Source: Haloterrigena salina JCM 13891 (GTDB lineage: Archaea; Halobacteriota; Halobacteria; Halobacteriales; Natrialbaceae). Taken from it: a stretch of DNA of 64,000 nucleotides. Below the pieces are notes generated by a model, which saw nothing but the letters and a program-made list of their open reading frames with translations, did not search any database and had not been told where the DNA came from. The translations under genes were made by a program, and so were the position numbers. This document shows positions 1 through 64,000 of the stretch, one piece after another. Where the stretch lies: the NCBI RefSeq assembly GCF_000337495.1, contig NZ_AOIS01000037.1, positions 1-64,000 on the forward strand. The letters are read 5' to 3'. The first letter of the stretch is position 1; every line of letters begins with the position of its first letter.

Positions 1-137
1 CCTCCGTCAGGCTTGTCATGACCGACGGGTTCGACCTCCCACCACAAAACGCTACGTCAGACACATCTCGCAAGATAGAGAGGTCGCCGACCCCCGGAAA
101 CGAAAGCTTGAATCGACGGGCACGCAAACGGCCGCCT

Positions 138-422
138 ATGAGCGACGAGGACGAGGAGGAGCCGGCAGTCGAACTCGGCGACCGAACGCCCGTCGAGGGC
201 GCACCGCTCGCCCGCGTCACCTCCCGGCTGACCTGGCCGAAAGAAAAGAGCGAGATCGACCGCCTCGAGGGCGACAGCGTCATTCGAACGCCCGAGGGCC
301 CCCAGGAGCTGTCGACCGTCATCGAGGCGATCGACGAGACGTACTTCCAGCGCCATCAGGAGTTCGAAAAGCACGTCCGGGCGGTCATCGGCACCGGCCC
401 GGTCCCGACCGCGGACGAGTAA
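138..422 (+). CDS. DUF5789-family small acidic protein
   Basis: A 94-residue acidic protein of unknown function. From memory it matches a family confined to haloarchaea (DUF5789): an acidic N-terminus, then a compact conserved block with GDRTPVEGAPLARV and a C-terminal VIGTGPVPTADE-type ending. No catalytic motif or membrane segment is visible, so it is probably cytoplasmic. The reading frame runs open upstream, but the ATG at 138 gives the usual family length and an MSDED-type start, so I prefer it. The next gene begins 6 bases after the stop, suggesting co-transcription. Family assignment is from memory; no function is inferred. Confidence 0.75.
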   Translation: MSDEDEEEPAVELGDRTPVEGAPLARVTSRLTWPKEKSEIDRLEGDSVIRTPEGPQELSTVIEAIDETYFQRHQEFEKHVRAVIGTGPVPTADE

Positions 423-428
423 CGACCC

Positions 429-1127
429 GTGGCGACGGAACGGACTCGAAGCGGCGGTCGCTGGCTTCGCGATCAGTTCGATCGCCTCTCGTGGGTCCAG
501 AAGTCGCTGTTGGCCGGCGCGTTGCTGACGGTCCTGTGGATGCACCTCGTGCCGCCCGAACTCTCCCGGCGGTTCGTCGTCGACACCGTCGTGCTCGTCG
601 GCGGCCCGCTGGCGCTGGGGCTGACTCACGGGAGACACCTCGGTTGGCACGTCGATCGCGTCGCGGTCCGAAACGCCGTCCTGCTCTCGCTGTTCGTTTT
701 CCCCTTCTATCTGGTCGGCTCGACGCTGCCGACGATCCGCGACTACTACCCGATGTGGGAGACATCGGCGGCGCTCGGCGAGTTCGTCCCGCACGCGATC
801 CAGCTGTTCGGCCTCGCGCTGGCCGCCGAGACCTACTACCGCGGCCTCCTCTGTGTCGGCGTCAGGGAGATCGGCCGCAAGGCGGTGTTCATCAGCCCCG
901 TCGTCTACATGCTCCACCACGCCGGCAAACCGCCGATCGAGTTCCTGCTGTCGGGGCCGACGGACGTCCTCTTCGGGACCGTCGACTACGAGTCGAACTC
1001 GATCTTGCCGTCCGTGATCGCCCACGGTGCGGGGCTGGTCTTACTCGACTGGCTCGTCCTCCACGACCCGCTGTTCGATCCGACGCCGGTGATCGAACTC
1101 CTCGAGTGGCTCCCGGTGCCGATCTGA
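429..1127 (+). CDS. CPBP-family intramembrane metalloprotease-like protein
   Basis: A 232-residue polytopic membrane protein that looks like the CPBP (CaaX protease/Abi) family, whose members cleave proteins or peptides in the membrane. Support: hydrophobic helices over most of the length, an ETYYRG segment near residue 138 matching the ExxxR-type motif 1, a following YMLHH matching the (F/Y)xxxH motif 2, and a late HGAGL in the position of motif 3. The first glutamate of the usual EExxxR pair is Ala here, so activity is not certain. The start is GTG, 6 bases after the DUF5789 stop. Substrate unknown. Confidence 0.7.
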   Translation: MATERTRSGGRWLRDQFDRLSWVQKSLLAGALLTVLWMHLVPPELSRRFVVDTVVLVGGPLALGLTHGRHLGWHVDRVAVRNAVLLSLFVFPFYLVGSTLPTIRDYYPMWETSAALGEFVPHAIQLFGLALAAETYYRGLLCVGVREIGRKAVFISPVVYMLHHAGKPPIEFLLSGPTDVLFGTVDYESNSILPSVIAHGAGLVLLDWLVLHDPLFDPTPVIELLEWLPVPI

Positions 1128-1187
1128 ACGCCGCGACGGTGGCCGCGCGGCGGGGCGCTTTTGTGACGGCCGGTCGATGGCTCACGT

Positions 1188-1652
1188 ATGAGTCTCCCGA
1201 TCGACCCCGAGACGATCGATCCCGACGAATTCGGCGAGAAGCAGGCCGTCCTCGAGATGGACCACGAGGAGGCGATCGAACACGTCCGCGAGGTCTGTAC
1301 GGACGTCGGCTTCGGCATCCCCGTCGAGTTCTCCCCCTCGGAACTCCTCAACGAGAAGGTCGATGCGGACCGCGATCCCTACTACGTCCTCGGAGCCTGC
1401 AACCCGGAAATCGCCGATCGAGCGTTGGACGAAACACTTCGAATCGGCGGTCTCTTCCCCTGTAACATGATCATCTGGGAGGAGGAACCGGGCCGTCAGC
1501 GGGTCTACCACGCCTCGATCATGAAAATCGCGCGCTTACTCGGGATGGCGCCGGACAACGACGAGTGGGCCGACATCGTCGACACCACCGGCGACCTCAC
1601 CGCGGAGGCGTTCGACCGGTTCGACTCGGTCGAGACCGACGTCACCGACTGA
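1188..1652 (+). CDS. DUF302 domain protein
   Basis: A 154-residue soluble acidic protein matching the DUF302 family. The middle segment (ANPYYVLGACNPEIA-like region, about residues 65-82) followed by the GLFPCNMIIWEE block is typical of these proteins, which occur widely in archaea and bacteria without an agreed function. Two Cys (in GACNP and FPCN) are conserved in many relatives, so metal or redox chemistry is possible, but nothing in the sequence proves it. It stands alone, 60 bases after the CPBP gene and on the same strand. Confidence 0.8.
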   Translation: MSLPIDPETIDPDEFGEKQAVLEMDHEEAIEHVREVCTDVGFGIPVEFSPSELLNEKVDADRDPYYVLGACNPEIADRALDETLRIGGLFPCNMIIWEEEPGRQRVYHASIMKIARLLGMAPDNDEWADIVDTTGDLTAEAFDRFDSVETDVTD

Positions 1653-1808
1653 CGCGTCGTCTCGCGTCGTCGCCGCGTGCGCGCCGTCAGCGACCTTCGT
1701 CGACCGCTTCGACGATCGTTCTACCGGCATTGTCAGCTATATACGGCCACATAATTATCCGTAATAGGTGTCAACAACATTTACGTACGTCGCGAATGAT
1801 GTTTTCGT

Positions 1809-2921
1809 ATGGACCTCCGCACCGCGTTTTTCGCCCTCCTGCTCGTGGTTCTCGGGGTGCTCTCGACCCTGGTCATCGCCCCGTTGTTGCAGTACGTGCT
1901 GGCCGCCGGGCTCCTCGCGTTCGTCCTCCGTCCCGCCCACGAGCGCCTCGAGCCGAAGCTCGGTCCGCGGCCGTCGGCGATCCTGTTGACCGGGGTCGCC
2001 GTCCTGGCCGCCGTCGTCCCGCTGTTGGTCATCTCGGCCGTCGTTTGGGGCACCGCCGTCTCTTTTCTCGACGAGTTCGACGAAGCGAGCGTCGTCGAGA
2101 GCGCCCGCGGGATCGCCGAAAACGGCCTCGGTCTCGAGGCCCAGCAGATCGACGCGATCGAGACGGCGGTTCACACCGAGATCGAGTCCTCGCTCTCGAG
2201 CGCGGTCGAACTCGCACTGGGCGAACTGATTCGGCTGGTCAACGCCAGCCTCGAGATGGCGATCGGGCTGTCCGTCTGCGTCTTCCTGCTCTACTACCTG
2301 CTCGTCGACGGGGACGATCTCGTCGCCTGGCTCGGCGACGTCGTCCCGCTCGACCCCGCCGTCCGCGACGAACTGTTCGCGGAGGTCCGCGTCGTCACCT
2401 GGGCCGTGATCTACAGTCACGTCCTCGTCGCGGTCGTTCAGGGGCTCCTCGGCGGAATCGGGCTCGCCGTGGTCGGCGTCCCGAACGCGGCCTTCTGGAC
2501 GGTGATCATGATCTTGCTCTCGTTCCTGCCGGCGATCGGCGTCTGGCTGGTCTGGGGGCCCGCCGCGGGGTATCTCGCGACGGTCGGCGACCCGCTCGCC
2601 GCCGTCGTTCTCCTCGCCTACGGCCTCACGGTCCTCGCGCTGATCGACAACTACCTGCGGGCGATCTTCGTCGATCGCGGCTCCGGCCTCCACCCGGCCG
2701 CCGTCATCGTCGGCGTCATCGGCGGGATCTACCTGCTTGGCATCATGGGGCTGTTCCTCGGACCGGTCCTGCTCGCGGTGTTCAAAGCCGGTATCAGCGT
2801 CTTCACCAGAGTCTCCGGCGAAGACGGCGACCAGTGGACGGACCCCGAACCCGACGCGAGCCCCGGACCCGCGGCGAGCGGGGCCGAGAAACCGCTTCCA
2901 GAGTCCGACGGCGCGGACTGA
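1809..2921 (+). CDS. AI-2E family transporter-like permease
   Basis: A 370-residue polytopic membrane protein of the AI-2E transporter family (TqsA/YdiK-like; bacterial members are linked to signal export or Na+/H+ exchange). The N-terminal helices (about residues 7-75), a soluble helical stretch (about 90-145) and a second cluster of helices (about 150-330) give the expected layout. The conserved late block with the DN(Y/F)L segment (IDNYLRAIFV) and a GILLGPVLLA-like end is visible. The tail after residue 335 is hydrophilic and Pro/Asp-rich. AT-rich DNA at about 1733-1790 probably holds the promoter. Substrate is unknown. Confidence 0.85.
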   Translation: MDLRTAFFALLLVVLGVLSTLVIAPLLQYVLAAGLLAFVLRPAHERLEPKLGPRPSAILLTGVAVLAAVVPLLVISAVVWGTAVSFLDEFDEASVVESARGIAENGLGLEAQQIDAIETAVHTEIESSLSSAVELALGELIRLVNASLEMAIGLSVCVFLLYYLLVDGDDLVAWLGDVVPLDPAVRDELFAEVRVVTWAVIYSHVLVAVVQGLLGGIGLAVVGVPNAAFWTVIMILLSFLPAIGVWLVWGPAAGYLATVGDPLAAVVLLAYGLTVLALIDNYLRAIFVDRGSGLHPAAVIVGVIGGIYLLGIMGLFLGPVLLAVFKAGISVFTRVSGEDGDQWTDPEPDASPGPAASGAEKPLPESDGAD

Positions 2922-2963
2922 CCGCTCGGGACCGGTGTTCTTCGGAAAAAGATCGAACCGGCG

Positions 2964-4400
2964 TCAGTCGGCGGTGTGGACGCGCTCGGTTCGGCGGGTC
3001 GTCGGCACGCCGAACCCGGTCAGGGCCATCGCGAACAACACGAGCGGCGACAGGAACCCGAACAGGTAGAACGGCGCGTACTCGAGGGTCGGGACGCCGG
3101 TCGCGGAGGCCATGAAGACGCCGCCGGCGTGCCACGGAAGGAGCGCGCCGGTCGGCGTCCCGGCGGCCTCGACGGCCCGCGAGAGTTCGTCGCTGTCCAG
3201 TCCGAACTCCTCGTAGAGGTTCCGCAGCGTCATTCCGGGGAGGACGATGCTCATGTACTGTTGGGCTGTCAGTACGTTGATCGCGATCGCGGAGACGCCG
3301 GTGCCGGCGATCAGGCTGCCGGAGCTCCGGACGCCCTGCGAGAGGCGATGGGCCAGCACCGCGAGCACGCCGGTTTTCTCGAGCAGGCCCCCGAGCGAGA
3401 GCGCCGCGACGACGACCGTGATCGTCCAGGCCGAGCCGGTGAGCCCGCCGGTCGCGAGCAAGTCGTCGACCAGACCCGACCCCGTTTCGGGGGCGGTGCC
3501 GCCCATGAAGATCTCCCACGCGGGGACGAAGCCGGTCCCCTGGAGGAGGATCGACGTGAGGACGCCCGCGATGGTCCCGCCGACGAGCGTCGGCAGGGCC
3601 GGATAGCCTCGCAGCGCGAGCCCGAAGGTGACCACGAGCGGGATGAACGCCAGCGGCGTGACGGAGTAGGACCCGGCCAGCGCGGTCTGTATCTCGGCGA
3701 CGCGGTCAGTCGGGACGCTCCCGCTGGCCTGCAGGCCGAGGACGGCGAAGATCGCGACGGCCACCCCGAAGGCGATGACCGTCCCGGTTCGCATCCGGCG
3801 AATGTGGTCGTACAGCGGCGTGTTCGTCACGCCGGCCGCGAGGTTCGTCGTGTCCGACAGCGGCGACTGCTTGTCGCCGGCGTAGGACCCCGAGAGGACC
3901 GCACCGACGGTCATCGCCGCGGGCACGCCCAGTCCCTCGCCGATGCCGACGAAGGCGACGCCCAGCGTCCCGACCGTCGTCCACGAGGACCCGATCGAGA
4001 ACGCGACGATCGCGGCCAGCACCGCGGCGACCGGCAGGAACACCGACGGCGAGAGCAACTCGAGGCCGTAGTACATCATCGCCGGAATCGTCCCGGCGTC
4101 GACCCAGGTCGCGATCAGCGCGTAAATCGTGAAGATGATCAACAGCGCCTGCAGTCCCATCAGGAGGCTGTTAGCGACGCCCTCGTAGAGGTCCTCCCAC
4201 GAGTAGCCCAGGTAATACCCGAAGGCGCCCGTGAAGACGATACTCCACAGCAGGGGGACGTGGGGGTCCAGCCCGAGTACGGCGGATCCCACGCCGAGGA
4301 AGAAGACGACGGCCAGCACCGGGACGAACGCGAGCGCGACGGAGGGCCGTCGCTCCGGTTCGAGGTCCTCGACCGTCGTCGGAGTGAAATCGAGTGCCAT
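2964..4400 (-). CDS. nhaC: NhaC-family Na+/H+ antiporter
   Basis: A 478-residue integral membrane protein of the NhaC ion-transporter superfamily, which exchanges Na+ for H+ and would aid pH and sodium balance in a salt-in organism. About 11-12 hydrophobic helices, and the typical SIGSSWTTVGTLG block followed by GDKQSPLSDTTNLA mark the ion-transport core. I chose the ATG at 4400; a GTG lies one codon upstream. It converges with the AI-2E gene and its promoter carries two adjoining palindromes (see separate entry). Ion specificity and direction are inferred from the family. Confidence 0.9.
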   Translation of the reverse strand: MALDFTPTTVEDLEPERRPSVALAFVPVLAVVFFLGVGSAVLGLDPHVPLLWSIVFTGAFGYYLGYSWEDLYEGVANSLLMGLQALLIIFTIYALIATWVDAGTIPAMMYYGLELLSPSVFLPVAAVLAAIVAFSIGSSWTTVGTLGVAFVGIGEGLGVPAAMTVGAVLSGSYAGDKQSPLSDTTNLAAGVTNTPLYDHIRRMRTGTVIAFGVAVAIFAVLGLQASGSVPTDRVAEIQTALAGSYSVTPLAFIPLVVTFGLALRGYPALPTLVGGTIAGVLTSILLQGTGFVPAWEIFMGGTAPETGSGLVDDLLATGGLTGSAWTITVVVAALSLGGLLEKTGVLAVLAHRLSQGVRSSGSLIAGTGVSAIAINVLTAQQYMSIVLPGMTLRNLYEEFGLDSDELSRAVEAAGTPTGALLPWHAGGVFMASATGVPTLEYAPFYLFGFLSPLVLFAMALTGFGVPTTRRTERVHTAD

Positions 4401-4420
4401 CACCCGTCGTATGCGTCTTG

Positions 4421-4455
4421 GGAATAAAAGAGGCGCGCCTTATTATTAATAATAA
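4421..4455 (-). promoter_or_regulatory. nhaC promoter with TATA box and two adjoining palindromes
   Basis: Reading toward nhaC, a perfect 16-base palindrome TTATTATTAATAATAA (4440-4455) abuts a perfect 8-base palindrome GGCGCGCC (4432-4439), then a TATA-like CTTTTATTCC (4421-4430) about 24 bases ahead of the ATG. This fits a leaderless promoter whose BRE position is covered by GGCGCGCC. The palindromes could be an operator; no regulator is identified. The rest of the gap up to 4734 shows no convincing gene or structure. Confidence 0.6.
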
Positions 4456-4734
4456 TTCATCGGAGAATGTCGACGGCAGTCTTACAGGTCTGCTGAACGA
4501 CGTCGTCCGAGGGTACAGCGGTGGAAGCCAGTGAATATCGGCGACTACAGATGCACAAAAACGTCCGATGTCAGTCAGCGAGAAGGGGACCGATCAGTGG
4601 CCGACAACGCTCGGCGGTGAACGAGGAACGCGAGGTCTCGGCGGAAAGCGAACGGATCGTTCGAGGGGGACTCGAGACGACGCGATACAACTCGAGTGAG
4701 CCGAAACCGATCGGCGGACCCGATCTCGTTCGCG

Positions 4735-4944
4735 TCAGTCGTCGGCCAATTCACCGTCTTCGGCGACCTCGGCGACTTCGGCGGCCTCAGCTGCCTCGAG
4801 TTCCTCGAGATACCGCTCGGCGTCGTACTGGATGTACCCCGTGACGAGGGCGATGACCCCGAGAACGAACAGCGGGACGCCGACGAGGACGACCAGCAGT
4901 CCCATCGCGGTGAGGAATTCGGTGCTGACGAGCGCCAGAGCCAT
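4735..4944 (-). CDS. small membrane protein with acidic tail
   Basis: A 69-residue hypothetical protein. Residues about 9-40 form one long or two short membrane helices (VLVGVPLFVLGVIALVTG), followed by a charged helix and a repetitive Ala/Glu/Val tail (EAAEAAEVAEVAED) that is probably helical and cytoplasmic. I do not recognise a family with a function. It starts at a clear ATG with acidic haloarchaeal composition, which supports real coding. It is separated from NreA upstream by about 340 bases of structured non-coding DNA. Confidence 0.6.
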   Translation of the reverse strand: MALALVSTEFLTAMGLLVVLVGVPLFVLGVIALVTGYIQYDAERYLEELEAAEAAEVAEVAEDGELADD

Positions 4945-5287
4945 ACCGACCGGACGCGCTCGAGCGATTTAGGCGTGCGGGTTCGTAGTCACACGGCTCG
5001 TTGAGTAGTGTGCTCGAGGGGGGAGCGTACTGAAACGAAGCGTCCTGCTATCGTGGCAACGGGGAGTGGCCACTCCCTCCCCAGCCGATTCACTCACGCG
5101 CAGGCTCACGGCTTCACCGTTCGCCATTCCGCGGCGCGCTGCGCCGCGCTCCGCTCGTTCGCTCATCCCTCGCGTGACTTCGTGCCGCGGCTCGCTATGC
5201 GCTCACCTCGGCACAGCACGCGCCATTACAGTGACCGTCTCGAGTGGGACAGGGATCACCAGTCCCGAACACGAGTTCCGTAGTCGA
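4945..5287. other. intergenic region with perfect palindromes, possible dispersed element
   Basis: No gene is evident in this 343-base gap. It holds a perfect 16-base palindrome GGGAGTGGCCACTCCC (5062-5077) and a perfect hairpin with 7-base arms gcggcgc/gcgccgc and a gct loop (5131-5147), followed by TCG/CTC-rich low-complexity DNA to about 5220. The hairpins lie downstream of nreA, so one may help end that transcript. The texture resembles non-coding segments often seen between haloarchaeal genes, but I cannot test whether copies exist elsewhere. Confidence 0.45.
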
Positions 5288-6589
5288 CTACTCTCGAGCG
5301 GAGAAGGCACTGAGATTCGACTGCAGCCCAGCCGCGAGTTCGGATTTCCGCCGGAGGCGGGCGTGGGAGATCGGCAACTGCGTCGCGACCTCCCGGACGG
5401 CGTCGTGGAAGGTCTCGGCCTCGCCGTACGTATCCTCGAAGGCGTTGCGCACGCTCTCGCGGACCTGCCAGACGCCGACGGGCGCCCAGTAGTCGTCGCT
5501 GACCTCGCGGAGGACGAGACACTTCGCCTGCCGGCCGATCGACTCGAGGTGCTCTAAGGCGGCCAGTCGGGCGGCGTAGTAGGCGCCGGCGGTCTCCTCG
5601 ACGTAGCTCGAGCGCCCGTCGTATCCTTCGCTGGCGCTTGCCATCCAAGTGTCGCCCTCTGGATCGGGGTTCCAGATGCTGCCGGGCGCCTTCATCTCGA
5701 CGAGTTCGAACTCCCAGTTGCCCGGCGCGAGAATCACCCAGTAGCGGTTTCCCATGTACTCGTTAGCCCAGACCTGGACCTCGTCGATGCTGGGCGCGTT
5801 GCGGATGCGCCCGCGCAGGAACTGGCCGACCGTGTCGTCGACGGCGGTGATCGACCACCGCGTCGGGACGAGCCGTCGCTGGTCGGTCTCGCCGAGCGCG
5901 CCCGCCGAGAGGATCGAGTTGATGTCGTAGACGTCGAACCCTCGGCGGTAGAGGTAGGTCATCGCGCCCTGGGCCTGCCAGTCGTCGTCCTCTAAGGTCT
6001 TCTTGATCGGCTTCGGGACGTAGGGGTTCTCCCGCAACTCGGCGTTGCGGGCGTTAGCGCGCGGCCCGCGCGGCGTCGCGACGTCCGTCCCGGCGTCGAG
6101 GCCGAGGTCGGGGGTGTCGTCGAGGCCGATCTCGAGGTCGACCGGGCGATCCGCGATGGCGACCTCGCGCTGGACGCCGACGAAGCCGTCCCAGGCGTCG
6201 TGGACGTTCGGCGTCAGCCGACTCGCGATCGACGGCGAGTCGACGTTCGCGCGCTTGTTCGAGTTCAACAGTCCCGTTCGACGCTGGAGGACGTCAGGAA
6301 TGTCGTACCCCTCCTGGTACCAGTTCCCGTCGGTGACGTACTCCTCGGCGGCGTTCTCGTCGCCGACCGGCGAGAGCACCCCCACGGGAATGTCCGGGTA
6401 GTTCGACCGCCCGACGAAGATCGAGGGGGCCGTCGAGCCCACGAGCGAGTCGCCGGACAGCGCCCGCTCGAAGTTCCGTTCGAACTCCTCGAGGTGGTCC
6501 GTGATCTCGTAGGACTTCTCCTTGGCGAGTCGGCGGCGCTGGGCCTCCTCGTCGGGCTCTAACTCCTCGATGTAGTCGTCGAGGCGCAT
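5288..6589 (-). CDS. nreA: NreA-like DNA repair protein
   Basis: A 433-residue protein of the archaeal Nre family. In Haloferax, NreA is needed for resistance to DNA damage and works with PCNA. Recognisable blocks include APSIFVGRSNYPDIPVG near residue 55, LLNSNKRANVDSP, the RRGFDVYDINSILS segment, the WEFELVEMKAPGSIW block and the C-terminal PISHARLRRKSELAAGLQ. The last residues LQSNLSAFS resemble a PCNA-interacting (PIP) box, Q-x-x-L-x-x-F, but only one of the usual two aromatics is present. The four-Cys zinc-binding head reported for some Nre proteins is not seen at this N-terminus. Identity is confident; the mechanism is poorly known. Confidence 0.88.
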   Translation of the reverse strand: MRLDDYIEELEPDEEAQRRRLAKEKSYEITDHLEEFERNFERALSGDSLVGSTAPSIFVGRSNYPDIPVGVLSPVGDENAAEEYVTDGNWYQEGYDIPDVLQRRTGLLNSNKRANVDSPSIASRLTPNVHDAWDGFVGVQREVAIADRPVDLEIGLDDTPDLGLDAGTDVATPRGPRANARNAELRENPYVPKPIKKTLEDDDWQAQGAMTYLYRRGFDVYDINSILSAGALGETDQRRLVPTRWSITAVDDTVGQFLRGRIRNAPSIDEVQVWANEYMGNRYWVILAPGNWEFELVEMKAPGSIWNPDPEGDTWMASASEGYDGRSSYVEETAGAYYAARLAALEHLESIGRQAKCLVLREVSDDYWAPVGVWQVRESVRNAFEDTYGEAETFHDAVREVATQLPISHARLRRKSELAAGLQSNLSAFSARE

Positions 6590-6843
6590 TCACTAGCCGT
6601 AGGGGCGGAGCCCGTTTGAATGTTGCAGTTCGGGGCAGAATGTCAGAGGCAGAGGTCCGGCCTGGCTTGGCACCCACCGAACCTCATCATCTTCTTTCGA
6701 GTGGACGGTAAAGTATCTAGCAGCGGATTTTCTGACTGCGAAAACACCCGGTCCCGCGACGCCGACTTCGTCCGCACCCATCGCGTTTCGACAGCGTCCG
6801 CTCTCGGGTCGGCGCCGACCTCGAGAGCCCTCGAAAGACAACC

Positions 6844-6852
6844 GTTAAAAAC
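6844..6852 (+). promoter_or_regulatory. TATA box for zinc-finger/EF-1beta operon
   Basis: GTTAAAAAC lies about 25 bases before the ATG at 6874, the spacing for a leaderless or near-leaderless haloarchaeal transcript. A purine-rich GGAAAGAAGG just before the ATG could also act as a weak ribosome binding site. Confidence 0.55.
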
Positions 6853-6873
6853 GCCGGGCGGGAAAGAAGGGAT

Positions 6874-7053
6874 ATGAGTACGACCGACGAAAGCCAGAGG
6901 CGCTCGTGCGTCTCCTGTGGGCTCAACATCGCCGGCACCAACGCCGCCGCGTTCAAGTGTCCCGACTGTGGCACCCAGATCTACCGCTGTGCCAAGTGCC
7001 GCAAGCAGAGCAACCTCTACGAGTGTCCCGACTGCGGGTTCACCGGTCCGTAA
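6874..7053 (+). CDS. HVO_2753-like zinc-finger micro-protein
   Basis: A 59-residue protein with four CxxC knuckles: CVSC (residues 12-15), CPDC (29-32), CAKC (39-42) and CPDC (51-54), three of them followed by G or a close variant. The arrangement gives two possible zinc sites. Length, motif pattern and position directly ahead of EF-1beta match the Haloferax micro-protein HVO_2753, reported as needed for swarming and biofilm formation. The next gene starts 7 bases after the stop, so the pair is surely one transcript. The link to translation is inferred only from this pairing. Confidence 0.88.
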
Positions 7054-7060
7054 TACAGCC

Positions 7061-7327
7061 ATGGGAAAGGTAGCTGCGAAAATCAAGGTCATGCCGAACA
7101 GCCCCGAAATCGACCTGGACGCGCTCCAGGAGCGTCTCGAGAGCACCCTCCCCGAGGGCGCCAAGATCAACGGCGTCGAACGCGAGGAAGTCGCGTTCGG
7201 TCTCGTCGCGCTCTACCCGACCGTGATCGTCCCCGACGGCGCGGGCGGTACGGAAGCCGTCGAGGAAGGCTTCTCGGACGTCGAGGGCGTCGAGAGCGTC
7301 GGCGTCGAGAACGTCGGCCGTATCTAA
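7061..7327 (+). CDS. ef1b: translation elongation factor EF-1beta
   Basis: An 88-residue archaeal aEF-1beta, the guanine-nucleotide exchange factor that recycles EF-1alpha during translation. The start [12 protein letters not shown], central [19 protein letters not shown] and final [11 protein letters not shown] are characteristic, and the length equals the archaeal family norm (about 88-90). The reading frame is open further upstream, but the ATG at 7061, 7 bases after the zinc-finger stop, gives the exact family N-terminus. Confidence 0.95.
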
Positions 7328-7450
7328 CTCGCTGAATCGGCACTCGATCGAGTTCGGTTTCTCGGAGCTGAAGTCCCTCGAGCCGCTGGGCTGTCGGTTC
7401 GACGGTCCACGTTCGGCGGGGACACAATTTTACCACATCGTCCGTGAAAC

Positions 7451-8776
7451 GTGACAGGCGTGAGCGCGCTGTCGGATCCCACTAGGCGGCGGTGGCTCGC
7501 GTGGGCCGCGCTAGCGACCGTCTTCCTGCTCGTCAATCTCCACCGGTTGTCGACGGCCGTCCTGTCGGACCGGCTGACCGACGCGTTCGGCACGACGGCG
7601 GCCCAGCTCGGCACGCTCCACGCCTCGTTTTTCCTCATCTACGCGGTCGTCCAGATTCCGACCGGCGTGATCGCCGACCGGTTCGGACCCCGGTACGTCG
7701 GCTCGATCGGCGGCCTCGTCCTGAGCCTCGGCGCCGTCGGCTTCGCGATCAGCGGGAGCTATCTCGCGGCCTTCGCCTCGCGGGCGCTGATCGGCCTGGG
7801 CAGCGGCGTCATCTTCGTTTCGATCCTCCGATTTTGCGCCAACTGGTACCGCGCCGACGAGTTCGCGACGATGACCGGATTGACCGGAAGCGTCGCCGGG
7901 CTCGGCGCGATCCTCGCGACGACGCCGTTGGCGGTCGCCGTCGACGCCCTGGGCTGGCGAGCCACGCTGGCCGGTCTGGCCGCCGTCGGCTTCGTCGCCG
8001 CCGGAGCCGTCTTCGTCGTCGCGCGCCAGTCGCCGGCCGCGGCGGGCCTCGAGCCCATCGCGGGCGTCCCGGAGCAGCCGTCGGTCACGCTGGCGGAGAC
8101 CGCCGGCCACCTGCGGACGCTCGCTCGCGATCCCGACCAGTGGCTGCTGTCGGCCGTCTTCTTCGCCGGCAACGGTGCGATACTGACGCTGATCGGACTG
8201 TGGGGCGTTCCCTACCTCGCGATCGTCTACGGCCTCGACGTGACGACCGCGTCCTCGTTTACCCTCCTCGGATCGATCGGCCTGCTGGTCGGTCCGCCGG
8301 CGATCGGCTGGGTCTCCGATCGACTCGAGCGGCGCGTGCTGCCGATGACCGCGGGAGTCGGCCTGTTGACGATCGCGTTCAGCGTGATCCCCGTCTTCGG
8401 GCGCCCCCCGCTGGTGATCATCGCCGTCTCGTATCTGGCCTGCGGCGTCCTCTTCGGCGCCGCGATGCTGTCGCTGTCGACCGTCAAGGACCGGTATCCG
8501 CCCGCGGCCAGCGGCGTCGCGACGGCCACCGTCAACACGGCGGGGTTCGTCGGCGCGACGGTTCTCCCGACGCTCATGGGGTTGGTGTTGGACGCCTACC
8601 GGACCGGCGAGACCGTCGGCGGCACCGTCGCCTACACCCGGTACGGCTACCGGGTCGCCTTCGGCATCCTCGCGGGGACCGTCGCCGTCGCCTTCTGCTG
8701 TTCGTGCTGGCTCCTCGTCCGCGACCGCGACGCTACGTCGTCGCCGTCGTCGCGCGAGGGCTCGAGCGCACGATAA
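7451..8776 (+). CDS. MFS transporter
   Basis: A 441-residue major facilitator superfamily permease with about 12 helices. The loop after helix 2 shows the diagnostic GVIADRFGPRYVG motif, repeated more weakly in the second half (GWVSDRLERR). The family resembles nitrate/nitrite or organic-anion (ACS/NNP-like) carriers, but the substrate cannot be read from the sequence. The start is GTG at 7451, with a second GTG three codons later (7460). It stands alone, and the following gene converges on it. Confidence 0.85.
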   Translation: MTGVSALSDPTRRRWLAWAALATVFLLVNLHRLSTAVLSDRLTDAFGTTAAQLGTLHASFFLIYAVVQIPTGVIADRFGPRYVGSIGGLVLSLGAVGFAISGSYLAAFASRALIGLGSGVIFVSILRFCANWYRADEFATMTGLTGSVAGLGAILATTPLAVAVDALGWRATLAGLAAVGFVAAGAVFVVARQSPAAAGLEPIAGVPEQPSVTLAETAGHLRTLARDPDQWLLSAVFFAGNGAILTLIGLWGVPYLAIVYGLDVTTASSFTLLGSIGLLVGPPAIGWVSDRLERRVLPMTAGVGLLTIAFSVIPVFGRPPLVIIAVSYLACGVLFGAAMLSLSTVKDRYPPAASGVATATVNTAGFVGATVLPTLMGLVLDAYRTGETVGGTVAYTRYGYRVAFGILAGTVAVAFCCSCWLLVRDRDATSSPSSREGSSAR

Positions 8777-8873
8777 GCGACGCGAGAAAAGAAACGGGCC
8801 GTCGGCCGAGAGACGGCCCGGTTCGGTGGCGATGCGTCGGGCGAACCGACGGGACGATCGGTGGGACGTCTCG

Positions 8874-9368
8874 TTACTGGCCGGGGCCGGGACCCGGACC
8901 TGGGCCGGGACCGGGGCCGGCGTCGGGACCGGGCTGATCGTCCGGGTCGGCGCCGAGGCCGGCCTGGGAGACGATCCGCGCGCCCGTCTCGGAGAGGTCG
9001 ACCGTGACGTCGCCGGGAACCGCCTTGCTGATCTCGTCGACGTTGCCGGCGAGCACCGTCAGGATGTCGTCGGGGTTCGCGTACAGCAGCATGGTGCCGT
9101 CCTGGCCCTCCGCGACGAGTTGCGTGTCGTTGAGGACGACCTGGTCGTTCTGGATCGTCGCCGCGACGACCGGCAGCGCCTCGGGTTTCCCCTTCTCGTC
9201 GTCGCGGACCCGACGGATGTGGACGTCCTCGAGGTCGATGACGTCCTTGTACTCCTGGATCACTTCGGCGCAGGCGACCATGTCCTGCAGCAGTTCGGCC
9301 TTCTGTTTCCCCCCGTGACCGTCGTCGCGGTTGAGACAGTGCTGACAGACGCGAAGTTCGAGTCGCAT
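8874..9368 (-). CDS. hypothetical protein with Pro-Gly repeat tail
   Basis: A 164-residue protein I do not recognise. The N-terminus begins MRLELRVCQHCLNR with a CxxC pair (residues 8 and 11) and a third Cys near 33, which could bind a metal or be redox-active. The middle is an acidic alpha/beta region. The last 20 residues are an almost pure Pro-Gly alternation after an Asp-rich stretch, likely a flexible or polyproline-like tail. It converges with the MFS gene, only 97 bases away, and lies downstream of nucS on the same strand with a 125-base gap. Confidence 0.65.
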   Translation of the reverse strand: MRLELRVCQHCLNRDDGHGGKQKAELLQDMVACAEVIQEYKDVIDLEDVHIRRVRDDEKGKPEALPVVAATIQNDQVVLNDTQLVAEGQDGTMLLYANPDDILTVLAGNVDEISKAVPGDVTVDLSETGARIVSQAGLGADPDDQPGPDAGPGPGPGPGPGPGQ

Positions 9369-9493
9369 TGGCGGTCCTTATCGCTGGAGCCCGATGAGAA
9401 TTCCGTTTCGGCTTCCGGCAACTGAGTTCCCTCGATCCGCTCGAGTCGCCTCAGCGAGGACCGCCACGCCACGGCGGGAGCCGCGGGCGGCCG

Positions 9494-10288
9494 TCAGTCG
9501 CCGGTCGGTTCCAGCGAGACGAACTCGAGGCCGTGGTCCCCGAGCAACCGGTCGGCTCGGTCGGTCACGGACGGGGCGACCAGAACGCCGCGGACGTCGG
9601 CGTCGGCGTGGAGATCGCGCTCGAGGGCGTCGACGTATCGGCGGAGCTGGCCGACCGCGTCCGGCCCGACGCGGCGGCGCTTGAGTTCGACGACGACCGT
9701 CCGGCCCGCTGAATCCTCGCCGTAGATGTCGACGGCGCCGGCCGGCGTCGCGCGCTCGGTCGCCAGCGGCGTGAACCCGGCCTCGAGCAGGGCGGGCTCC
9801 TCGAGAATGCGCTGGCGGAGGTCCTCCTCGGTCCCGGAGAGGGCGAGTTCGTTCTCGTCGGTTCCCGAAAAGGTCGAGACCTGCAGGACCCGCTGGAATC
9901 GAACCAACAGCCGCTCGTCGGGATTCGACCGGAGGCTCTCGAGGACGAGCGCGTCGGGGTCGGCGTCCGCCTCGACGCCGCTTCCGCCGGCGTCCCCGCC
10001 GTCGCAGTAGACGTCGTGCTCACAGCCCGGTGGCTGCCAGTTGACCGGCTGCTGGCCCTCGTCGGTGTGGACCAGCGCCGCGCCGTCCGGTTTGAGCATG
10101 ACGTGGCGGTCGCCCGCCTCGAGCGTGCTCGAGGCGCGACCCTCGTAGTCGACGGTACAGCGGCCGAAGACGGTGACGAGCGCCTCGCGCTCGATACCGT
10201 CGGCGACGGCCTCGCGGGCGGCCGACAGCGACGGCTGCTCGAGGGTCACTGCTCGAGGCGACCGCGCGGTCGATGACTCTGACGTCAC
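9494..10288 (-). CDS. nucS: endonuclease NucS (EndoMS)
   Basis: A 264-residue NucS/EndoMS nuclease, which cuts mismatched or branched DNA and interacts with PCNA in archaea. The C-terminal RecB-like nuclease core shows the motif AVDIYGED (metal-binding Asp), then VVVELKRR (Glu and Lys), followed by the conserved DAVGQLRRYVDAL helix. The N-terminal half carries the DNA-binding beta domain (FGRCTVDYEGRASSTLE, MLKPDGAALVH, PVNWQPPG). It starts with GTG. A TATA-like TTTTATTC (about 10312-10319 on this strand) precedes it. The absence of a clear C-terminal PIP box is worth noting. Confidence 0.93.
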   Translation of the reverse strand: MTSESSTARSPRAVTLEQPSLSAAREAVADGIEREALVTVFGRCTVDYEGRASSTLEAGDRHVMLKPDGAALVHTDEGQQPVNWQPPGCEHDVYCDGGDAGGSGVEADADPDALVLESLRSNPDERLLVRFQRVLQVSTFSGTDENELALSGTEEDLRQRILEEPALLEAGFTPLATERATPAGAVDIYGEDSAGRTVVVELKRRRVGPDAVGQLRRYVDALERDLHADADVRGVLVAPSVTDRADRLLGDHGLEFVSLEPTGD

Positions 10289-10477
10289 TGGGACGGCATA
10301 GCCGTCGGGCGAATAAAAGGAGCCCGGACCGCGTACGGACGGCTCGCGTCGTTCCGTGACGCTCGCGGCCGATCGATGTTGCGGCCGGTCGCTGCCGTCC
10401 GAAACCCGCCCTCACCGACGAGAGGTTATCGTGCTGTCAAAAATCCTTATCTCCGCCCGTCGATGGGTTTGAATTGA

Positions 10478-11104
10478 ATGACAGACGGCCATCCCCGTCG
10501 CAAATTTCTCGGAATCGCCGGCACCGGCGTCGCCGCATCGCTCGCCGGTTGTTCCCAACTCGAAGCATTGACGCAATCCGACGACGGCTCGAGCGACGCG
10601 GTCACGGTCGCGGTGTCGCCGGATCAAGAGGATCTCGAGCGGCTCAACGAGGAGATCCAGACGGCCGTTCAGAGCGGCAATATGACTCAGCAGGAGGCCC
10701 AGCGGCGAGCGCTGGAGGAACAGCGGAACCTGACCGAGGAGGCGGCGACCGAGTTCGAGGACTCGGCCGCCGACAGCGATATCACGGTCGAAGAGTCCAA
10801 ACCCGAGTACGGGCTCCTCCGGGTCACCGGCTCTGACGAGACGATCATGAGCGCGCTCCGGGAGGGCGAGATCAGCGGCATCTATCCCGGGGACCAGTAC
10901 GACGCGTTCGTTCAGCAACAGCAACAACAGGCCCAACAGCGGGAGATGCTCCGGCGACAGCAGGAAGAGCAACAGAACGACAGCGCCGAAAACGAGTCCG
11001 ACGCTGGCAACGAAACGGACGCCGGAACCGACGCAGACGGGTCCGACGGCGGGAACCAGACCGCCGAAAACGAGTCGGACGGCGACAACGAAAGCGACGA
11101 GTAA
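10478..11104 (+). CDS. Tat-exported lipoprotein with sequon-rich tail
   Basis: A 208-residue secreted lipoprotein. RRKF (residues 7-10) plus a short hydrophobic stretch and the lipobox LAGC (lipidated Cys 25) form a classic haloarchaeal Tat lipoprotein signal. Residues about 45-140 form the only folded-looking part; a Gln-rich helix (about 145-168) and a low-complexity Asn/Glu/Asp/Ser tail follow, with many N-x-S/T sequons that could be glycosylated. No family is recognised. A TATA-like ATCCTTATC precedes the ATG by about 30 bases. Confidence 0.75.
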   Translation: MTDGHPRRKFLGIAGTGVAASLAGCSQLEALTQSDDGSSDAVTVAVSPDQEDLERLNEEIQTAVQSGNMTQQEAQRRALEEQRNLTEEAATEFEDSAADSDITVEESKPEYGLLRVTGSDETIMSALREGEISGIYPGDQYDAFVQQQQQQAQQREMLRRQQEEQQNDSAENESDAGNETDAGTDADGSDGGNQTAENESDGDNESDE

Positions 11105-11169
11105 CGCGGGGTCTCGTTCTGACGGCGGGTCGGCGGCCGGTCACCGGTCCGCGGCGGGTCAGTGGCCGG

Positions 11170-11655
11170 TCACCGCTCGACGCCGAACGGACTCGAGCGT
11201 TCGGTCCAGTTCCAGCCCGGCAGTCGTTCCTGGAATCCCGCCGCCAGCGCCGCCTCGCAGTCGTCGACGCCCGCGTTCTCGTCGGCCCCGCCGTGGACCC
11301 GCAGGTCGGCGTAGTGGAACGTCGCCTCGCCGAGGGTCCGCAGCGGCTGGCGGCCGGCGACGGTCGCGGCCAGTTCCCGGCCGAGGATCTCGTCGACGAC
11401 GAAGCCGGGATAGTCGCCCTCGACGTCGAGTTCGCGGAGGATCGCGACCATGGCGGCGACGTTGACCCCCAGATCGCCGTCGGCGAAGACGTCGTCGACG
11501 GCCTCGAGATACTGCGCCTCGGTGACGTGATCGACGTCGGTATCGAAGACGTCCCCGAGGTCGTCACGGACGTCGTTAATGAGCGGAACGACGGTTTCGG
11601 CCCGGTTTGCGACCCAGTTTCGCTCCCGTACGACGCGATCGGCTGTCAGGTGCAT
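11170..11655 (-). CDS. conserved hypothetical protein
   Basis: A 161-residue soluble acidic protein that I cannot assign. It is mostly helical, begins MHLTADRVVRERNWVANRAE, and contains LRTLGEATFHYADLRVHGG in the C-terminal half; no metal-binding or nucleotide-binding motif stands out. It is divergent from the FttA gene. A TATAAAAG (about 11695-11702, read on this strand) is about 40 bases from the ATG, and a perfect CGGTACGTACCG palindrome lies between TATA and ATG, a possible operator. Confidence 0.65.
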   Translation of the reverse strand: MHLTADRVVRERNWVANRAETVVPLINDVRDDLGDVFDTDVDHVTEAQYLEAVDDVFADGDLGVNVAAMVAILRELDVEGDYPGFVVDEILGRELAATVAGRQPLRTLGEATFHYADLRVHGGADENAGVDDCEAALAAGFQERLPGWNWTERSSPFGVER

Positions 11656-11985
11656 ACCCCCGGTACGTACCGAACGGCCCTGGTTTTTGCGAAGGCTTTT
11701 ATACTACGCAAAGAATAGCGTCGGATAAGCGGGTTCTCCCTGGAATCTTCCCGCAACCCAGGACAACCGACCTGGGAGCGCGTTCGTCACGGCAGGTGTC
11801 AGACGGATGATCCGGGATGCGAGACGTACTGCACCGTCCGACGTGGACGGTGTGACGCAACGGTATCGCCGGTACGATACAGTTCGGACGGTCGGTAGAC
11901 CGTCGCCACATCCCGAAATCCGACAACATCGACCTGAGCGGTTCGCTCCCCGGCGGCGAGTTCACGCAAGCCACAATCGGCGATT
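11656..11985. other. divergent intergenic region: bidirectional TATA, operator-like palindrome, hairpin-rich FttA leader
   Basis: No gene is seen. A perfect 12-base palindrome CGGTACGTACCG occupies 11661-11672. TTTTATA (11697-11703) can be read as a TATA box in either direction. If it serves the FttA gene the transcript would have a leader of about 260 bases, unusual here. That leader would hold three short perfect hairpins in a row: accgtcc/ggacggt (11833-11851), gtatcg/cgatac (11863-11880) and acggtc/gaccgt (11888-11903). No TATA box is evident closer to the FttA start. Confidence 0.5.
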
Positions 11986-13920
11986 ATGAGTACTGTAGAG
12001 CAGCAACTCGACGATCTGAAAGCAGAGATCACGAGCGAGCTACCGAGCGATATCTCGGTCTCCTCGGTGAAATACGAAGGCCCCGAAGTGGTGGTCTACA
12101 CGCGCGATCCGAAGAAGTTCGCCCAACAGGGCGACCTCATTCGGCAACTCGCGAGCAAGCTTCGCAAGCGTATCACCGTCCGCCCCGACCCGAGCGTTCT
12201 CTCGCGACCCGAAGAGGCCCGCGAGGAGATCATGAGCGTCATCCCCGAAGAGGCCGGCGTCACGGACCTGGACTTCCACGCCGACACCGGCGAGGTCGTC
12301 ATCGAGGCCGAAAAGCCGGGCATGGTCATCGGCCGCCACGGCTCGACGCTCCGCGAGATCACCAAAAACGTCGGCTGGACGCCCGAAGTCGTCCGCACGC
12401 CGCCGATCGAATCCTCGACCGTCTCGAACGTCCGTAGCTTCCTCAAACAGGAACGCGACGAGCGACGGGACATCTTAGAGAAGGTCGGCCGACAGATCCA
12501 CCGCGAGGAGATGTCCGACGACGAGTACGTCCGCATCACGACGCTGGGCTGCTGTCGCGAGGTCGGCCGGGCATCCTTCATCCTCTCGACGCCCGAGACG
12601 CGGATCCTCATCGACTGCGGTGACAAACCCGGCGCGGAGGGCGAAGTGCCCTACCTCCACGCGCCCGAGGCGCTCGGCGCCGGTCCGCAGACGATCGACG
12701 CCGTCGTCCTCACCCACGCCCACCTCGACCACTCCGCGCTGATCCCGCTGCTGTTTAAGTACGGCTACGACGGCCCGATCTACTGCACGGAGCCCACCCG
12801 GGACCTGATGGGCCTGCTGACGCTTGACTACTTGGACGTCGCCGCCAAAGAGGGACGCGCCCCGCCGTACGAGTCCGAGCAGGTCCGCGAGGCGATCAAA
12901 CACTGTATCCCGCTCGAGTACGGCGACGTCACGGACATCGCGCCGGACGTCAAACTCACCTTCCACAACGCCGGCCACATCCTCGGCTCGGCCGTCTCGC
13001 ACTTCCATATCGGCGACGGCCTCTACAACGTCGCGTTCTCCGGCGACATCCACTACGAGGACACTCGCCTGTTCAACGGCGCGACGAACGACTTCCCGCG
13101 CGTCGAGACGCTGGTGATGGAGTCGACCTACGGCGGTCGCAACGACTACCAGACCGACCAGGAGGACTCCGAGCGGAATCTCAAGGAGATCATCAACGAC
13201 ACCTACGACGAGGGCGGCAAGGTCCTCATCCCGGCGTTCGCCGTCGGTCGCTCCCAGGAGATCATGCTCGTCTTAGAAGAGGCGATGCGCAGCGGCGACA
13301 TCCCCGAAATGCCGGTCCACCTCGACGGGATGATCTGGGAGGCGACGGCCATCCACACTACCTATCCCGAGTACCTCCGGGACGACCTCCGGGACCGCAT
13401 CTTCCACGACGACGAGAACCCCTTCCTCGCCGACGAGTTCAACCACATCGACGGCGGCGAGGAGGAGCGACAGGACGTCGCCGACGGCGAGCCCTGTATC
13501 ATCCTCTCGACGTCCGGGATGGTCACCGGCGGCCCGATCATGTCCTGGCTCTCCCACATCGGCCCCGATCCGGACTCCTCGCTGGTCTTCGTCGGCTACC
13601 AGGCACAGGGGACCCTCGGCCGACGCATCCAGAACGGCTGGGACGAGATCCCGACCAGCGAAGTCGGCGCCATGGGCAACGGCGGCGGCCGCGGCACCCT
13701 CGATTTGAACGTCAACGTCGAAACCGTCGACGGCTTCTCCGGCCACGCCGACCGCGCCGGCCTCGAGAACTTCGTCAAGACGATGAACCCGCGCCCCGAG
13801 AAGGTGCTCTGTGTCCACGGCGACGAGCGGTCGACGCAGGACCTCTCCTCGGCGCTGTACCACAACTACGACATGCGAACGTTCGCGCCGAAGAACCTCG
13901 AGACCTTCCGCTTCCTGTAG
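11986..13920 (+). CDS. fttA: transcription termination factor / beta-CASP ribonuclease FttA (aCPSF1)
   Basis: A 644-residue archaeal CPSF73-like protein. It cleaves nascent RNA and brings about transcription termination (FttA/aCPSF1). Domain order: two KH RNA-binding domains (about 1-70 and 70-145, with GRHGS as the second GXXG loop), metallo-beta-lactamase domain with the zinc motif HAHLDHS near residue 243, inserted beta-CASP domain (about 380-580), and the returning lactamase part with GFSGHADR near 584 and CVHGDE near 607. Length and start are standard. Downstream lies an unusual series of hairpins. Confidence 0.97.
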   Translation: MSTVEQQLDDLKAEITSELPSDISVSSVKYEGPEVVVYTRDPKKFAQQGDLIRQLASKLRKRITVRPDPSVLSRPEEAREEIMSVIPEEAGVTDLDFHADTGEVVIEAEKPGMVIGRHGSTLREITKNVGWTPEVVRTPPIESSTVSNVRSFLKQERDERRDILEKVGRQIHREEMSDDEYVRITTLGCCREVGRASFILSTPETRILIDCGDKPGAEGEVPYLHAPEALGAGPQTIDAVVLTHAHLDHSALIPLLFKYGYDGPIYCTEPTRDLMGLLTLDYLDVAAKEGRAPPYESEQVREAIKHCIPLEYGDVTDIAPDVKLTFHNAGHILGSAVSHFHIGDGLYNVAFSGDIHYEDTRLFNGATNDFPRVETLVMESTYGGRNDYQTDQEDSERNLKEIINDTYDEGGKVLIPAFAVGRSQEIMLVLEEAMRSGDIPEMPVHLDGMIWEATAIHTTYPEYLRDDLRDRIFHDDENPFLADEFNHIDGGEEERQDVADGEPCIILSTSGMVTGGPIMSWLSHIGPDPDSSLVFVGYQAQGTLGRRIQNGWDEIPTSEVGAMGNGGGRGTLDLNVNVETVDGFSGHADRAGLENFVKTMNPRPEKVLCVHGDERSTQDLSSALYHNYDMRTFAPKNLETFRFL

Positions 13921-13930
13921 AAAAGCCCTC

Positions 13931-13962
13931 GCGGCCGCTTGGCAGCGGCCGCTCGCCCTTTT
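13931..13962 (+). terminator. hairpin plus T-run after fttA
   Basis: Perfect 9-base arms GCGGCCGCT/AGCGGCCGC around a TGGC loop (13931-13952), followed by CTCGCCCTTTT. It sits 10 bases after the fttA stop. Archaeal termination usually depends on T-runs rather than hairpins, so the T-run may matter most. Confidence 0.5.
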
Positions 13963-13969
13963 CAATTCT

Positions 13970-14128
13970 ACCGGAGCGCCGACGGCGCTCCGGTCGCCCG
14001 GAAATCTTCGATTTCCGCAGGCCGCCAGGGGCTCGAGGCGCGGCGCGTGGATCCGCGCGCCGCGCGGTCGCCTGCCCTTCCCGTCGACTCGAGCGCTCGC
14101 CTCGAAAAAACGGCGAGCGCTCGAGTCG
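13970..14128. repeat. cluster of three further inverted repeats after fttA
   Basis: Three perfect inverted repeats: ACCGGAGCGCC/GGCGCTCCGGT (13970-13994, 3-base loop), CGGAAATC/GATTTCCG (13999-14017, 3-base loop) and a 17-base-arm repeat CGACTCGAGCGCTCGCC with its exact complement at 14112-14128 around an A-rich 10-base loop. Together with the hairpin just upstream they fill the gap between two converging transcripts. Imperfect palindromic GC-rich DNA lies at 14040-14065. No coding region is likely here. Confidence 0.65.
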
Positions 14129-14246
14129 GCCGCCGCACTGGTACCGGCTGTTCTCGCGAGATTTCGGCGGCTGTTTCGGTTCAGTAGGGTAACGGCTCCT
14201 CGAGGGCCGTCCGAATCGCGAGAAATCGCGAGCCGCGGGAGTCGAT

Positions 14247-15050
14247 TCAGGAGAGCTGTTTCGAGAGCCATTCGAGGTTCGTCGCGACGGTCGCCGCGAC
14301 GATCGCGACGATCGAGATGAGGATGAGGAACGTCGAGACGACGCTCACCATCGGATCGAGCGACTGTCGCAGCGCGGTCCACGCGACGACCGGAATGGTC
14401 TCCGTGCTGTGACTAGAGAGGAACAGCGCCATCACGAACTCCTGGAGGCTGACGATGAACGCGAGCAGGGCGCCGACGAAGATCCCGTGTTTGACGTTCG
14501 GGAGGACGGCGTAGGCGAACGACTGGATCGGCCCGGCGCCGAGGTCTTTCGCGGCGTCGAGTAGCTGCCAGTCGAACCGGCTGAACACCGACCGCATCAC
14601 GAAGTAGACGAGCGGCGTCGCCCACAGCGTGTGCGCGAGGATGATGCTCAGGAACGAGGCGTTCAGCCCGGCTCTGACGAAGTAGACGCGCATCGAGATT
14701 CCCAGGATGATCGGCGGGATCAGTAGCGGGACGAGGACGAGCGGCGCGAGCAACTGGCCGGTCCGGCCGTCGTCGAGTTCGTGGCCGAAGGCCGCCGTGA
14801 CGCCGAGGGTCGTCGCGACGACGGTCGTCCCGGTGCCCACGAGGAGGCTGTTGTCGAACGCCGATAGCCAGGTCGTCTCCTCGAAGAACGTCCGATAGTG
14901 GACCAGCGAGTAGTTCTCCGGCGGGAAGAGGAGCTGGCCGGACGCCTCGAAGGAGGTCGCGACGACCACCGCGAGGGGCAACAGCATGAACGTCAAGATG
15001 GCCAGGTAGCCCGCGCGGAACGCGACGTTCTCGACGGTCTCTCTATGCAT
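14247..15050 (-). CDS. potC: ABC transporter permease (PotC-like)
   Basis: A 267-residue inner-membrane permease of the spermidine/putrescine-type (PotC/YdcV) class. Six hydrophobic segments and the cytoplasmic EAA-type loop (LDAAKDLGAGPIQSFAYAVLPNV, about residues 165-190) that contacts the ATPase are visible. Start choice: GGAGGTGA lies 8 bases before the ATG at 15050, so this ATG is preferred over an in-frame GTG that falls inside that site. It overlaps the end of the preceding permease gene by 8 bases, showing tight coupling in a binding protein-ATPase-permease-permease operon. Confidence 0.88.
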   Translation of the reverse strand: MHRETVENVAFRAGYLAILTFMLLPLAVVVATSFEASGQLLFPPENYSLVHYRTFFEETTWLSAFDNSLLVGTGTTVVATTLGVTAAFGHELDDGRTGQLLAPLVLVPLLIPPIILGISMRVYFVRAGLNASFLSIILAHTLWATPLVYFVMRSVFSRFDWQLLDAAKDLGAGPIQSFAYAVLPNVKHGIFVGALLAFIVSLQEFVMALFLSSHSTETIPVVAWTALRQSLDPMVSVVSTFLILISIVAIVAATVATNLEWLSKQLS

Positions 15051-15963
15051 ACTCGAACTCACCTCCGAAACGGTTGAGCGTGACCGTGAGCACGCCGATG
15101 CTCGCGGCCATCAGGAGCAGCATGATCACGGCGTAGGCGGTCGCGATCTCCCACTGGAGGTTCGACAGCAACCGCTTCTCGACTTCGATCGCGAAGGGGA
15201 CCCGCTGACTGGCGAGCAGCCCCGGCGCGGCGTAGGCGCCGACGCTCCAGGCGAAGGAGATCACCGTCGCGACGATGATCCCCGGCATCGCCTGGGGCAC
15301 GACGATCTCGAGGACCGAGCGCGGTCGGCTCGCGCCGAGGTCGCGGGCGGCCTCGACGATCCCCCAGTCCATCGTCGACAGGACGCTGTAGATCGCCAAC
15401 ACGGCGTAGGGAAGGACGATGTAGACCTGCCCGACGATCACGCCGATCGTCCCGGGAACGAACTGGATCGGCTCCGAGACGAGGTTCAGCGACAGGAGCA
15501 GGTCGTTGACCGTCCCGGTCGGCGAGAGCAGCGGTCTGAACGCGTACGTCTTGACGACGAGGGTCGTCAGCAGGGGCAAGATTACCGAGAACAGCAGCGC
15601 CGACTTGATCGCGCCCTCGGCACGCCAGATCGCGTAGGCGTAGAACACCGCGATCGAGACGGTGATCCCCGTGGCGATCAGTCCCAGCTTGAACGAGTAG
15701 AGGATCGCGTCCTGCAGGACGCCGGAGGAGAGCACCTCCGCGTAGCCCTCGAGCGACCAGGTCCCCGCGGCGTACCGGAGGTCCTGCGAGCCCGACGTGA
15801 GGCTGATCCGCAGCAAGATTAGGAACGGCGCCACGAACAGCAGCAACTCGAAGACGAGCAGCGGCGCCATCAGCAACAGGGCTCGCTTCGATCGGGATCG
15901 TTCCCGGAGCGGCTCCCAGACGCGAGCGATCGGCGCCGGCAGCGACGAGTGGGTTCCGGACAT
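15043..15963 (-). CDS. potB: ABC transporter permease (PotB-like)
   Basis: A 306-residue permease partner of the PotC-like protein. An N-terminal hydrophobic helix (about residues 28-52), five more helices and the EAA loop VEAARDLGASRPRSVLEIVVPQAMPGI are present. It begins 2 bases after the stop of the ATPase gene and its end overlaps the next permease. The PotB/PotC pair would form the membrane channel. Substrate is inferred from the operon: polyamine-like or another small organic cation; iron and thiamine systems are related alternatives. Confidence 0.88.
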   Translation of the reverse strand: MSGTHSSLPAPIARVWEPLRERSRSKRALLLMAPLLVFELLLFVAPFLILLRISLTSGSQDLRYAAGTWSLEGYAEVLSSGVLQDAILYSFKLGLIATGITVSIAVFYAYAIWRAEGAIKSALLFSVILPLLTTLVVKTYAFRPLLSPTGTVNDLLLSLNLVSEPIQFVPGTIGVIVGQVYIVLPYAVLAIYSVLSTMDWGIVEAARDLGASRPRSVLEIVVPQAMPGIIVATVISFAWSVGAYAAPGLLASQRVPFAIEVEKRLLSNLQWEIATAYAVIMLLLMAASIGVLTVTLNRFGGEFEYA

Positions 15964-15965
15964 CG

Positions 15966-17105
15966 CTACAGATCGACCCTCGAGCCGTCGTCGCGGAACG
16001 CGAGGACGTCCGCGCCATCCCAGCTGATCCGAATCTCGTCGCCGGTCTCGAACTCGCCCGAGTCAGAGACGGTGCGTTCGGCGAACACCGACGTCCCCTC
16101 GACCGCGACGGAGTAGCGAACCGTCGAGCCGCGGTAGAGAACGCTCTCGACGGTCCCGACGACGGAGTTCGTCGTGCTGCCGTCGGTTCGAACGGGCTGG
16201 CCGGCCTCGTCGGCCTCGAGCCCCGCATCCGCCGATTCGATCGAGAGGGCCTCCGGTCGAAGCGACAGGGACACCGCGTCGCCCGCGTCGAGCGCGTCGG
16301 GGTTCGACGTCGGCACGACGACCTCCCGTCCCAGCTCCGTTTCGACGCGGACGGCGTCCGGCGACGTCCGGTCGACCACTCCCTCGACGAAGTTCGTATC
16401 GCCGAGGAAGCCCTCGATGAACCGGTTCTTCGGGTTCTGGTAGACCTCGTTGGGCTCGCCGACCTGGACGAGATTCCCGTCGGCCATGATGCCGATCCGA
16501 TCGGCGAGCGTGAAGGCCTCGTCCTGGTCGTGGGTGACGTGGACGAACGTCTCCTCGAGTTCCGCGTGGATCTCGCGGAGTTCGATCTGCATGTCCTCGC
16601 TGAGCCGCTTGTCGAGGTTCGACAGCGGCTCGTCGAGCAGCAACACGTCGGGGTTGACCGCCAGCGACCGCGCGAGCGCGACCCGCTGTTTCTGCCCGCC
16701 GCTCAGGTTCATCGGGTCGTCGTCGGCGTGGTCGGTCATCCGAACGCGCTCGAGCATCTCCCGGGCCCGTTCGCGGCGTTCCTCCTTGCCGACGCCCTGC
16801 ATCTTCAGCCCGAAGGCGACGTTCTCGAGGACCGACTTGTGGGGGAACAGCGCCCAGTCCTGGAACACCGTCGCTGTGGTGCGCTCGTAGGCGGGTCGAT
16901 CGGTCACGTCCTCGTCGTCGATTCGGATCTCGCCGTCGGTCGGCGTCTCGAGGCCGGCGAGCATCCGCAGCGTCGTGGACTTGCCGCTGCCGCTGGGCCC
17001 GAGCAGGCACAGTAGTTCGCCGTCGTCGATCGTCACTGAGACGTCTTCGACGGCGAGTTCCTCGCCGTACCGTTTCGCGAGTCCGTCAAGCGTGATTTCA
17101 GACAT
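15966..17105 (-). CDS. potA: ABC transporter ATP-binding protein (PotA-like)
   Basis: A 379-residue ATPase that powers the importer. Walker A GPSGSGKST begins near residue 36, the signature LSGGQKQRVALARS is near 133, Walker B is LLLDEP followed by the D-loop, and the switch is VTHDQDEA. The C-terminal third carries the TOBE-type regulatory and substrate-linked domain. The frame is open far upstream, but the ATG at 17105, 10 bases after the binding-protein stop, gives the canonical MSEITLDGLAKRYG start. Family members serve spermidine/putrescine, sugars or iron; operon context favours the PotABCD type. Confidence 0.92.
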   Translation of the reverse strand: MSEITLDGLAKRYGEELAVEDVSVTIDDGELLCLLGPSGSGKSTTLRMLAGLETPTDGEIRIDDEDVTDRPAYERTTATVFQDWALFPHKSVLENVAFGLKMQGVGKEERRERAREMLERVRMTDHADDDPMNLSGGQKQRVALARSLAVNPDVLLLDEPLSNLDKRLSEDMQIELREIHAELEETFVHVTHDQDEAFTLADRIGIMADGNLVQVGEPNEVYQNPKNRFIEGFLGDTNFVEGVVDRTSPDAVRVETELGREVVVPTSNPDALDAGDAVSLSLRPEALSIESADAGLEADEAGQPVRTDGSTTNSVVGTVESVLYRGSTVRYSVAVEGTSVFAERTVSDSGEFETGDEIRISWDGADVLAFRDDGSRVDL

Positions 17106-17115
17106 GATGTGGTCG

Positions 17116-18270
17116 TCAGGAATTCCGCATCGCGGAGAATTCGTCGGAGAGGTCGCCGCTGTGCTCTGCGAGGAACTCCCAGTCGGGGAAGGCGATGTTC
17201 GACGCCTCCTCGCTGTTGCTCGGCAGATCGTCCGCGAGGTCGCCGGCGTACTCGGTGTTCTCGTTACAGAACAGGGTCGGCATCTCCTCGGACCACGCCG
17301 TCTGGACCTCCGCGTCCATGAGGAAGTTGATGAACTCCTCGGCCCGGTCGCGTTTGTCGGTCCCCTTGACGACACACCAGTGGTTCAGGTAGCCGGTTGT
17401 CTCCTCCGGCATCGTGTGGGCCAACCCGTCGTAGTCGTCGATGTCGTACTCCGTCTGCTCGTAGTACCACTGGGCGACGTCGATGACGTCGTCCTGGAAG
17501 GCCTGCCAGACGTCCTGGCCGGAGCTGGCCCAGCTCTCGATCGGCCAGTTCCGGACGGTCTCGAGGACGTCGTCGTGGAGGTCGGCGTCGTGCATCTCCT
17601 CGCCGAGTTCCGCCTCGTCCATCCCGACGGCGGCGGCGTACATCGGGTACCACCAGAAGCCGGTGTCGACGCCGACGCCGTTGCTCTCCGCGACGGCCGA
17701 CCCGGAGAGGTCGCTCCAGGACTCGATCTCGCCGTCCAGGTCCTCGCGGTGGACGATGGTACAGGGGGCGCCGTCGACCGGCATCCCGTACTCCGTGGTC
17801 CGGAAGTCCGCGTAGTAATCGATGAGTTCGTCGGCGTTGGGGACGTTCTCCGTCCTGATCTCGTGGAAGAGATCGTCTTGCCGGCCGTAGTAGTAGAAGT
17901 TCCCTTCCGTGATGGTGACGTCGTAGGGTGGGTTATCGTCCGCCGCCGTCTGAATGTCGGTGAGGATGTCGCCCCAACCGGGTTCGATCTGAATCTCCGC
18001 GTCGAACTCGTCCTCGTATCTCGGGACGACCGCTTCTTCGAACCGCTCGGCGTAGTTCCCGCTCCAGACGCTGACGCGAAGCGGATCGCCGCTCCCGCTC
18101 GAGAGCAGTTCGGTACAGCCGGCGAGGGCGGTCGCTGACCCGACCGCTGTCGCAGACAGCAGGCGCCGGCGTGAAACTGATTCGCTTCGAGAATCGGACG
18201 GTGATTCGAAATCTGTCGCGCTCGTCTCTGCAACCCCATCAGGGTCTGCAGGCATTGGTACCCCGGTCAT
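17116..18270 (-). CDS. potD: extracellular solute-binding lipoprotein (PotD/PotF-like)
   Basis: A 384-residue substrate-binding protein, first gene of the four-gene ABC operon. SRRRLLSA and lipobox ALAGC (Cys 52) mark Tat export and lipid anchoring; the stretch before the twin Arg is unusually long (about 33 residues), and a second ATG at 18255 may be the true start. The mature part begins with LRVSVWSGNYAERFEE, typical of the PotD/PotF cluster, with VTITEGNFYYYGRQ and a late GYLNHWCVVKGTDK block. Polyamine or related cation uptake is likely from family, not proven. Confidence 0.85.
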   Translation of the reverse strand: MTGVPMPADPDGVAETSATDFESPSDSRSESVSRRRLLSATAVGSATALAGCTELLSSGSGDPLRVSVWSGNYAERFEEAVVPRYEDEFDAEIQIEPGWGDILTDIQTAADDNPPYDVTITEGNFYYYGRQDDLFHEIRTENVPNADELIDYYADFRTTEYGMPVDGAPCTIVHREDLDGEIESWSDLSGSAVAESNGVGVDTGFWWYPMYAAAVGMDEAELGEEMHDADLHDDVLETVRNWPIESWASSGQDVWQAFQDDVIDVAQWYYEQTEYDIDDYDGLAHTMPEETTGYLNHWCVVKGTDKRDRAEEFINFLMDAEVQTAWSEEMPTLFCNENTEYAGDLADDLPSNSEEASNIAFPDWEFLAEHSGDLSDEFSAMRNS

Positions 18271-18388
18271 CTCTGGTGGCGACGTAAAACCGTTGTGGAC
18301 TCCGAGAACGTCTCGAAATGTTACCAGTTCCCGTTGCGACCGGTGCTGAAACTAACCGAGCGGTCGACGAGAACCGCGAGACTCGAAT

Positions 18389-19213
18389 TCAGATCTCGGA
18401 GTCGGCCGCTTCCGTCGCCTCGGCGGGATCGACGACCTCGCCCGTCGCGGGATAGACGCCCACCTGATCGCACACGTCGGCCATCGGGCAGGCGTCGGGA
18501 TCCTCGAGGCAGGCTGGCTTGCGCGCCGTACAGTACTCGCGACCGAACTGAATCGTCGCGGTGTGGCCGAACCCGCACTTGGCGGCGGGCACCTCGCGCT
18601 CGAGCACCGCGCGAACGTCCTCGTGGTCGGCGGCGGCCGGCGCGATGCCCATCCGACGATAGATCCGGTGGACGTGCGTGTCGACGGGGAAAACGCCGCC
18701 GCGGCCGCCCGCGAACAGCAGGACACAGTCGGCGGTCTTCGGGCCGACGCCGCGGACCGAGAGGAGCGTGTCGCGGACCTCGGCGGGCTCCTCGTCCTTG
18801 ACGAACGCGTCGAACGCCGCGGCGGAGCCGAACTCCTCGAGGATCCACTCGGCGGTTCGGATCAGCACCTCCGATTTTTGGTTGTAGAGGCCCGCGGAAC
18901 TGATCGTCTCCGCGAGGCGCGACCGCTCGGCCGCTGCGAGCGACTCGGCGAGGTCGACATCCGGACTGCCGTACCTGTCGACCAGCGCGTCGTGGGCCGG
19001 CTGGCTCGCCTTGTCGCTGGTGTTCTGGCTCAGGATCGTGCGGACGAGGCAGGTGAAGGCGTCCTGGCCGCCGTACGTTTTCTCCCAGTACAGTTCTCCG
19101 AGCCGGTCGACGACTTCCTCCGCGCGGGTGTCGGCCGTCGACGGGTCGAACTCGGCCGCGGCGCCGCCCTCGACGCCGCCGCTGATGTTGACGGCGGGTT
19201 CGTCGTCGCTCAT
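18389..19213 (-). CDS. nth: endonuclease III-like DNA glycosylase
   Basis: A 274-residue base-excision-repair glycosylase/AP lyase removing oxidised pyrimidines. The helix-hairpin-helix LLSVRGVGPKTADCVLLFA holds the catalytic Lys, and PVDTHVHRI the catalytic Asp. A C-terminal four-Cys iron-sulfur loop is present but spaced C-x6-C-x6-C-x5-C, four residues longer in the middle than the textbook C-x6-C-x2-C-x5-C. The ATG at 19213 (MSDDEP) is chosen over upstream in-frame codons because the preceding sequence is not protein-like. It has an extended acidic N-terminus and stands alone. Confidence 0.9.
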   Translation of the reverse strand: MSDDEPAVNISGGVEGGAAAEFDPSTADTRAEEVVDRLGELYWEKTYGGQDAFTCLVRTILSQNTSDKASQPAHDALVDRYGSPDVDLAESLAAAERSRLAETISSAGLYNQKSEVLIRTAEWILEEFGSAAAFDAFVKDEEPAEVRDTLLSVRGVGPKTADCVLLFAGGRGGVFPVDTHVHRIYRRMGIAPAAADHEDVRAVLEREVPAAKCGFGHTATIQFGREYCTARKPACLEDPDACPMADVCDQVGVYPATGEVVDPAEATEAADSEI

Positions 19214-19400
19214 ACGCGTCGATAGGTCCCGGTGATACGTGTGGATACCGATCTCGATCGGAGTCGAACCCCTGCTTGCGATCCGTTTCGGTATCGAAAC
19301 CCCATGAATATCCATCACCACGGGAAATACCCTACCGGTATATTTTATAATATACCAGAATTATAAAGCATATTATTTTAACATCCCGCCGATTCGAGTG

Positions 19401-20405
19401 ATGTTCGACGAGTACCCACGGCGAACGGTCGTTCGCGGAATCGGGGGCGCAGCGATCGGATCGGTTCTCGGCTCGGGGGCCGCTTCGGCGGCTGACGACT
19501 CGACCGAAGCGACAGCCAACGGACGGCGCCGATTTGGATTTTCAGGGCGTTCTGCGACGATCAGGGCCTGTTCGTTCAACGTTCGGTACGATAACCCGTC
19601 CGACGAGCACTCGTGGGACGAGCGTTTGGGTCGGGTCACTGAGACCGTCACCGAGACCGAGCCCGATCTCCTCGGCGTTCAGGAGGCGCTCGCGAACCAG
19701 TACGATGACCTCCGGAACCGACTCGAGGCGTACGAGTGGTACGGTGTCGGTCGGAACGACGGTGACCGCGAGGGCGAAATGGTTCCCGTCGCGTGGCGAG
19801 CGGATCGGTTCGAGATGCTCGACCGGGGGGCGTTCTGGCTCTCGGAGACGCCGGCGGAACCGAGCGTCGGCTGGGACGCCGACCTACCGCGCGTGACGAC
19901 GTGGTCGAGCCTGCGCCACCGCGAGAGCGGCCGCCGGATCTGGTTCTGCAACACCCACTTCTCTCACGTGAGCGAGACAGCGCGCGCCGAGTCGGCGCGA
20001 CTCATCCTCGAGCGAGCGCGTGATCGGGCGGCCGACGGGATGGACGTCGTCGTGACGGGCGACTTCAACGTGAAGCCGAATCGCGAGCCATATCGGATCA
20101 TGACCGGCCTGAGCGACGACGAGACGTCGCCGCTCGTCGATCCCCGTCGCGAGGCCGATACGGCAACCGTCGCCGGCCCGTGGGGGACGTACCACGGCTT
20201 CACGAACCGGGTCGGCGATCGAATCGACTACGTCTTCACGGGGGACACCGCGACCGTAAACTGGTATCGGACGCTGCCGATTCTCGAGAACGCCTATCGG
20301 TCCGACCACTTGCCCGTGCTCACCGAACTCGAGTACGGATCGCGGTGGCGGTTCGGACGCGAGCGCCGGACTGGGAAGCCGGACTGGGCGCGGTCACGCG
20401 ATTGA
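19401..20405 (+). CDS. secreted endonuclease/exonuclease/phosphatase family protein
   Basis: A 334-residue EEP-superfamily enzyme (DNase I / sphingomyelinase fold), exported by Tat: twin Arg at 7-8, hydrophobic stretch and a GAASA cleavage-type site near residue 30. Catalytic motifs: SFNVRYDNPSD (Asn), GVQEALANQ (Glu), TGDFNVKPN (Asp, Asn) and RSDHLPV (Asp, His). It could hydrolyse phosphodiesters or phosphomonoesters outside the cell; the exact substrate is open. The ATG at 19401 follows an in-frame GTG by one codon. The upstream DNA (about 19335-19380) is strikingly AT-rich and probably holds the promoter. Confidence 0.85.
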   Translation: MFDEYPRRTVVRGIGGAAIGSVLGSGAASAADDSTEATANGRRRFGFSGRSATIRACSFNVRYDNPSDEHSWDERLGRVTETVTETEPDLLGVQEALANQYDDLRNRLEAYEWYGVGRNDGDREGEMVPVAWRADRFEMLDRGAFWLSETPAEPSVGWDADLPRVTTWSSLRHRESGRRIWFCNTHFSHVSETARAESARLILERARDRAADGMDVVVTGDFNVKPNREPYRIMTGLSDDETSPLVDPRREADTATVAGPWGTYHGFTNRVGDRIDYVFTGDTATVNWYRTLPILENAYRSDHLPVLTELEYGSRWRFGRERRTGKPDWARSRD

Positions 20406-20444
20406 ATCGGAGACCCATCGTCGCCGGGTTCGTCGGCTCGTGGC

Positions 20445-20936
20445 TCACTCCCGCAGATACCGAATCGCCTGTTTTCCGTCGCTCGGGTGGCCGCCGTAGG
20501 CCGGCATCCAGTCGGGATAGGTCACCGGCACGGCCGTTGCGAGGACCGAGATGAACGCCCAGTATGCCCCCGCTTGACAGACGATCGTGACCGCTTCGGT
20601 CGCCATCGACGCGGCATCGAGCAATCCCACTGCGAAGACGAGGGAACTGATCGGTCCGATCAACACGAACGCCGCGCCCCGATACCCCTCGGGTGCCGTC
20701 TCCGTGCGGCAGTAGCCGGGCCACCACGACCGCCAGCCGGACGGGTCAAGGCTAATCTCGAGGCGACCGAGGGACAGTTCCCAGCGCGGATCGGACCCGA
20801 CCGTGACCCGTACTGTCCCGGGAAGCAGGGCCAGTCCCATCGCCGCGTGGGCGAGTTCGTGACCGAGAACCAGCAGCGGCACGACGACCAGATACGCCAG
20901 CACGACGAGCGCCAGAGACATAACTAATCCAACCAT
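20445..20936 (-). CDS. M50-like membrane metalloprotease-related protein
   Basis: A 163-residue membrane protein with about four hydrophobic segments. Its first helix carries GHELAHA, the HExxH zinc motif of site-2-type proteases, and a later HPSDGKQAI is in the position of the Asp-containing motif that supplies the third ligand. This suggests an intramembrane protease or a reduced M50 relative. The ATG at 20936 is chosen because the open frame begins with TTG further upstream; another ATG lies at 20921. It converges with the EEP gene, 40 bases away. Confidence 0.65.
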   Translation of the reverse strand: MVGLVMSLALVVLAYLVVVPLLVLGHELAHAAMGLALLPGTVRVTVGSDPRWELSLGRLEISLDPSGWRSWWPGYCRTETAPEGYRGAAFVLIGPISSLVFAVGLLDAASMATEAVTIVCQAGAYWAFISVLATAVPVTYPDWMPAYGGHPSDGKQAIRYLRE

Positions 20937-21009
20937 TCTCGATACGTATATCGTGTTGACAATCCGCAAAAAGACACCGGTCCGATTCGAATCCGCCGTC
21001 GCGCCCGGT

Positions 21010-21423
21010 TCACTCCACGCTGATCGTCACCGTCGCCTCGGCGCCGTCGGCCAGCGCCTCGACGAGGTCACGATCGAACCCCTCGGCCGCGAACGCCGCG
21101 CCGTTCATGATCGTCCGGTCGTCCACGTAGTCGCTGGTCCGACCGACGGCGCTGCGCTCGTTGGTGAACTCGAGGTCGGGATCGCCGCGCCCTTCGACGG
21201 TCTCCGTATAGCCGCCTGCTTCGATCGTGAACGCGATCGTGGCCTCGCGGTCCCGGCAGGCCTCGACGAACGCGGGATCGAAGTCAGCGGGCGCACGGTC
21301 GGCCTCGACGGCGAGGATGCAGTCCCCGGCGGGAGTGAGGTAGTCGTCGGTCGTTACCTCGAACGTGCTCGCGTGCTCCGCGGAGACGTTCTCGTGACCG
21401 CTGGCGCGGATGACTTCTTCCAT
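21010..21423 (-). CDS. DUF371 family protein
   Basis: A 137-residue protein matching DUF371, an archaeal family of unknown function. The diagnostic opening GHENVSAEHASTFEVT, then DYLTPAGDCILAVEADRAP and the GRGDPDLEFTNERSAVGRTSDYVDDRTI block are all present, and the length is normal. Conserved His, Asp and Arg residues suggest an enzyme, but no activity is known to me. It follows the phosphohydrolase gene on the same strand with an 81-base gap. Confidence 0.85.
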   Translation of the reverse strand: MEEVIRASGHENVSAEHASTFEVTTDDYLTPAGDCILAVEADRAPADFDPAFVEACRDREATIAFTIEAGGYTETVEGRGDPDLEFTNERSAVGRTSDYVDDRTIMNGAAFAAEGFDRDLVEALADGAEATVTISVE

Positions 21424-21504
21424 GCCCGTCGGTTCGTTGCCGGGCGGAAAACGGCCTCGAATTGGGTTCGGGACCCGGACGGACTCGAGCGCGACGCCGC
21501 GGAC

Positions 21505-22848
21505 CTACAGCAGGCTCGCGCCGTCGAACTCGCCGCGGCCGTAGTCGACCTCGAGGAGGTCGAGGATGGTCGGCGTGATGTCGAAGAGGTCGGCGTCGCC
21601 GATCGTGGCTTCGGGCGTGTCGATGTACAGCGACGTGTTGTCGAAGCTGTGCATACCGTTTCGCGGGCCGCTCGTGAAGATGTCCGAATCGGCCTTGAAC
21701 CCGGACTTCAGGTCGAAGCCCTTGTTCGGGATCGCGACCAGGTCCGGCGCGATGTCGTCGTGGTCGCCGCGGAAGGCTTCCTCCTTCTCGACGACGCGCT
21801 CGACGACCTTGTTGCCGTCGGGACCCTCGAGCGCTTCCAGATCGGCCTTGAGCTGGTCGCGGACCTCGTCGTAGTCCTCTTCGGGGACGGAGCCGCGCGG
21901 CTCCCGACCCTCGAGGTTGATGTAGAACCGACCCGGGATGAACGAGTAGGCCTTGGTATCGTCGGCGATATCGCCCAGTTCCTCGGGGTCGTCGGTCTTG
22001 AAGGAGAGCCAGCCCTCCTCTCGAAGCCACTCGTTGAAGTGCACCTCGTAGTCGAGGCTGGTGAAGCCGTGGTCGGAGGCGACGATCATGGTAACGTCCT
22101 CGGGCAGCGCGTCGCGGAGCCGACCGATGTAGTCGTCGACCTTCTGGTAGAACTCGATGAACTCCTCTTTGTACTCGCCGTCGCGCTCATAGTCCTTGAA
22201 GAGGAAGTGGTTGACCCGGTCGGTCGTCATGAAGACGCCGAAGAAGAGGTCCCAGTCGTCCTCCTCGATGTAGTGTTTGAAGGCCTCGAAGCGCGCGTCG
22301 ACCGTCGCGTGGGCGTCCTCGATGAACTCCGATTTGTCCTCCTGGTGGCCGAGTTTCGGATTGACGTCGATCCGGTAGTCCAGCGTCTCGAGGTAGTCGC
22401 GGACGTCGTCGGGGTAGGCCGCCTTCTCCAGTCCGGGCGAGAGGAATCCGGAGACCATCCGCTGGACGTTGCGCTGGGGCGGGAAGGTGACGGGAACGTT
22501 CATCACCGTCGCCTGGCGGCCGTCCTCCTGGACGCGGTCCCAGACGCGGTCGGCCTGGACCTCACGTCCCATCGGGACGTAGGTGTCGTAGGTGCCGACC
22601 TCGCGGTCCTGAAAGCCGTAGACGCCGGTCTCACCGGGGTTGACTCCGGTCGTCAGCGACGGCCAGCAGGCGCTGGACTCGGGCGGAACGATGCTCGAGA
22701 TCTCGCCGGCCGTCCCTTCGTCGGCGATCGCGGCGAAGTTCGGGAACAGTTCTTCGTTCTCCGAGAGGAGACTATACGGCACGCCATCGACCCCAATAAA
22801 CGCGACACGGGGGGCGTCGTCGCCCCGCAGTCGATCGAACAGACCCAT
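21505..22848 (-). CDS. alkaline phosphatase superfamily phosphodiesterase/pyrophosphatase
   Basis: A 447-residue enzyme of the type I phosphodiesterase/nucleotide pyrophosphatase branch. Metal-ligand and nucleophile blocks are visible: FIGVDGVPYSLL at the start, ACWPSLTTGVNPGETGVYGF near residue 60 (nucleophile Thr/Ser), and MIVASDHGF near 250 (Asp-His metal pair). No signal peptide is seen, so it acts in the cytoplasm. The ATG at 22848 (MGLFDRL) is preferred over an open frame starting 27 bases upstream. Relatives often occur near polysaccharide or glycosylation genes, but here there is no such context. Confidence 0.85.
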   Translation of the reverse strand: MGLFDRLRGDDAPRVAFIGVDGVPYSLLSENEELFPNFAAIADEGTAGEISSIVPPESSACWPSLTTGVNPGETGVYGFQDREVGTYDTYVPMGREVQADRVWDRVQEDGRQATVMNVPVTFPPQRNVQRMVSGFLSPGLEKAAYPDDVRDYLETLDYRIDVNPKLGHQEDKSEFIEDAHATVDARFEAFKHYIEEDDWDLFFGVFMTTDRVNHFLFKDYERDGEYKEEFIEFYQKVDDYIGRLRDALPEDVTMIVASDHGFTSLDYEVHFNEWLREEGWLSFKTDDPEELGDIADDTKAYSFIPGRFYINLEGREPRGSVPEEDYDEVRDQLKADLEALEGPDGNKVVERVVEKEEAFRGDHDDIAPDLVAIPNKGFDLKSGFKADSDIFTSGPRNGMHSFDNTSLYIDTPEATIGDADLFDITPTILDLLEVDYGRGEFDGASLL

Positions 22849-23010
22849 GGGCGTGGGTAGTTCGACCGCATACAAGAACCTTCGTTTCGAGACACTGTGT
22901 TGAGAAGAACTGACACTAGTTCACGTGGGACCGTACGGCACCGACGGCGGGACGGCGATGCAACGACCGCTCGAACGACTGACTCGAGGCCTGCGACGGG
23001 CGCAGCGGGC

Positions 23011-23142
23011 TTACTCGTCCTCGTCGTCCTCGGCCGGGTCGAAGTTCTCGGGAACGACCGTCAGGTGGGCCATACCGACGCCGGACTCGGGGACGTCGGC
23101 GTCGTCGTCGGACGTTCGCGCGGACGGGTTGGTGGCTGCCAT
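23011..23142 (-). CDS. small acidic protein
   Basis: A 43-residue acidic frame, starting with ATG and ending in a run of Asp/Glu. The central segment GVGMAHLTVVPENFDP looks like a conserved patch, and composition (Asp/Glu-rich, Ala, Thr) fits haloarchaeal coding. An AT-rich TAATTTTATCC lies about 35 bases upstream on this strand, consistent with a promoter. I do not recognise a family and assign no function. It lies between the phosphohydrolase and pyrophosphatase genes in the same orientation. Confidence 0.55.
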   Translation of the reverse strand: MAATNPSARTSDDDADVPESGVGMAHLTVVPENFDPAEDDEDE

Positions 23143-23305
23143 GACGAATAGACGTACCGCTGCGAGGGGGATAAAATTACCCATGCTCATAATGCATGAG
23201 GCGTGCAGACGAACATAACTCGCGCGAATCCGGGAGCGACCGCTGGCGGAACCATCGTCGTCGGCGCGAAAAAACGGCGTGGCGAGTGGCGAGCCGCGGG
23301 AGCGA

Positions 23306-23836
23306 CTAGAAGTTCTCCTCGTAGAGCTCCTGTGCGTGTTCGATCGCGTCGTAGGCGGCCTGCTTGTCCTCCCAGCCCTGCGTCTCGACTTCCTTGCCTT
23401 CCTCCAAGTTCTTGTAGGTCGCGAAGAACTCGTCGATCTCGTCGAGTTGCTGCTGGGGGATGTCGTCGAGATCTTCGATGTGGTCGTAGCGCGGATCCTC
23501 GCTGGGGACCGCGATGACCTTGTCGTCCTGCTCGCCATCGTCGTCCATCTTCATCAGCGCGACGGGGCGGGCTTCGATGACGCAGCCGGGGAACGTCTGA
23601 TCCTCGACGAGGACGAGCACGTCGAAGGGGTCCTCGTCGTCGTAGTACGACTGCGGAATGAAGCCGTAGTCGCTCGGATAGTGGACGTTACTGTGGAGCA
23701 CGCGGTCTAAGACGACGCCCGGGATGTCCTTCTCGTACTCGTACTTGTTTCGCTCGCCCTTGAGACACTCCACGACGGCGTAGATCTCTTCTGGCGGATT
23801 CGGTCCGGTCTCGAGGTCTTCCCAGAGGTTGACCAT
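23306..23836 (-). CDS. ppa: inorganic pyrophosphatase
   Basis: A 176-residue family I inorganic pyrophosphatase that hydrolyses PPi to phosphate and pulls biosynthetic reactions forward. Signatures: KYEYEKD, HYPSDYGFIPQSY and the metal-binding DDEDPFDVLVL, with EDPRYD near residue 110. Length is standard. The ATG at 23836 gives MVNLWEDLETGPNPP, the typical N-terminus; the open frame extends upstream without coding character. It is divergent from the PadR gene across about 200 bases. Confidence 0.96.
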   Translation of the reverse strand: MVNLWEDLETGPNPPEEIYAVVECLKGERNKYEYEKDIPGVVLDRVLHSNVHYPSDYGFIPQSYYDDEDPFDVLVLVEDQTFPGCVIEARPVALMKMDDDGEQDDKVIAVPSEDPRYDHIEDLDDIPQQQLDEIDEFFATYKNLEEGKEVETQGWEDKQAAYDAIEHAQELYEENF

Positions 23837-24040
23837 GTACCGGAGACTCCATCGGTGGATCAAAAAGTACTTTCGTAATCGAGTGTCACATTGTAGACGA
23901 CGGTTGCCAGATACACGACATGAGATCCGGACAAGACCCACCAGTGTCCGGCGGTTGCAAAGTCGATCGGCTAGCCGCCGATCGCGCATACGAGGGATTA
24001 GTTGACAAGTCTTAAATAGTCTGGTGACATTTGCACAAGT

Positions 24041-24400
24041 ATGTCAGAGGCACAATCAATCACCGGCGAACAGAGTATTGCACGCGAACTCACCGCGTTC
24101 CAGACCAACATCCTCACGATCCTGGCCAAAGAGCCGATGTACGGCCTGGCGATCAAGCGCGAACTCGAGGACTACTACGGAACGGAGGTAAACCACGGGC
24201 GTCTCTACCCGAACCTCGACGAACTCGTCGACCTCGGGCTGGTCGAGAAGAGCGAACTCGACAAGCGAACCAACCAGTACTCGCTGACCGACGACGGCTA
24301 CGACGCCGTCCTCGACGGCGTCCAGTGGTCGCTCTCGAAGATCGTCACTGACGACGAGCGCGCCGACGAGATCCGCGACATCGTCGAGAACAGCTACTAA
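24041..24400 (+). CDS. PadR-family transcriptional regulator
   Basis: A 119-residue winged-helix DNA-binding protein. The segment FQTNILTILAKEPMYGLAIKRELEDYY followed by HGRLYPNLDELVDLGLVEKSE and the beta-wing NQYSLTDDGY is diagnostic of PadR. It has the short form without a long C-terminal domain. A clear TATA-like CTTAAATAG (24012-24020) sits about 25 bases before the ATG, implying a leaderless transcript. Its targets are unknown; the divergent pyrophosphatase promoter is the nearest candidate besides its own. Confidence 0.92.
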   Translation: MSEAQSITGEQSIARELTAFQTNILTILAKEPMYGLAIKRELEDYYGTEVNHGRLYPNLDELVDLGLVEKSELDKRTNQYSLTDDGYDAVLDGVQWSLSKIVTDDERADEIRDIVENSY

Positions 24401-24439
24401 CGACCGCGGCTGCGATTCCACCAGAACCACTCGTTGCGG

Positions 24440-25078
24440 TTATCGGCCCCGACGGTCGGGGACCGAACGATCGGCCGTCTCGGAGATCAGCTCGATCGAT
24501 TCCGCGATCGCGTCCCGCTGTTCGGCGGACGGCCACGCATTTCTCACGAAGTACTCGGTACGGAACTCCCGGAGCTCCGCGTCCGTGAGCTCCGCGATCG
24601 GCTTCGCGTAGTGGTTGCTCGCGAAATCGGCGAGCGTCGCGGCGTTGTCGCCGTGGACGTCGCCGTGGTTCTCGCGGACGCGCTCGACAAGTTCCCGGTT
24701 GCGCGCCGCGACGTCGTTCCAGTCGTCCGGATCGCCCGTTCCCTCGAGCGGGATCTCGACCGCGCGCGAGAGGTCGGCGATCCGGTCGGTCCGGATGACG
24801 CCCTGTTCACTGTCGTGCCACTCCGCGGGATGGAGGACGAGGGTGTCGCCGCCGTCGTCGTCGCGAACCCGGGCGGTGAAATCGTACTCGGAGAGAAGTG
24901 TCGCGCGCCGCTCCCTGCGCGCTTCGGCCTCGTTCTCGTCGGGCGTCTCGCGCGCGATCCGCGTGAGCCGTTCGGCCTCGTCGACGATGTCGGCGGGAAG
25001 TTCCGTGGTCTCGAGGTCGCCGGCCCCGTCCTCGGAGTCGGCACCGGTTTCGGCGAGCGATTCGTTCGAGTCAGTCAT
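24440..25078 (-). CDS. rnhA operon protein
   Basis: A 212-residue acidic, largely helical protein with no recognised enzymatic motif. Its place just downstream of rnhA (66-base gap, same strand) and its composition match the haloarchaeal proteins usually called rnhA operon protein. Conserved-looking patches include ELPADIVDEAERLTRIARET, LVLHPAEWHD and FASNHYAKPIAELT. The ending is rich in Asp, Arg and Ser. A role in DNA or RNA metabolism is implied only by the operon. Confidence 0.78.
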   Translation of the reverse strand: MTDSNESLAETGADSEDGAGDLETTELPADIVDEAERLTRIARETPDENEAEARRERRATLLSEYDFTARVRDDDGGDTLVLHPAEWHDSEQGVIRTDRIADLSRAVEIPLEGTGDPDDWNDVAARNRELVERVRENHGDVHGDNAATLADFASNHYAKPIAELTDAELREFRTEYFVRNAWPSAEQRDAIAESIELISETADRSVPDRRGR

Positions 25079-25144
25079 ACCGATCCGTACGGCCTCGAGG
25101 ACTTTTTCCCTTGCCGATCCGCGCCGGCCGACGGGCGATCCGGA

Positions 25145-25738
25145 TCAGGCGGCGTCGAGGGCCTCGTTCACGAGCCCGTCCGCACGGTCGTTGACCTCTC
25201 GCGGGACGTACTCGAGGGTCCACTCGTCGAACGCGCCGAGCAGTTCGTGGACGGTGACGCGCTTCTCGCGGAGTTCGGGATTGTTGGTGTCGTACTCGCC
25301 GCGGACCTGCTTGACGATCAGTTCGGAGTCGCCGCGGACGTGGACCTCGTCGTAGCCGTAGTCGCGAGCGGCCTCGAGGCCCGCGATCAGCGCCTCGTAC
25401 TCGGCCTGGTTGTTGGTCGCCGTTCCGATCGTCTCGCCGTCCTCGGCGACGATCCCGTCGCCGGTGACGATCACCCAGCCGATCGCGGCCGGGCCGGGGT
25501 TCCCGCGCGAGCCGCCGTCGAAGTAGACGTGCGCGCGACCGCCGCTCTCGCGCAACAGCGCCTCGAGGTCCCGCGGGTTCGATCCCTGGATGACGACCTT
25601 CTCGTTGTAGGCGACGGCCGTCGCAGAGCCGCGGCTCGCCCGCCAACGCTCGTGATCCGTGTTTCCGGACTCGACCGACACCCCTGCTTCCTCGAGTCGT
25701 GCTCGAGCCGTCTCGACGTCGCACTCGATGACCGGCAT
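25145..25738 (-). CDS. rnhA: ribonuclease HI
   Basis: A 197-residue archaeal-type RNase HI, which removes the RNA strand of RNA:DNA hybrids. Catalytic carboxylates can be placed: Asp 74 in YFDGGSRGNPG, Glu 113 in QAEYEAL, Asp 137 in RGDSELIV and Asp 187 in NDRADGL. An N-terminal extension of about 65 residues, with a small beta-rich domain, precedes the catalytic core, as in halobacterial homologues. The ATG at 25738 (MPVIECDV) is chosen over a long open frame upstream. It heads a two-gene unit and is divergent from the TFB gene. Confidence 0.93.
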   Translation of the reverse strand: MPVIECDVETARARLEEAGVSVESGNTDHERWRASRGSATAVAYNEKVVIQGSNPRDLEALLRESGGRAHVYFDGGSRGNPGPAAIGWVIVTGDGIVAEDGETIGTATNNQAEYEALIAGLEAARDYGYDEVHVRGDSELIVKQVRGEYDTNNPELREKRVTVHELLGAFDEWTLEYVPREVNDRADGLVNEALDAA

Positions 25739-25865
25739 TCGTTGCCGATATCCGCCGGAATCGGATAAAGTCTTTCCGGTATCAAATCGTAAACCCCGCT
25801 TCTGAAGCGCTGTAGTTCCCGATATCGACAGATATTCCTCAGTGGCGGAAAACACCGACCAAGGA

Positions 25866-25872
25866 TTTATAT
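25866..25872 (+). promoter_or_regulatory. TATA box of the TFB gene
   Basis: TTTATAT preceded by CCAAGG (a BRE-like purine stretch) sits about 32 bases before the ATG. A second TATAAAA at 25890-25895 is too close to the start codon to direct transcription of this gene. Confidence 0.6.
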
Positions 25873-25900
25873 GCGATGGTGATACTACTATAAAAGTGCG

Positions 25901-26863
25901 ATGACACGGTCCACCCGCCAGCGGGAGCGAACGCGTGAGACGGACGAGACCGAGGATCAGGAAGGGGTACGCGCTTGCCCCGAGTGTGAATCGGACAATC
26001 TCGTAAAGGACTCCGACCGGGGTGAGCTCATCTGTGAAGACTGTGGGCTCGTCGTGGAGGAGGAAAAAATTGACCCCGGCCCGGAGTGGCGGGCGTTCAA
26101 TCATCAGGAGCGACAGGAGAAGTCCCGCGTCGGCGCGCCGACGACCCAGACGATGCACGACAAGGGGCTGACGACGACCATCGACTGGAAGGACAAAGAC
26201 GCCTATGGTCGCTCCATCTCCTCGAAGAAGCGCAGTCAGATGCACCGACTGCGCAAGTGGCAGGAACGCATCCGTACCAAAGACGCCGGGGAGCGGAATC
26301 TGCAGTTCGCGCTCAGCGAGATCGACCGGATGGCCTCCGCACTCGGGGTCCCTCGGTCCGTCCGCGAGGTCGCCTCAGTCATCTATCGCCGCGCGCTGAA
26401 GGAAGACCTCATCCGTGGCCGCTCGATCGAAGGCGTGGCCACCTCCGCGCTGTACGCCGCCTGTCGAAAGGAAGGCATCCCGCGCTCCCTCGAGGAAATC
26501 TCGGAAGTCTCTCGCGTCGAACGCAAAGAGATCGGTCGCACGTATCGGTACATCTCGCAGGAACTCGGTCTCGAGATGCGCCCCGTCGACCCGAAAAAGT
26601 ACGTCCCCCGCTTCTGTTCCGAACTCGAACTCTCCGAGGAAGTCCAGACCAAGGCCAACGAGATCATCGAGAAGACCGCCGAGGAAGGGCTCCTCTCGGG
26701 CAAGTCTCCCACCGGCTACGCGGCCGCCGCGATCTACGCCGCCTCGCTGCTCTGTAACGAGAAGAAGACCCAGCGAGAGGTCGCCGACGTCGCGCAGGTC
26801 ACGGAAGTGACTATCCGGAACCGGTACCAGGAACAGATCGAAGCGATGGGAATCCACGGCTAA
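25901..26863 (+). CDS. tfb: transcription initiation factor TFB
   Basis: A 320-residue archaeal TFIIB homologue that bridges TBP-bound promoters and RNA polymerase. The N-terminal zinc ribbon uses Cys 26, 29, 45 and 48 (CPEC, CEDC); the B-reader region follows (EWRAFN, RVGAPTT); two cyclin repeats fill the rest (residues about 125-215 and 220-315, with [20 protein letters not shown] and [16 protein letters not shown]). Length is typical. Haloarchaea carry several TFBs, so this is one paralogue and the number cannot be assigned from sequence alone. Confidence 0.97.
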
Positions 26864-26934
26864 CTCGTCCACGACCGTCCCGTCTTTTTATCGGCGCTAT
26901 CCTCACCAGCGACTGCACAACGCTCCGAAGGCGA

Positions 26935-27513
26935 TTACTCGTCGGTGGAGTTGTTCTCGCCGTCGGATTCGTTTCCGTTACCGTCCGCGCTCTCGTTTCC
27001 GCTCTCCCCGCCGTCGCCCTCGGTGACCGTAATCGAGATCTCGTCGGTCATGTCGTAGGCGTTGTGCTGGGCGTCGCCGGCCTGGGCACAGAGGTTGTGT
27101 TCCCCCGGCTCGAGTTCGAGTTCGGTCTCGAGTTCGCCGTTCGAGAGGTGGTAAAAGCCGTCTTCCTGCGGAATCACGTACTCCGGTTCGACGCAGCCTT
27201 CGTCGACGATCACGTGGAGGTGTCCGGCCCCGTTCTCGGGCGTCGTGTCCTCGCCAACCGGCTGCAGTTCGAAGTTCTCGACCTCTATTTCGATTCCGAC
27301 GGGAGTCGAGACCTCGGCGCCGTCTTGCGGATCGACGAACGCGAGCTCGCCCTCCGGATCCGAGTAGTTGACGTTCTCGACGGGTTCGTCGTCGGTCTCG
27401 TTCTCCTCGGGTCCTTCGTCTTCGTTTGAGTCGCCGCCACAGCCGGCGACGGTGGCGATTCCGGCCACAGCGCTTGCGGTGAGGTACTGGCGTCGCGTCG
27501 GTGTTCGTGTCAT
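26935..27513 (-). CDS. DUF4399-domain Tat lipoprotein
   Basis: A 192-residue lipoprotein. TRRQYLTAS and TVAGC (Cys 25) form the Tat lipobox signal. After an acidic linker, residues about 65-165 match DUF4399: a beta-sandwich with GHLHVIVDEGC, YHLSNGELETELELEPGEH and a NLCAQAGDAQHNAY ending. The His pairs and Cys residues resemble a metal site, but no function is established. The C-terminal 25 residues are Asn/Gly/Glu/Ser-rich with N-x-S/T sequons. The ATG at 27513 is preferred over a frame open further upstream. It converges with the TFB gene. Confidence 0.8.
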   Translation of the reverse strand: MTRTPTRRQYLTASAVAGIATVAGCGGDSNEDEGPEENETDDEPVENVNYSDPEGELAFVDPQDGAEVSTPVGIEIEVENFELQPVGEDTTPENGAGHLHVIVDEGCVEPEYVIPQEDGFYHLSNGELETELELEPGEHNLCAQAGDAQHNAYDMTDEISITVTEGDGGESGNESADGNGNESDGENNSTDE

Positions 27514-27817
27514 GGGAAATCGATAATGTGGCGGTGCGGTGATCGAATTCGGTCGATCGGCGGCGTTCCCGGCGGCCGCTCGAGGACCGATCGGCGACCG
27601 GGTCGACGGAACGTCCATCGGCTTACGGAGACGGCAATCTGTACCCTAGCTGGCGTCTTCACGGCGAAAAACCCACGCCCTGCGTTCGCTACGGCGCCAG
27701 CCCGTCCCGGCGCTCGAGGGGAACACGCACCGTCCCGATCCGAGCGCAACCGGTATCCCATGGCGAAGTCCGTGGGCAGTGCGATCCGATTCGGGACGGA
27801 GACGTACCTCGACGGCG

Positions 27818-28153
27818 TTATTCGCCGTCGCCGTTCGTTTCGTTTTCTTCGGAGTCGTTGCCGCCGGTTTCGTTGCCGCCGGTTTCGTTGCCGTCGGTTT
27901 CGTTGCCGTCGCTCTCGTTGCCGTCAGTCTCGTTCGTTTCGTTGTCCTCGGTCTCGTTGGTCGCGAAACCGTTCTCCTCCTCGCTCTCGTTTTCTTCCGG
28001 CGTCTCCGATTCGTTGTCTTCCGGCGCCGCCGGCTCCTCCTGATCTTCACCGTTACCGCCACCACCACCACCATCGCCACAGCCGGCCAGCGCCGCGAGA
28101 CCGACTGCGCCGCTCAGTGCGATCACTCGTCTGCGAGTAGGTTGAGTCGTCAT
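27818..28153 (-). CDS. short Tat lipoprotein made of sequon repeats
   Basis: A 111-residue lipoprotein with TRRRVIALSG and LAGC (Cys 25) as a Tat lipobox signal. The mature part has no globular domain: a Gly run, a Pro/Glu stretch and then tandem repeats of the type NET-DG / NES-DG giving about ten N-x-S/T sequons. At the DNA level the repeats have a 15-base period (about 27853-27950). It is probably an extended, heavily glycosylated surface stalk. It lies just upstream of the DUF4399 lipoprotein gene on the same strand, with about 300 bases between. Confidence 0.7.
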   Translation of the reverse strand: MTTQPTRRRVIALSGAVGLAALAGCGDGGGGGGNGEDQEEPAAPEDNESETPEENESEEENGFATNETEDNETNETDGNESDGNETDGNETGGNETGGNDSEENETNGDGE

Positions 28154-28437
28154 TGTGGCCTCGCTAGATTGCCGGCGAGTGAGAGTCAAGAGAATGTGGA
28201 GCCTAGCCGCGAGGCGCTGATACCAACGCGTGTTTACGCGGCCCGGATCGAGGCGCGGTCGTCGAGCCGGTATCGACCGACCGAGACGACGTGGACGCGC
28301 GACCGAGGCGACCGGTTCGGGCGAAATCCGGCGCACCGACTCGGCGACGTCGAATCGGAAAACGAACCCTTACTGACCCGGCGGCCGCTCTCGATTCCGA
28401 GTCGCGACGGCGCGGCGAACGCGACCGGTCGGTTCGC

Positions 28438-29088
28438 TCACTCCTCCTTGCCGACGCTGATGACCTGTAGCAGCGAGTAGACGGGGACGCCCTCGAGTTC
28501 CTCGACGCCCTGCTTGTCCGCGAGGACCACGCAGGCAAGCGGTTCGCCGCCTTCCGCGCGGATGGCCTCGATGGTCTCGCGCATCGTCGTGCCGCTGGTG
28601 ATCGTGTCGTCGACGATGTAGCACTCGCGGTCGCGGATGCCCGCGAAGTTCCGGCTGAACGTGCCGCCCAACTCATCGATGTCGCCCTCCTCCCACTGGT
28701 GTTTCGCGGGGGTGTACGTTCCCAGGTCGGTCTCGAGTTCCCGGGCGACCAGCGTCGCGATGGGGCCGCCGGCCTTCTCGATGCCGATCGTCAGATCGAC
28801 GTCCTCGCCGTGTTTGGCGAGCATGTCGGCCATCGCCTCCGCGATCGCGCTCATGCGTTTGCTGTCCCGGCCAATAGCCGACCAATCGACGTGGATGTCC
28901 TGAGGGCCGCTGGGGCTCGCGGTGCCGTTCTGCGGTCGGTCGCTGGGCTGTGTCGTTGCGTCGCTGCGCTCGACGAGCCAGCTCGCCGTCTCCCGGGAGA
29001 CGTTCAGTTCGTCCGCAATCTCTCCCTTCGAGAGGCCCCGGGCTGCGAGCTCGGCCGCGCTCTCGATGAGGTCGTCGACGTTTTTCAT
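28438..29088 (-). CDS. gfcR: sugar-catabolism regulator GfcR (PRTase-like)
   Basis: A 216-residue protein with an N-terminal helix-turn-helix (LSKGEIADELNVSRETASWLV, residues about 19-39) fused to a type I phosphoribosyltransferase fold whose PRPP motif is VDDTITSGTT (159-168). It matches GfcR, the Haloferax transcriptional activator of glucose and fructose breakdown genes, often annotated as orotate phosphoribosyltransferase-like. The gene overlaps the end of glucose dehydrogenase by 4 bases (ATGA), so it is co-translated with a likely target pathway. Activation by a sugar intermediate is known for the family, not visible here. Confidence 0.93.
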   Translation of the reverse strand: MKNVDDLIESAAELAARGLSKGEIADELNVSRETASWLVERSDATTQPSDRPQNGTASPSGPQDIHVDWSAIGRDSKRMSAIAEAMADMLAKHGEDVDLTIGIEKAGGPIATLVARELETDLGTYTPAKHQWEEGDIDELGGTFSRNFAGIRDRECYIVDDTITSGTTMRETIEAIRAEGGEPLACVVLADKQGVEELEGVPVYSLLQVISVGKEE

Positions 29089-30182
29089 ATGTGACTGAAT
29101 TCGACGGCCGTTTTTATAGTCGTGTCGTCGTCGGCAGTCGCGTCGTCGGTCGGGTCCGAAAACGCTCGTTTGTACTCCTCGAGGCCGTAGACGCCGCTCA
29201 CGACGTCTTCGATGACCCACGACGGCAGGCCAGCCATCGTATCGATGGCCGACGCGAAGTGATCGCGGTTCGAGTTGACGCTGCCGACGACGGCCTTGTT
29301 GTGCAAGACCAGCTCGCGGTGGAGGCGACCGCCCTCGACTTCGAAGCTCCAGTCACCGGGGACGCCCAGCAGGGCGGCGACGCCGTTGGGTGCGAGCGCC
29401 TCGATCGACTCGAACGCGTGTTTCGCGTAGCCGGTGGCCTCGTAGACGACGTCCATCGGCTCGTGGACCTCGGGAATCTCCGGGACCGGCGTCTCGCGGG
29501 AGTCGATGTACGTCACGTCGAGTTCGTCGAGGATGGCGATCGACGGATGGGGTCGGTCGCGCCGGCCCAGACAGTAGACCCGGTCGTATCCCATCGTCGT
29601 CCGGAACATCGCCGCCGTCAGCAGGCCCAACGAGCCGTTACCGAGGACGAGCACGGATTCGGGCTGCCAGTCGAACGCCGACCGCGCCGCGGCGGCGTGT
29701 TCGATGGCCTTCTCGGTGATGCTGATCGGCTCGACGAGGAAACCGACCGGCGCGAGGTCGGCGGAGATCGGTACGAGGCAATCGGCGGGACTCGTGAAGT
29801 ATTCGGCCATGAAGCCGTGGGCGCCGACGATTCCGCGCTCGACGTACGCTCCCTCGGGCGCCATGTCGGGCTCGCCGCGCTCGAAGTAGTCGTTCGTCTC
29901 TACTCCCGCCGGCGGTCGACGCACCGTCGGGACGACGTACTGCCCCTCCTCGAGGTCGGTGCCGTTGGGATCTTCGACGACGCCGACGGCCTCGTGACCG
30001 AGGACGAGGCGGTCGTCGCCGTCGGGGACGCCGCCGTGACTGCCGGCGATGACCTCGTCGTCGGTGCCGTCGACGCCGACGCGGAGCGTCCGAACGAGGG
30101 CTTCGCCGGGTGCTGGTTCGGGAACGGGTAGGTCGATCAACGACGGCGTCCCCGCCCCGGGCTCAACTGCGATAGCTTTCAT
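29085..30182 (-). CDS. gdh: glucose 1-dehydrogenase
   Basis: A 365-residue zinc-dependent medium-chain dehydrogenase oxidising glucose to gluconolactone, first step of the semi-phosphorylative Entner-Doudoroff route. The haloarchaeal zinc ligands are in place: Asp 38 (GVDGTDDEV), His 63 and Glu 64 (GHEAVG), and the Glu of LVEP near 151. The Rossmann motif LVLGNGSLGLL is near 182. Asp 38 instead of Cys is a hallmark of halophilic Gdh. It is the first gene of a two-gene unit with gfcR. Confidence 0.95.
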   Translation of the reverse strand: MKAIAVEPGAGTPSLIDLPVPEPAPGEALVRTLRVGVDGTDDEVIAGSHGGVPDGDDRLVLGHEAVGVVEDPNGTDLEEGQYVVPTVRRPPAGVETNDYFERGEPDMAPEGAYVERGIVGAHGFMAEYFTSPADCLVPISADLAPVGFLVEPISITEKAIEHAAAARSAFDWQPESVLVLGNGSLGLLTAAMFRTTMGYDRVYCLGRRDRPHPSIAILDELDVTYIDSRETPVPEIPEVHEPMDVVYEATGYAKHAFESIEALAPNGVAALLGVPGDWSFEVEGGRLHRELVLHNKAVVGSVNSNRDHFASAIDTMAGLPSWVIEDVVSGVYGLEEYKRAFSDPTDDATADDDTTIKTAVEFSHI

Positions 30183-30210
30183 GTGAACTGCCTACGCACC
30201 GCAGGACTAA

Positions 30211-30220
30211 GTATTTATTC
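30211..30220 (-). promoter_or_regulatory. TATA box of the gdh-gfcR operon
   Basis: GAATAAATAC on the minus strand, about 30 bases ahead of the gdh ATG, consistent with a leaderless or near-leaderless transcript. GfcR would be expected to bind near this element if it activates its own operon; no clear repeat marks such a site. Confidence 0.55.
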
Positions 30221-30307
30221 CTATTCGAGTAAAAACACAGGGCTCCCGTTCGCGCGTCGTCGCCGGCACTGAAAACGATTATCCGGCTGCTCCTGTCAGT
30301 AGCTCTC

Positions 30308-31579
30308 ATGGAACGATACGATCTCGTCTATCGGCTCTACGACGAGTACGACACGGACCGGCTGCGGGAGTACCAGGCGTTCGTCGACGTCTTCCCGGCG
30401 ATCGACTCCCGCGTCGCACTCGAGCACTGGCAGGGCGCCAACGAGGAACTCGAGCGGCGGAAAGACGAGATCCGCGGCGACTTCGCGGCTGGCGAGACGT
30501 TCGCGGAGGTCGCCGCCCGCGCCGACCGCGATCAGGCCTTCACCGCGCTGGACCTCGAGGCCAAGTACGGCCGCGCGGTCAACGTCCTCGTGTTGGACGT
30601 CGACGAGACGTTGCGCTCCGCGGGGGGAACGGACAACGAGATCCCCCGCGACACGCTCCACGTCCTGACGGAGTTCCACGAGGCGGGCGTCCCGATCGTC
30701 ATCTGTACCGGCCAGACCTTGGAGAACGTCAAGGGGTTCGCCATCCAGGGGCTGGGCAGCGAGATCGTCCACTCGGGGAACCTCTCGATCGTCTACGAGG
30801 CCGGGACGGGCGTGTTCACGCCGGGCCACGGCGCCGACACGAAGCAACTGCTCTATGAGGAGTTAGACGCCGAGATCCGGGACGTCTTCGACGACGTTCG
30901 TGCGCGGGTGCTTCCCGAGGCTCCCGAGGGCCTCCGGCGGGGCTGTCACCTGCAGGGCAACGAGTTCAACGTCACGATGAAGCCCAACTACGAGACCGGC
31001 TCCGCGAAGGCCCGGGAGACCATCGATGCGGCGCTGGTCTACCTGATCGACCTGCTGGCCGACGCCGTCGGCACGGCCCTCGAAGCGTCGCGCGACGACG
31101 GAGCGATCGAGCTCGCGGGCGAGACGGTCACCGACTGGACGCGGGCCTTCTACGCCGATCAGGACCCCGAAATCAGGAGCGTCCTCGAGAGCGAGGGCGG
31201 CTATCCCGACCTCGATGGCGACGCCGTCCCCGAGCCGCTGACTGACGTCCTCGACCGGATCGACGTCGCCTACTACGAGGCCGACGCGGCCGAGATCGGC
31301 AGCCTCGAGTTGAACAAGGTCGTCGGCGTCGAGCGCGCGCTGGACGTGTTGGGCGTCGACGACCCGTTCTCGCTCGTGATGGGCGACTCGAAGAGCGACC
31401 TGCGCGTGATGAAATGGGCCGACGAACACGACGCGGGGATCGCCGCGGCGCCCGAACATGCCTCCCAAGACACCTTAGAGCACGTCCTCGAGACCGACGA
31501 ACTCGTCTTCGACCGCGGGAAGAGCGTGGACGTGCTGCGGACGATATATGCGATGAACAGACTGGCGCGACTCGATTGA
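30308..31579 (+). CDS. HAD-superfamily hydrolase
   Basis: A 423-residue protein with HAD phosphatase motifs: VLDVDETL (nucleophile Asp and acid/base Asp, near residue 98), ICTGQT (motif II), LELNKVVGVE (motif III Lys) and MGDSKSDLRVMKWA (motif IV). The cap inserted between motifs II and III is long, as in Cof/trehalose-6-phosphate or sucrose phosphatase-type enzymes. An N-terminal helical domain of about 90 residues has no clear counterpart that I know. It is divergent from gdh with only 125 bases between, which hints at sugar-phosphate metabolism. Confidence 0.8.
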   Translation: MERYDLVYRLYDEYDTDRLREYQAFVDVFPAIDSRVALEHWQGANEELERRKDEIRGDFAAGETFAEVAARADRDQAFTALDLEAKYGRAVNVLVLDVDETLRSAGGTDNEIPRDTLHVLTEFHEAGVPIVICTGQTLENVKGFAIQGLGSEIVHSGNLSIVYEAGTGVFTPGHGADTKQLLYEELDAEIRDVFDDVRARVLPEAPEGLRRGCHLQGNEFNVTMKPNYETGSAKARETIDAALVYLIDLLADAVGTALEASRDDGAIELAGETVTDWTRAFYADQDPEIRSVLESEGGYPDLDGDAVPEPLTDVLDRIDVAYYEADAAEIGSLELNKVVGVERALDVLGVDDPFSLVMGDSKSDLRVMKWADEHDAGIAAAPEHASQDTLEHVLETDELVFDRGKSVDVLRTIYAMNRLARLD

Positions 31580-31941
31580 GTCGGGAGCGGAAGTCGACGT
31601 AGTCGTCTCTCGTGGCTCGCGTCGGACGGGTGCGACCGATCGTTCCGCCGCCCTAACAGCTCCGACGTGCTGACCGTCATCGACGGTGAGCAGCTGTCTT
31701 AAACGGCTGGAAGACAAAAGCCTGCTCATCAACCGGACGGGAGCGCTATCGAGTGGTAGCACGATCCGAGCGGGTGTGGCGCCGACGAGCACGCCGGCAT
31801 CGCCGAGTGCCGACAGGCGCTCTCGCCACCCCTGACGTGGATCGGCGAGGCAATTATGAGACGATTCGGGTCCCCACACACGTACGACAACGGCATCGTT
31901 CATCGACCGGACTCGAGCTCTACCGACGGGGTGATCGACCG
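31580..31941. other. intergenic region upstream of BAT-type regulator
   Basis: I see no convincing gene in this 362-base gap. A frame in phase with the regulator is open back to a GTG at 31753, but its translation is Arg-rich and unlike haloarchaeal protein, so it is probably non-coding. A TATA-like TCTTAAAC near 31694 is the best promoter candidate; that would mean a long leader or an unannotated short RNA. Confidence 0.4.
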
Positions 31942-32619
31942 ATGACGACGATCGCAGAGCTCACGCTTTCGACCGACGAATTCGCGCTCGCCGAGACGTT
32001 ACAGCGACTGCCGGAGATGGAGGTCCGCGTCGAAAGCGTTGTCGCCGAGGGACCGGTGCGGACGACGCCTCTCGTCTGGTTCTCGAACGTCGATCCCGAC
32101 GCGATCGACGAGGCCCTCGAAGACGATCCCACCGTCGCCGACTACCAGCAACTCCTCGAAAACACCGACGACGACGAGTGGTTCTACCGCCTCCAGTACG
32201 GCGAGGACGTCGGCTCCGTCTGTTGTGCGGTCTACTCCAACGGCGGCACGCTACTCGACGCGCAGGTCAGCGAGGGCCAGTGGACGCTCCGACTGCTCTT
32301 CCCCGAGCGCGAGGAACTCTCCGACGCCGTCTCGGCCATCGAGGAACAGGGCGCTCGCGTCGACGTCCGCCGGATGGTCGAGGCCGGCCAGGACGAGGAC
32401 CTCGAGACGACCGCGGCGCTGACCGAGCCCCAGCAGGAGGCGATCGCCGAAGCCTACCGTCAGGGCTACTACGACGTCCCGCGGGAGATTTCGCTCGAGG
32501 AACTGGCTAACGAACTCAATATCTCTCACCAGGCGTTGTCCGAGCGGCTCCGTCGGGCCAACCGCGTGCTCGCCAGCGAGCAACTCGACGAGCCGACGGG
32601 CGAACTGGCGACCGAGTAG
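31942..32619 (+). CDS. BAT-type HTH_10 transcriptional regulator
   Basis: A 225-residue member of the bacterio-opsin-activator-related family. The N-terminal half (residues about 1-160) is the beta-rich BAT sensor-like domain starting MTTIAELTLSTDEFAL; the C-terminal HTH_10 shows LTEPQQEAIAEAYRQGYYDVPREISLEELANELNISHQALSERLRRA (read in parts). It belongs to the same subfamily as the regulator at 55821-56483 in this window. Ligand and targets are unknown. The ATG at 31942 aligns with that paralogue. Confidence 0.88.
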   Translation: MTTIAELTLSTDEFALAETLQRLPEMEVRVESVVAEGPVRTTPLVWFSNVDPDAIDEALEDDPTVADYQQLLENTDDDEWFYRLQYGEDVGSVCCAVYSNGGTLLDAQVSEGQWTLRLLFPEREELSDAVSAIEEQGARVDVRRMVEAGQDEDLETTAALTEPQQEAIAEAYRQGYYDVPREISLEELANELNISHQALSERLRRANRVLASEQLDEPTGELATE

Positions 32620-32759
32620 CGGTCCGGCCGAATCAGCGTGCGGATCGCGCCAAACGGCGTCGGAACGCGGGATCGCTGATTCTAACGCCCGGAACCATCC
32701 CGTCGATCGAACGTGCCGTAAGGCTGTCTTTTATGGCCGTTCACGGCGGATGAACGGCT

Positions 32760-33707
32760 ATGTCACACCACGAACCCGGAGCCGACGACCCGCTGGATCT
32801 CCACGGCGTCGTCCCGCCGACGGTCACCGCGTTCCACGAGGACGAATCGGTCGACTACGGGACGACGGCCGAACACGCCCGCTTCGTCGTCGACCGGGGC
32901 GTCCACGGCGTCTTCCCGCTGGGAACCAACGGCGAGTTCCCGCTGCTGACCGGCGAGGAACGACGGGGCGTCGTCGAGGCCGTCGTCGACGAAGTCGGCG
33001 GCGAGGTCCCCGTCATCGCCGGCGTCGGCGCGCCGAGTACCTACGAGACCATCGCACACGCCGAACACGCCGAGTCCGTCGGCGCCGACGGCATCGTCGT
33101 CGTCACGCCCTACTACTATCCGGTCGACCACGAGGCCGCGCTCACCCACTACCGGCGCGTCGCCGAGGCCGTCTCTCTGCCGGTCTACGTCTATCACATC
33201 CCCAGCAAGACCGGCAACGAACTCGCCCTCGAGACGCTCGCCGAACTCACCGAGATCGACAATCTCGCGGGCGTCAAGGACTCGAGCAAGAACGTTCCCT
33301 GGCTCGCCCAGGCGATCGACGCCCATCCCGACCTGACCTTCCTCGCGGGGTCGGACTCGCTGCTGTTTACGGGGCTGGAGATCGGTTGTTCCGGTCTCGT
33401 CAGCGCCGTCGCGAACGTCTTCCCGGAACTCGTCGTCGACGTCTACGAAGCCTACGACGACGGCGACGAGGAGCGCGCCCGCGAACTGCAGAGCCGGGTG
33501 TTCGACGTCCGCGACGCGTTCAAACACGGCGGCGGGTACATGTCCGGCGTCAAGACCGCTCTGCGGTTCCGGGGATTCGACGCCGGGCCGCTCCGGAGTC
33601 CCCTCCGGCTGAAAGACGAGGCGTCGGCCGACGAACTGCGCGAGCGACTCGAGGCGCTCGAGTTACAGGATGAGCGCTCTCGTTCGAACGGTTCCGGTGA
33701 GCAGTAG
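32760..33707 (+). CDS. dihydrodipicolinate synthase / KDG aldolase family protein
   Basis: A 315-residue class I aldolase of the DapA/NAL family, a TIM barrel that forms a Schiff base with pyruvate. Pyruvate-binding GTNGEF (residues 55-60), catalytic Tyr 145 (VYHIP) and Schiff-base Lys 173 (AGVKDSS) are visible. It could be DapA (lysine synthesis) or a 2-keto-3-deoxy-gluconate aldolase of the sugar pathway that Gdh feeds; sequence alone does not decide, and no other dap gene is near. The final 45 bases overlap the end of the opposite-strand lipoprotein gene. Confidence 0.82.
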   Translation: MSHHEPGADDPLDLHGVVPPTVTAFHEDESVDYGTTAEHARFVVDRGVHGVFPLGTNGEFPLLTGEERRGVVEAVVDEVGGEVPVIAGVGAPSTYETIAHAEHAESVGADGIVVVTPYYYPVDHEAALTHYRRVAEAVSLPVYVYHIPSKTGNELALETLAELTEIDNLAGVKDSSKNVPWLAQAIDAHPDLTFLAGSDSLLFTGLEIGCSGLVSAVANVFPELVVDVYEAYDDGDEERARELQSRVFDVRDAFKHGGGYMSGVKTALRFRGFDAGPLRSPLRLKDEASADELRERLEALELQDERSRSNGSGEQ

Positions 33708-34814
33708 CGTCCGGCCGTCCGTGTCGATCGAGTAGTCCTCGAGCGTCGCGAACTCGTCGCCGATGTCGCGGTTCGAATCGACGTAGTCGTCGAGGGTGTC
33801 CGCGTCGGCGGCGCCCTCGCTCTCGTACAGGTAGACCTTGCGGAGATCGGTCGAGTCGCCGTCGAACTCGTGCGCGGTCGCCGTCCCGACCAACCCCTCC
33901 TCCCAGTCGCCGAAGTCGTTGGCCTTCTTCCGATCGGCGAGTTCCTCGTCGGACAGGTCGTCGAGGTCGGTGTCACTGGGTAGCCCCAACTGCGTCTTCA
34001 GCCGTGACTCGGCCGACTCGTGAACGGTCGAGTCGTCCATATGTCCGTTATCGAACGACGACAGCAACGCCTCGCCGTCGTCCGTCTCGGACCAGCGCCC
34101 GTCCGCGTTCGCGTGGGCGTCGATCGCCGCCTCGAGCGCGGCGGTCGCATCGAGATAGCCGTCGCCGTCCGCTTCGACGACGTACTCGTCGCTGACGCCG
34201 AAGGCTCGTCCATCGGTCTCGTAGAGATCGAACCCCTCGCGTTCGCCGGCGCTCTCGAGGCCGTTGTCGCTGTCCTCGGGGAATTGACCGTCGGCCCAGT
34301 CGTTCAGGTTCTCCTCGATGGTCGCGGGGTCGAACGACCCCGCAAACGTGGCGACAGTGAGCGACTGCCGTTCCGTCCGTTCCCTGTCTCTGTATCCCGT
34401 GTTGTAGGAGTACGTGAACTCGTAGTTCACGCGCTGGGAGAGTTGCCAATCGAGGTCGCTCGCGCTCACACCGACTCTGCTCCGCCGGTCGGACCCTTGC
34501 TGGAGCGGCCAGTAGGTGAGGAGTTCCTCCTCGTTGTCGAAGACGGCCTGGGGGACGACGCCGTTGAACGTTCGGTTTCGCTGCTCGTTGCTCTGTAGTT
34601 CGGCGCTCTCGTAATCGTTCGACAGTTCGTCGTCCCGGAAGAGGTCCGTGAACGAGGGGGCGACGAGCCACGAGTCGACGTCGGCGTTCGACGCGCCGCC
34701 GTCGCCGACGAACGGGAGGCTACTCGTACACCCGGCCAGTCCCCCGAGACCGACCGCGGCCGCGCCTGCACTGCTAGTTCGTAGGAAGTTCCGTCTGGAG
34801 ATGTCCTCAGACAT
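33663..34814 (-). CDS. Tat-exported lipoprotein of unknown function
   Basis: A 383-residue secreted lipoprotein with SRRNFLRTSS and GLAGC (Cys 29). The mature part is acidic, has beta-rich stretches, and no domain I can name. The segment TYSYNTGYRDRERTERQSLTVATFAG and the later ATLEDYSIDTDGRTLLLTGTVR suggest a repeated alpha/beta unit. The ATG at 34814 is chosen since the frame opens further upstream only into AT-rich promoter DNA. The C-terminal coding end overlaps the end of the aldolase gene on the other strand. Confidence 0.72.
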   Translation of the reverse strand: MSEDISRRNFLRTSSAGAAAVGLGGLAGCTSSLPFVGDGGASNADVDSWLVAPSFTDLFRDDELSNDYESAELQSNEQRNRTFNGVVPQAVFDNEEELLTYWPLQQGSDRRSRVGVSASDLDWQLSQRVNYEFTYSYNTGYRDRERTERQSLTVATFAGSFDPATIEENLNDWADGQFPEDSDNGLESAGEREGFDLYETDGRAFGVSDEYVVEADGDGYLDATAALEAAIDAHANADGRWSETDDGEALLSSFDNGHMDDSTVHESAESRLKTQLGLPSDTDLDDLSDEELADRKKANDFGDWEEGLVGTATAHEFDGDSTDLRKVYLYESEGAADADTLDDYVDSNRDIGDEFATLEDYSIDTDGRTLLLTGTVRTRALIL

Positions 34815-34823
34815 TACACTATC

Positions 34824-34836
34824 AGTTACAGTAACT
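34824..34836. promoter_or_regulatory. 13-base inverted repeat at lipoprotein promoter
   Basis: AGTTAC-A-GTAACT, a perfect inverted repeat, lies 10 bases ahead of the lipoprotein ATG, between it and a TATA-like AAATACTA (about 34843-34850 on the minus strand). A protein bound here would sit over the transcription start. The rest of the gap to the acyl-CoA dehydrogenase gene is AT-rich. Confidence 0.45.
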
Positions 34837-34960
34837 CCAGATAGTATTTCCGGTTTACTTTTATTTGTCCATAGTTTACCAATCATATTAATAACCAATC
34901 TGTGGCGCCCGTCGATGGACCGACGGGGGTGACTATGTGTCCAGCGGTCGTCCGGCCCGT

Positions 34961-36142
34961 ATGGAGGAGTCCGACGAACGGGCCGCGATCAGGGACACGG
35001 TCCGCGAGTTCGCCGCGGAAGAGATCCGACCGGTTGCGCGGGAGGCCGACGAGAGCCAGTCGTTCCCCGAGGAGATCTGGGACGGCCTCGCCGAACTGGA
35101 CCTGACGGCGTTGACTGTCCCCGAGAAGTACGGCGGCTACGACGCCGATCCGATCACCGCCGCGATCGTCAACGAGGAGGTCGCCTACGGCGCACTGGCG
35201 GTGGCGACGGCGCTATCGGTCCACTCGCTGGCGACCTCCTGTATCGCGGAGTTCGGCGGCGAGGACCAGCGGGAGCGCTGGCTACCCGAGATGGCCGACG
35301 GTCGGCCGGTCGGTGCGTTCGCGCTCTCGGAGCCCCACGCGGGGTCGAACCCGGCCGAGATGTCGACCGAGGCCAGACGAGACTCCGCCGAGGAAACCTC
35401 GGCTGATCCTCGAGAAGCTGAAGCTACTCGAGACGGCGACGAGTACGTCATTAACGGCGAGAAACAGTGGATTACGAACGGGCAACGCGCCGGCGTCTAC
35501 ATCCTCTTCGCGAAGACCGACCGCGACGACCCGGACTCGGTCACGCAGTTTCTGGTCCCCGGCGACGTCGACGGCCTCACCGTCGGCGAAAAGGAGGACA
35601 AACTCGGCCTCCGTGCGAGCGACACCACGAGTCTGACCTTCGACGACGTCCGGATTCCGGCGGAAAACCGGCTCACCGAGGAGGGCCGAGGCCTCTCCGC
35701 CGCCTTCCACATCCTCACCGGCGGGCGGATCGCCATCGCCGCGCAATCGGTCGGCCTCGCGCAGGCGGCCCTCGACGAGGCGCTGGCCTACAGCCAGGAG
35801 CGCGAGCAGTTCGGCGACCCGATCGCGGAGATCCAGTCGATCCGACACAAACTCGCCGAGATGGCCACCCGAACGAAGGCCGCGCGCCTGCTGACGCGCG
35901 ACGCCGCCCGGACGCGCCACGAAACCGACGGCACGGGCGCGCTCGAGGCCAGCATGGCCAAGTACTTCGCGAGCGAGACGGCGATGTTCGTCACGAACGA
36001 GGCCGTCCAGATTCACGGCAGCTACGGCTACGTCACCGAGGGCGAGGTCGAGCGCTTCTACCGGGACGCCAAGATCACCGAGATCTACGAGGGGACCACG
36101 GAGATCCAGAAGACCGTGATCGCTCGAGAGCTACTCGAGTGA
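34961..36142 (+). CDS. acyl-CoA dehydrogenase
   Basis: A 393-residue FAD-dependent acyl-CoA dehydrogenase that starts beta-oxidation of fatty or branched acids. Typical blocks: ALSEPHAGSN (flavin site), YVINGEKQWITNG, and the catalytic Glu 377 in YEGTTEIQ near the C-terminus. I prefer the ATG at 34961 (MEESDERAAIRD) over a GTG 24 bases upstream. A roughly 20-residue insertion (about 35371-35432) between the AEMST and GDEYV blocks has codons (GCT, GAT, CCT, ACT, AGA) unlike the rest of this GC-rich gene. Exact acyl substrate is unknown. Confidence 0.93.
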   Translation: MEESDERAAIRDTVREFAAEEIRPVAREADESQSFPEEIWDGLAELDLTALTVPEKYGGYDADPITAAIVNEEVAYGALAVATALSVHSLATSCIAEFGGEDQRERWLPEMADGRPVGAFALSEPHAGSNPAEMSTEARRDSAEETSADPREAEATRDGDEYVINGEKQWITNGQRAGVYILFAKTDRDDPDSVTQFLVPGDVDGLTVGEKEDKLGLRASDTTSLTFDDVRIPAENRLTEEGRGLSAAFHILTGGRIAIAAQSVGLAQAALDEALAYSQEREQFGDPIAEIQSIRHKLAEMATRTKAARLLTRDAARTRHETDGTGALEASMAKYFASETAMFVTNEAVQIHGSYGYVTEGEVERFYRDAKITEIYEGTTEIQKTVIARELLE

Positions 36143-36226
36143 GCCAATCCGAGACCGGGACGGAGGACGGACTGCACTACGGGCGAGACGCGGCCTTCTT
36201 TCACCTTCGGCGACGATTGCGGACGA

Positions 36227-37222
36227 ATGCCCACTCGCAAGCGCGCGGAAGCGGCGCTCGAACGCGCCGCGGACGGGGAGCGAACGCGCGAACTCCTCGA
36301 AGAACTGGAGGAATCGGCCGACGCGGTCGACGACGACGAACTACACCAACGGCTCACGCTGGCCGTCTACAGGTTCCTCGAGGACGAGCCGGCGCTGTTC
36401 GTCGACGATCCGGCGGCGTTCTTCCGCGAACTGCGCACGTCGGACGGGTTCGCGGAGGGAACGCTGATCACGTTCAGCGCGGTCGCCGAGGAGCCACCCG
36501 AGGCCTTCGCGGATCACGTCGACGACCTGCTCGCCTTGCTGACCAGCGGAAACGACCTCAAACGAGGACTGGCCCTTCGCTGTCTCTACCACCTCGCCGT
36601 CCGGGTGCCGTACGCGATCGGCGGCGCGACCCACGCGTTCCGGGCCTGCCTCGACGATCCGAACGCGCGGATTCGGGGAACGGCGTGTCTCGCGCTCGGG
36701 ACCCTCGAGTCGAACGACGCTCGAGACGCGCTCGAGGACCGACTCCGCGACGAGTCCGAATACGTCCGCGAGGCGGCCGCGTGGGCGACGGCGCGACTCG
36801 AGGAGGATACCCCCGCCACGGAGCCGACCGGCTCGTGGGAACGAACCCATTTCGAATCGCTCGACCCCCTCGAATTCGAGTCCCTCGTCGCTGACCTCTG
36901 GGACGCGATGGGATATCGAACGGAGGAGACCGGAGCGGGGCCGGACGGCGGGATCGACGTCGTCGCCGCGACCGACACGGAACGGATCGCCATCCAGGTC
37001 AAGCGATATCTCGAGACGTCGGCGACGGGTCCCGAGACGCAGCAGGTCGCCGGACAGACCGCACGGAGCGAGTTCGACCGCGCGGTTCTCGTCACGAGTT
37101 CCGGATTCACGACTCCCGCCGAGCGGTTCGCCGACGACGCGACCGGCGTCGAACTCATCGACGGGCGCAGCCTCTGCGATCTCCTCGACGTGAACGGCCT
37201 CGAGCCGGAATCGTATCGGTAG
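36227..37222 (+). CDS. HEAT-repeat protein fused to Mrr-type restriction endonuclease domain
   Basis: A 331-residue two-part protein. Residues about 1-195 are helical HEAT-like repeats (for example NARIRGTACLALGTLESNDA and SEYVREAAAWATARLEE). Residues about 205-331 are an Mrr-type PD-(D/E)xK nuclease: Glu 218 in FESLVADLW, Asp 244 in PDGGIDVVA and Gln-Val-Lys 257-259 (IQVKRY). Mrr enzymes cut modified or damaged DNA. It stands alone, with no methylase beside it, so it could act in defence against modified DNA or in repair. The HEAT part might bind DNA or a partner. Confidence 0.8.
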   Translation: MPTRKRAEAALERAADGERTRELLEELEESADAVDDDELHQRLTLAVYRFLEDEPALFVDDPAAFFRELRTSDGFAEGTLITFSAVAEEPPEAFADHVDDLLALLTSGNDLKRGLALRCLYHLAVRVPYAIGGATHAFRACLDDPNARIRGTACLALGTLESNDARDALEDRLRDESEYVREAAAWATARLEEDTPATEPTGSWERTHFESLDPLEFESLVADLWDAMGYRTEETGAGPDGGIDVVAATDTERIAIQVKRYLETSATGPETQQVAGQTARSEFDRAVLVTSSGFTTPAERFADDATGVELIDGRSLCDLLDVNGLEPESYR

Positions 37223-37278
37223 CTTCGCCGTGGATCGACGGCGAACAGTATATTCCCTTCCCGGTCGTATCAGCACGC

Positions 37279-37818
37279 GTGACCGACTACGACGCCGTCG
37301 TCTACGATCTCGATGGAACGCTCGCCGATCTCGACGTCGACTGGGACGCCGTCGCCGCCGACGTCCTCGAGGTCTACGAAGCCGCGGATATCGAGCCGCC
37401 AAGCCGGGAGCTGTGGGAACTGCTCGACGCCGCGAGCGACGTCGGCCTCGGATCCGAGGTCGAGTCGACGATCGCGGCCCACGAGCGCACGGGCGCCGAA
37501 ACGGCCCCGCGGCTGGCCCACGCCGACGAACTCCTCGAGCAGGCGGTCCCCGTCGGGGTCTGTTCGCTGAACTGCGAGGCGGCCTGCCGGATCGCCCTCG
37601 AGGAACACGGCCTCGCCGAGGCGGTCGACGCGGTGGTCGGCCGGGACACGGTCGCGACCCGAAAGCCGGATCCGGAACCGCTGCTCGAGGCGGTCGGCGA
37701 ACTCGGCGCCGAGCCCGGACGGGCGCTGTTCGTGGGCGATTCCGACCGGGATCGGCTGACCGCCGAACGGGCGGGCGTCGCCTTCGAGTTCGTCGGCGAC
37801 GGCCCCTCGGGCGTCTGA
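37279..37818 (+). CDS. HAD-family hydrolase (phosphoglycolate phosphatase-like)
   Basis: A 179-residue HAD phosphatase with VVYDLDGTLADLD at the start (nucleophile Asp 10), GVCSLN (motif II Ser), ATRKPDPEPLLEAV (motif III Lys) and FVGDSDRDRLTA (motif IV). The small helical cap between motifs I and II (about residues 20-75) fits the phosphoglycolate phosphatase group; the exact substrate is not readable. It starts with GTG at 37279, 56 bases after the HEAT-Mrr gene. Soluble, cytoplasmic. Confidence 0.85.
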   Translation: MTDYDAVVYDLDGTLADLDVDWDAVAADVLEVYEAADIEPPSRELWELLDAASDVGLGSEVESTIAAHERTGAETAPRLAHADELLEQAVPVGVCSLNCEAACRIALEEHGLAEAVDAVVGRDTVATRKPDPEPLLEAVGELGAEPGRALFVGDSDRDRLTAERAGVAFEFVGDGPSGV

Positions 37819-37822
37819 GTGG

Positions 37823-38056
37823 TCAGGCCTGGTTGCGCTTCGCGTACGCGAAAACGATGAGGGCGGTACAGAACCAGATCGGCGCGCCGACGCGGACCGC
37901 GAACTCCGCGCGGGCGCCCCAGGAGGGCAGGTCGGCGTTTATCGAGAGGAAGGCGACGATCGGCGCGCCGATGAGGATCGTGGCGACGAAGGTGACCTGC
38001 ATCACCCAGCCGTAGTCGACTCCCTCCGGGTTCGTCGTTTCGACGCGTTCGGGCAC
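37823..38056 (-). CDS. small membrane protein (possibly DUF5822 type)
   Basis: A 77-residue protein with two hydrophobic helices (VMQVTFVATILIGAPIVAFLSI and VGAPIWFCTALIVFAYA). The first 20 residues are polar, ending in TNPEGVDYG. I believe similar proteins are named DUF5822 in haloarchaea, but this is from memory. I chose the GTG at 38056 (VPERVETTNPEGVDYG) because the frame further upstream translates to Arg-rich, non-haloarchaeal sequence. It converges with the HAD gene, 5 bases apart, and is divergent from panB. Confidence 0.65.
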   Translation of the reverse strand: MPERVETTNPEGVDYGWVMQVTFVATILIGAPIVAFLSINADLPSWGARAEFAVRVGAPIWFCTALIVFAYAKRNQA

Positions 38057-38197
38057 GGCAGACAGTGGCGGCCCGGCCCTCTTAATAACCGCGTATTTCG
38101 TCGCCGTTACGGTCGCTGACCGCCGTCGGCTATCCACGACCCGCCGTGCGTGCGTCGGAAACGGAGCCATTTAATCGTCGGCGACGAACCTGTGCGT

Positions 38198-39010
38198 ATG
38201 CCAACCGTACGGGACGTCAGGGAGCGGGCGGGCGAGGAACCGATCACGATGCTGACGGCCTACGACGCGCCGACGGCCGAGATCGTCGACGACGCGGGCG
38301 TCGACATCATTCTCGTCGGCGACAGCGTCGGTAACGTGGTGCTGGGCCACGAGACGACGGTTCCAGTCACCGTCGACGGGATCGCCCACCACGTCGGCGC
38401 GGTCTCGCGGGCCACCGACGACGCGCTGGTCGTCGCCGACATGCCCTTCCTCTCCTTCGGCGTCGACGAGAGCGAGAGCATCGAGAACGCCGGCCGGATG
38501 CTCAAAGAGGAGGGCGCGCAGGCGGTCAAACTCGAGAGCGGTCCCCACACCGTCGACCTCACCGAGAAGATGGTCCAGCTCGGGATTCCGGTGATGGCCC
38601 ACCTCGGCCTGACGCCCCAGCACGTCAACCAGTACGGCGGCTACCCCCGGCAGGGGACCGATCAGGCGGCCGCCGAGCGGATGCTCGAACTCGCGATCGA
38701 ACACGAGGAAGCCGGCGCGTTCTCGCTGGTCTTAGAGCACGTGCCGTCGAACGTCGCGGCCGAGATCACCGAGGCGCTCGATATTCCGACCATCGGTATC
38801 GGCGCCGGCCCGAACTGCGACGGGCAGGTGCTCGTGTTCGACGACGCGGTCGGCATCAGCGAGTGGACGCCCTCCTTCTCCGAACAATTTGGTAACGTCC
38901 GCGCGGAGATGGAATCAGCCGTCGACGACTACGTCGACGCCGTCGAATCCGGCGCGTTCCCGGCCGCAGAACACAGCCACGAGGAGAGCGACCTCGAGGA
39001 CCTCTACTGA
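38198..39010 (+). CDS. panB: 3-methyl-2-oxobutanoate hydroxymethyltransferase
   Basis: A 270-residue ketopantoate hydroxymethyltransferase, the first committed step of pantothenate and coenzyme A synthesis. Signatures: TAYDAPTAEIVDDAGVDIILVGDS (metal Asp 42), VADMPF, AVKLESG and HLGLTPQ, then IGIGAGPNCDGQVLV. TIM-barrel family, standard length. The ATG at 38198 (MPTVRDVRERAG) is correct; TTTAAT at 38170-38175 lies 28 bases ahead as a TATA box, so the transcript is leaderless. Other pantothenate genes are not in the window. Confidence 0.96.
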   Translation: MPTVRDVRERAGEEPITMLTAYDAPTAEIVDDAGVDIILVGDSVGNVVLGHETTVPVTVDGIAHHVGAVSRATDDALVVADMPFLSFGVDESESIENAGRMLKEEGAQAVKLESGPHTVDLTEKMVQLGIPVMAHLGLTPQHVNQYGGYPRQGTDQAAAERMLELAIEHEEAGAFSLVLEHVPSNVAAEITEALDIPTIGIGAGPNCDGQVLVFDDAVGISEWTPSFSEQFGNVRAEMESAVDDYVDAVESGAFPAAEHSHEESDLEDLY

Positions 39011-39124
39011 ACGGATCGGTTGTGACTCGGTATCGACCGCGAACGCGAGTCGTCGCGCCGTCGATTCTCCGACTCATCGATTCGTCGCTCCGATTCCGGT
39101 CGATCTCGAGCGAGAGCCGGCCGC

Positions 39125-39916
39125 CTACGCCGCGTCGCCTCGCTCGAAGACGATATCCAGAAACTCGCCGAGTGCGGCGTTGAACGCGGTCGGTTGCTCG
39201 ACCATCGCCAGATGGGCCGCGTCCTCGAGTTCCGCGATCCAGGCGTCGTCGATCTCCTCGGCGAGGTACTCGTGGTACCACGGCGGCGTCAGCTGGTCGT
39301 GTTCGCCACAGAGCGCCAGCGCGGGGACGTCGATCGCGCCGAGGTCGTCGCGCACGTCGAACCCGTGGCAGGTCAGGAAGTCCCGATGGGTGACCGCTTG
39401 GCCGGTCTCGCGGAGCTGTTTCTTCGACTCCTCCTCGAGTTCCGGCTCGGGGTCGTGAAAGAGCCGATCCGGGCCGTGGAGGAACTCGACCGCGCGCTCG
39501 AAGTCGTTGGCCAGCCAGTCGAGTAAGTCCTCTAAGACGCCGAGCCGGGCGCCGGTGCCGACGAGCACCGCCGCGTCGAGATCGGTGTCGCGTTCGATCA
39601 GGAGCTGCAGGGCGACCGCGCCGCCCAGCGAGTTGCCCACCAGCACGCGGCTGTCGGTCGCCTCGAGGACGGCCAGCACGTCATCGACGTACGCCGAGAG
39701 CGTCGCGTAGCCCGCGCGGGCGTCGATGTCGTCGGAGTCGCCGTGGCCGCTCAGATCGAGCGCGACGACCGGGTTGCGATCGGCGAGGCAGTGCTGGGCG
39801 GACCAGACGTCGCGCGAACTGCCGCTCCCGTGGACGAAGCAGATCGGCGGTCCGTCCCCGCCGCGGTCGGCGACCTCGTAGACCGTCTCTCGGCCGTGGT
39901 GTGATACCGTCTCCAT
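39125..39916 (-). CDS. alpha/beta hydrolase
   Basis: A 263-residue alpha/beta-fold hydrolase. Catalytic triad: Ser 96 in GNSLGG, Asp 207 in CGEHDQLTP, His 235 in DAAHLAM; oxyanion HG is in FVHGSGSS. It resembles carboxylesterases and meta-cleavage hydrolases; substrate not known. It converges on panB, 114 bases away, and stands alone. No signal peptide, so cytoplasmic. Confidence 0.87.
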   Translation of the reverse strand: METVSHHGRETVYEVADRGGDGPPICFVHGSGSSRDVWSAQHCLADRNPVVALDLSGHGDSDDIDARAGYATLSAYVDDVLAVLEATDSRVLVGNSLGGAVALQLLIERDTDLDAAVLVGTGARLGVLEDLLDWLANDFERAVEFLHGPDRLFHDPEPELEEESKKQLRETGQAVTHRDFLTCHGFDVRDDLGAIDVPALALCGEHDQLTPPWYHEYLAEEIDDAWIAELEDAAHLAMVEQPTAFNAALGEFLDIVFERGDAA

Positions 39917-40098
39917 ACGTAGTCGAACGACAGGAACAGGGATAAAGACTCGATCCGGGTCGGGCGTCCGGTCGGCCCGGGCCCGTTCGAACCGCGCGAC
40001 CGAACAACGGCCGTCCGGATCCGACCGCTCCGCTGTGAACTACGAACAACCGTTTTCGAACCAACCCCGACGCCGTCCCTGGGTTTGTCGACGAAACA

Positions 40099-40106
40099 TT
40101 TATATA
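40099..40106 (+). promoter_or_regulatory. TATA box of the Cdc48 operon
   Basis: TTTATATA 32-39 bases ahead of the first ATG (40138), preceded by purine-rich ACGAAACA as a likely BRE. This predicts a short leader of about 5-10 bases for the two-gene unit. Confidence 0.6.
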
Positions 40107-40137
40107 CTCCTAGAGCTTACTTTGGGTTAGTTGAAAG

Positions 40138-40386
40138 ATGACACTCGAACAATTCACTCGCGAAGAGGGGCAGGTAGCCCGCCGGTACGAGTACGACGAC
40201 GCGACGGTGCTGGCCGTCGACTTCGGTAGCGAGAACGCCGACGCGACGGTCGATCTCGTCGATGACACGGTCATCGTCGTCCTCGGCGACGAGCAGTACG
40301 ACCTCGAGCTACCGAACGGTGCAGACGACGCGCACACGTTTATCAAAAACGGGGTCCTGACTGTCGAAGTGGAGGGCGATCTATGA
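40138..40386 (+). CDS. small Hsp20-like protein (DUF7127-type) coupled to Cdc48
   Basis: An 82-residue acidic protein with an all-beta pattern: [36 protein letters not shown] and [15 protein letters not shown]. The last block is the NGVL strand of small heat-shock/alpha-crystallin folds, so it may be a truncated Hsp20-like adaptor. I recall the family label DUF7127 but cannot verify it. Its stop overlaps the cdc48 start by 4 bases (ATGA), which suggests the two proteins are made together and work together, for example as substrate adaptor. That role is inference. Confidence 0.78.
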
Positions 40387-42647
40387 AACTCACCGTTAAA
40401 CCACTGAAACAGAAGGACGCCGGCCGCGGACTCGCCGCGATCGATCGCGTCTCGATGCGCGAGCTCGACCTCGAGAACGGCGACTACATCGTAATCGATG
40501 GCGCGGGCGACAGCCAGGCCGTCGCGCGCGTCTGGCCCGGCTACCCGGAGGACGAGGGACGGGGGATCATCCGAATCGACGGCCGCCTCCGCCAGGAGGC
40601 CGACGTCGGGATCGACGACAACGTCAGCGTCGAGCCCGCCGACGTCAACCCCGCCAAGTCGGTCACGGTCGCGCTGCCCCAGAACCTCCGCATTCGCGGA
40701 GACATCGGGCCGCTCGTCCGCGACAAGCTGTCCGGGCAGGCCGTCACCGAGGGCCAGACGGTGCCGTTCTCGCTTTCGTTCGGTCCGATGGCCAGCTCCG
40801 GCCAGTCGGTGCCGCTGAAGATCGCGAGCACCTCGCCGTCGGGCACGGTCGTCATCACTGACTCGACGAACATCGAGATCTCCGAGACGCCCGCAGAGCA
40901 GGTGAGCTCGGGTAGCGGCGCCTCCACCGAGGGGGTCCCGAACGTCACCTACGAGGACATCGGCGGCTTAGACAACGAGCTCGACCAGGTTCGCGAGATG
41001 ATCGAGCTGCCGATGCGCCACCCCGAGCTGTTCCAGCAGCTCGGCATCGAGCCGCCGAAGGGCGTCCTCCTGCACGGCCCGCCGGGCACCGGGAAGACCC
41101 TGATGGCCAAGGCCGTCGCCAACGAGATCGACGCCCACTTCGAGACGATCTCCGGCCCGGAGATCATGTCGAAGTACTACGGTGAGAGCGAGGAGCAGCT
41201 CCGCGAGGTCTTCGAAGAGGCCGAGGAGAACGCTCCCGCGATCATCTTCATCGACGAACTCGACTCGATCGCCGCCAAGCGCGAAGACGCCGGTGGCGAC
41301 GTCGAACGGCGTGTGGTCGCGCAACTGCTCAGCCTGATGGACGGGCTCGAGGAGCGCGGTCGCGTCACCGTCATCGCGGCGACCAACCGCATCGACGACA
41401 TCGACCCCGCGCTCCGGCGCGGCGGCCGATTCGACCGCGAGATCGAGATCGGCGTCCCGGACAAGGACGGCCGCAAGGAGATCCTGCAGGTCCACACCCG
41501 CGGGATGCCCCTCCAGGAGTCGATCGACCTCGACCAGTACGCCGAGAATACCCACGGCTTCGTCGGGGCCGACTTAGAGAGCCTCACCCGCGAGGGCGCG
41601 ATGAACGCCCTCCGGCGCATCCGTCCCGACCTCGACCTGGAGGAAGACGAAATCGACGCCGAGGTCTTAGAGACCCTCGAGGTCACCGAGGGCGACTTCA
41701 AGGAGGCGCTCAAGGGCATCCAGCCCTCGGCGATGCGCGAGGTCTTCGTCGAGGTCCCTGACGTCACCTGGGACGACGTCGGCGGTCTCGAGGACACCAA
41801 GGAGCGCCTCCGTGAGAACGTCCAGTGGCCGCTGGACTACCCCGAGGTGTTCGACGAACTCGACATGCAGGCCGCCAAGGGCGTCCTCATGTACGGGCCG
41901 CCCGGCACCGGGAAGACGCTGCTCGCCAAAGCGGTCGCCAACGAGGCCCAGTCGAACTTCATCTCGATCAAGGGCCCCGAACTGCTGAACAAGTACGTCG
42001 GGGAGTCCGAGAAGGGCGTCCGCGAGGTCTTCGAGAAGGCCCGCGCGAACGCCCCGACCGTGATCTTCTTCGACGAGATCGACTCGATCGCGGGCCAGCG
42101 CGGCCGCCAGCAGAGCGACTCCGGCGTCGGCGAACGCGTCGTCTCCCAGCTGCTGACCGAACTGGACGGCCTCGAGGAACTCGAGGACGTCGTCGTGATC
42201 GCCACGACCAACCGACCGGACCTGATCGACAAGGCCCTGCTCCGTCCCGGACGGCTGGACCGCCACGTCCACGTGCCCGTTCCCGACGAGGGGGCTCGCA
42301 AGAAGATCTTCGAGGTCCACACCCGCGACAAGCCCCTGGCCGACGCGGTCGACCTCGACTGGCTCGCCGGCGAGACCGAGGGCTACGTCGGCGCCGACAT
42401 CGAAGCGGTCACCCGCGAGGCCTCGATGGCCGCCAGCCGCGAGTTCATCAACTCGGTCGACCCCGAGGAGATGGCCGACACCATCGGCAACGTCCGCATC
42501 AGCAAGGAGCACTTCGAGCACGCCCTCGAGGAGGTCAACCCGAGCGTGACCCCCGAAACGCGCGAGCAGTACGAGGAGATCGAAGAGCAGTTCGACACCG
42601 CCGAACCAGCCCAGGAAGAGGAACAGCTCGGCCGCACCTTCCAGTAA
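40383..42647 (+). CDS. cdc48: Cdc48/VAT AAA+ ATPase
   Basis: A 754-residue unfoldase that extracts and unfolds proteins for the proteasome. Residues 1-190 form the double-psi barrel N-domain ([15 protein letters not shown] start). Two AAA modules each have Walker A GPPGTGKT, Walker B (IIFIDELDS in D1; VIFFDEIDS in D2) and arginine fingers ([18 protein letters not shown]). The C-terminus ends GRTFQ; the HbYX motif used by many proteasome ATPases is not intact. It is translationally coupled to a small upstream gene. Length is standard. Confidence 0.97.
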
Positions 42648-42673
42648 GGGCGACCTCGCAGCGGTCGTCGGCC

Positions 42674-42690
42674 GCGGTTTTTCATTTTTA
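42674..42690 (+). terminator. T-rich terminator after cdc48
   Basis: Two T-runs, GGTTTTTC and ATTTTTA, begin about 30 bases after the cdc48 stop. Such T-runs are the usual termination signal in archaea. The 200 bases after it, up to the next ATG, hold only AT-rich promoter-like DNA near 42840-42870. Confidence 0.55.
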
Positions 42691-42901
42691 AGCGGATGAC
42701 CCGCTCGTTCGATAGCGGGGCGTCTGAAAACCCGCAAGAGAGCGCTGACTGCGGGAGGGTTCGAGACGCTTGCAGAGCTAAAAGATAAGATTAATTACGA
42801 GATGGGGGTGTAACCATTCTCGTTTGAGGGAATTGTACGTACTAAAACATTTTATTTGCTACATACAGTTATGACTGGTATTCGTGCTGGCTCGTGTAAC
42901 T

Positions 42902-44575
42902 ATGTGGAAACGACGATCCGTGCTGGCGACTGGTGCAGCGCTGTCGATCGGAACCGGACTCGCTTCGGGAGGGGCCGGAGCAGCCGAGGTCGACGTGGAC
43001 GAGCTTCCGGATCCGGATCGCGATCCGGGACCGGACGAAGACTGGCCGTCACACCGAGGCGATCCCGGTCACGCCAGATACGTCGCGGACGGCCACGAGT
43101 TCGACGAGGGAGCACTCGAGGCCGCGTGGTCCGTCGAGGGTGCGGGCGGGGATCCCGTCGCCGTCGCCGACGAGACGGTCTACGCGTCGACCGACGACGG
43201 CGTCGTCGCGCTCGACGCCGCGGACGGCACCGTCGTCTGGGCGAACGCGGACGTGGACGCGAGCGACCCATCGGTCGCCGGCGAGACCGTCTTCGTCACT
43301 GGTGACGAAATCGTGGCGCTCGACCGGTCGGACGGAAGCGTCCGCTGGAAGAGCGACTTCGATCCCGAGGCGGGGATCATCTGGCAGACGGTCGCCTACG
43401 GCGGCGTGTACGCCGTCGTCGACGGCACGCTGTACGCGCTCGAGGCCGACGACGGCTCGGTTCGGTGGAAGAAAGAATCGGTTGGCAGTGACGACGATGA
43501 GCACGAGTTCGTTGCGGCGACCGCCGCGGCGAACGGCGCGATCTACAGCGTCACGAGTGAAGGACCGATCGCTCTCGAGCCCGAGACCGGCGTCGAACTC
43601 TGGCGGACCAGAGGTTTCCCCGCCTCTTGGACCAGTGCCATCTATGCGACGTCGACAGCGGTCGGGTACGACGCCAGTGGCTCCCGGGAGGTAGGGTTGC
43701 ACGATGCTCAAACGGGCGAGTCCGTCGACATCGGGTACGGACAAATAGCGTTCGGCGAGGAGATCCACGTCGGCGGTGGCGACTACGGGTACTCCGGCAG
43801 TTCGATCAACGGCGACGAATACAGTTGGAGTCTAGACGTTATGTACACGTACGGGCAAGCCGTCATCAGCGGCGAAACCGTGCTCGTGTATTTCACTCGG
43901 GACGGGGGCCCCCCAGATCCCGAGTGGCGGGACTACGACGAGGAACTCGTCGCCCTGAACAAGTACGACGGGTCCGTGAAGTGGGCGCTCTCGAGGGACG
44001 AGGCGCCGGTCGGATCGATCCGTGCGATTAGCGGCGAGACGATCTATGTCGAACACGACGGCGATCTCGTGGCGCTTCGCGAAGAAACCGACACGGACGA
44101 CCAGCCCGACGAGAGCGACGAGAACGACACGGACGGCGGAAACGACGAGGGAGACGATCAGCAGGACGGCGAGGACAACAGCAACACGGGAGAAGACGAG
44201 TGCCCCTGTCCGGACGACGATCCGGCTGACGACAACGGCGGATCCGGGAGCGATGACAGCGGAACCGGGAGCGATGACAGCGGATCCGGGAAAGACGACG
44301 ATGGATCCAGTGGCGACAACGGAGAGTCTGTCGATGACGATGACGGCGATATCGTGAACGGAACCGCCGGAAATGGGGACGCTGGAAACGAGACGGACGC
44401 TGGAAACGAGACGGACGCTGGAAACGAGACGGACGCCGAGAACGACACTGACGCCGACAACGTGCCCGGCTTCACGACCGGTGCCGGACTTCTCGGCGGG
44501 ACACTCGGCCTCGAGTGGCTGCGCCGGAAGGCCGGCACCGACGAATCGACCGACGTGAACGAACCGTCTGAGTAA
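42902..44575 (+). CDS. Tat-secreted PQQ-propeller surface protein with PGF-CTERM-like anchor
   Basis: A 557-residue exported protein. MWKRRSVLATG and the following hydrophobic stretch form a Tat-type signal. Residues about 50-400 hold PQQ-like beta-propeller repeats (GVVALDAADGTVVWANADV, EIVALDRSDGSVRWKS, TLYALEADDGSVRWKK), then a long Asp/Asn/Gly/Ser linker with CPCP, and three identical 18-base DNA repeats giving Gly-Asn-Glu-Thr-Asp-Ala sequons. The end shows NVPGFTTGAGLLGGTLG followed by a Arg-rich tail, matching a PGF-CTERM sorting signal processed by archaeosortase. PQQ binding itself is unproven. Confidence 0.8.
   Translation: MWKRRSVLATGAALSIGTGLASGGAGAAEVDVDELPDPDRDPGPDEDWPSHRGDPGHARYVADGHEFDEGALEAAWSVEGAGGDPVAVADETVYASTDDGVVALDAADGTVVWANADVDASDPSVAGETVFVTGDEIVALDRSDGSVRWKSDFDPEAGIIWQTVAYGGVYAVVDGTLYALEADDGSVRWKKESVGSDDDEHEFVAATAAANGAIYSVTSEGPIALEPETGVELWRTRGFPASWTSAIYATSTAVGYDASGSREVGLHDAQTGESVDIGYGQIAFGEEIHVGGGDYGYSGSSINGDEYSWSLDVMYTYGQAVISGETVLVYFTRDGGPPDPEWRDYDEELVALNKYDGSVKWALSRDEAPVGSIRAISGETIYVEHDGDLVALREETDTDDQPDESDENDTDGGNDEGDDQQDGEDNSNTGEDECPCPDDDPADDNGGSGSDDSGTGSDDSGSGKDDDGSSGDNGESVDDDDGDIVNGTAGNGDAGNETDAGNETDAGNETDAENDTDADNVPGFTTGAGLLGGTLGLEWLRRKAGTDESTDVNEPSE
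44381..44434 (+). repeat. three perfect 18-base tandem repeats in surface-protein gene
   Basis: Unit GCTGGAAACGAGACGGAC occurs three times back to back, each coding Ala-Gly-Asn-Glu-Thr-Asp with one N-E-T glycosylation sequon. An earlier 24-base imperfect repeat (GGATCCGGGAGCGATGACAG type) lies near 44231-44295. Confidence 0.9.
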
Positions 44576-44770
44576 GGGACCCCGTCGGGCAAACCAGAAC
44601 GAGATCACCGAACAACGTATCGGGATCCTCGCCTCGCCGTGTACGTTTTCACCGTGTCCGACGACCCGGATTCCCTGTACTGGGCGGTTATTGGACTTCG
44701 AACGAAGACGACCCAATTCGGCCGCTGACTCGAGTCGGGCCGCCCACGACGGCCTCCCTCTCGCACCTAG

Positions 44771-46051
44771 TCAGTCGTCGGCAGCGGTCGTCGATTCCGT
44801 CGACGCCGACTCGCTGCCGGGCGCCGGTCCGACCAGCAGTTTGAGCGCGATCACGGCGCCGAGGAGCGCGATTACCGCGAGCGTCGCGAACAGCGCCGCC
44901 GTTGTCGCGTGGTCCAGCAGGAAGCCCCCGAGGGCGATGCTGAGCGAGCCGAGTCCGAACATCCCGAGGTAGGTGTAGCCGTAGGAGAGCCCGCGGGCGT
45001 CCGGGGGCGTGTAGACCGCGACGGCCTCCTGGTAGAACGGTTCGATCGCGAACAAGGCGAAGCCCAGGACGGTACAGTACAGCAGGATCGACGCGACACC
45101 CATCGCGGACACCGGGACGAACGCGACGGCGATGATCGCGAGGCCGACGAAGACCACCACCAGCCCGCGGGCGACGGAGACGCGGCTGGTCAGTTTTCCG
45201 GCGACGTACTGGCCCGCCATCCCCGCAACGAGCAGCGCGACGTAGACGTAGTCGCCCAGCGAGAGTTCCTCGAGCGCGGCCGGCGGTTCGATCCCCTCCA
45301 TCGCCGGGAGCCCGTTCAGGAGTTCCGGCAGGTAGGTGAGGACGCCGCGGTAGTAGAGGCCGACGACCGTGACGACGGCGAAGACCAGCAGGAAGGAGCC
45401 GGTGAACAGCGATCGGGTGTTCGAAACGAACTCGCCCGCGGAGAGCGCGTCGTTCGATCCGTCGGCGGCCGACCCGTCGTCCGCGACGGCCGCGGTCGGA
45501 TCGAACCGGGCCCGGAGCCCGTACAGCGTGGCGAGCGCGCCGGGCACTGCCAGCGCGACGGCGACGACCCGCCAGTCCAGGACGAGCAACAGCGTCGCGG
45601 TCGCGAACGGACCGAGCGCGATGCCGACGTTGCCGGCGATGCCGTGCCAGGCGAAGACCGTCCCGCGCTCCTCGACGCCGGTGCTGATGAGCGCGAGGCC
45701 GGCGGGGTGGTAGACGCTCGCGGTGATTCCCCACAGGATCAGACTGACCGCGATGGCGTAGATCGACGTCGCGAGCGCGAGCGTGGCAAACGAGAGGCTC
45801 ATGCCGACGAGACAGGCCAGCACGAGCCGTTTCGGTCCGTAGCGATCGGCGAGCAGTCCGGCCGGCAACGCGCCGATGCCGAACAGCGCGTAGCCGACGG
45901 CGACGACCACGCCGGCGGCCGCGATGGAGATCTCGAACGTCTCGAGCCAGACGACCAGAAAGATCGGAATGGCCAGTTCGAACCAGTGGACGGTCGCGTG
46001 GGCGAGCATCGCGAAGGCCGCGATCGATCGATCGTTGTCGTTCAGCGTCAT
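44771..46051 (-). CDS. MFS transporter (fosmidomycin-resistance-like)
   Basis: A 426-residue permease with 12 predicted helices. The segment VYHPAGLALISTGVEERGTVFAWHGIAGNVGIALGPF (shown in parts) is close to the Fsr-type MFS group. Motif A appears as GLLADRYGPKRL after helix 2. The C-terminus is short and Ala/Ser/Thr-rich. Substrate is unknown; Fsr relatives export small drugs. The gene lies downstream of the surface protein in the opposite direction (convergent) with a 195-base gap. Confidence 0.85.
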   Translation of the reverse strand: MTLNDNDRSIAAFAMLAHATVHWFELAIPIFLVVWLETFEISIAAAGVVVAVGYALFGIGALPAGLLADRYGPKRLVLACLVGMSLSFATLALATSIYAIAVSLILWGITASVYHPAGLALISTGVEERGTVFAWHGIAGNVGIALGPFATATLLLVLDWRVVAVALAVPGALATLYGLRARFDPTAAVADDGSAADGSNDALSAGEFVSNTRSLFTGSFLLVFAVVTVVGLYYRGVLTYLPELLNGLPAMEGIEPPAALEELSLGDYVYVALLVAGMAGQYVAGKLTSRVSVARGLVVVFVGLAIIAVAFVPVSAMGVASILLYCTVLGFALFAIEPFYQEAVAVYTPPDARGLSYGYTYLGMFGLGSLSIALGGFLLDHATTAALFATLAVIALLGAVIALKLLVGPAPGSESASTESTTAADD

Positions 46052-46192
46052 CTCGTCGATCAGTCGATACCGACCGGTTCGCGTCCGGCTACTTCAGGAC
46101 TCGGAAACGGGACGCGAACGTGTCTTAGTACCGACAGAAATTCGGGCTTCGGAAATCGATCGGTCGATCGAACCGAGACGGAAACCGCGGTC

Positions 46193-46672
46193 TCAGGGCG
46201 CGAGTTCGGTCGACGATTCCTCGAGGTCCGCGAGGATCTCTTCGGCGTGGTCCTCTGGCGTCACGTCCTCGTAGACCGCCTCGACGCGGCCGTCGGGGCC
46301 GACGACGTAGGTGTTGCGGAAGACGCCGTCGAACGTGTTGCCGAACAGTTGCTTCTCGCCGTAGGAGTCGTACAGCGTCGCGACCTCGCCCATCTCGTCC
46401 GAACAGAGGTCGAAGGCGAGGTCGTAGTCGTCGGCGAAGGACTCGAGGTCCGCGACGGGGTCGTCGCTGATCCCGACGACGTTGACGCCGCGGTCGTCGA
46501 AGTCGGGTTTCGCGTCGTTGAACGCGCAGGCTTCGGTGGTGCAGCCCTCGGTGTTCGCCCGCGGATAGAAGTAGACGACGAGCCGTTCGCCCTCGAAATC
46601 GGAGCGCCGGACGGTCTCGCCGTGCTGGTTGGGCAGTTCGAACTCGGGTGCTTCGTCGCCGACGTCGAGCAT
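46193..46672 (-). CDS. bcp: peroxiredoxin (Bcp family)
   Basis: A 159-residue thiol peroxidase that reduces hydrogen peroxide and organic hydroperoxides. The peroxidatic Cys 44 lies in NTEGCTTEACAF, with the second Cys 49 five residues on, the Bcp/PrxQ arrangement. The core PEFELPNQHGE start and VVYFYPRAN strand are normal. Cytoplasmic. It stands alone with AT-rich DNA upstream. Reductant is likely thioredoxin, by family. Confidence 0.93.
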   Translation of the reverse strand: MLDVGDEAPEFELPNQHGETVRRSDFEGERLVVYFYPRANTEGCTTEACAFNDAKPDFDDRGVNVVGISDDPVADLESFADDYDLAFDLCSDEMGEVATLYDSYGEKQLFGNTFDGVFRNTYVVGPDGRVEAVYEDVTPEDHAEEILADLEESSTELAP

Positions 46673-46881
46673 GGGGGTGGGTTAGCGACGGTAGATGTAT
46701 GCGTTGTGGTTTCGGTCGGATCGGGTCCGTACACGAGAGAGATCGAGTACACCGCGCCCAGGCCGAGAAATGCTGCGGTGGCGCGCGCCACTGCGTTCGC
46801 GAGTGTCAGTTTGAACGCCCGAAGAATACGAGATCTGGGAAAATACGCTCCGGGCCTCGAGTCCGATCGAACGCTGTCAGG

Positions 46882-47910
46882 TTATTCGAGCGGTTCGGCG
46901 GCGTCCTGCTCGAGCAGCGGATCAGCGTTCTGTTCGGGGAGGGTGACGATATCGTCGGTCGAGAGGGAGTACTCGCGGTCGTCGACGCCGAGGATCGGGC
47001 CGACGTCGCGGGTGATCCTGACGGTGACGCGGTCGATGTCGGCGTCAGTATCCGTTGCACCAGCGCCGGAATCGTCCGGTGTGACACCCGCGGGCTCGGC
47101 CGGCGGCGCGTCCGAAGGAGCATCGGTCGGCACCGGCGGCAACTCTCCGGCCGCTTCGTCGTCGAGATCCGGTCCGTCCCCGCCCATGACGTCCGCGGGG
47201 GTCACGCCGCTCGAGTCGCCGGATCCAGATCCAGGTTCGGGAGCGGACCCGGGATCCGCGACCGGGCCGTCGTCGGCGTCCGCAGGCGGTTCCTGCGGCG
47301 GAACCGGCGGCGCGTCGTCATCGTCCGCGTCGGCGGGCGGCGCGTCGCGGTCGCCGGCGGTCCCGGGATCGGCTATCGGATCGGCTGCTGTCGGATCCGT
47401 TCCGGGCGCGGGACTCGAGTCGCTTCGCGTCGGATCGGCGGCGTCCCGCGGGTCGGCCGGTCCGGTTCCGGCCTCCTCACTCCCCGTCGGCGCTTCGGTA
47501 TCGCCCGCGGCGGCCTCGGTGTCGACGCCCTCAAGGACGTCGAGCACGCGGGACTTGTTCGAACTGATGCGATCGACGAGATCGTCGAAGAGGTCGGCCT
47601 CCTCGGCGGTCAAGCCGTCGTCGTCGGCCGGCATCCCGGCCGCGGCGAGGCTGGCCTGTTTGACGAGTTTTCCCATCCGGCGCTCGTAGATGGCCTCGAC
47701 GACGTCCTTGGCGGTCTCGATTTCGTCGGTCAGCCGACCGACCTCGGGCGAGGAGAAGGGGTCGTCGCTCTCCTCGGCGACGCGGTCGCGTTCGTCCTCT
47801 AAGTCGGCGATGTACTCGCCGACCTCCTGGTAGAACGAGGGGCGCAGATTCTGGAGGCTATCCTTCTGGCGCTCCTTGCTCTGGACCGAACGTAACTCGT
47901 CGAGATTCAT
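46882..47910 (-). CDS. gins: GINS complex protein (Gins15/51 type) with long low-complexity linker
   Basis: A 342-residue replication factor. The N-terminal helical A domain (residues about 1-135; MNLDELRSVQSKERQKDSLQNL, FYQEVGEYIADLEDE) and C-terminal small beta B domain (about 288-342; VTVRITRDVGPILGVDDREYSL) match archaeal Gins15/51. Between them is a roughly 150-residue linker of Asp/Pro/Ala/Gly, far longer than in archaeal relatives I know. The start overlaps the priS stop by 4 bases. In archaea GINS links MCM helicase to primase and GAN, so coupling to PriS fits. Confidence 0.85.
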   Translation of the reverse strand: MNLDELRSVQSKERQKDSLQNLRPSFYQEVGEYIADLEDERDRVAEESDDPFSSPEVGRLTDEIETAKDVVEAIYERRMGKLVKQASLAAAGMPADDDGLTAEEADLFDDLVDRISSNKSRVLDVLEGVDTEAAAGDTEAPTGSEEAGTGPADPRDAADPTRSDSSPAPGTDPTAADPIADPGTAGDRDAPPADADDDDAPPVPPQEPPADADDGPVADPGSAPEPGSGSGDSSGVTPADVMGGDGPDLDDEAAGELPPVPTDAPSDAPPAEPAGVTPDDSGAGATDTDADIDRVTVRITRDVGPILGVDDREYSLSTDDIVTLPEQNADPLLEQDAAEPLE

Positions 47911-49082
47911 TCTTTCTCCTTCTCCGCGCGGCCGCGTGCCATCAGAAACACGGCGACGTACTCGGGTAATGACTGGTCACCGTCAGTGACCGTAAAGCTA
48001 TCTCCTCCGAGTTCGACCTCGCCGGGATCGGTCACGTCGACGGTGATCTCGTGGCCCCGGAAGGTGTCGGGGACGGCGTCGACCAGCGGATCGAACGCGT
48101 CGAGTTCGTCGCGCTCGAGGCGCACCGTCTGCAGGCCGCTGCCGCCGTGGAGACTGCCCGGGAGGCGGATCAGTCGGTTCGTGTCGGTCGTGACGGGTTC
48201 GTCGATCGGCGCGTTGTCGTCGGCGACCGCGCGCTCGGCGAACCGTTCGGCCAGCTGCGAGACCGCCGTGTGGACGGTGACGTTGCCGGCCGCCAACTGC
48301 TCGCGGTTGTTGCGCGCGGCGTTGAGCGTCGCTTCGGCCTTCCCTTCGCCGATTCCGTCGAACTCCTGTAAGCGCTCGAGGGCCGCGTCCTCTTCCATCT
48401 CGAGGAGCCCGTCGACGTACGCCATCAGGTGGGCGTGCGTGCGTTTACCCCAGCCGCCCTCGATCTCCAGCGTGCGGCGCTCGGTCGGCGTCTTCCGGCC
48501 CAGCCCCGCGACGGTCTCGGTCTCGACCAGGTGCTCGTACTCGAGGCCGATCCCGCGGACGTAGTCGACGATTTCTCGGCGGTGTTCCCGATCCAGGTGG
48601 AGAACGTTCTCGTCGCGCACGTGGACGTGGTAGCCGCGACCGCCGGAGAAGACGACCTCGAGGTCTTCGAAGCCGAAATCGTCCTCGAGAAAGTCGAGCA
48701 GCCGAAACAGGGCGTCCTTACACTTCGCGAGCATCTCCGCGTAGGTGTCCTCGCCGAGGGTGACGCTCGGCAGGTGGTCGGCGTCTAAGTCGAAGACGAG
48801 GTCCGCGGACTGCCAGTCCTTGGCGCTCATCGAACTCGCGCCGGGGTCGCGAAAGCGGCCCGCCGAGAAGTAGACGTGTCGCGGGCGCTTGCGGACGAGA
48901 AACTCCGAGAGGTCGCCTAACTCGAGTAGCGAACGGTGGCGAACCATCGTGGTATCGGGGCCCTCAGTCCACGGGATGAAGCCCCACTCGCGCTCGTTGG
49001 CCGCGGGCGGCGGCGTGATCTCCGTGCGTCGGTAGTGGTCGCGAAATCGCCCCCGCAGATACGCCCTCGTTCGCTCCTCCAT
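47907..49082 (-). CDS. priS: DNA primase small subunit PriS
   Basis: A 391-residue catalytic subunit of the archaeal/eukaryotic primase that makes primers for replication. Catalytic carboxylates sit in LVFDLDADH; the SGGRGYHVHV motif and the late VTTDTNRLIRLPGSLHGGSG block (His, Arg) are characteristic. Length is normal. The ATG at 49082 (MEERTRAYLRGRF) is preferred over an open upstream frame. Its stop overlaps the GINS start (ATGA). The large subunit PriL is not in the window. Confidence 0.96.
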   Translation of the reverse strand: MEERTRAYLRGRFRDHYRRTEITPPPAANEREWGFIPWTEGPDTTMVRHRSLLELGDLSEFLVRKRPRHVYFSAGRFRDPGASSMSAKDWQSADLVFDLDADHLPSVTLGEDTYAEMLAKCKDALFRLLDFLEDDFGFEDLEVVFSGGRGYHVHVRDENVLHLDREHRREIVDYVRGIGLEYEHLVETETVAGLGRKTPTERRTLEIEGGWGKRTHAHLMAYVDGLLEMEEDAALERLQEFDGIGEGKAEATLNAARNNREQLAAGNVTVHTAVSQLAERFAERAVADDNAPIDEPVTTDTNRLIRLPGSLHGGSGLQTVRLERDELDAFDPLVDAVPDTFRGHEITVDVTDPGEVELGGDSFTVTDGDQSLPEYVAVFLMARGRAEKEKE

Positions 49083-49347
49083 ACGACTCGAGTAGTCGTG
49101 GGTGGGGGCGTATAATCTTGCCGAATGTTCGACCCGATGGGAGGGAGTCCCGCGACCGGACGGGATGCGACTCAACTGACGATTGAGATCGCGGTGCGTT
49201 CTCAGCGGTGGGAAATCGAGCGTTACTGGACGTTCCTCGAGGAGACGTTCGAAGCTGTCGCTGGCGGTTCGTCGGCGTGTGTTCGTTGCGACCGTCGTCC
49301 GAGGAGACGACGGGACGATACCAGAGCGGAGTATCGATCGATCGCGG

Positions 49348-49824
49348 TCAGCGCCGCATCAGTTCCGAGATCTTGTCGGCGATGCCGACGTCGGAACCGA
49401 GTTTCAGGTAGTAGGCGTCCCCGCCGTCCTCGTAGTAGTCGTCGATGCGTCGTTTGATCTCGAACCCGAGGTGTTCGTAGAACTGGAGGGCGTTCTCGTT
49501 GCTCGTTCGAGCGTGACACGTGATGGTTTCGTGGTCCTCCGCGACGCGCGCGATCAGTTGCTTGCCGATCCCCTGCCCCCGCAGGTCTGGCGAAACCGCC
49601 AGAAAGAGGATGTACCCGTCTCGACGAACGGCCGCGAAGCCGACCAGTTCGTCCTCCTGGACGTAACAGTGAACCTTGGATCGACGATACGCGTCGGTGA
49701 AGAAGTCGTATCGCTGTTTGAGCACGCCTTCCTGACGGTTGATCTCCTCCTTCAGTTGCCAGGCTTCGTCGACGAAGCCGTCGCTCCCCGGCGCGACGAC
49801 TCGACTGTCGATGTTGACGCTCAC
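49348..49824 (-). CDS. GNAT-family N-acetyltransferase
   Basis: A 158-residue GNAT acetyltransferase. The acetyl-CoA motif AVSPDLRGQGIGKQLI and the C-terminal ARTSNENALQFYEHLGFE are typical of RimI-like protein N-alpha-acetyltransferases. Substrates are unknown; archaeal versions acetylate protein N-termini. It lies upstream of priS in the same direction with a 265-base gap, so its grouping with the replication genes may be coincidental. Cytoplasmic. Confidence 0.87.
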   Translation of the reverse strand: MSVNIDSRVVAPGSDGFVDEAWQLKEEINRQEGVLKQRYDFFTDAYRRSKVHCYVQEDELVGFAAVRRDGYILFLAVSPDLRGQGIGKQLIARVAEDHETITCHARTSNENALQFYEHLGFEIKRRIDDYYEDGGDAYYLKLGSDVGIADKISELMRR

Positions 49825-50073
49825 TGTCTGGGTCTACCATCGTCGCCAATATAATTCCACCGGCAGTCACCGATACGTAACGTCAGACGTCGGTACTATC
49901 CGCCGACAATTCCCGCTTCCGATCTCGCACGCCTTCGGACATCGCGTCCGGGCTGAAGTCAGTCGCGCGTTCCGATAGAATGTGACTGTCGTCGCTGCGT
50001 CCGCGACCGTCCACTCGGCTCGCGACCGAAACCGACGAGCATACCACACCGCCCGCCCAATCCTCGAGAAGCG

Positions 50074-50553
50074 ATGACCAGAGCGCAGGGCGGACGGTTC
50101 GAACTCCGGGATCACACGGCTGACGTCGCAGTCGCGGCCAGCGGCGACGCACTCGAGTCAGTCTTCGCGGCGGTCGCCGACGGGCTGGCGGCCGCCTCCT
50201 GCGACGAGATCCCCGCGGAGTTGGGCGACCGATTCTCGCTCTCCGTGACCGCGGAGAACCGCGAGGCCCTGCTGTTCGACTATCTGGACGAACTGATCTA
50301 CCTCCGGGACGTCCGCGCGGAACTCCCCGTCGATCACCGCGTCGAGACGATCGCGAGTCCGGAACGCGACGGCGAGGGCGACGAGAGCGGCGACTGGCAC
50401 CTCGAGGCCAGCGCCCGCGGCGTCCCGCTGGCCGCGGTCGACGCTCGCGAGATCAAGGCCGTCACCTACTCCGAGATGCGCCTCGAGCGCCGCGGGGACG
50501 ATACTGGGAGCGGGGACGAGGGCTGGGAAGCCTACGTCGTCTTCGACGTCTGA
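50074..50553 (+). CDS. archease, RtcB-activating protein
   Basis: A 159-residue archease, which helps RtcB ligase reach its guanylylated state and turnover. The opening FELRDHTADVAVAASG holds the conserved Asp pair, LLFDYLDELIYLRD is the central motif, and the end VKAVTYSEMRLE with a C-terminal Val is diagnostic. The start is ATG at 50074. It is followed 110 bases on by a DoxX-like gene and then rtcB, all in the same direction, so archease and its client share a neighbourhood. Confidence 0.93.
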   Translation: MTRAQGGRFELRDHTADVAVAASGDALESVFAAVADGLAAASCDEIPAELGDRFSLSVTAENREALLFDYLDELIYLRDVRAELPVDHRVETIASPERDGEGDESGDWHLEASARGVPLAAVDAREIKAVTYSEMRLERRGDDTGSGDEGWEAYVVFDV

Positions 50554-50663
50554 TCGTTCGGTGATCGGCACCGGACGACCACGGACGGGAGTCGAGCGGG
50601 AACCGACCCGGCGATGAGTCTGCCGGGGGACGCATTTTGCTCGTGGCAATCGTAGCTTCAGCG

Positions 50664-51775
50664 ATGGACGCTCCCCTGCGTCGACTCCCGACCGGTCGGG
50701 TCGTCGGTCAGGCGGCGCTCGTCGCGGCGCCCTTGGTCAGTGCGAGCGAGACGGCGCGCGCACACGAAGAGTACGTCGTCGACGAGAAGCGCGAAGTTGC
50801 CGTCGCCGAGTTCCTCCGGGAGTCGCTGACGGACCCCCTCGTCGTCGGACCGCTGCTGGCGGGCGCGCTCGTCGTCCTCGCGGCGGTCGGAGGTTACCTG
50901 GTCGTTCGCCCCGTACAGCGAGACGTCGCGGTGTTCCGAGCCGCCATGCGGGAGTACACCGCGTACGTGCCCTGGCTGCTGCGGATCTCGATCGGCATCC
51001 CGCTGATCGGGGCCGGCTTCGGCGGCTACCTCATCAGTCCCGCGCTCGGCCTCGAGGCGCGACTCCTGCAGGTCGCGCTCGGCTTCCTGTTGCTGTTCGG
51101 GCTGGCGACGCGGCTGGTCGCCGTGCTCACGCTCGCCGTCTACCTCGTCGGCCTCGCGATCGACTCGATCCTGCTGTTGCAACTCGAGTTCGTGCCCGGA
51201 ACGCTGGCGATCGCGCTGCTCGGCGGCGGGCGACCGAGCGGGGATCACGTTCTCCAGCGGGTCGCCGGCACGCCGGGGACGGTCTACGGTCGGTTCGACC
51301 CGATCTACGACTACGCGCGCGAGTTTCAGACGCGGATCGATCCGTACCGCAGATTCCTGCCGACGATCGTCCGCGCGGGTCTCGGCTGCACGTTCGTCTC
51401 GCTGGGCCTGGGCCAGAAGCTCCTGCGACCCGGCATCGCGGTCGCGGTCGTCGACCGCTACGACCTGACCGCGGTCGTCCCCGCTGGTCCCGAACTGTGG
51501 GTCCTCGGCGCTGGCCTGTCGAAGTCGGTCTCGGACTCGCACTGTTATTTGGGTTCTTTACGCGGGCGAGCGCCGCGACGGCGATCGGCGTGTTCTCGCT
51601 CACGCTCTTCGTGCTGCCCGACGATCCGGTGCTCGCGCACGTCAGCCTCTTCGGACTGGCGTCGGCGTTGCTCATCACCGGGAGCGGCCCCTTCGCCGTC
51701 GACGGGTGGCTCGAGGGGCACGGGACCGACGAAGAGGCCGACGCACCGGATGCTGACGTACCGGATGCGGTGTGA
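50664..51775 (+). pseudogene. DoxX-like membrane protein gene broken by one-base frameshift
   Basis: The gene starts at the ATG at 50664 (MDAPLRRLP, signal-like or anchored N-terminus) and codes a DoxX-type membrane protein with several helices. At about 51518-51519 the frame changes by one lost base: the first frame ends its good sequence at ELWVLGAGL, and the next frame continues at once with VEVGLGLALLFGFFTR and then TM helices to a stop at 51775. Adding one G restores a 370-residue protein. A sequencing error or a genuine disruption is equally possible. Confidence 0.8.
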
Positions 51776-51889
51776 CCGTGCGGTCGCACGACGGTTTCGG
51801 CCGGACGATCCGGCGACGACGGTGGGAACAGCTAGCGATGCCGACCGGAGAGACGAACACCTTTCATCGATGGGGACCGATACTCGAGT

Positions 51890-53356
51890 ATGACCACGTT
51901 CGACGCCGACGACATCACGCTCGAGAAAGTGCGTGAGTACGTCTGGGAGATTCCACAGGAGGGCGATATGCGCGCGCCAGCGCGGGTACTCGCCAGCGAG
52001 GCGCTGCTCGAGGAGATCAAGGAGGACAAGACGCTCGAGCAGATCACGAACACGACTCACTTGCCCGGCATCACCAACTACGCGATCTGTATGCCCGACG
52101 GTCACCAGGGCTATGGCTTCCCGGTCGGCGGGGTGGGTGCACTCGACGCCGAAAACGGCTGCATTTCGCCGGGGGCGGTCGGGTACGACATCAACTGCGG
52201 CGTCCGGATGATGCGGACGAACCTGACCTACGACGAGCTACAGGGCCGCGAGGAGGAACTCGTCGACTCGCTGTTCGCGAACATTCCGTCTGGGCTGGGC
52301 GGCGGCGGCGTCGTCGAGGCCGGCGTCGACACTGTCGAGGAAATCCTCGAACGGGGCGTCGACTGGGCCCTCGAGCACGGGCACGCCGTCGAGGAGGACC
52401 TGCTGCACTGCGAGGACGAGGGGATGCGCGAGGGTGCCGATGCCGACAAGGTCAGCCAGAAGGCCAAGGACCGCGGGAAGAACCAGATCGGCTCGCTCGG
52501 GTCGGGCAATCACTTCCTCGAGGTCCAGCGCGTCACGGACGTCTTCGACGGCGACGTGGGCGCGGCCTACGGCCTCGAGGAGGACCAGATCGTCGTCCTG
52601 ATCCACTGTGGCTCCCGCGGGCTGGGCCACCAGACGTGTAACGACTACCTGCGCAAGATCGAGAAGCAACACCAGGGGCTGCTGAACCAGTTGCCGGACA
52701 AGGAACTCGCGGCCGCGCCCGCGGGCTCGCAACTCGCCGAGGACTACTACGCGGCGATGAACGCCGCAATCAACTTCGCGTGGGTCAACCGCCAGCTGAT
52801 CATGCACCGCACGCGGCAGGTCTTCGAGCGAGTGTTCGATCGGTCCTGGGAGTCCATGGACATGCACCTGCTGTACGACGTGGCGCACAACATCGCGAAG
52901 AAGGAAACCCACGTCGTCAACGACGACGGCGACGAGCGCGAGCTCTACGTCCACCGGAAGGGCGCCACGCGGGCGTTCCCCGCAGGCCATCCCGAAGTCC
53001 CGAAAGCCTACCGCGACGTCGGCCAGCCGGTCATCATCCCCGGCAGCATGGGCGCCGGGAGCTACGTCCTTCGCGGCGGCGAGAACTCCATGGACCTCAC
53101 CTTCGGTTCGACGGCCCACGGCGCAGGCCGGCTGATGAGCCGCACGCAGGCGAAAAGCGAGTACTGGGGCGGCGACGTCCAGCAGGAACTCGAGGAACAG
53201 GACCAGATCTACGTCAAGGCCCAGTCGGGCGCAACGGTCGCCGAGGAGGCCCCGGGCGTCTACAAGGACGTCGACGAGGTCGTCCGCGTCTCCGACGAAC
53301 TCGGCATCGGCGACAAGGTAGCGCGGACGTTCCCCGTCTGTAACATCAAGGGGTGA
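51890..53356 (+). CDS. rtcB: tRNA-splicing ligase RtcB
   Basis: A 488-residue GTP- and Mn-dependent RNA ligase that joins tRNA exons after intron removal and repairs 2',3'-cyclic phosphate ends. Metal and guanylylation residues are visible: Asp 100 and Cys 103 (GYDINCGVR), GSGNHFLE, and the GMP-accepting His 410 in GSTAHGAGR. Many archaeal RtcB genes carry an intein; here none is present and the length is the normal 480-490. Archease lies 1.3 kb upstream. ATG at 51890. Confidence 0.97.
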   Translation: MTTFDADDITLEKVREYVWEIPQEGDMRAPARVLASEALLEEIKEDKTLEQITNTTHLPGITNYAICMPDGHQGYGFPVGGVGALDAENGCISPGAVGYDINCGVRMMRTNLTYDELQGREEELVDSLFANIPSGLGGGGVVEAGVDTVEEILERGVDWALEHGHAVEEDLLHCEDEGMREGADADKVSQKAKDRGKNQIGSLGSGNHFLEVQRVTDVFDGDVGAAYGLEEDQIVVLIHCGSRGLGHQTCNDYLRKIEKQHQGLLNQLPDKELAAAPAGSQLAEDYYAAMNAAINFAWVNRQLIMHRTRQVFERVFDRSWESMDMHLLYDVAHNIAKKETHVVNDDGDERELYVHRKGATRAFPAGHPEVPKAYRDVGQPVIIPGSMGAGSYVLRGGENSMDLTFGSTAHGAGRLMSRTQAKSEYWGGDVQQELEEQDQIYVKAQSGATVAEEAPGVYKDVDEVVRVSDELGIGDKVARTFPVCNIKG

Positions 53357-53415
53357 ACACGGCGCCGAACCGGTTCTGACGCCGAATCGCTTTTTCGGTC
53401 GATTTCGCTATCGAA

Positions 53416-54768
53416 TCACGAGTCGCGGAGCGATTGCCGGGCGATCGAGCGGGCGGTCGAGACGTCGAGTTCGTCGAACGTGTCGTCTTCCTCGAGCGTC
53501 TCGATGACGGCCTCGACGGGTTCCGTGAACGTGAACATGAGGTGGACGCCGCTCTTGAACCCGCCGCTCGTCCGCTCGCTCTCGAGCACGCCGTACGTGC
53601 CCGCCTTGTTGATGTGGCTGTTGACGGTCTCTTGCGTGTAGACGTCGCGGTCGGTGCGCTGGCAGATCTCCCGGTACAGCGCGTAGACCGCCGGACTCGG
53701 GGCGGCCCCGTCGTTCACGTCGGCAACGACCGCGGCGGCGTACAGCGAGAGCTTCTTCTGGAGCGTCATTCCGCCGACCATCTCGAGCACGCGGTTCTTC
53801 ACGACCGAATCGTTAGCCGCGTGGACGTGTTGCTCCGTGACGACCGTCTCCCCGCTCCGATTCGCGATTTCGCCCGCGTCGCGAAGCAGGTCGATCGCTC
53901 GCCGCGCGTCGCCCTCGTTTTTCGCCCCGTACGCGGCGACCAGTTCGATGACGCCGTCCTCAAGCGCTCCCTCTTTGAAGGCGTCGCGTCGACGGTTGAG
54001 AATCTCGATGAGTTCGGTGGCGTCGTAATCCGAGAAGTGGATACCCGTCGGATTGTACGAGCTATCGGTCCTGCTATCGAGATTCTCGCGGAATTTGGGA
54101 TGGTTGGTGATCACGACCGTCGAGACGAGGGTGTCGACGTGTTGTTCGGCCATCACGCGGCTCAGACTGTAGAGCAATCGTGAATACGCCGGTTCGTCCT
54201 CGCCGACGCGACCGGTGAGCGCGTCGATCTCGTCGAGGATGAACACGAGCGCGTCGAAGTGGCGGTCGACGATTTCGTAGAGCCGAACGTACTTCGCGTC
54301 GGTGGAGACGCCCTTTCTCGGGATGTCCCACGCGACGCCGGCCTTCTTCGCGGTCTGATGGCCGAGTTTCCAGACGGCGCGATCCAGGGAGTGGGACTCC
54401 ATCGTCTTGAAGTTCACAGCGACGAAGTCGAAGGAGATCTCGTTTTGCGTGGCGCGCTCTTTCACCTTGTCAGCGACCGCTTTCACGGTGAGGCTCTTCC
54501 CGGTGCCGCTCGGTCCGTAAAGCAGGAGATCCGGGGGCCGTTCGCCGTCGAGCGTGTCGCGAAACGCGCGCGCTTCGGCCGCGAGCTGTTCGTCACGGCC
54601 GTAGATCCGGTTGTGATCGACGATCGTGTTCGAGTCGACGAGTTGCTTGTTCTCGAAGACGGTTTTCCGTTCGCCGTCGAGGATACTATCCACGATAGAC
54701 GAATCGGGAGACTGAGCCGGGCCATCGCCGTTCCCGTCTTCTCGAGCGTTCGATGGCTCGTGGTTCAT
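53416..54768 (-). CDS. orc: Orc1/Cdc6 family replication initiator
   Basis: A 450-residue AAA+ replication origin-binding ATPase. Walker A GPSGTGKS (residues 85-92), Walker B ILDEID (near 178-182), sensor 1 VVITNHPKF and a C-terminal winged helix (about 330-450) are present. The ATG at 54768 is chosen over a GTG three codons upstream because a TATA-like GGTATTA is then 25 bases away. It reads away from a large repeat array directly upstream, the classic arrangement of an archaeal origin with its own initiator. Haloarchaea have several such genes, so this paralogue number is unknown. Confidence 0.95.
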   Translation of the reverse strand: MNHEPSNAREDGNGDGPAQSPDSSIVDSILDGERKTVFENKQLVDSNTIVDHNRIYGRDEQLAAEARAFRDTLDGERPPDLLLYGPSGTGKSLTVKAVADKVKERATQNEISFDFVAVNFKTMESHSLDRAVWKLGHQTAKKAGVAWDIPRKGVSTDAKYVRLYEIVDRHFDALVFILDEIDALTGRVGEDEPAYSRLLYSLSRVMAEQHVDTLVSTVVITNHPKFRENLDSRTDSSYNPTGIHFSDYDATELIEILNRRRDAFKEGALEDGVIELVAAYGAKNEGDARRAIDLLRDAGEIANRSGETVVTEQHVHAANDSVVKNRVLEMVGGMTLQKKLSLYAAAVVADVNDGAAPSPAVYALYREICQRTDRDVYTQETVNSHINKAGTYGVLESERTSGGFKSGVHLMFTFTEPVEAVIETLEEDDTFDELDVSTARSIARQSLRDS

Positions 54769-54795
54769 TATCGACACTGTTCACTACGCTGTAAT

Positions 54796-55313
54796 ACCGC
54801 TTTCGAAATGAAGGGGTCGTGGTCGAAATGAAGGCGGTATAGTCGAAGTGAAGGGTCCGAAATCGAAATGAAGCCGAGATGTCGCCGGTATCGAAGCGAT
54901 ACGACCACCAGCGAAATGAAGGCACCGTTTTCGAAATGAAGGTCGGACGCCGACCGTCGCCGAAATGAAGACACCGTGACCGAAATGAAGCGCGGACGGT
55001 ACCGTTGTCGAAATGAAGGCACCGTTTTCGAAATGAAACTGATCCGGAGAGCGAGCGGGAGAACCGAACCGGACCGTTCTCACACCGTAATCGAAATGAA
55101 ACCGCGAAAGGGAGCGTCCGCCGGCCGAAGACCGGGGACCGTGATCGAAATGAAGTCTCAGAAGTCCCATTCGGATCCGGTGCTTTCGCCACCTAAGACG
55201 GGATTACGACCGGCATTCGGATTCGACGGCCGAATTTCATTTCGATTACGGTGTGTGAGGGTAGCTATTCTAGACACTCTTCTCTAGACCCTTGCTAGAA
55301 GTATTTCATTTCG
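54796..55313. other. candidate replication origin with 14 ORB-like repeats
   Basis: Twelve copies of an 18-base element, consensus ACCGTnnTCGAAATGAAG, run in one direction from 54796 to 55155; their 10-base cores begin at 54804, 54824, 54844 (variant), 54864, 54912, 54932, 54961, 54981, 55009, 55029, 55092 and 55146. Two inverted copies lie at 55235-55244 and 55304-55313, and a degenerate one at 55502-55511. Spacing is irregular, roughly 20-60 bases. Position beside orc1 and inverted orientation across an AT-rich core match archaeal origins, but the sequence differs from the usual TTCCACTGGAAACA-type haloarchaeal ORB as I know it. Confidence 0.85.
55261..55303. other. AT-rich core of candidate origin with clustered CTAG
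   Basis: Between the two inverted repeats lies a stretch of about 60 percent A+T containing CTAG at 55270, 55284 and 55295, the first two within TCTAGA. This could be the duplex-unwinding element. CTAG is strongly avoided in haloarchaeal DNA, so three in 30 bases is noteworthy. Confidence 0.5.
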
Positions 55314-55503
55314 AATACGGTGCGAGGGACGACCCGAACGGATCCAGTCTTGTTCCCCGCGGATGCGGTACGCTTTCCGAACAACCCGAGAACCGATCGA
55401 CTCGAGGAAGTACTCGAGGCTCGGGAAGCGAACCGAGACCAGCGACACGTAGCCCGGACGGAACGGGTCGGGACGAAGCTGTCCCGTTCGCGTCGACGCT
55501 ACT

Positions 55504-55716
55504 TCATTTCAGCCGATACGGATTGTCGTCGTCGCCGTCGTCCTCGTCCTCGCTCTCGTAGGGTTTCCGGGCCGTGATCGTCACCGTCGCTTCGGGGTCG
55601 TCCTCGTCGGCCCACGGGCTGTCGTAGGCCGAGATCTCGAGGTCGGTCACGTCCCACCCCTCCTCCTCGATGAGTTCGACCAGCCGGCGCTGGTCCTCGA
55701 GCATGTCCTCGTCCAT
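55504..55716 (-). CDS. small conserved hypothetical protein beside origin
   Basis: A 70-residue acidic protein. The first half looks folded (MLEDQRRLVELIEEEGWDVTDLEISAYDS, then ATVTITARKPY), an alpha-beta-beta pattern; the last 15 residues are a Glu/Asp run ending NPYRLK. I do not recognise a function. Its final codons overlap a degenerate copy of the origin repeat. Acidic composition and a good ATG at 55716 support coding. It reads toward the origin. Confidence 0.65.
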   Translation of the reverse strand: MDEDMLEDQRRLVELIEEEGWDVTDLEISAYDSPWADEDDPEATVTITARKPYESEDEDDGDDDNPYRLK

Positions 55717-55820
55717 ACGTTCCCGTTCGGCCGTGGGCCGGGTAGTTCTTCCGCCGAGGTGTCGCCACCGAGGTCGCTCGAGCGGTATCGGTCGCGAGGC
55801 CCCGAACCACAGACCGCAAC

Positions 55821-56483
55821 CTACCCGTCCCCGCTACCGACCTGGATAGCTTCCTCGACCAGCGTCAGGTGGGCCCGACGGAGTCGCTCCGAGAGCGCCT
55901 GGTGGGAGACGTCGAGTTCGTCCGACAGGGCGTCCATATCTATCACTCGTGGAATTTCGTAGTAGCCGTGCTCGAGGGCCGCGACCAGCGTCTCGTACTG
56001 GGCGTCGGTCAGTCCGTACCGGCCCCGACGGTCGTCCTCCAACCGGTGGATCTTCCGAACCTCGATCGTCAGCCCCTGCTCGGTCGCGAAGTCGTAGGTG
56101 CGCGAGAGCGACTCGCGTTCGGGAACGAGCACTCGGAACCGCCACTGCCGACCCTCGACGCTGGCGTCCATGACCGTCGCCCGCTCCTCGGTCAGCAGGT
56201 GAAGGATGACGGTGACGTCGTCGACCCAGTGCATCCGATAGAGTCGCTCGTCGTCGAGGTCCGTCAACCGTTCTGCCGCCTCGACGGTCGGGTCGTCCGC
56301 GAGCGCGTCGTCGAACCCCTCGAAGGCGGCCTCGTCGTCGGCGAACCAGACGTAGGGCATCACGTGATCGGGATCGTAGGCGACGACGCGCTCGATTTCG
56401 ACGTCGAGATTGTCCGTGGCCTCGAGCGTCTCCCGAAGCGCGAACTCCTGGGCCGGAACAGTCAACTCTGCGATAGTACTCAT
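55821..56483 (-). CDS. BAT-type HTH_10 transcriptional regulator (paralogue)
   Basis: A 220-residue regulator of the bacterio-opsin-activator-related family. It opens MSTIAELTVPAQEFAL, closely matching the MTTIAELTLSTDEFAL start of the regulator at 31942-32619, followed by a beta-rich sensor half and the HTH_10 domain (LTDAQYETLVAALEHGYYEIPRVIDMDALSDELDVSHQALSERLRRA, read in parts). ATG at 56483 is chosen on that alignment. The ligand and targets are unknown. It is divergent from moaA. Confidence 0.88.
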   Translation of the reverse strand: MSTIAELTVPAQEFALRETLEATDNLDVEIERVVAYDPDHVMPYVWFADDEAAFEGFDDALADDPTVEAAERLTDLDDERLYRMHWVDDVTVILHLLTEERATVMDASVEGRQWRFRVLVPERESLSRTYDFATEQGLTIEVRKIHRLEDDRRGRYGLTDAQYETLVAALEHGYYEIPRVIDMDALSDELDVSHQALSERLRRAHLTLVEEAIQVGSGDG

Positions 56484-56630
56484 GGTCGTCTCCACCACGG
56501 CCACCGGCATGAGTGACCGACCCGAACGATCTCGTTCGACCCGCCAGCATCCGATATCGAAACCGAAATCGGTTACGGAGGAGTGGAAATACCCGGCGTG
56601 CTTAAGCGGATCCGCCTGCAACTCGGTAGC

Positions 56631-57623
56631 ATGCTCACCGACGACTTCGGGCGGGAGGTAACTGGGGTTCGGGTCTCTCTCACCGATCGGTGTAACTTCG
56701 ATTGCGTCTACTGTCACAACGAGGGGCTGGGTGACACCCGCGGGCCGATGGATCCCCAGGACGACGAGATGTCGACCGACGACGTCGTCGCATTTCTGGA
56801 GGTCGCCGCCGAGTTCGACGTCGACGCGGTCAAGTTCACCGGCGGCGAGCCGATGCTCCGACAGGACCTCGAAGAGATCATCGAACGCACCCCCGACCAG
56901 ATGGAGGTCTCGCTGACGACCAACGGCACGTTCCTTCCGGGCCGCGCCGAGAGCCTCGTCGAGGCCGGACTCGAGCGGGTCAACGTCTCCCAGGACGCGC
57001 TGGATCCGCAGGACTTCGCCGAGATCACGAAAAGCGGCGCCTACGAGAAGGTCCTCGAGGGGGTCGAGGCCGCGCTGGACGCGGGGCTCGATCCGGTGAA
57101 ACTCAACATGGTCGTCTTCGAACACACCGCGGGCTACGTGCCCGAGATGGTCGACCACGTCGCGGAAAACGACGGCCTCCGGCTGCAGTTGATCGAGTAC
57201 ATGCCCGAACTGACGGGCAAGCCCGAGTGGAACGTCGACATCCAGCGGGTCCACGACTGGCTGGCCGAGCAGGCCGACGAGATCGAACACCGGGAGATGC
57301 ACGACCGCAAGCGCTACTGGATTGGGGGAACCGCGGACGACGACGGCGGGATGGTCGAGATCGTCGACCCCGTCGAGAACCCCACCTTCTGCGCGAACTG
57401 CCACCGCGTGCGCGTTACTCACGAGGGCTACCTGAAGGGGTGTTTGAACCGCAACGACGACCTCAAGTCGATGGGCGAGATGTCCAAACCCGAGATCCGC
57501 GAGGCGTTCCGCGAGGTCGTCGCAAATCGGGTGCCCTACTACGGCGAGTACATGATCCAGAACGGCGACGGCGAGTGGGAACTCAACGACGAGTACCTCG
57601 AGGTCGAGCCGCCGGCGGACTGA
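56631..57623 (+). CDS. moaA: GTP 3',8-cyclase MoaA
   Basis: A 330-residue radical-SAM enzyme making the first molybdenum cofactor intermediate from GTP. N-terminal cluster CNFDCVYC (Cys 21, 25, 28), SAM motif GGEP near 75, and the second C-terminal iron-sulfur site CANC...GC (spacing C-x2-C-x13-C). The ATG at 56631 ([12 protein letters not shown]) is preferred over an upstream in-frame ATG because CTTAAG at 56600-56606 then lies about 27 bases ahead as TATA. No other moa gene is adjacent. Confidence 0.95.
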
Positions 57624-57659
57624 TCGTTACTCGGGTCGGTCGACTGCGAACGGAATCGC

Positions 57660-59642
57660 TCAGTCCGAACCCGCTCCGGCGTCGTCTTCGGTGTAGATGT
57701 CTTCGACGAGGTGCCCGTAGCGCTCGGCGATCTTCGAACGCCGCTTCTTCATCGTCGGCGTCACGAGGTCGTTTTCCTCGGTGAAGCCCTCGGGGACCAG
57801 TCGGAACTCCTTGATCGTCTCGTAGGACTCGAAGCCCTCGTTGACGTCGTCGACTGCCGCCTGGACTCGCTCGAGCATCCACTCGTCCTCGAGGAGGGCC
57901 TCGATGTCCTCGGGGAGAGAGACGCCCTCGCTCGCGGCGCGGCTCCGGAGTTCGTCGACGTTGGGGACCAGCAAGGCGCCGACGAACTTCTCGCCGTCGC
58001 CGACGACCATCGCCTGTTCGACGACGTCGACGGAGGCGAAGGCGTCCTCGAGCGGACCCGGCGCGACGTTCTTCCCCGTCGAGAGCACCAGCAGTTGTTT
58101 CGTGCGCTCGCGGAACTCGAGGTAGCCGTCGGGCCGTTCGTGGACGATGTCGCCGGTTCGGAGCCATCCCGCCTCGGTGAACGCGCGGTCCGTCGCGCCG
58201 GGCTTCTCCCAGTAGCCCTCGGTGACGTTCGGGCCCCTGACGAGGAGTTCGCCGACCGTTCCCTCGTCGTCGAAGGCCTCGTCCCTGACGACCGAGGCGT
58301 CGAGTTTGGTCTCGACGCCCGCGAGCGCGGGCCCGACGGTTCCGACGCGCGGATCGCTCGGCTGGTTCGTCGCGATGACCGGCGAGGTCTCGGTCATCCC
58401 GTAGCCCTCGACGATGGACAGCCCCATCGTATGGAAGAGCTGACAGAGGTCCGGCGAGAGGCTCCCGCCGCCGCTGACGAGGAACTCTATGTTGCCGCCC
58501 AGCTTCTCGCGGATCGTCGCGAAGACGAGTTCGTCGGCGTCCGCCAGCTCGGACTCGAGTTCCTCGCCGGGATCGTCGGCCGCGTTGTACCGGCGCGCGA
58601 CGTCGAGGGCCCACTCGAGGGCCTCCTTCGTGTCCTCGTCTGCGGCCGCGCTCTCGCGGATCCCGTCGTAGAGCTTCTCGTAGACCCGCGGGACGGCCGT
58701 CGTGCTGGTGGCGCCGACCGCGCCGAGATCCTCGGCGAAGGTCTCCGGGCTCTCGCCGTAGGCGATGCAGGCCCCGGCCGCGAACAGCATGAAGTGACCC
58801 GCCGTCCGCTCGAAGACGTGGGCCAGCGGCAGAACGGAGAGCGCTCGCGACTCGGGCGTTATCGAGGGGTCGTCTTCGTCCTTGTCGTCGCGCGGGCCGT
58901 ACCGCCGGTAGAGCTGGTTGACGTTCGATCTGAGGTTCCGGTGGGTCAGTTTCACGCCCTTCGGTTTACCCGTCGTACCGCTGGTGTAGATCAGGCTCGC
59001 CAGGTCGTCGACGTCCCGAGCCGCGAGCCACGAGTCGTACGCCTCGCGGTCGAATCCCTCGTCGCCACGCCGGTAGAGCTCGCCGAGCGTGATCACGTCC
59101 TCGCGGTCCGCGTACGCGTCGTTCTCGAGGGCGTCGAAGACGACGTAGAACTCGAGGTCAAGTTCGTCCTCGACCTTGAGGACGCGCTCGAGGAGCGTCT
59201 CGTTCTCGACGACGACTCCCGAGGCGTCGGGGTCGTCGAGGAGGTACTGGATCTGGTCCGGCGAGGAACTCTCGTAGACGGTGGTCACGACGCCGCCGGC
59301 GGCGAGGATCCCGAAGTCGGAGAGGGCCCACTCCATGCGCGTGTCCGCGAAGATTCCAACGCGTTCGCCGTCGGCGATCCCGAGGTCGCGGAAACCGGCC
59401 GCGATCCGGCGGACGAGGTGGGCCATGTCGTCGTACGTGATCGACGCGTACTCGCCCGCCGGCGCGGGCTCAAGGGGCGCGGCGTCACCGTTCCCGGCGA
59501 GCGACCGATCGTAGATCCCGCCCTTGTACTGCTGTGCAGCAGTGTCGCCGTTTCGCTCGGCGCTCCGTTCGAACATCTCGGCCAGCGTCTCGAGTTCCAG
59601 TACGGGATGGTCGAACGCGGCCTCGGCCTCGAACAAACTCAT
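57660..59642 (-). CDS. long-chain acyl-CoA synthetase (AMP-forming)
   Basis: A 660-residue AMP-dependent ligase that activates fatty acids with CoA. AMP-binding motif YTSGTTGKPKGVKLTH, the later GYGMTETSPVIATN block, the TGDIVHERPDGYLEF hinge region and a C-terminal KNVAPGPLEDAFA segment (with catalytic Lys near the end of the last domain) are present. Length fits the long-chain (FadD/ACSL-type) group. It would feed acyl-CoA dehydrogenases such as the one near 35 kb. It converges on moaA, 36 bases away. Confidence 0.93.
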   Translation of the reverse strand: MSLFEAEAAFDHPVLELETLAEMFERSAERNGDTAAQQYKGGIYDRSLAGNGDAAPLEPAPAGEYASITYDDMAHLVRRIAAGFRDLGIADGERVGIFADTRMEWALSDFGILAAGGVVTTVYESSSPDQIQYLLDDPDASGVVVENETLLERVLKVEDELDLEFYVVFDALENDAYADREDVITLGELYRRGDEGFDREAYDSWLAARDVDDLASLIYTSGTTGKPKGVKLTHRNLRSNVNQLYRRYGPRDDKDEDDPSITPESRALSVLPLAHVFERTAGHFMLFAAGACIAYGESPETFAEDLGAVGATSTTAVPRVYEKLYDGIRESAAADEDTKEALEWALDVARRYNAADDPGEELESELADADELVFATIREKLGGNIEFLVSGGGSLSPDLCQLFHTMGLSIVEGYGMTETSPVIATNQPSDPRVGTVGPALAGVETKLDASVVRDEAFDDEGTVGELLVRGPNVTEGYWEKPGATDRAFTEAGWLRTGDIVHERPDGYLEFRERTKQLLVLSTGKNVAPGPLEDAFASVDVVEQAMVVGDGEKFVGALLVPNVDELRSRAASEGVSLPEDIEALLEDEWMLERVQAAVDDVNEGFESYETIKEFRLVPEGFTEENDLVTPTMKKRRSKIAERYGHLVEDIYTEDDAGAGSD

Positions 59643-59857
59643 GAACGGTTGCTAGTTTCCGGCCCGATACTATAAATGATGAGAAAATAACTCGAGGACG
59701 CGATCGCCGGCCCGCGGGACGACGAAGGCGGGGTGGGACTCGATACCGGGGCCGGGGCCTTTCGTTGCGCTTAAGTACCCGTCGCCGGTAGGTTCGGGTG
59801 CGATACGTGTAGGGGAGGCGGTCCCCGAGTCCGGAAGGGCGACGATAGAGACACGGT

Positions 59858-59940
59858 GTTGTGGTAGCCAAGCGGCCCAAGGCGCATGGTTGCTAACCAT
59901 GTGGCGTCAAGCCTCCGGGGTTCGAATCCCCGCCACAACG
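59858..59940 (+). tRNA. tRNA-Ser (GCU)
   Basis: Acceptor arms GTTGTGG/CCACAAC with discriminator G, anticodon stem CATGG/CCATG around loop TTGCTAA (anticodon GCT), a long variable arm GGC-GTCAA-GCC and T-arm CGGGG/CCCCG with TTCGAAT. The long variable arm and GCT confirm serine. No intron. It lies about 100 bases ahead of the ribosomal operon in the same direction. Confidence 0.95.
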
Positions 59941-60035
59941 TCGGATACGCTGGCGACACCTCGTCAGTAGCATTCCCTGGCGTTCTTTCGCCAGTCGTTT
60001 GAACCGCGCGCACACTAGACACAGATACACGACAC

Positions 60036-60560
60036 ATGAGTGAGGAAGCACCTCAAGAACAAGAGGACGACGAAGACCTCCAGTACTTCGTCCGCATCGG
60101 GCAGACGGACCTCGATGGGACGAAGACTGTCGAGCGTTCGCTGTCGGAGCTGAACGGTGTCGGTCGACGGACCGCCCGACTCATCGCCGACGAAGCGGAC
60201 GTCGATCGAACGGCCACGTTCGGTCGACTCGATGACGACATCATCGACGAGGTCGTCGAAACTGTAGAGAACTACGCCGAGGAAGTGCCGGACTGGCTCA
60301 ACAACCGCCAGTCGGACTTCTACACCGGCGAAACGACCCACGAGATCGGGAACGATCTCCAGTTGACCCGTCAGCACGACATCAACCGGATGAAGATGAT
60401 CGACTCCTACAAGGGCGTCCGCCACAAGCGCGGACAGAAGGTTCGCGGTCAGCGAACCAAGTCCACCGGCCGAACGGAGGGCACCATCGGAGTCAACGTC
60501 GAAGAGATCCGCGAAGAACAGGCCGAAGAGGCCGCTGCCGAAGAGGACGAGGGTGAATAA
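60036..60560 (+). CDS. rps13: 30S ribosomal protein S13
   Basis: A 174-residue archaeal uS13, in the head of the small subunit where it contacts P-site tRNA and the central bridge. LQYFVRIGQTDLDGTKTVERSL, GVGRRTARLI and KGVRHKRGQKVRGQRTKSTGR are characteristic. The acidic N- and C-terminal extensions are halophilic traits. First gene of the block; next gene overlaps its stop by one base. Leader contains GCGCACACTAGACA-type DNA without a clear TATA at the usual distance, so it may be read from the tRNA-Ser promoter. Confidence 0.96.
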   Translation: MSEEAPQEQEDDEDLQYFVRIGQTDLDGTKTVERSLSELNGVGRRTARLIADEADVDRTATFGRLDDDIIDEVVETVENYAEEVPDWLNNRQSDFYTGETTHEIGNDLQLTRQHDINRMKMIDSYKGVRHKRGQKVRGQRTKSTGRTEGTIGVNVEEIREEQAEEAAAEEDEGE

Positions 60561-61081
60561 TGCCACTCGGCACTGACACCAAACAATACGAGACGCCGAA
60601 CCACCCATACCAGGGCGAACGCATCGCCACCGAGCACTCGCTGGTCGACCGCTACGGGCTCTCGAACAAAGAAGAGCTCTGGCGCGCCCAGTCCGAGCTT
60701 CGCTCCTACCGGCGCGAGGCCCGCGAACTCCTCGGTCAGGCCCAGGACGACGAGACCGTCCAGCGCCGCTCCGAGGAGTTCCTCGGTCGACTCAAGCGCG
60801 TCGGCATTCTCGACGAGAGCGACGAACTCGGCGACATCCTGTCGCTCGAGATCGAGGACATCCTCGAGCGTCGCCTCCAGACGGTCGTCTACCGGAACGG
60901 GCTGGCCAACACGACCCAGCAGGCCCGACAGTACATCACCCACGGGCACATCGTGATCGGCGACCAGCGCCACCGGGTTCCGTCGTACGTCGTCGACGTC
61001 GACGAGGAGGACCTCGTCGAGTTCGACGAGAACAGTCCCCTCGCGGACGAACTCCACCCCGAACGAGCGGAGGGTCAGTAA
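60560..61081 (+). CDS. rps4: 30S ribosomal protein S4
   Basis: A 173-residue uS4, an early assembly protein that nucleates 16S rRNA folding. The S4 RNA-binding domain (RQYITHGHIVIGDQRHRVPSYVVD) is present in the C-terminal half, and the opening GTDTKQYETPNHPYQGERIA is archaeal. Its ATG overlaps the S13 stop by one base (TAATG). In many organisms S4 regulates its operon by binding mRNA; no such structure is evident here. Confidence 0.96.
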   Translation: MPLGTDTKQYETPNHPYQGERIATEHSLVDRYGLSNKEELWRAQSELRSYRREARELLGQAQDDETVQRRSEEFLGRLKRVGILDESDELGDILSLEIEDILERRLQTVVYRNGLANTTQQARQYITHGHIVIGDQRHRVPSYVVDVDEEDLVEFDENSPLADELHPERAEGQ

Positions 61082-61084
61082 ACC

Positions 61085-61474
61085 ATGAGCCAGGACGACG
61101 AAAAGTGGGGCGTTGCCCACGTGCACGCATCGTTCAACAACACCGTCATGACCGTGACCGACCTCACGGGCGCGGAGACGATCGCCAAGTCCTCCGGCGG
61201 GACGGCGGTCAAGCAGAACCGCGACGAGGCGTCGCCGTACGCGGCCATGCAGATGGCCGAGTCCGTCGCCGAGGAGGTCAAGGCAGCCGGCATCACGGGT
61301 CTGCACGTTCGCGTGCGCGGCCCCGGCGGCAACCTCCAGAAGTCCCCCGGACCGGGCGCGCAGGCGACGATTCGCGCGCTCGCCCGCTCCGGTATCGAGA
61401 TCGGTCGCATCGAAGACGTCACGCCGATCCCGCACGACGGATCGCGCGCACCGAAGGGTAAGGGCGGCTACTAG
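61085..61474 (+). CDS. rps11: 30S ribosomal protein S11
   Basis: A 129-residue uS11 on the platform of the small subunit, near the E site. [22 protein letters not shown], the central [25 protein letters not shown] and end [15 protein letters not shown] are conserved. Starts 3 bases after the S4 stop; ends 4 bases before rpoD. Standard length. Confidence 0.97.
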
Positions 61475-61478
61475 ATCC

Positions 61479-62228
61479 ATGACTGAAGAGTACGACGTCG
61501 AGTTCGTCGAACGCGGGGAACGCGAGGCGCGGTTCCTCGTTCGGGGCGTGACCCCCGGGTTCGCCAACGGTATCCGGCGAGCGATGCTCGCCGACGTGCC
61601 GACGATGGCGATCGACACCGTCCGGTTCGTCGAGAACTCGTCGGTCATGTTCGACGAGCAGCTCGCGCTTCGGCTCGGGCTCGTTCCGCTGACGACGCCG
61701 CCGGAAGGCGAGTTCGGCGAGGACGAGACCGTCACGCTCTCGATCGACGTCGAAGGGCCGGCCACGGCCTACTCGGGCGATCTCGTCTCGAACGACGAGC
61801 TCGTCCAACCGGCCGACCAGAACGTCCCGATCATCGACCTCAAAGACGACCAGCGCCTCGAGGCCGAGGCCGACGCCGTCGTCGATTACGGGAAGGACCA
61901 CGCTAAACATCAGGGCGGCGTGGCCGTCGGCTACCGACACCTCCAGCAGGTGGAGGTCGTCGGCGACCTCCCCGAGTTCGAGGACGAAGAGTCCCGAATC
62001 GTTCGGGGCGTCATCGAGGACAACGGCGAACTCGTTCCCACGAGCGAGTTCGATCACGACCTCTCGAACCGGTATCCGGGGAAGGAAGTCGAGGTCGAGG
62101 ACGTGCCCAACGCCTTCGTCTTCCACGTGGAGACGGACGGCTCCTTCAGCGTCGAAGAACTGGTCACGCGAGCCGCCGACTCGATCGAGTCCCGGGCGAC
62201 CGAACTCGAAGACGCAGTACAGCTATAG
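61479..62228 (+). CDS. rpoD: DNA-directed RNA polymerase subunit D
   Basis: A 249-residue archaeal RNA polymerase subunit, the counterpart of bacterial alpha and eukaryotic Rpb3, needed for assembly with subunits L, N and P. The conserved [24 protein letters not shown] helix and [12 protein letters not shown] are present. The whole protein contains no Cys, so the [4Fe-4S] cluster found in some archaeal D subunits is absent. It is co-located with rpoN at the end of the block. Confidence 0.96.
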
Positions 62229-62361
62229 CAACAGATGTTCCGCCCCAATTCCCGACACCAAGAGCCCGCGTTCGCCGGCGCCGTTAGCAACGAGACCGGC
62301 GCGGGCTCGTCCGATGGAATCGAAAGGGGTTTGAAGGGGCGGCGGATACACGGAAGTGCGA

Positions 62362-62446
62362 GCAGGGATAGCCAAGTCAGGCCAACGGCGCAGCGTTCAG
62401 GGCGCTGTCTCGTAGGAGTCCGCAGGTTCAAATCCTGCTCCCTGCA
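62362..62446 (+). tRNA. tRNA-Leu (CAG)
   Basis: Acceptor arms GCAGGGA/TCCCTGC with discriminator A, anticodon stem CAGCG/CGCTG around loop TTCAGGG (anticodon CAG), a long variable arm, and T-arm GCAGG/CCTGC with TTCAAAT. The A discriminator and long variable arm fit leucine. It lies inside the ribosomal/RNA polymerase block between rpoD and rpl18e, likely co-transcribed or with its own promoter. Confidence 0.95.
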
Positions 62447-62601
62447 TCCACTTCTCACTCGTCGAACGTCCACGACCGAACAGCCGACCGTCCATACCGG
62501 ACGTCGAGCTGTACGCGTTGGGGCCGTTCGACACGACAGCGATTCCACGACCGACGAGACGGTTCCTCGTCCCGTCGGTTCCGTATCTTTGGAGGAAACC
62601 A

Positions 62602-62955
62602 ATGAGTAGCAAAACTAATCCGAGGCTCAACGATCTCATCGCCGAGCTGAAGTCGACGTCCCGCGAGACGGACGCCGACGTCTGGCGAGATGTCGCGGAT
62701 CGACTCGAGAAGCCCCGGCGCACCCACGCAGAGGTGAACCTGGGCCGTATCGAGCGATACGCACGCGAAGAAGAGACCGTCGTCGTTCCCGGCAAAGTGC
62801 TGGGCTCCGGCGCACTACAGAAATCGGTTACCGTCGCGGCCGTCGACTTCAGTTCCTCGGCCGAGACGAAGATCGAACAGGTCGGCGAATCAGTACCGCT
62901 CGAGCAGGCGCTCGAAGCAAACCCCGATGGATCTAACGTCCGGGTGATTCGATGA
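62602..62955 (+). CDS. rpl18e: 50S ribosomal protein L18e
   Basis: A 117-residue eL18 of the large subunit. [43 protein letters not shown] and VRVIR at the end are typical. The ATG at 62602 is fixed by GGAGG at 62591-62595, seven bases ahead; open frame upstream reads into the tRNA region and is not coding. The stop overlaps rpl13 (ATGA). Confidence 0.95.
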
Positions 62956-63395
62956 GTATCGCGGAATTCGACGCGGACGTCGTCGTCGACGCCCGAGACT
63001 GCATCCTCGGTCGCGTCGCCAGCGAAGTCGCACAGCGCGCACTCGACGGCGAGAGTATCGCCATCGTCAACGCCGAGGACGCGATCATCACCGGCGACGA
63101 GGAGGACGTCTTCGGGACCTACCGTAAGCGACTGCAGCTGCAGTCCGACAGCGGTCCCTACTACCCGAAGCGGCCGGACACGATCTTCAAGCGCTCCGTT
63201 CGCGGCATGCTGCCGTACAAGAAGCCCCGCGGCCGCGAGGCGCTCGATAGCATCCGCGTCTACGTCGGCAACCCCTACGAGGGCGACCAGGAAGCGGAAG
63301 TGCTCGAGGGGACGTCGCTGGACCGGCTTTCGAACATCCGCTTCGTCCAGCTGGGCGAAGTCTCCGAACAGTTAGGTGCTAACGTCACATGGTAA
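62952..63395 (+). CDS. rpl13: 50S ribosomal protein L13
   Basis: A 147-residue uL13, an early assembly protein of the large subunit. [37 protein letters not shown] and LGANVTW at the end are archaeal features. Its ATG overlaps the L18e stop by 4 bases, and its own end overlaps rps9 by 7 bases, showing a tight translational chain. Confidence 0.96.
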
Positions 63396-63787
63396 CGAAC
63401 ACGAGTGGAAAGAAAAAGACCGCCGTCGCCCGCGCGACCGTTCGCGAGGGCGAGGGTCGCGTCCGAATCAACTCCAAGCCAGTCGAACTGGTCGAACCGG
63501 AGATGTCCCGGCTCAAGATGCTCGAGCCGTTCCGCATCGCCGGCGAGGAGCTGCGCAGCGAGATGGACATCGACATTCGCGTCGAAGGCGGCGGCATTAG
63601 CGGACAGGCAGACGCCGTCCGCACCGCTATCGCACGCGGCATCGTCCAGCACACCAACGACGCCGAACTCCGCGACGCCTACATGGAGTTCGACCGGTCG
63701 CTGCTGGTCAACGACGTTCGCCAGTCCGAACCGAAGAAATGGGGCGGCCCGGGCGCTCGGGCGCGCTACCAGAAGTCCTACCGCTAA
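63389..63787 (+). CDS. rps9: 30S ribosomal protein S9
   Basis: A 132-residue uS9 whose C-terminal tail reaches toward P-site t[29 protein letters not shown] and the ending [17 protein letters not shown] are diagnostic. Starts inside the end of rpl13 (7-base overlap), ends 12 bases before rpoN. Confidence 0.96.
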
Positions 63788-63799
63788 GGTGATTCAAGC

Positions 63800-63994
63800 A
63801 TGATGGTACCGGTCCGGTGTTTCACCTGTGGCAACGTCGTCGCCGAACACTGGGAGGAGTTCGACGAACGAGCCAACGAGGGCGACGAGGACCCCGAGAA
63901 GGTCCTCGACGAACTCGGCGTCGAGCGCTACTGCTGTCGGCGCATGCTCGTCAGTCACCGCGACCTCGTCGACGTCGTCTCCCCGTACCAGTAA
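63800..63994 (+). CDS. rpoN: DNA-directed RNA polymerase subunit N
   Basis: A 64-residue zinc-binding RNA polymerase subunit (Rpb10 homologue) that docks beside D, L and P. Motifs CFTCGN and YCCRRML hold the four zinc-binding Cys. Two ATGs lie side by side (63800 and 63803); relatives begin [11 protein letters not shown] or MIPVRC. After its stop, an ATG at 63997 near the window end probably begins the next subunit gene, rpoK, by usual archaeal order; only a few bases are visible. Confidence 0.96.
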
Positions 63995-64000
63995 CAATGC

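What the first reader, a model, noticed from the sequence alone, without database searches (positions are those of the whole stretch)
50664..51775. DoxX-like gene split by a single missing base between archease and rtcB
Frame one ends its good sequence at ELWVLGAGL; the adjoining frame resumes with VEVGLGLALLFGFFTR in perfect register if one G is added after CTG at 51516-51518. The rest of both halves is well-preserved, so the break is either very recent or an assembly error.
Basis: seen in the sequence. Interest (0 to 1): 0.5.

Follow-up and report, generated by a model that had tools for sequence, protein, structure and literature searches.

The report
Recently frameshifted DoxX-like membrane gene
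A membrane-protein gene lying between two RNA-repair genes of a salt-loving archaeon is interrupted by one missing base; several close relatives have damaged or lost the same gene in other ways, so this is most likely ordinary recent gene decay rather than anything exotic.

Summary
All 29 homologous loci from other genomes read through this point in one frame; none shares the gap. The intact copy of a congener passes Pfam's DoxX cut-off. 'Very recent or an assembly error' is a fair pair, and relatives tilt it towards a real, recent mutation. Of six genomes held for the genus, two are intact (G002, G004), the window has this break, G001 has its own 2-base deletion near codon 30, G003 has two in-frame deletions and a changed start codon, and G005 lacks the gene. 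In a strict scan of about 200-240 genes per genome, the window assembly has one other private 1-2 base frameshift, and G001's only one is in this same gene. dN/dS is moderately raised but far from neutral, so the decay is young. Error cannot be excluded without reads. An ordinary frameshift pseudogene, low interest.

The parts
50664..51520 (+). First, in-frame part of the DoxX-like gene (285 full codons and two bases): N-terminal signal/membrane segment, first DoxX-like unit, first half of the second unit
   Evidence: Translation; matches 29 other loci at 45-95% identity
51520..51521 (+). Site of the one-column gap relative to all homologues (third position of codon 286)
   Evidence: Codon-level alignment with four congeners; no other locus shares it
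51521..51775 (+). Remainder of the DoxX-like gene, in the adjoining frame, to its conserved stop
   Evidence: partial DoxX match 19.8 bits on its own, under the 23.6 cut-off
51522..51893 (+). Out-of-frame tail that the ribosome would read after the break; its stop overlaps the rtcB start codon
   Evidence: ORF 50637-51893; tail has no resemblance to the relatives' C-terminus
50074..50553 (+). Archease gene upstream (Pfam PF01951)
   Evidence: 103.3 bits
51890..53356 (+). rtcB, RNA ligase, downstream (Pfam PF01139), intact and without an intein
   Evidence: 552.9 bits

Best explanation
This is a real, very young frameshift in a dispensable chromosomal gene of a haloarchaeon (Natrialbaceae by its named relatives; that family name is my recall). 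The gene encodes a membrane protein with what look like two DoxX-like units in tandem. A one-base deletion (shown in the assembly) makes the ribosome leave the frame after residue 286 and add an unrelated tail of about 123 residues (follows from the sequence). That removes the second half of the second DoxX unit, so the product is probably non-functional or unstable (inferred). The gene is being lost piecemeal in this genus, and the other damaged copies carry other lesions (shown by alignment). Archease and rtcB on either side are intact, so RNA ligation should not be affected (inferred).
For: The frame is unbroken in 29 of 29 other loci. Of the six genomes held for the genus, two copies are intact (G002, G004), G001 has a 2-base deletion near codon 30, G003 has in-frame deletions of 168 and 108 bases plus M1 changed, and G005 has archease and rtcB about 117 bases apart with no gene between. 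In a strict scan of private 1-2 base frameshifts the window assembly has 2 (this one and 284404) in 201-225 genes depending on the query genome. G001 has 1 in 219-241, and it is this gene; a chance coincidence is about 0.009 (post hoc). Of 215 congener genes with hits in at least three of four other genomes, this is the only one with three different unshared lesions in three genomes. The site is not a long homopolymer, and the column carries three different letters among four congeners. dN/dS with the three other near-full-length congener copies is 0.23-0.30, against medians of 0.14-0.15 for about 200 genes: moderately relaxed, not neutral.
Against: No reads were available. The assembly is a draft of 71 contigs with Ns in this contig (17 in 364 kb). 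One N sits in a methyltransferase gene with about 20 bases missing, so assembly defects exist. Looser scans listed further single-base losses in the window assembly, at 169418 and 90729 and in the homologue of G002_301535, which raises the error rate somewhat. Private substitutions in the window copy number only 4 synonymous and 4 non-synonymous, too few to show that constraint has been lifted. G003 shows 7 private small frameshifts, 3 of them in one gene, so its assembly may be unreliable, although its two larger deletions in this gene are not of that type.
Confidence: 0.78

Rival explanations
1. The missing base is a consensus or assembly error and the living organism has an intact DoxX-like protein of about 374 residues.
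For: Draft assembly with Ns and a gapped gene elsewhere on the contig; both halves are well preserved; further single-base losses appear in looser scans.
Against: Only one other strict private small frameshift in 201-225 genes of this assembly; the gene is independently damaged or absent in three of five other genomes of the genus; the site is not a long homopolymer.
Confidence: 0.2
2. Programmed ribosomal frameshifting joins the two frames, so the gene is functional as it stands.
For: Both halves are still under mostly purifying constraint, as a frameshifted but translated gene would be.
Against: None of 29 homologous loci is split here, and congeners have their lesions at other places. I saw no classical slippery heptamer at the site (by eye; the motif is recalled).
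Confidence: 0.01
3. The truncated product with its new tail is a working shortened protein, its stop now overlapping the rtcB start and coupling the two genes in translation.
For: The shifted frame is open as far as a stop that overlaps the rtcB start codon.
Against: Half of the second DoxX unit is lost. The tail is out-of-frame GC-rich sequence. The overlap depends on the bases around the rtcB start, which the congeners also have, so it is likely to be coincidence.
Confidence: 0.01

Closest known systems
DoxX family (Pfam PF07681)
   Same: The intact congener copy matches above the curated cut-off (30.1 against 23.6 bits, residues 290-372 of the long ORF). The second half of the gene resembles a stretch in the middle of the first half in 10 of 30 loci, suggesting two DoxX-like units in tandem.
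   Different: About 374 residues with two units rather than one. In the window the second unit is cut by the frame break, and neither half reaches the cut-off alone.
Mycobacterium tuberculosis DoxX (Rv3005c), reported partner of SodA and SseA in a membrane oxidoreductase complex (PMC6930017, passages read)
   Same: A membrane protein with a DoxX domain; the nearest functional lead for the family.
   Different: Distant organism, different neighbourhood (archease and rtcB here). No functional equivalence was tested.
Frameshift pseudogenes and assembly frameshifts in prokaryote drafts
   Same: One missing base, both halves conserved, relatives intact.
   Different: Nothing of kind; the only notable point is the repeated independent damage within one genus.

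Membership tests
DoxX family (PF07681) | Match to the Pfam model above its curated cut-off | tested here: met
   Met by the intact congener copy (G004), 30.1 against 23.6 bits. The window's two halves alone do not reach it: none, and 19.8 bits.
DoxX family (PF07681) | Polytopic helical membrane protein of the DoxX fold | tested here: inconclusive
   The predicted structure is all helical but of very low confidence (mean pLDDT 38), so no fold search was made.
DoxX family (PF07681) | Oxidoreductase-linked function | not testable with these tools
   Only a literature lead for a mycobacterial member.
Frameshift pseudogene | Intact homologues read through the break in one frame | tested here: met
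   29 of 29 other loci; two of six genomes in the genus have the gene full-length and intact.
Frameshift pseudogene | The lesion is in the organism, not only in the assembly | not testable with these tools
   No reads; indirect support only.
Frameshift pseudogene | Relaxed selection after the break | tested here: inconclusive
   4 synonymous and 4 non-synonymous private changes; pairwise dN/dS 0.23-0.30 with the near-full-length congener copies.
Programmed frameshift gene | Split frames conserved in homologues | tested here: not met
   0 of 29 homologous loci are split at this place.

The most novel reading that the evidence does not exclude
A gene kept between archease and rtcB in many relatives (18 of 29 other loci have both neighbours within 1.5 kb) is being lost independently several times in one genus. 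That would point to a shared loss of need for this DoxX-like protein, possibly linked to a redox or RNA-repair role it has with its neighbours elsewhere.
Probability: 0.1. Interest if true: 0.35.

Novelty: new member of a known kind. Interest (0 to 1): 0.12.

Why it matters
It matters little in itself: it warns annotators that this DoxX-like gene is broken in the assembly, and that automatic mending as a sequencing error would probably be wrong. The repeated damage within one genus makes the archease-DoxX-rtcB cassette a small natural experiment on whether the DoxX-like protein has anything to do with RNA ligation. Its loss leaves both neighbours intact in the window, and G005 keeps both neighbours without it.

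Tried and rejected
Programmed frameshifting was rejected because no homologue is split at this place. A second intact copy elsewhere in the genome was looked for with the stretch around the break and not found: one match, itself. The four DoxX genes found by family search in the window's genome are at other places.

Structure prediction on seven named relatives gave a useless model (mean pLDDT 38.1), so no fold search was made.

First-pass frameshift scans were too crude. The tblastn version missed the target itself in the window assembly. The unfiltered blastn version listed 29 and 19 events against the window assembly, many of them gene-start artefacts. Searches tightened the criteria. The strict numbers drop events shared by two or more genomes, events longer than 2 bases, and events near gene ends; the looser lists hold a few more single-base losses for the window assembly, and these are told in the Against line.

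In one search the G004 ORF began too far upstream, which inflated dN/dS (0.395 and 0.371 in the G004 comparisons); the values on the true codons are.

Literature: 'archease', 'rtcB', 'haloarchaea' together gave one paper, seen as a listing only. 'DoxX' with 'haloarchaea' gave two, listing only. DoxX with SseA gave 17, of which 8 were listed and passages of one were read. A search for pseudogenes, frameshifts and homopolymers gave a listing only. No paper on this gene was seen in these searches.

Full report
What is there. On the + strand the window holds archease (50074-50553; PF01951, 103.3 bits), then a gene beginning at ATG 50664, then rtcB (51890-53356; PF01139, 552.9 bits). The middle gene reads well for 286 residues in one frame, and its last 80-odd residues lie in the adjoining frame up to the stop at 51773-51775. 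The frame that a ribosome would follow runs on, out of frame, to a stop that overlaps the rtcB start codon.

Is the break real relative to homologues? The first half was searched in 61 genomes. 31 of 61 have a match, and 30 loci were fetched, the window's own included. In 29 of 29 other loci the two halves abut in one frame. The alignment with four congeners puts the gap between 51520 and 51521, at the third position of a serine codon whose third base varies among the congeners, so the site is not a long homopolymer.

What the gene is. The intact copy in G004 matches DoxX (PF07681) at 30.1 bits against a cut-off of 23.6. In the window neither half reaches it: no match for the first half and 19.8 bits for the second. 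In 10 of 30 loci the second half also matches weakly within the middle of the first half, which suggests two DoxX-like units in tandem. The break falls in the second unit. A predicted structure was too poor to use. A mycobacterial DoxX protein is reported in a membrane oxidoreductase complex with SodA and SseA (PMC6930017, passages read); that is a lead only.

Neighbourhood. 19 of 30 loci, the window's included, have both archease and rtcB within the 1.5-kb flanks; 3 have archease only, 1 has rtcB only and 7 have neither.

The genus. Six genomes are held for the genus, and all match the archease-rtcB region. G002 and G004 have the gene intact. The window's genome has the one-base gap. G001 has a 2-base deletion near codon 30, inside a short CG repeat. 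G003 has in-frame deletions of 168 and 108 bases, with its open frame preserved, and M1 changed. G005 has archease and rtcB about 117 bases apart with nothing of the gene, and no match to the second half (5 of 6 genomes match).

Error or mutation? Over the syntenic region (364 kb of the window's contig against 380-400 kb of each of four congeners), private frameshifts of 1-2 bases under strict rules number 2 in the window's genome (this gene and one at 284404, in a run of C near the 3' end of a 2-hydroxyacid dehydrogenase-like gene), 1 in G001 (this same gene), 2 in G002, 7 in G003 and 1 in G004, each out of about 200-240 genes depending on the query genome. That G001's only event falls in one of the window genome's two genes has a chance probability of about 0.009; this is post hoc. 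In another count, of 215 G004 genes with hits in at least three of four other genomes, 10 have lesions or poor coverage in two or more, and this is the only one with three different unshared lesions in three genomes. The same scan run with 207 G002 genes did not list the target, because the target was not among its listed multi-lesion genes (I did not find out whether the gene caller took it up there). Against a real lesion, looser scans list further single-base losses in the window's genome, and the assembly has Ns, one inside a damaged methyltransferase gene. A recent, real lesion is therefore favoured but not proved.

Age. dN/dS between the window copy and the near-full-length congener copies is 0.231 (G004), 0.274 (G001) and 0.302 (G002); pairs with G003 are 0.40-0.48. 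Medians over 195-224 genes of the region are 0.136-0.151, with upper quartiles of 0.206-0.232. The gene is thus less constrained than most but not neutral, and the window's private changes (4 synonymous, 4 non-synonymous) are too few to show decay beyond the one lesion.

Verdict. An ordinary, probably real and very young frameshift in a dispensable DoxX-like gene. Interest is low.

Noticed in passing
L187 about 2017-4961 (G005 rtcB): rtcB of congener G005 has an in-frame insertion of about 470 residues with intein-like ends (Cys at the start, Asn before the next Cys), interrupting the conserved stretch before CGVRMM; NCBIfam has intein-containing RtcB models. The window's rtcB has none.
   Followed up: partly
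G000:C37:222265 (L114, about 18265): A lone N with about 20 bases missing inside a methyltransferase gene, relative to two congeners: an assembly gap.
   Followed up: partly
G000:C37:284404 (L118, about 404): Another single-base loss private to the window's genome, in a run of C near the 3' end of a 2-hydroxyacid dehydrogenase-like gene.
   Followed up: partly
G003, syntenic region (L146-L164): Seven private single-base losses, three of them in one gene, suggesting that the G003 assembly carries uncorrected errors.
   Followed up: no
window 51890-51893: The stop of the shifted frame of the broken gene overlaps the start codon of rtcB; probably coincidence.
   Followed up: no
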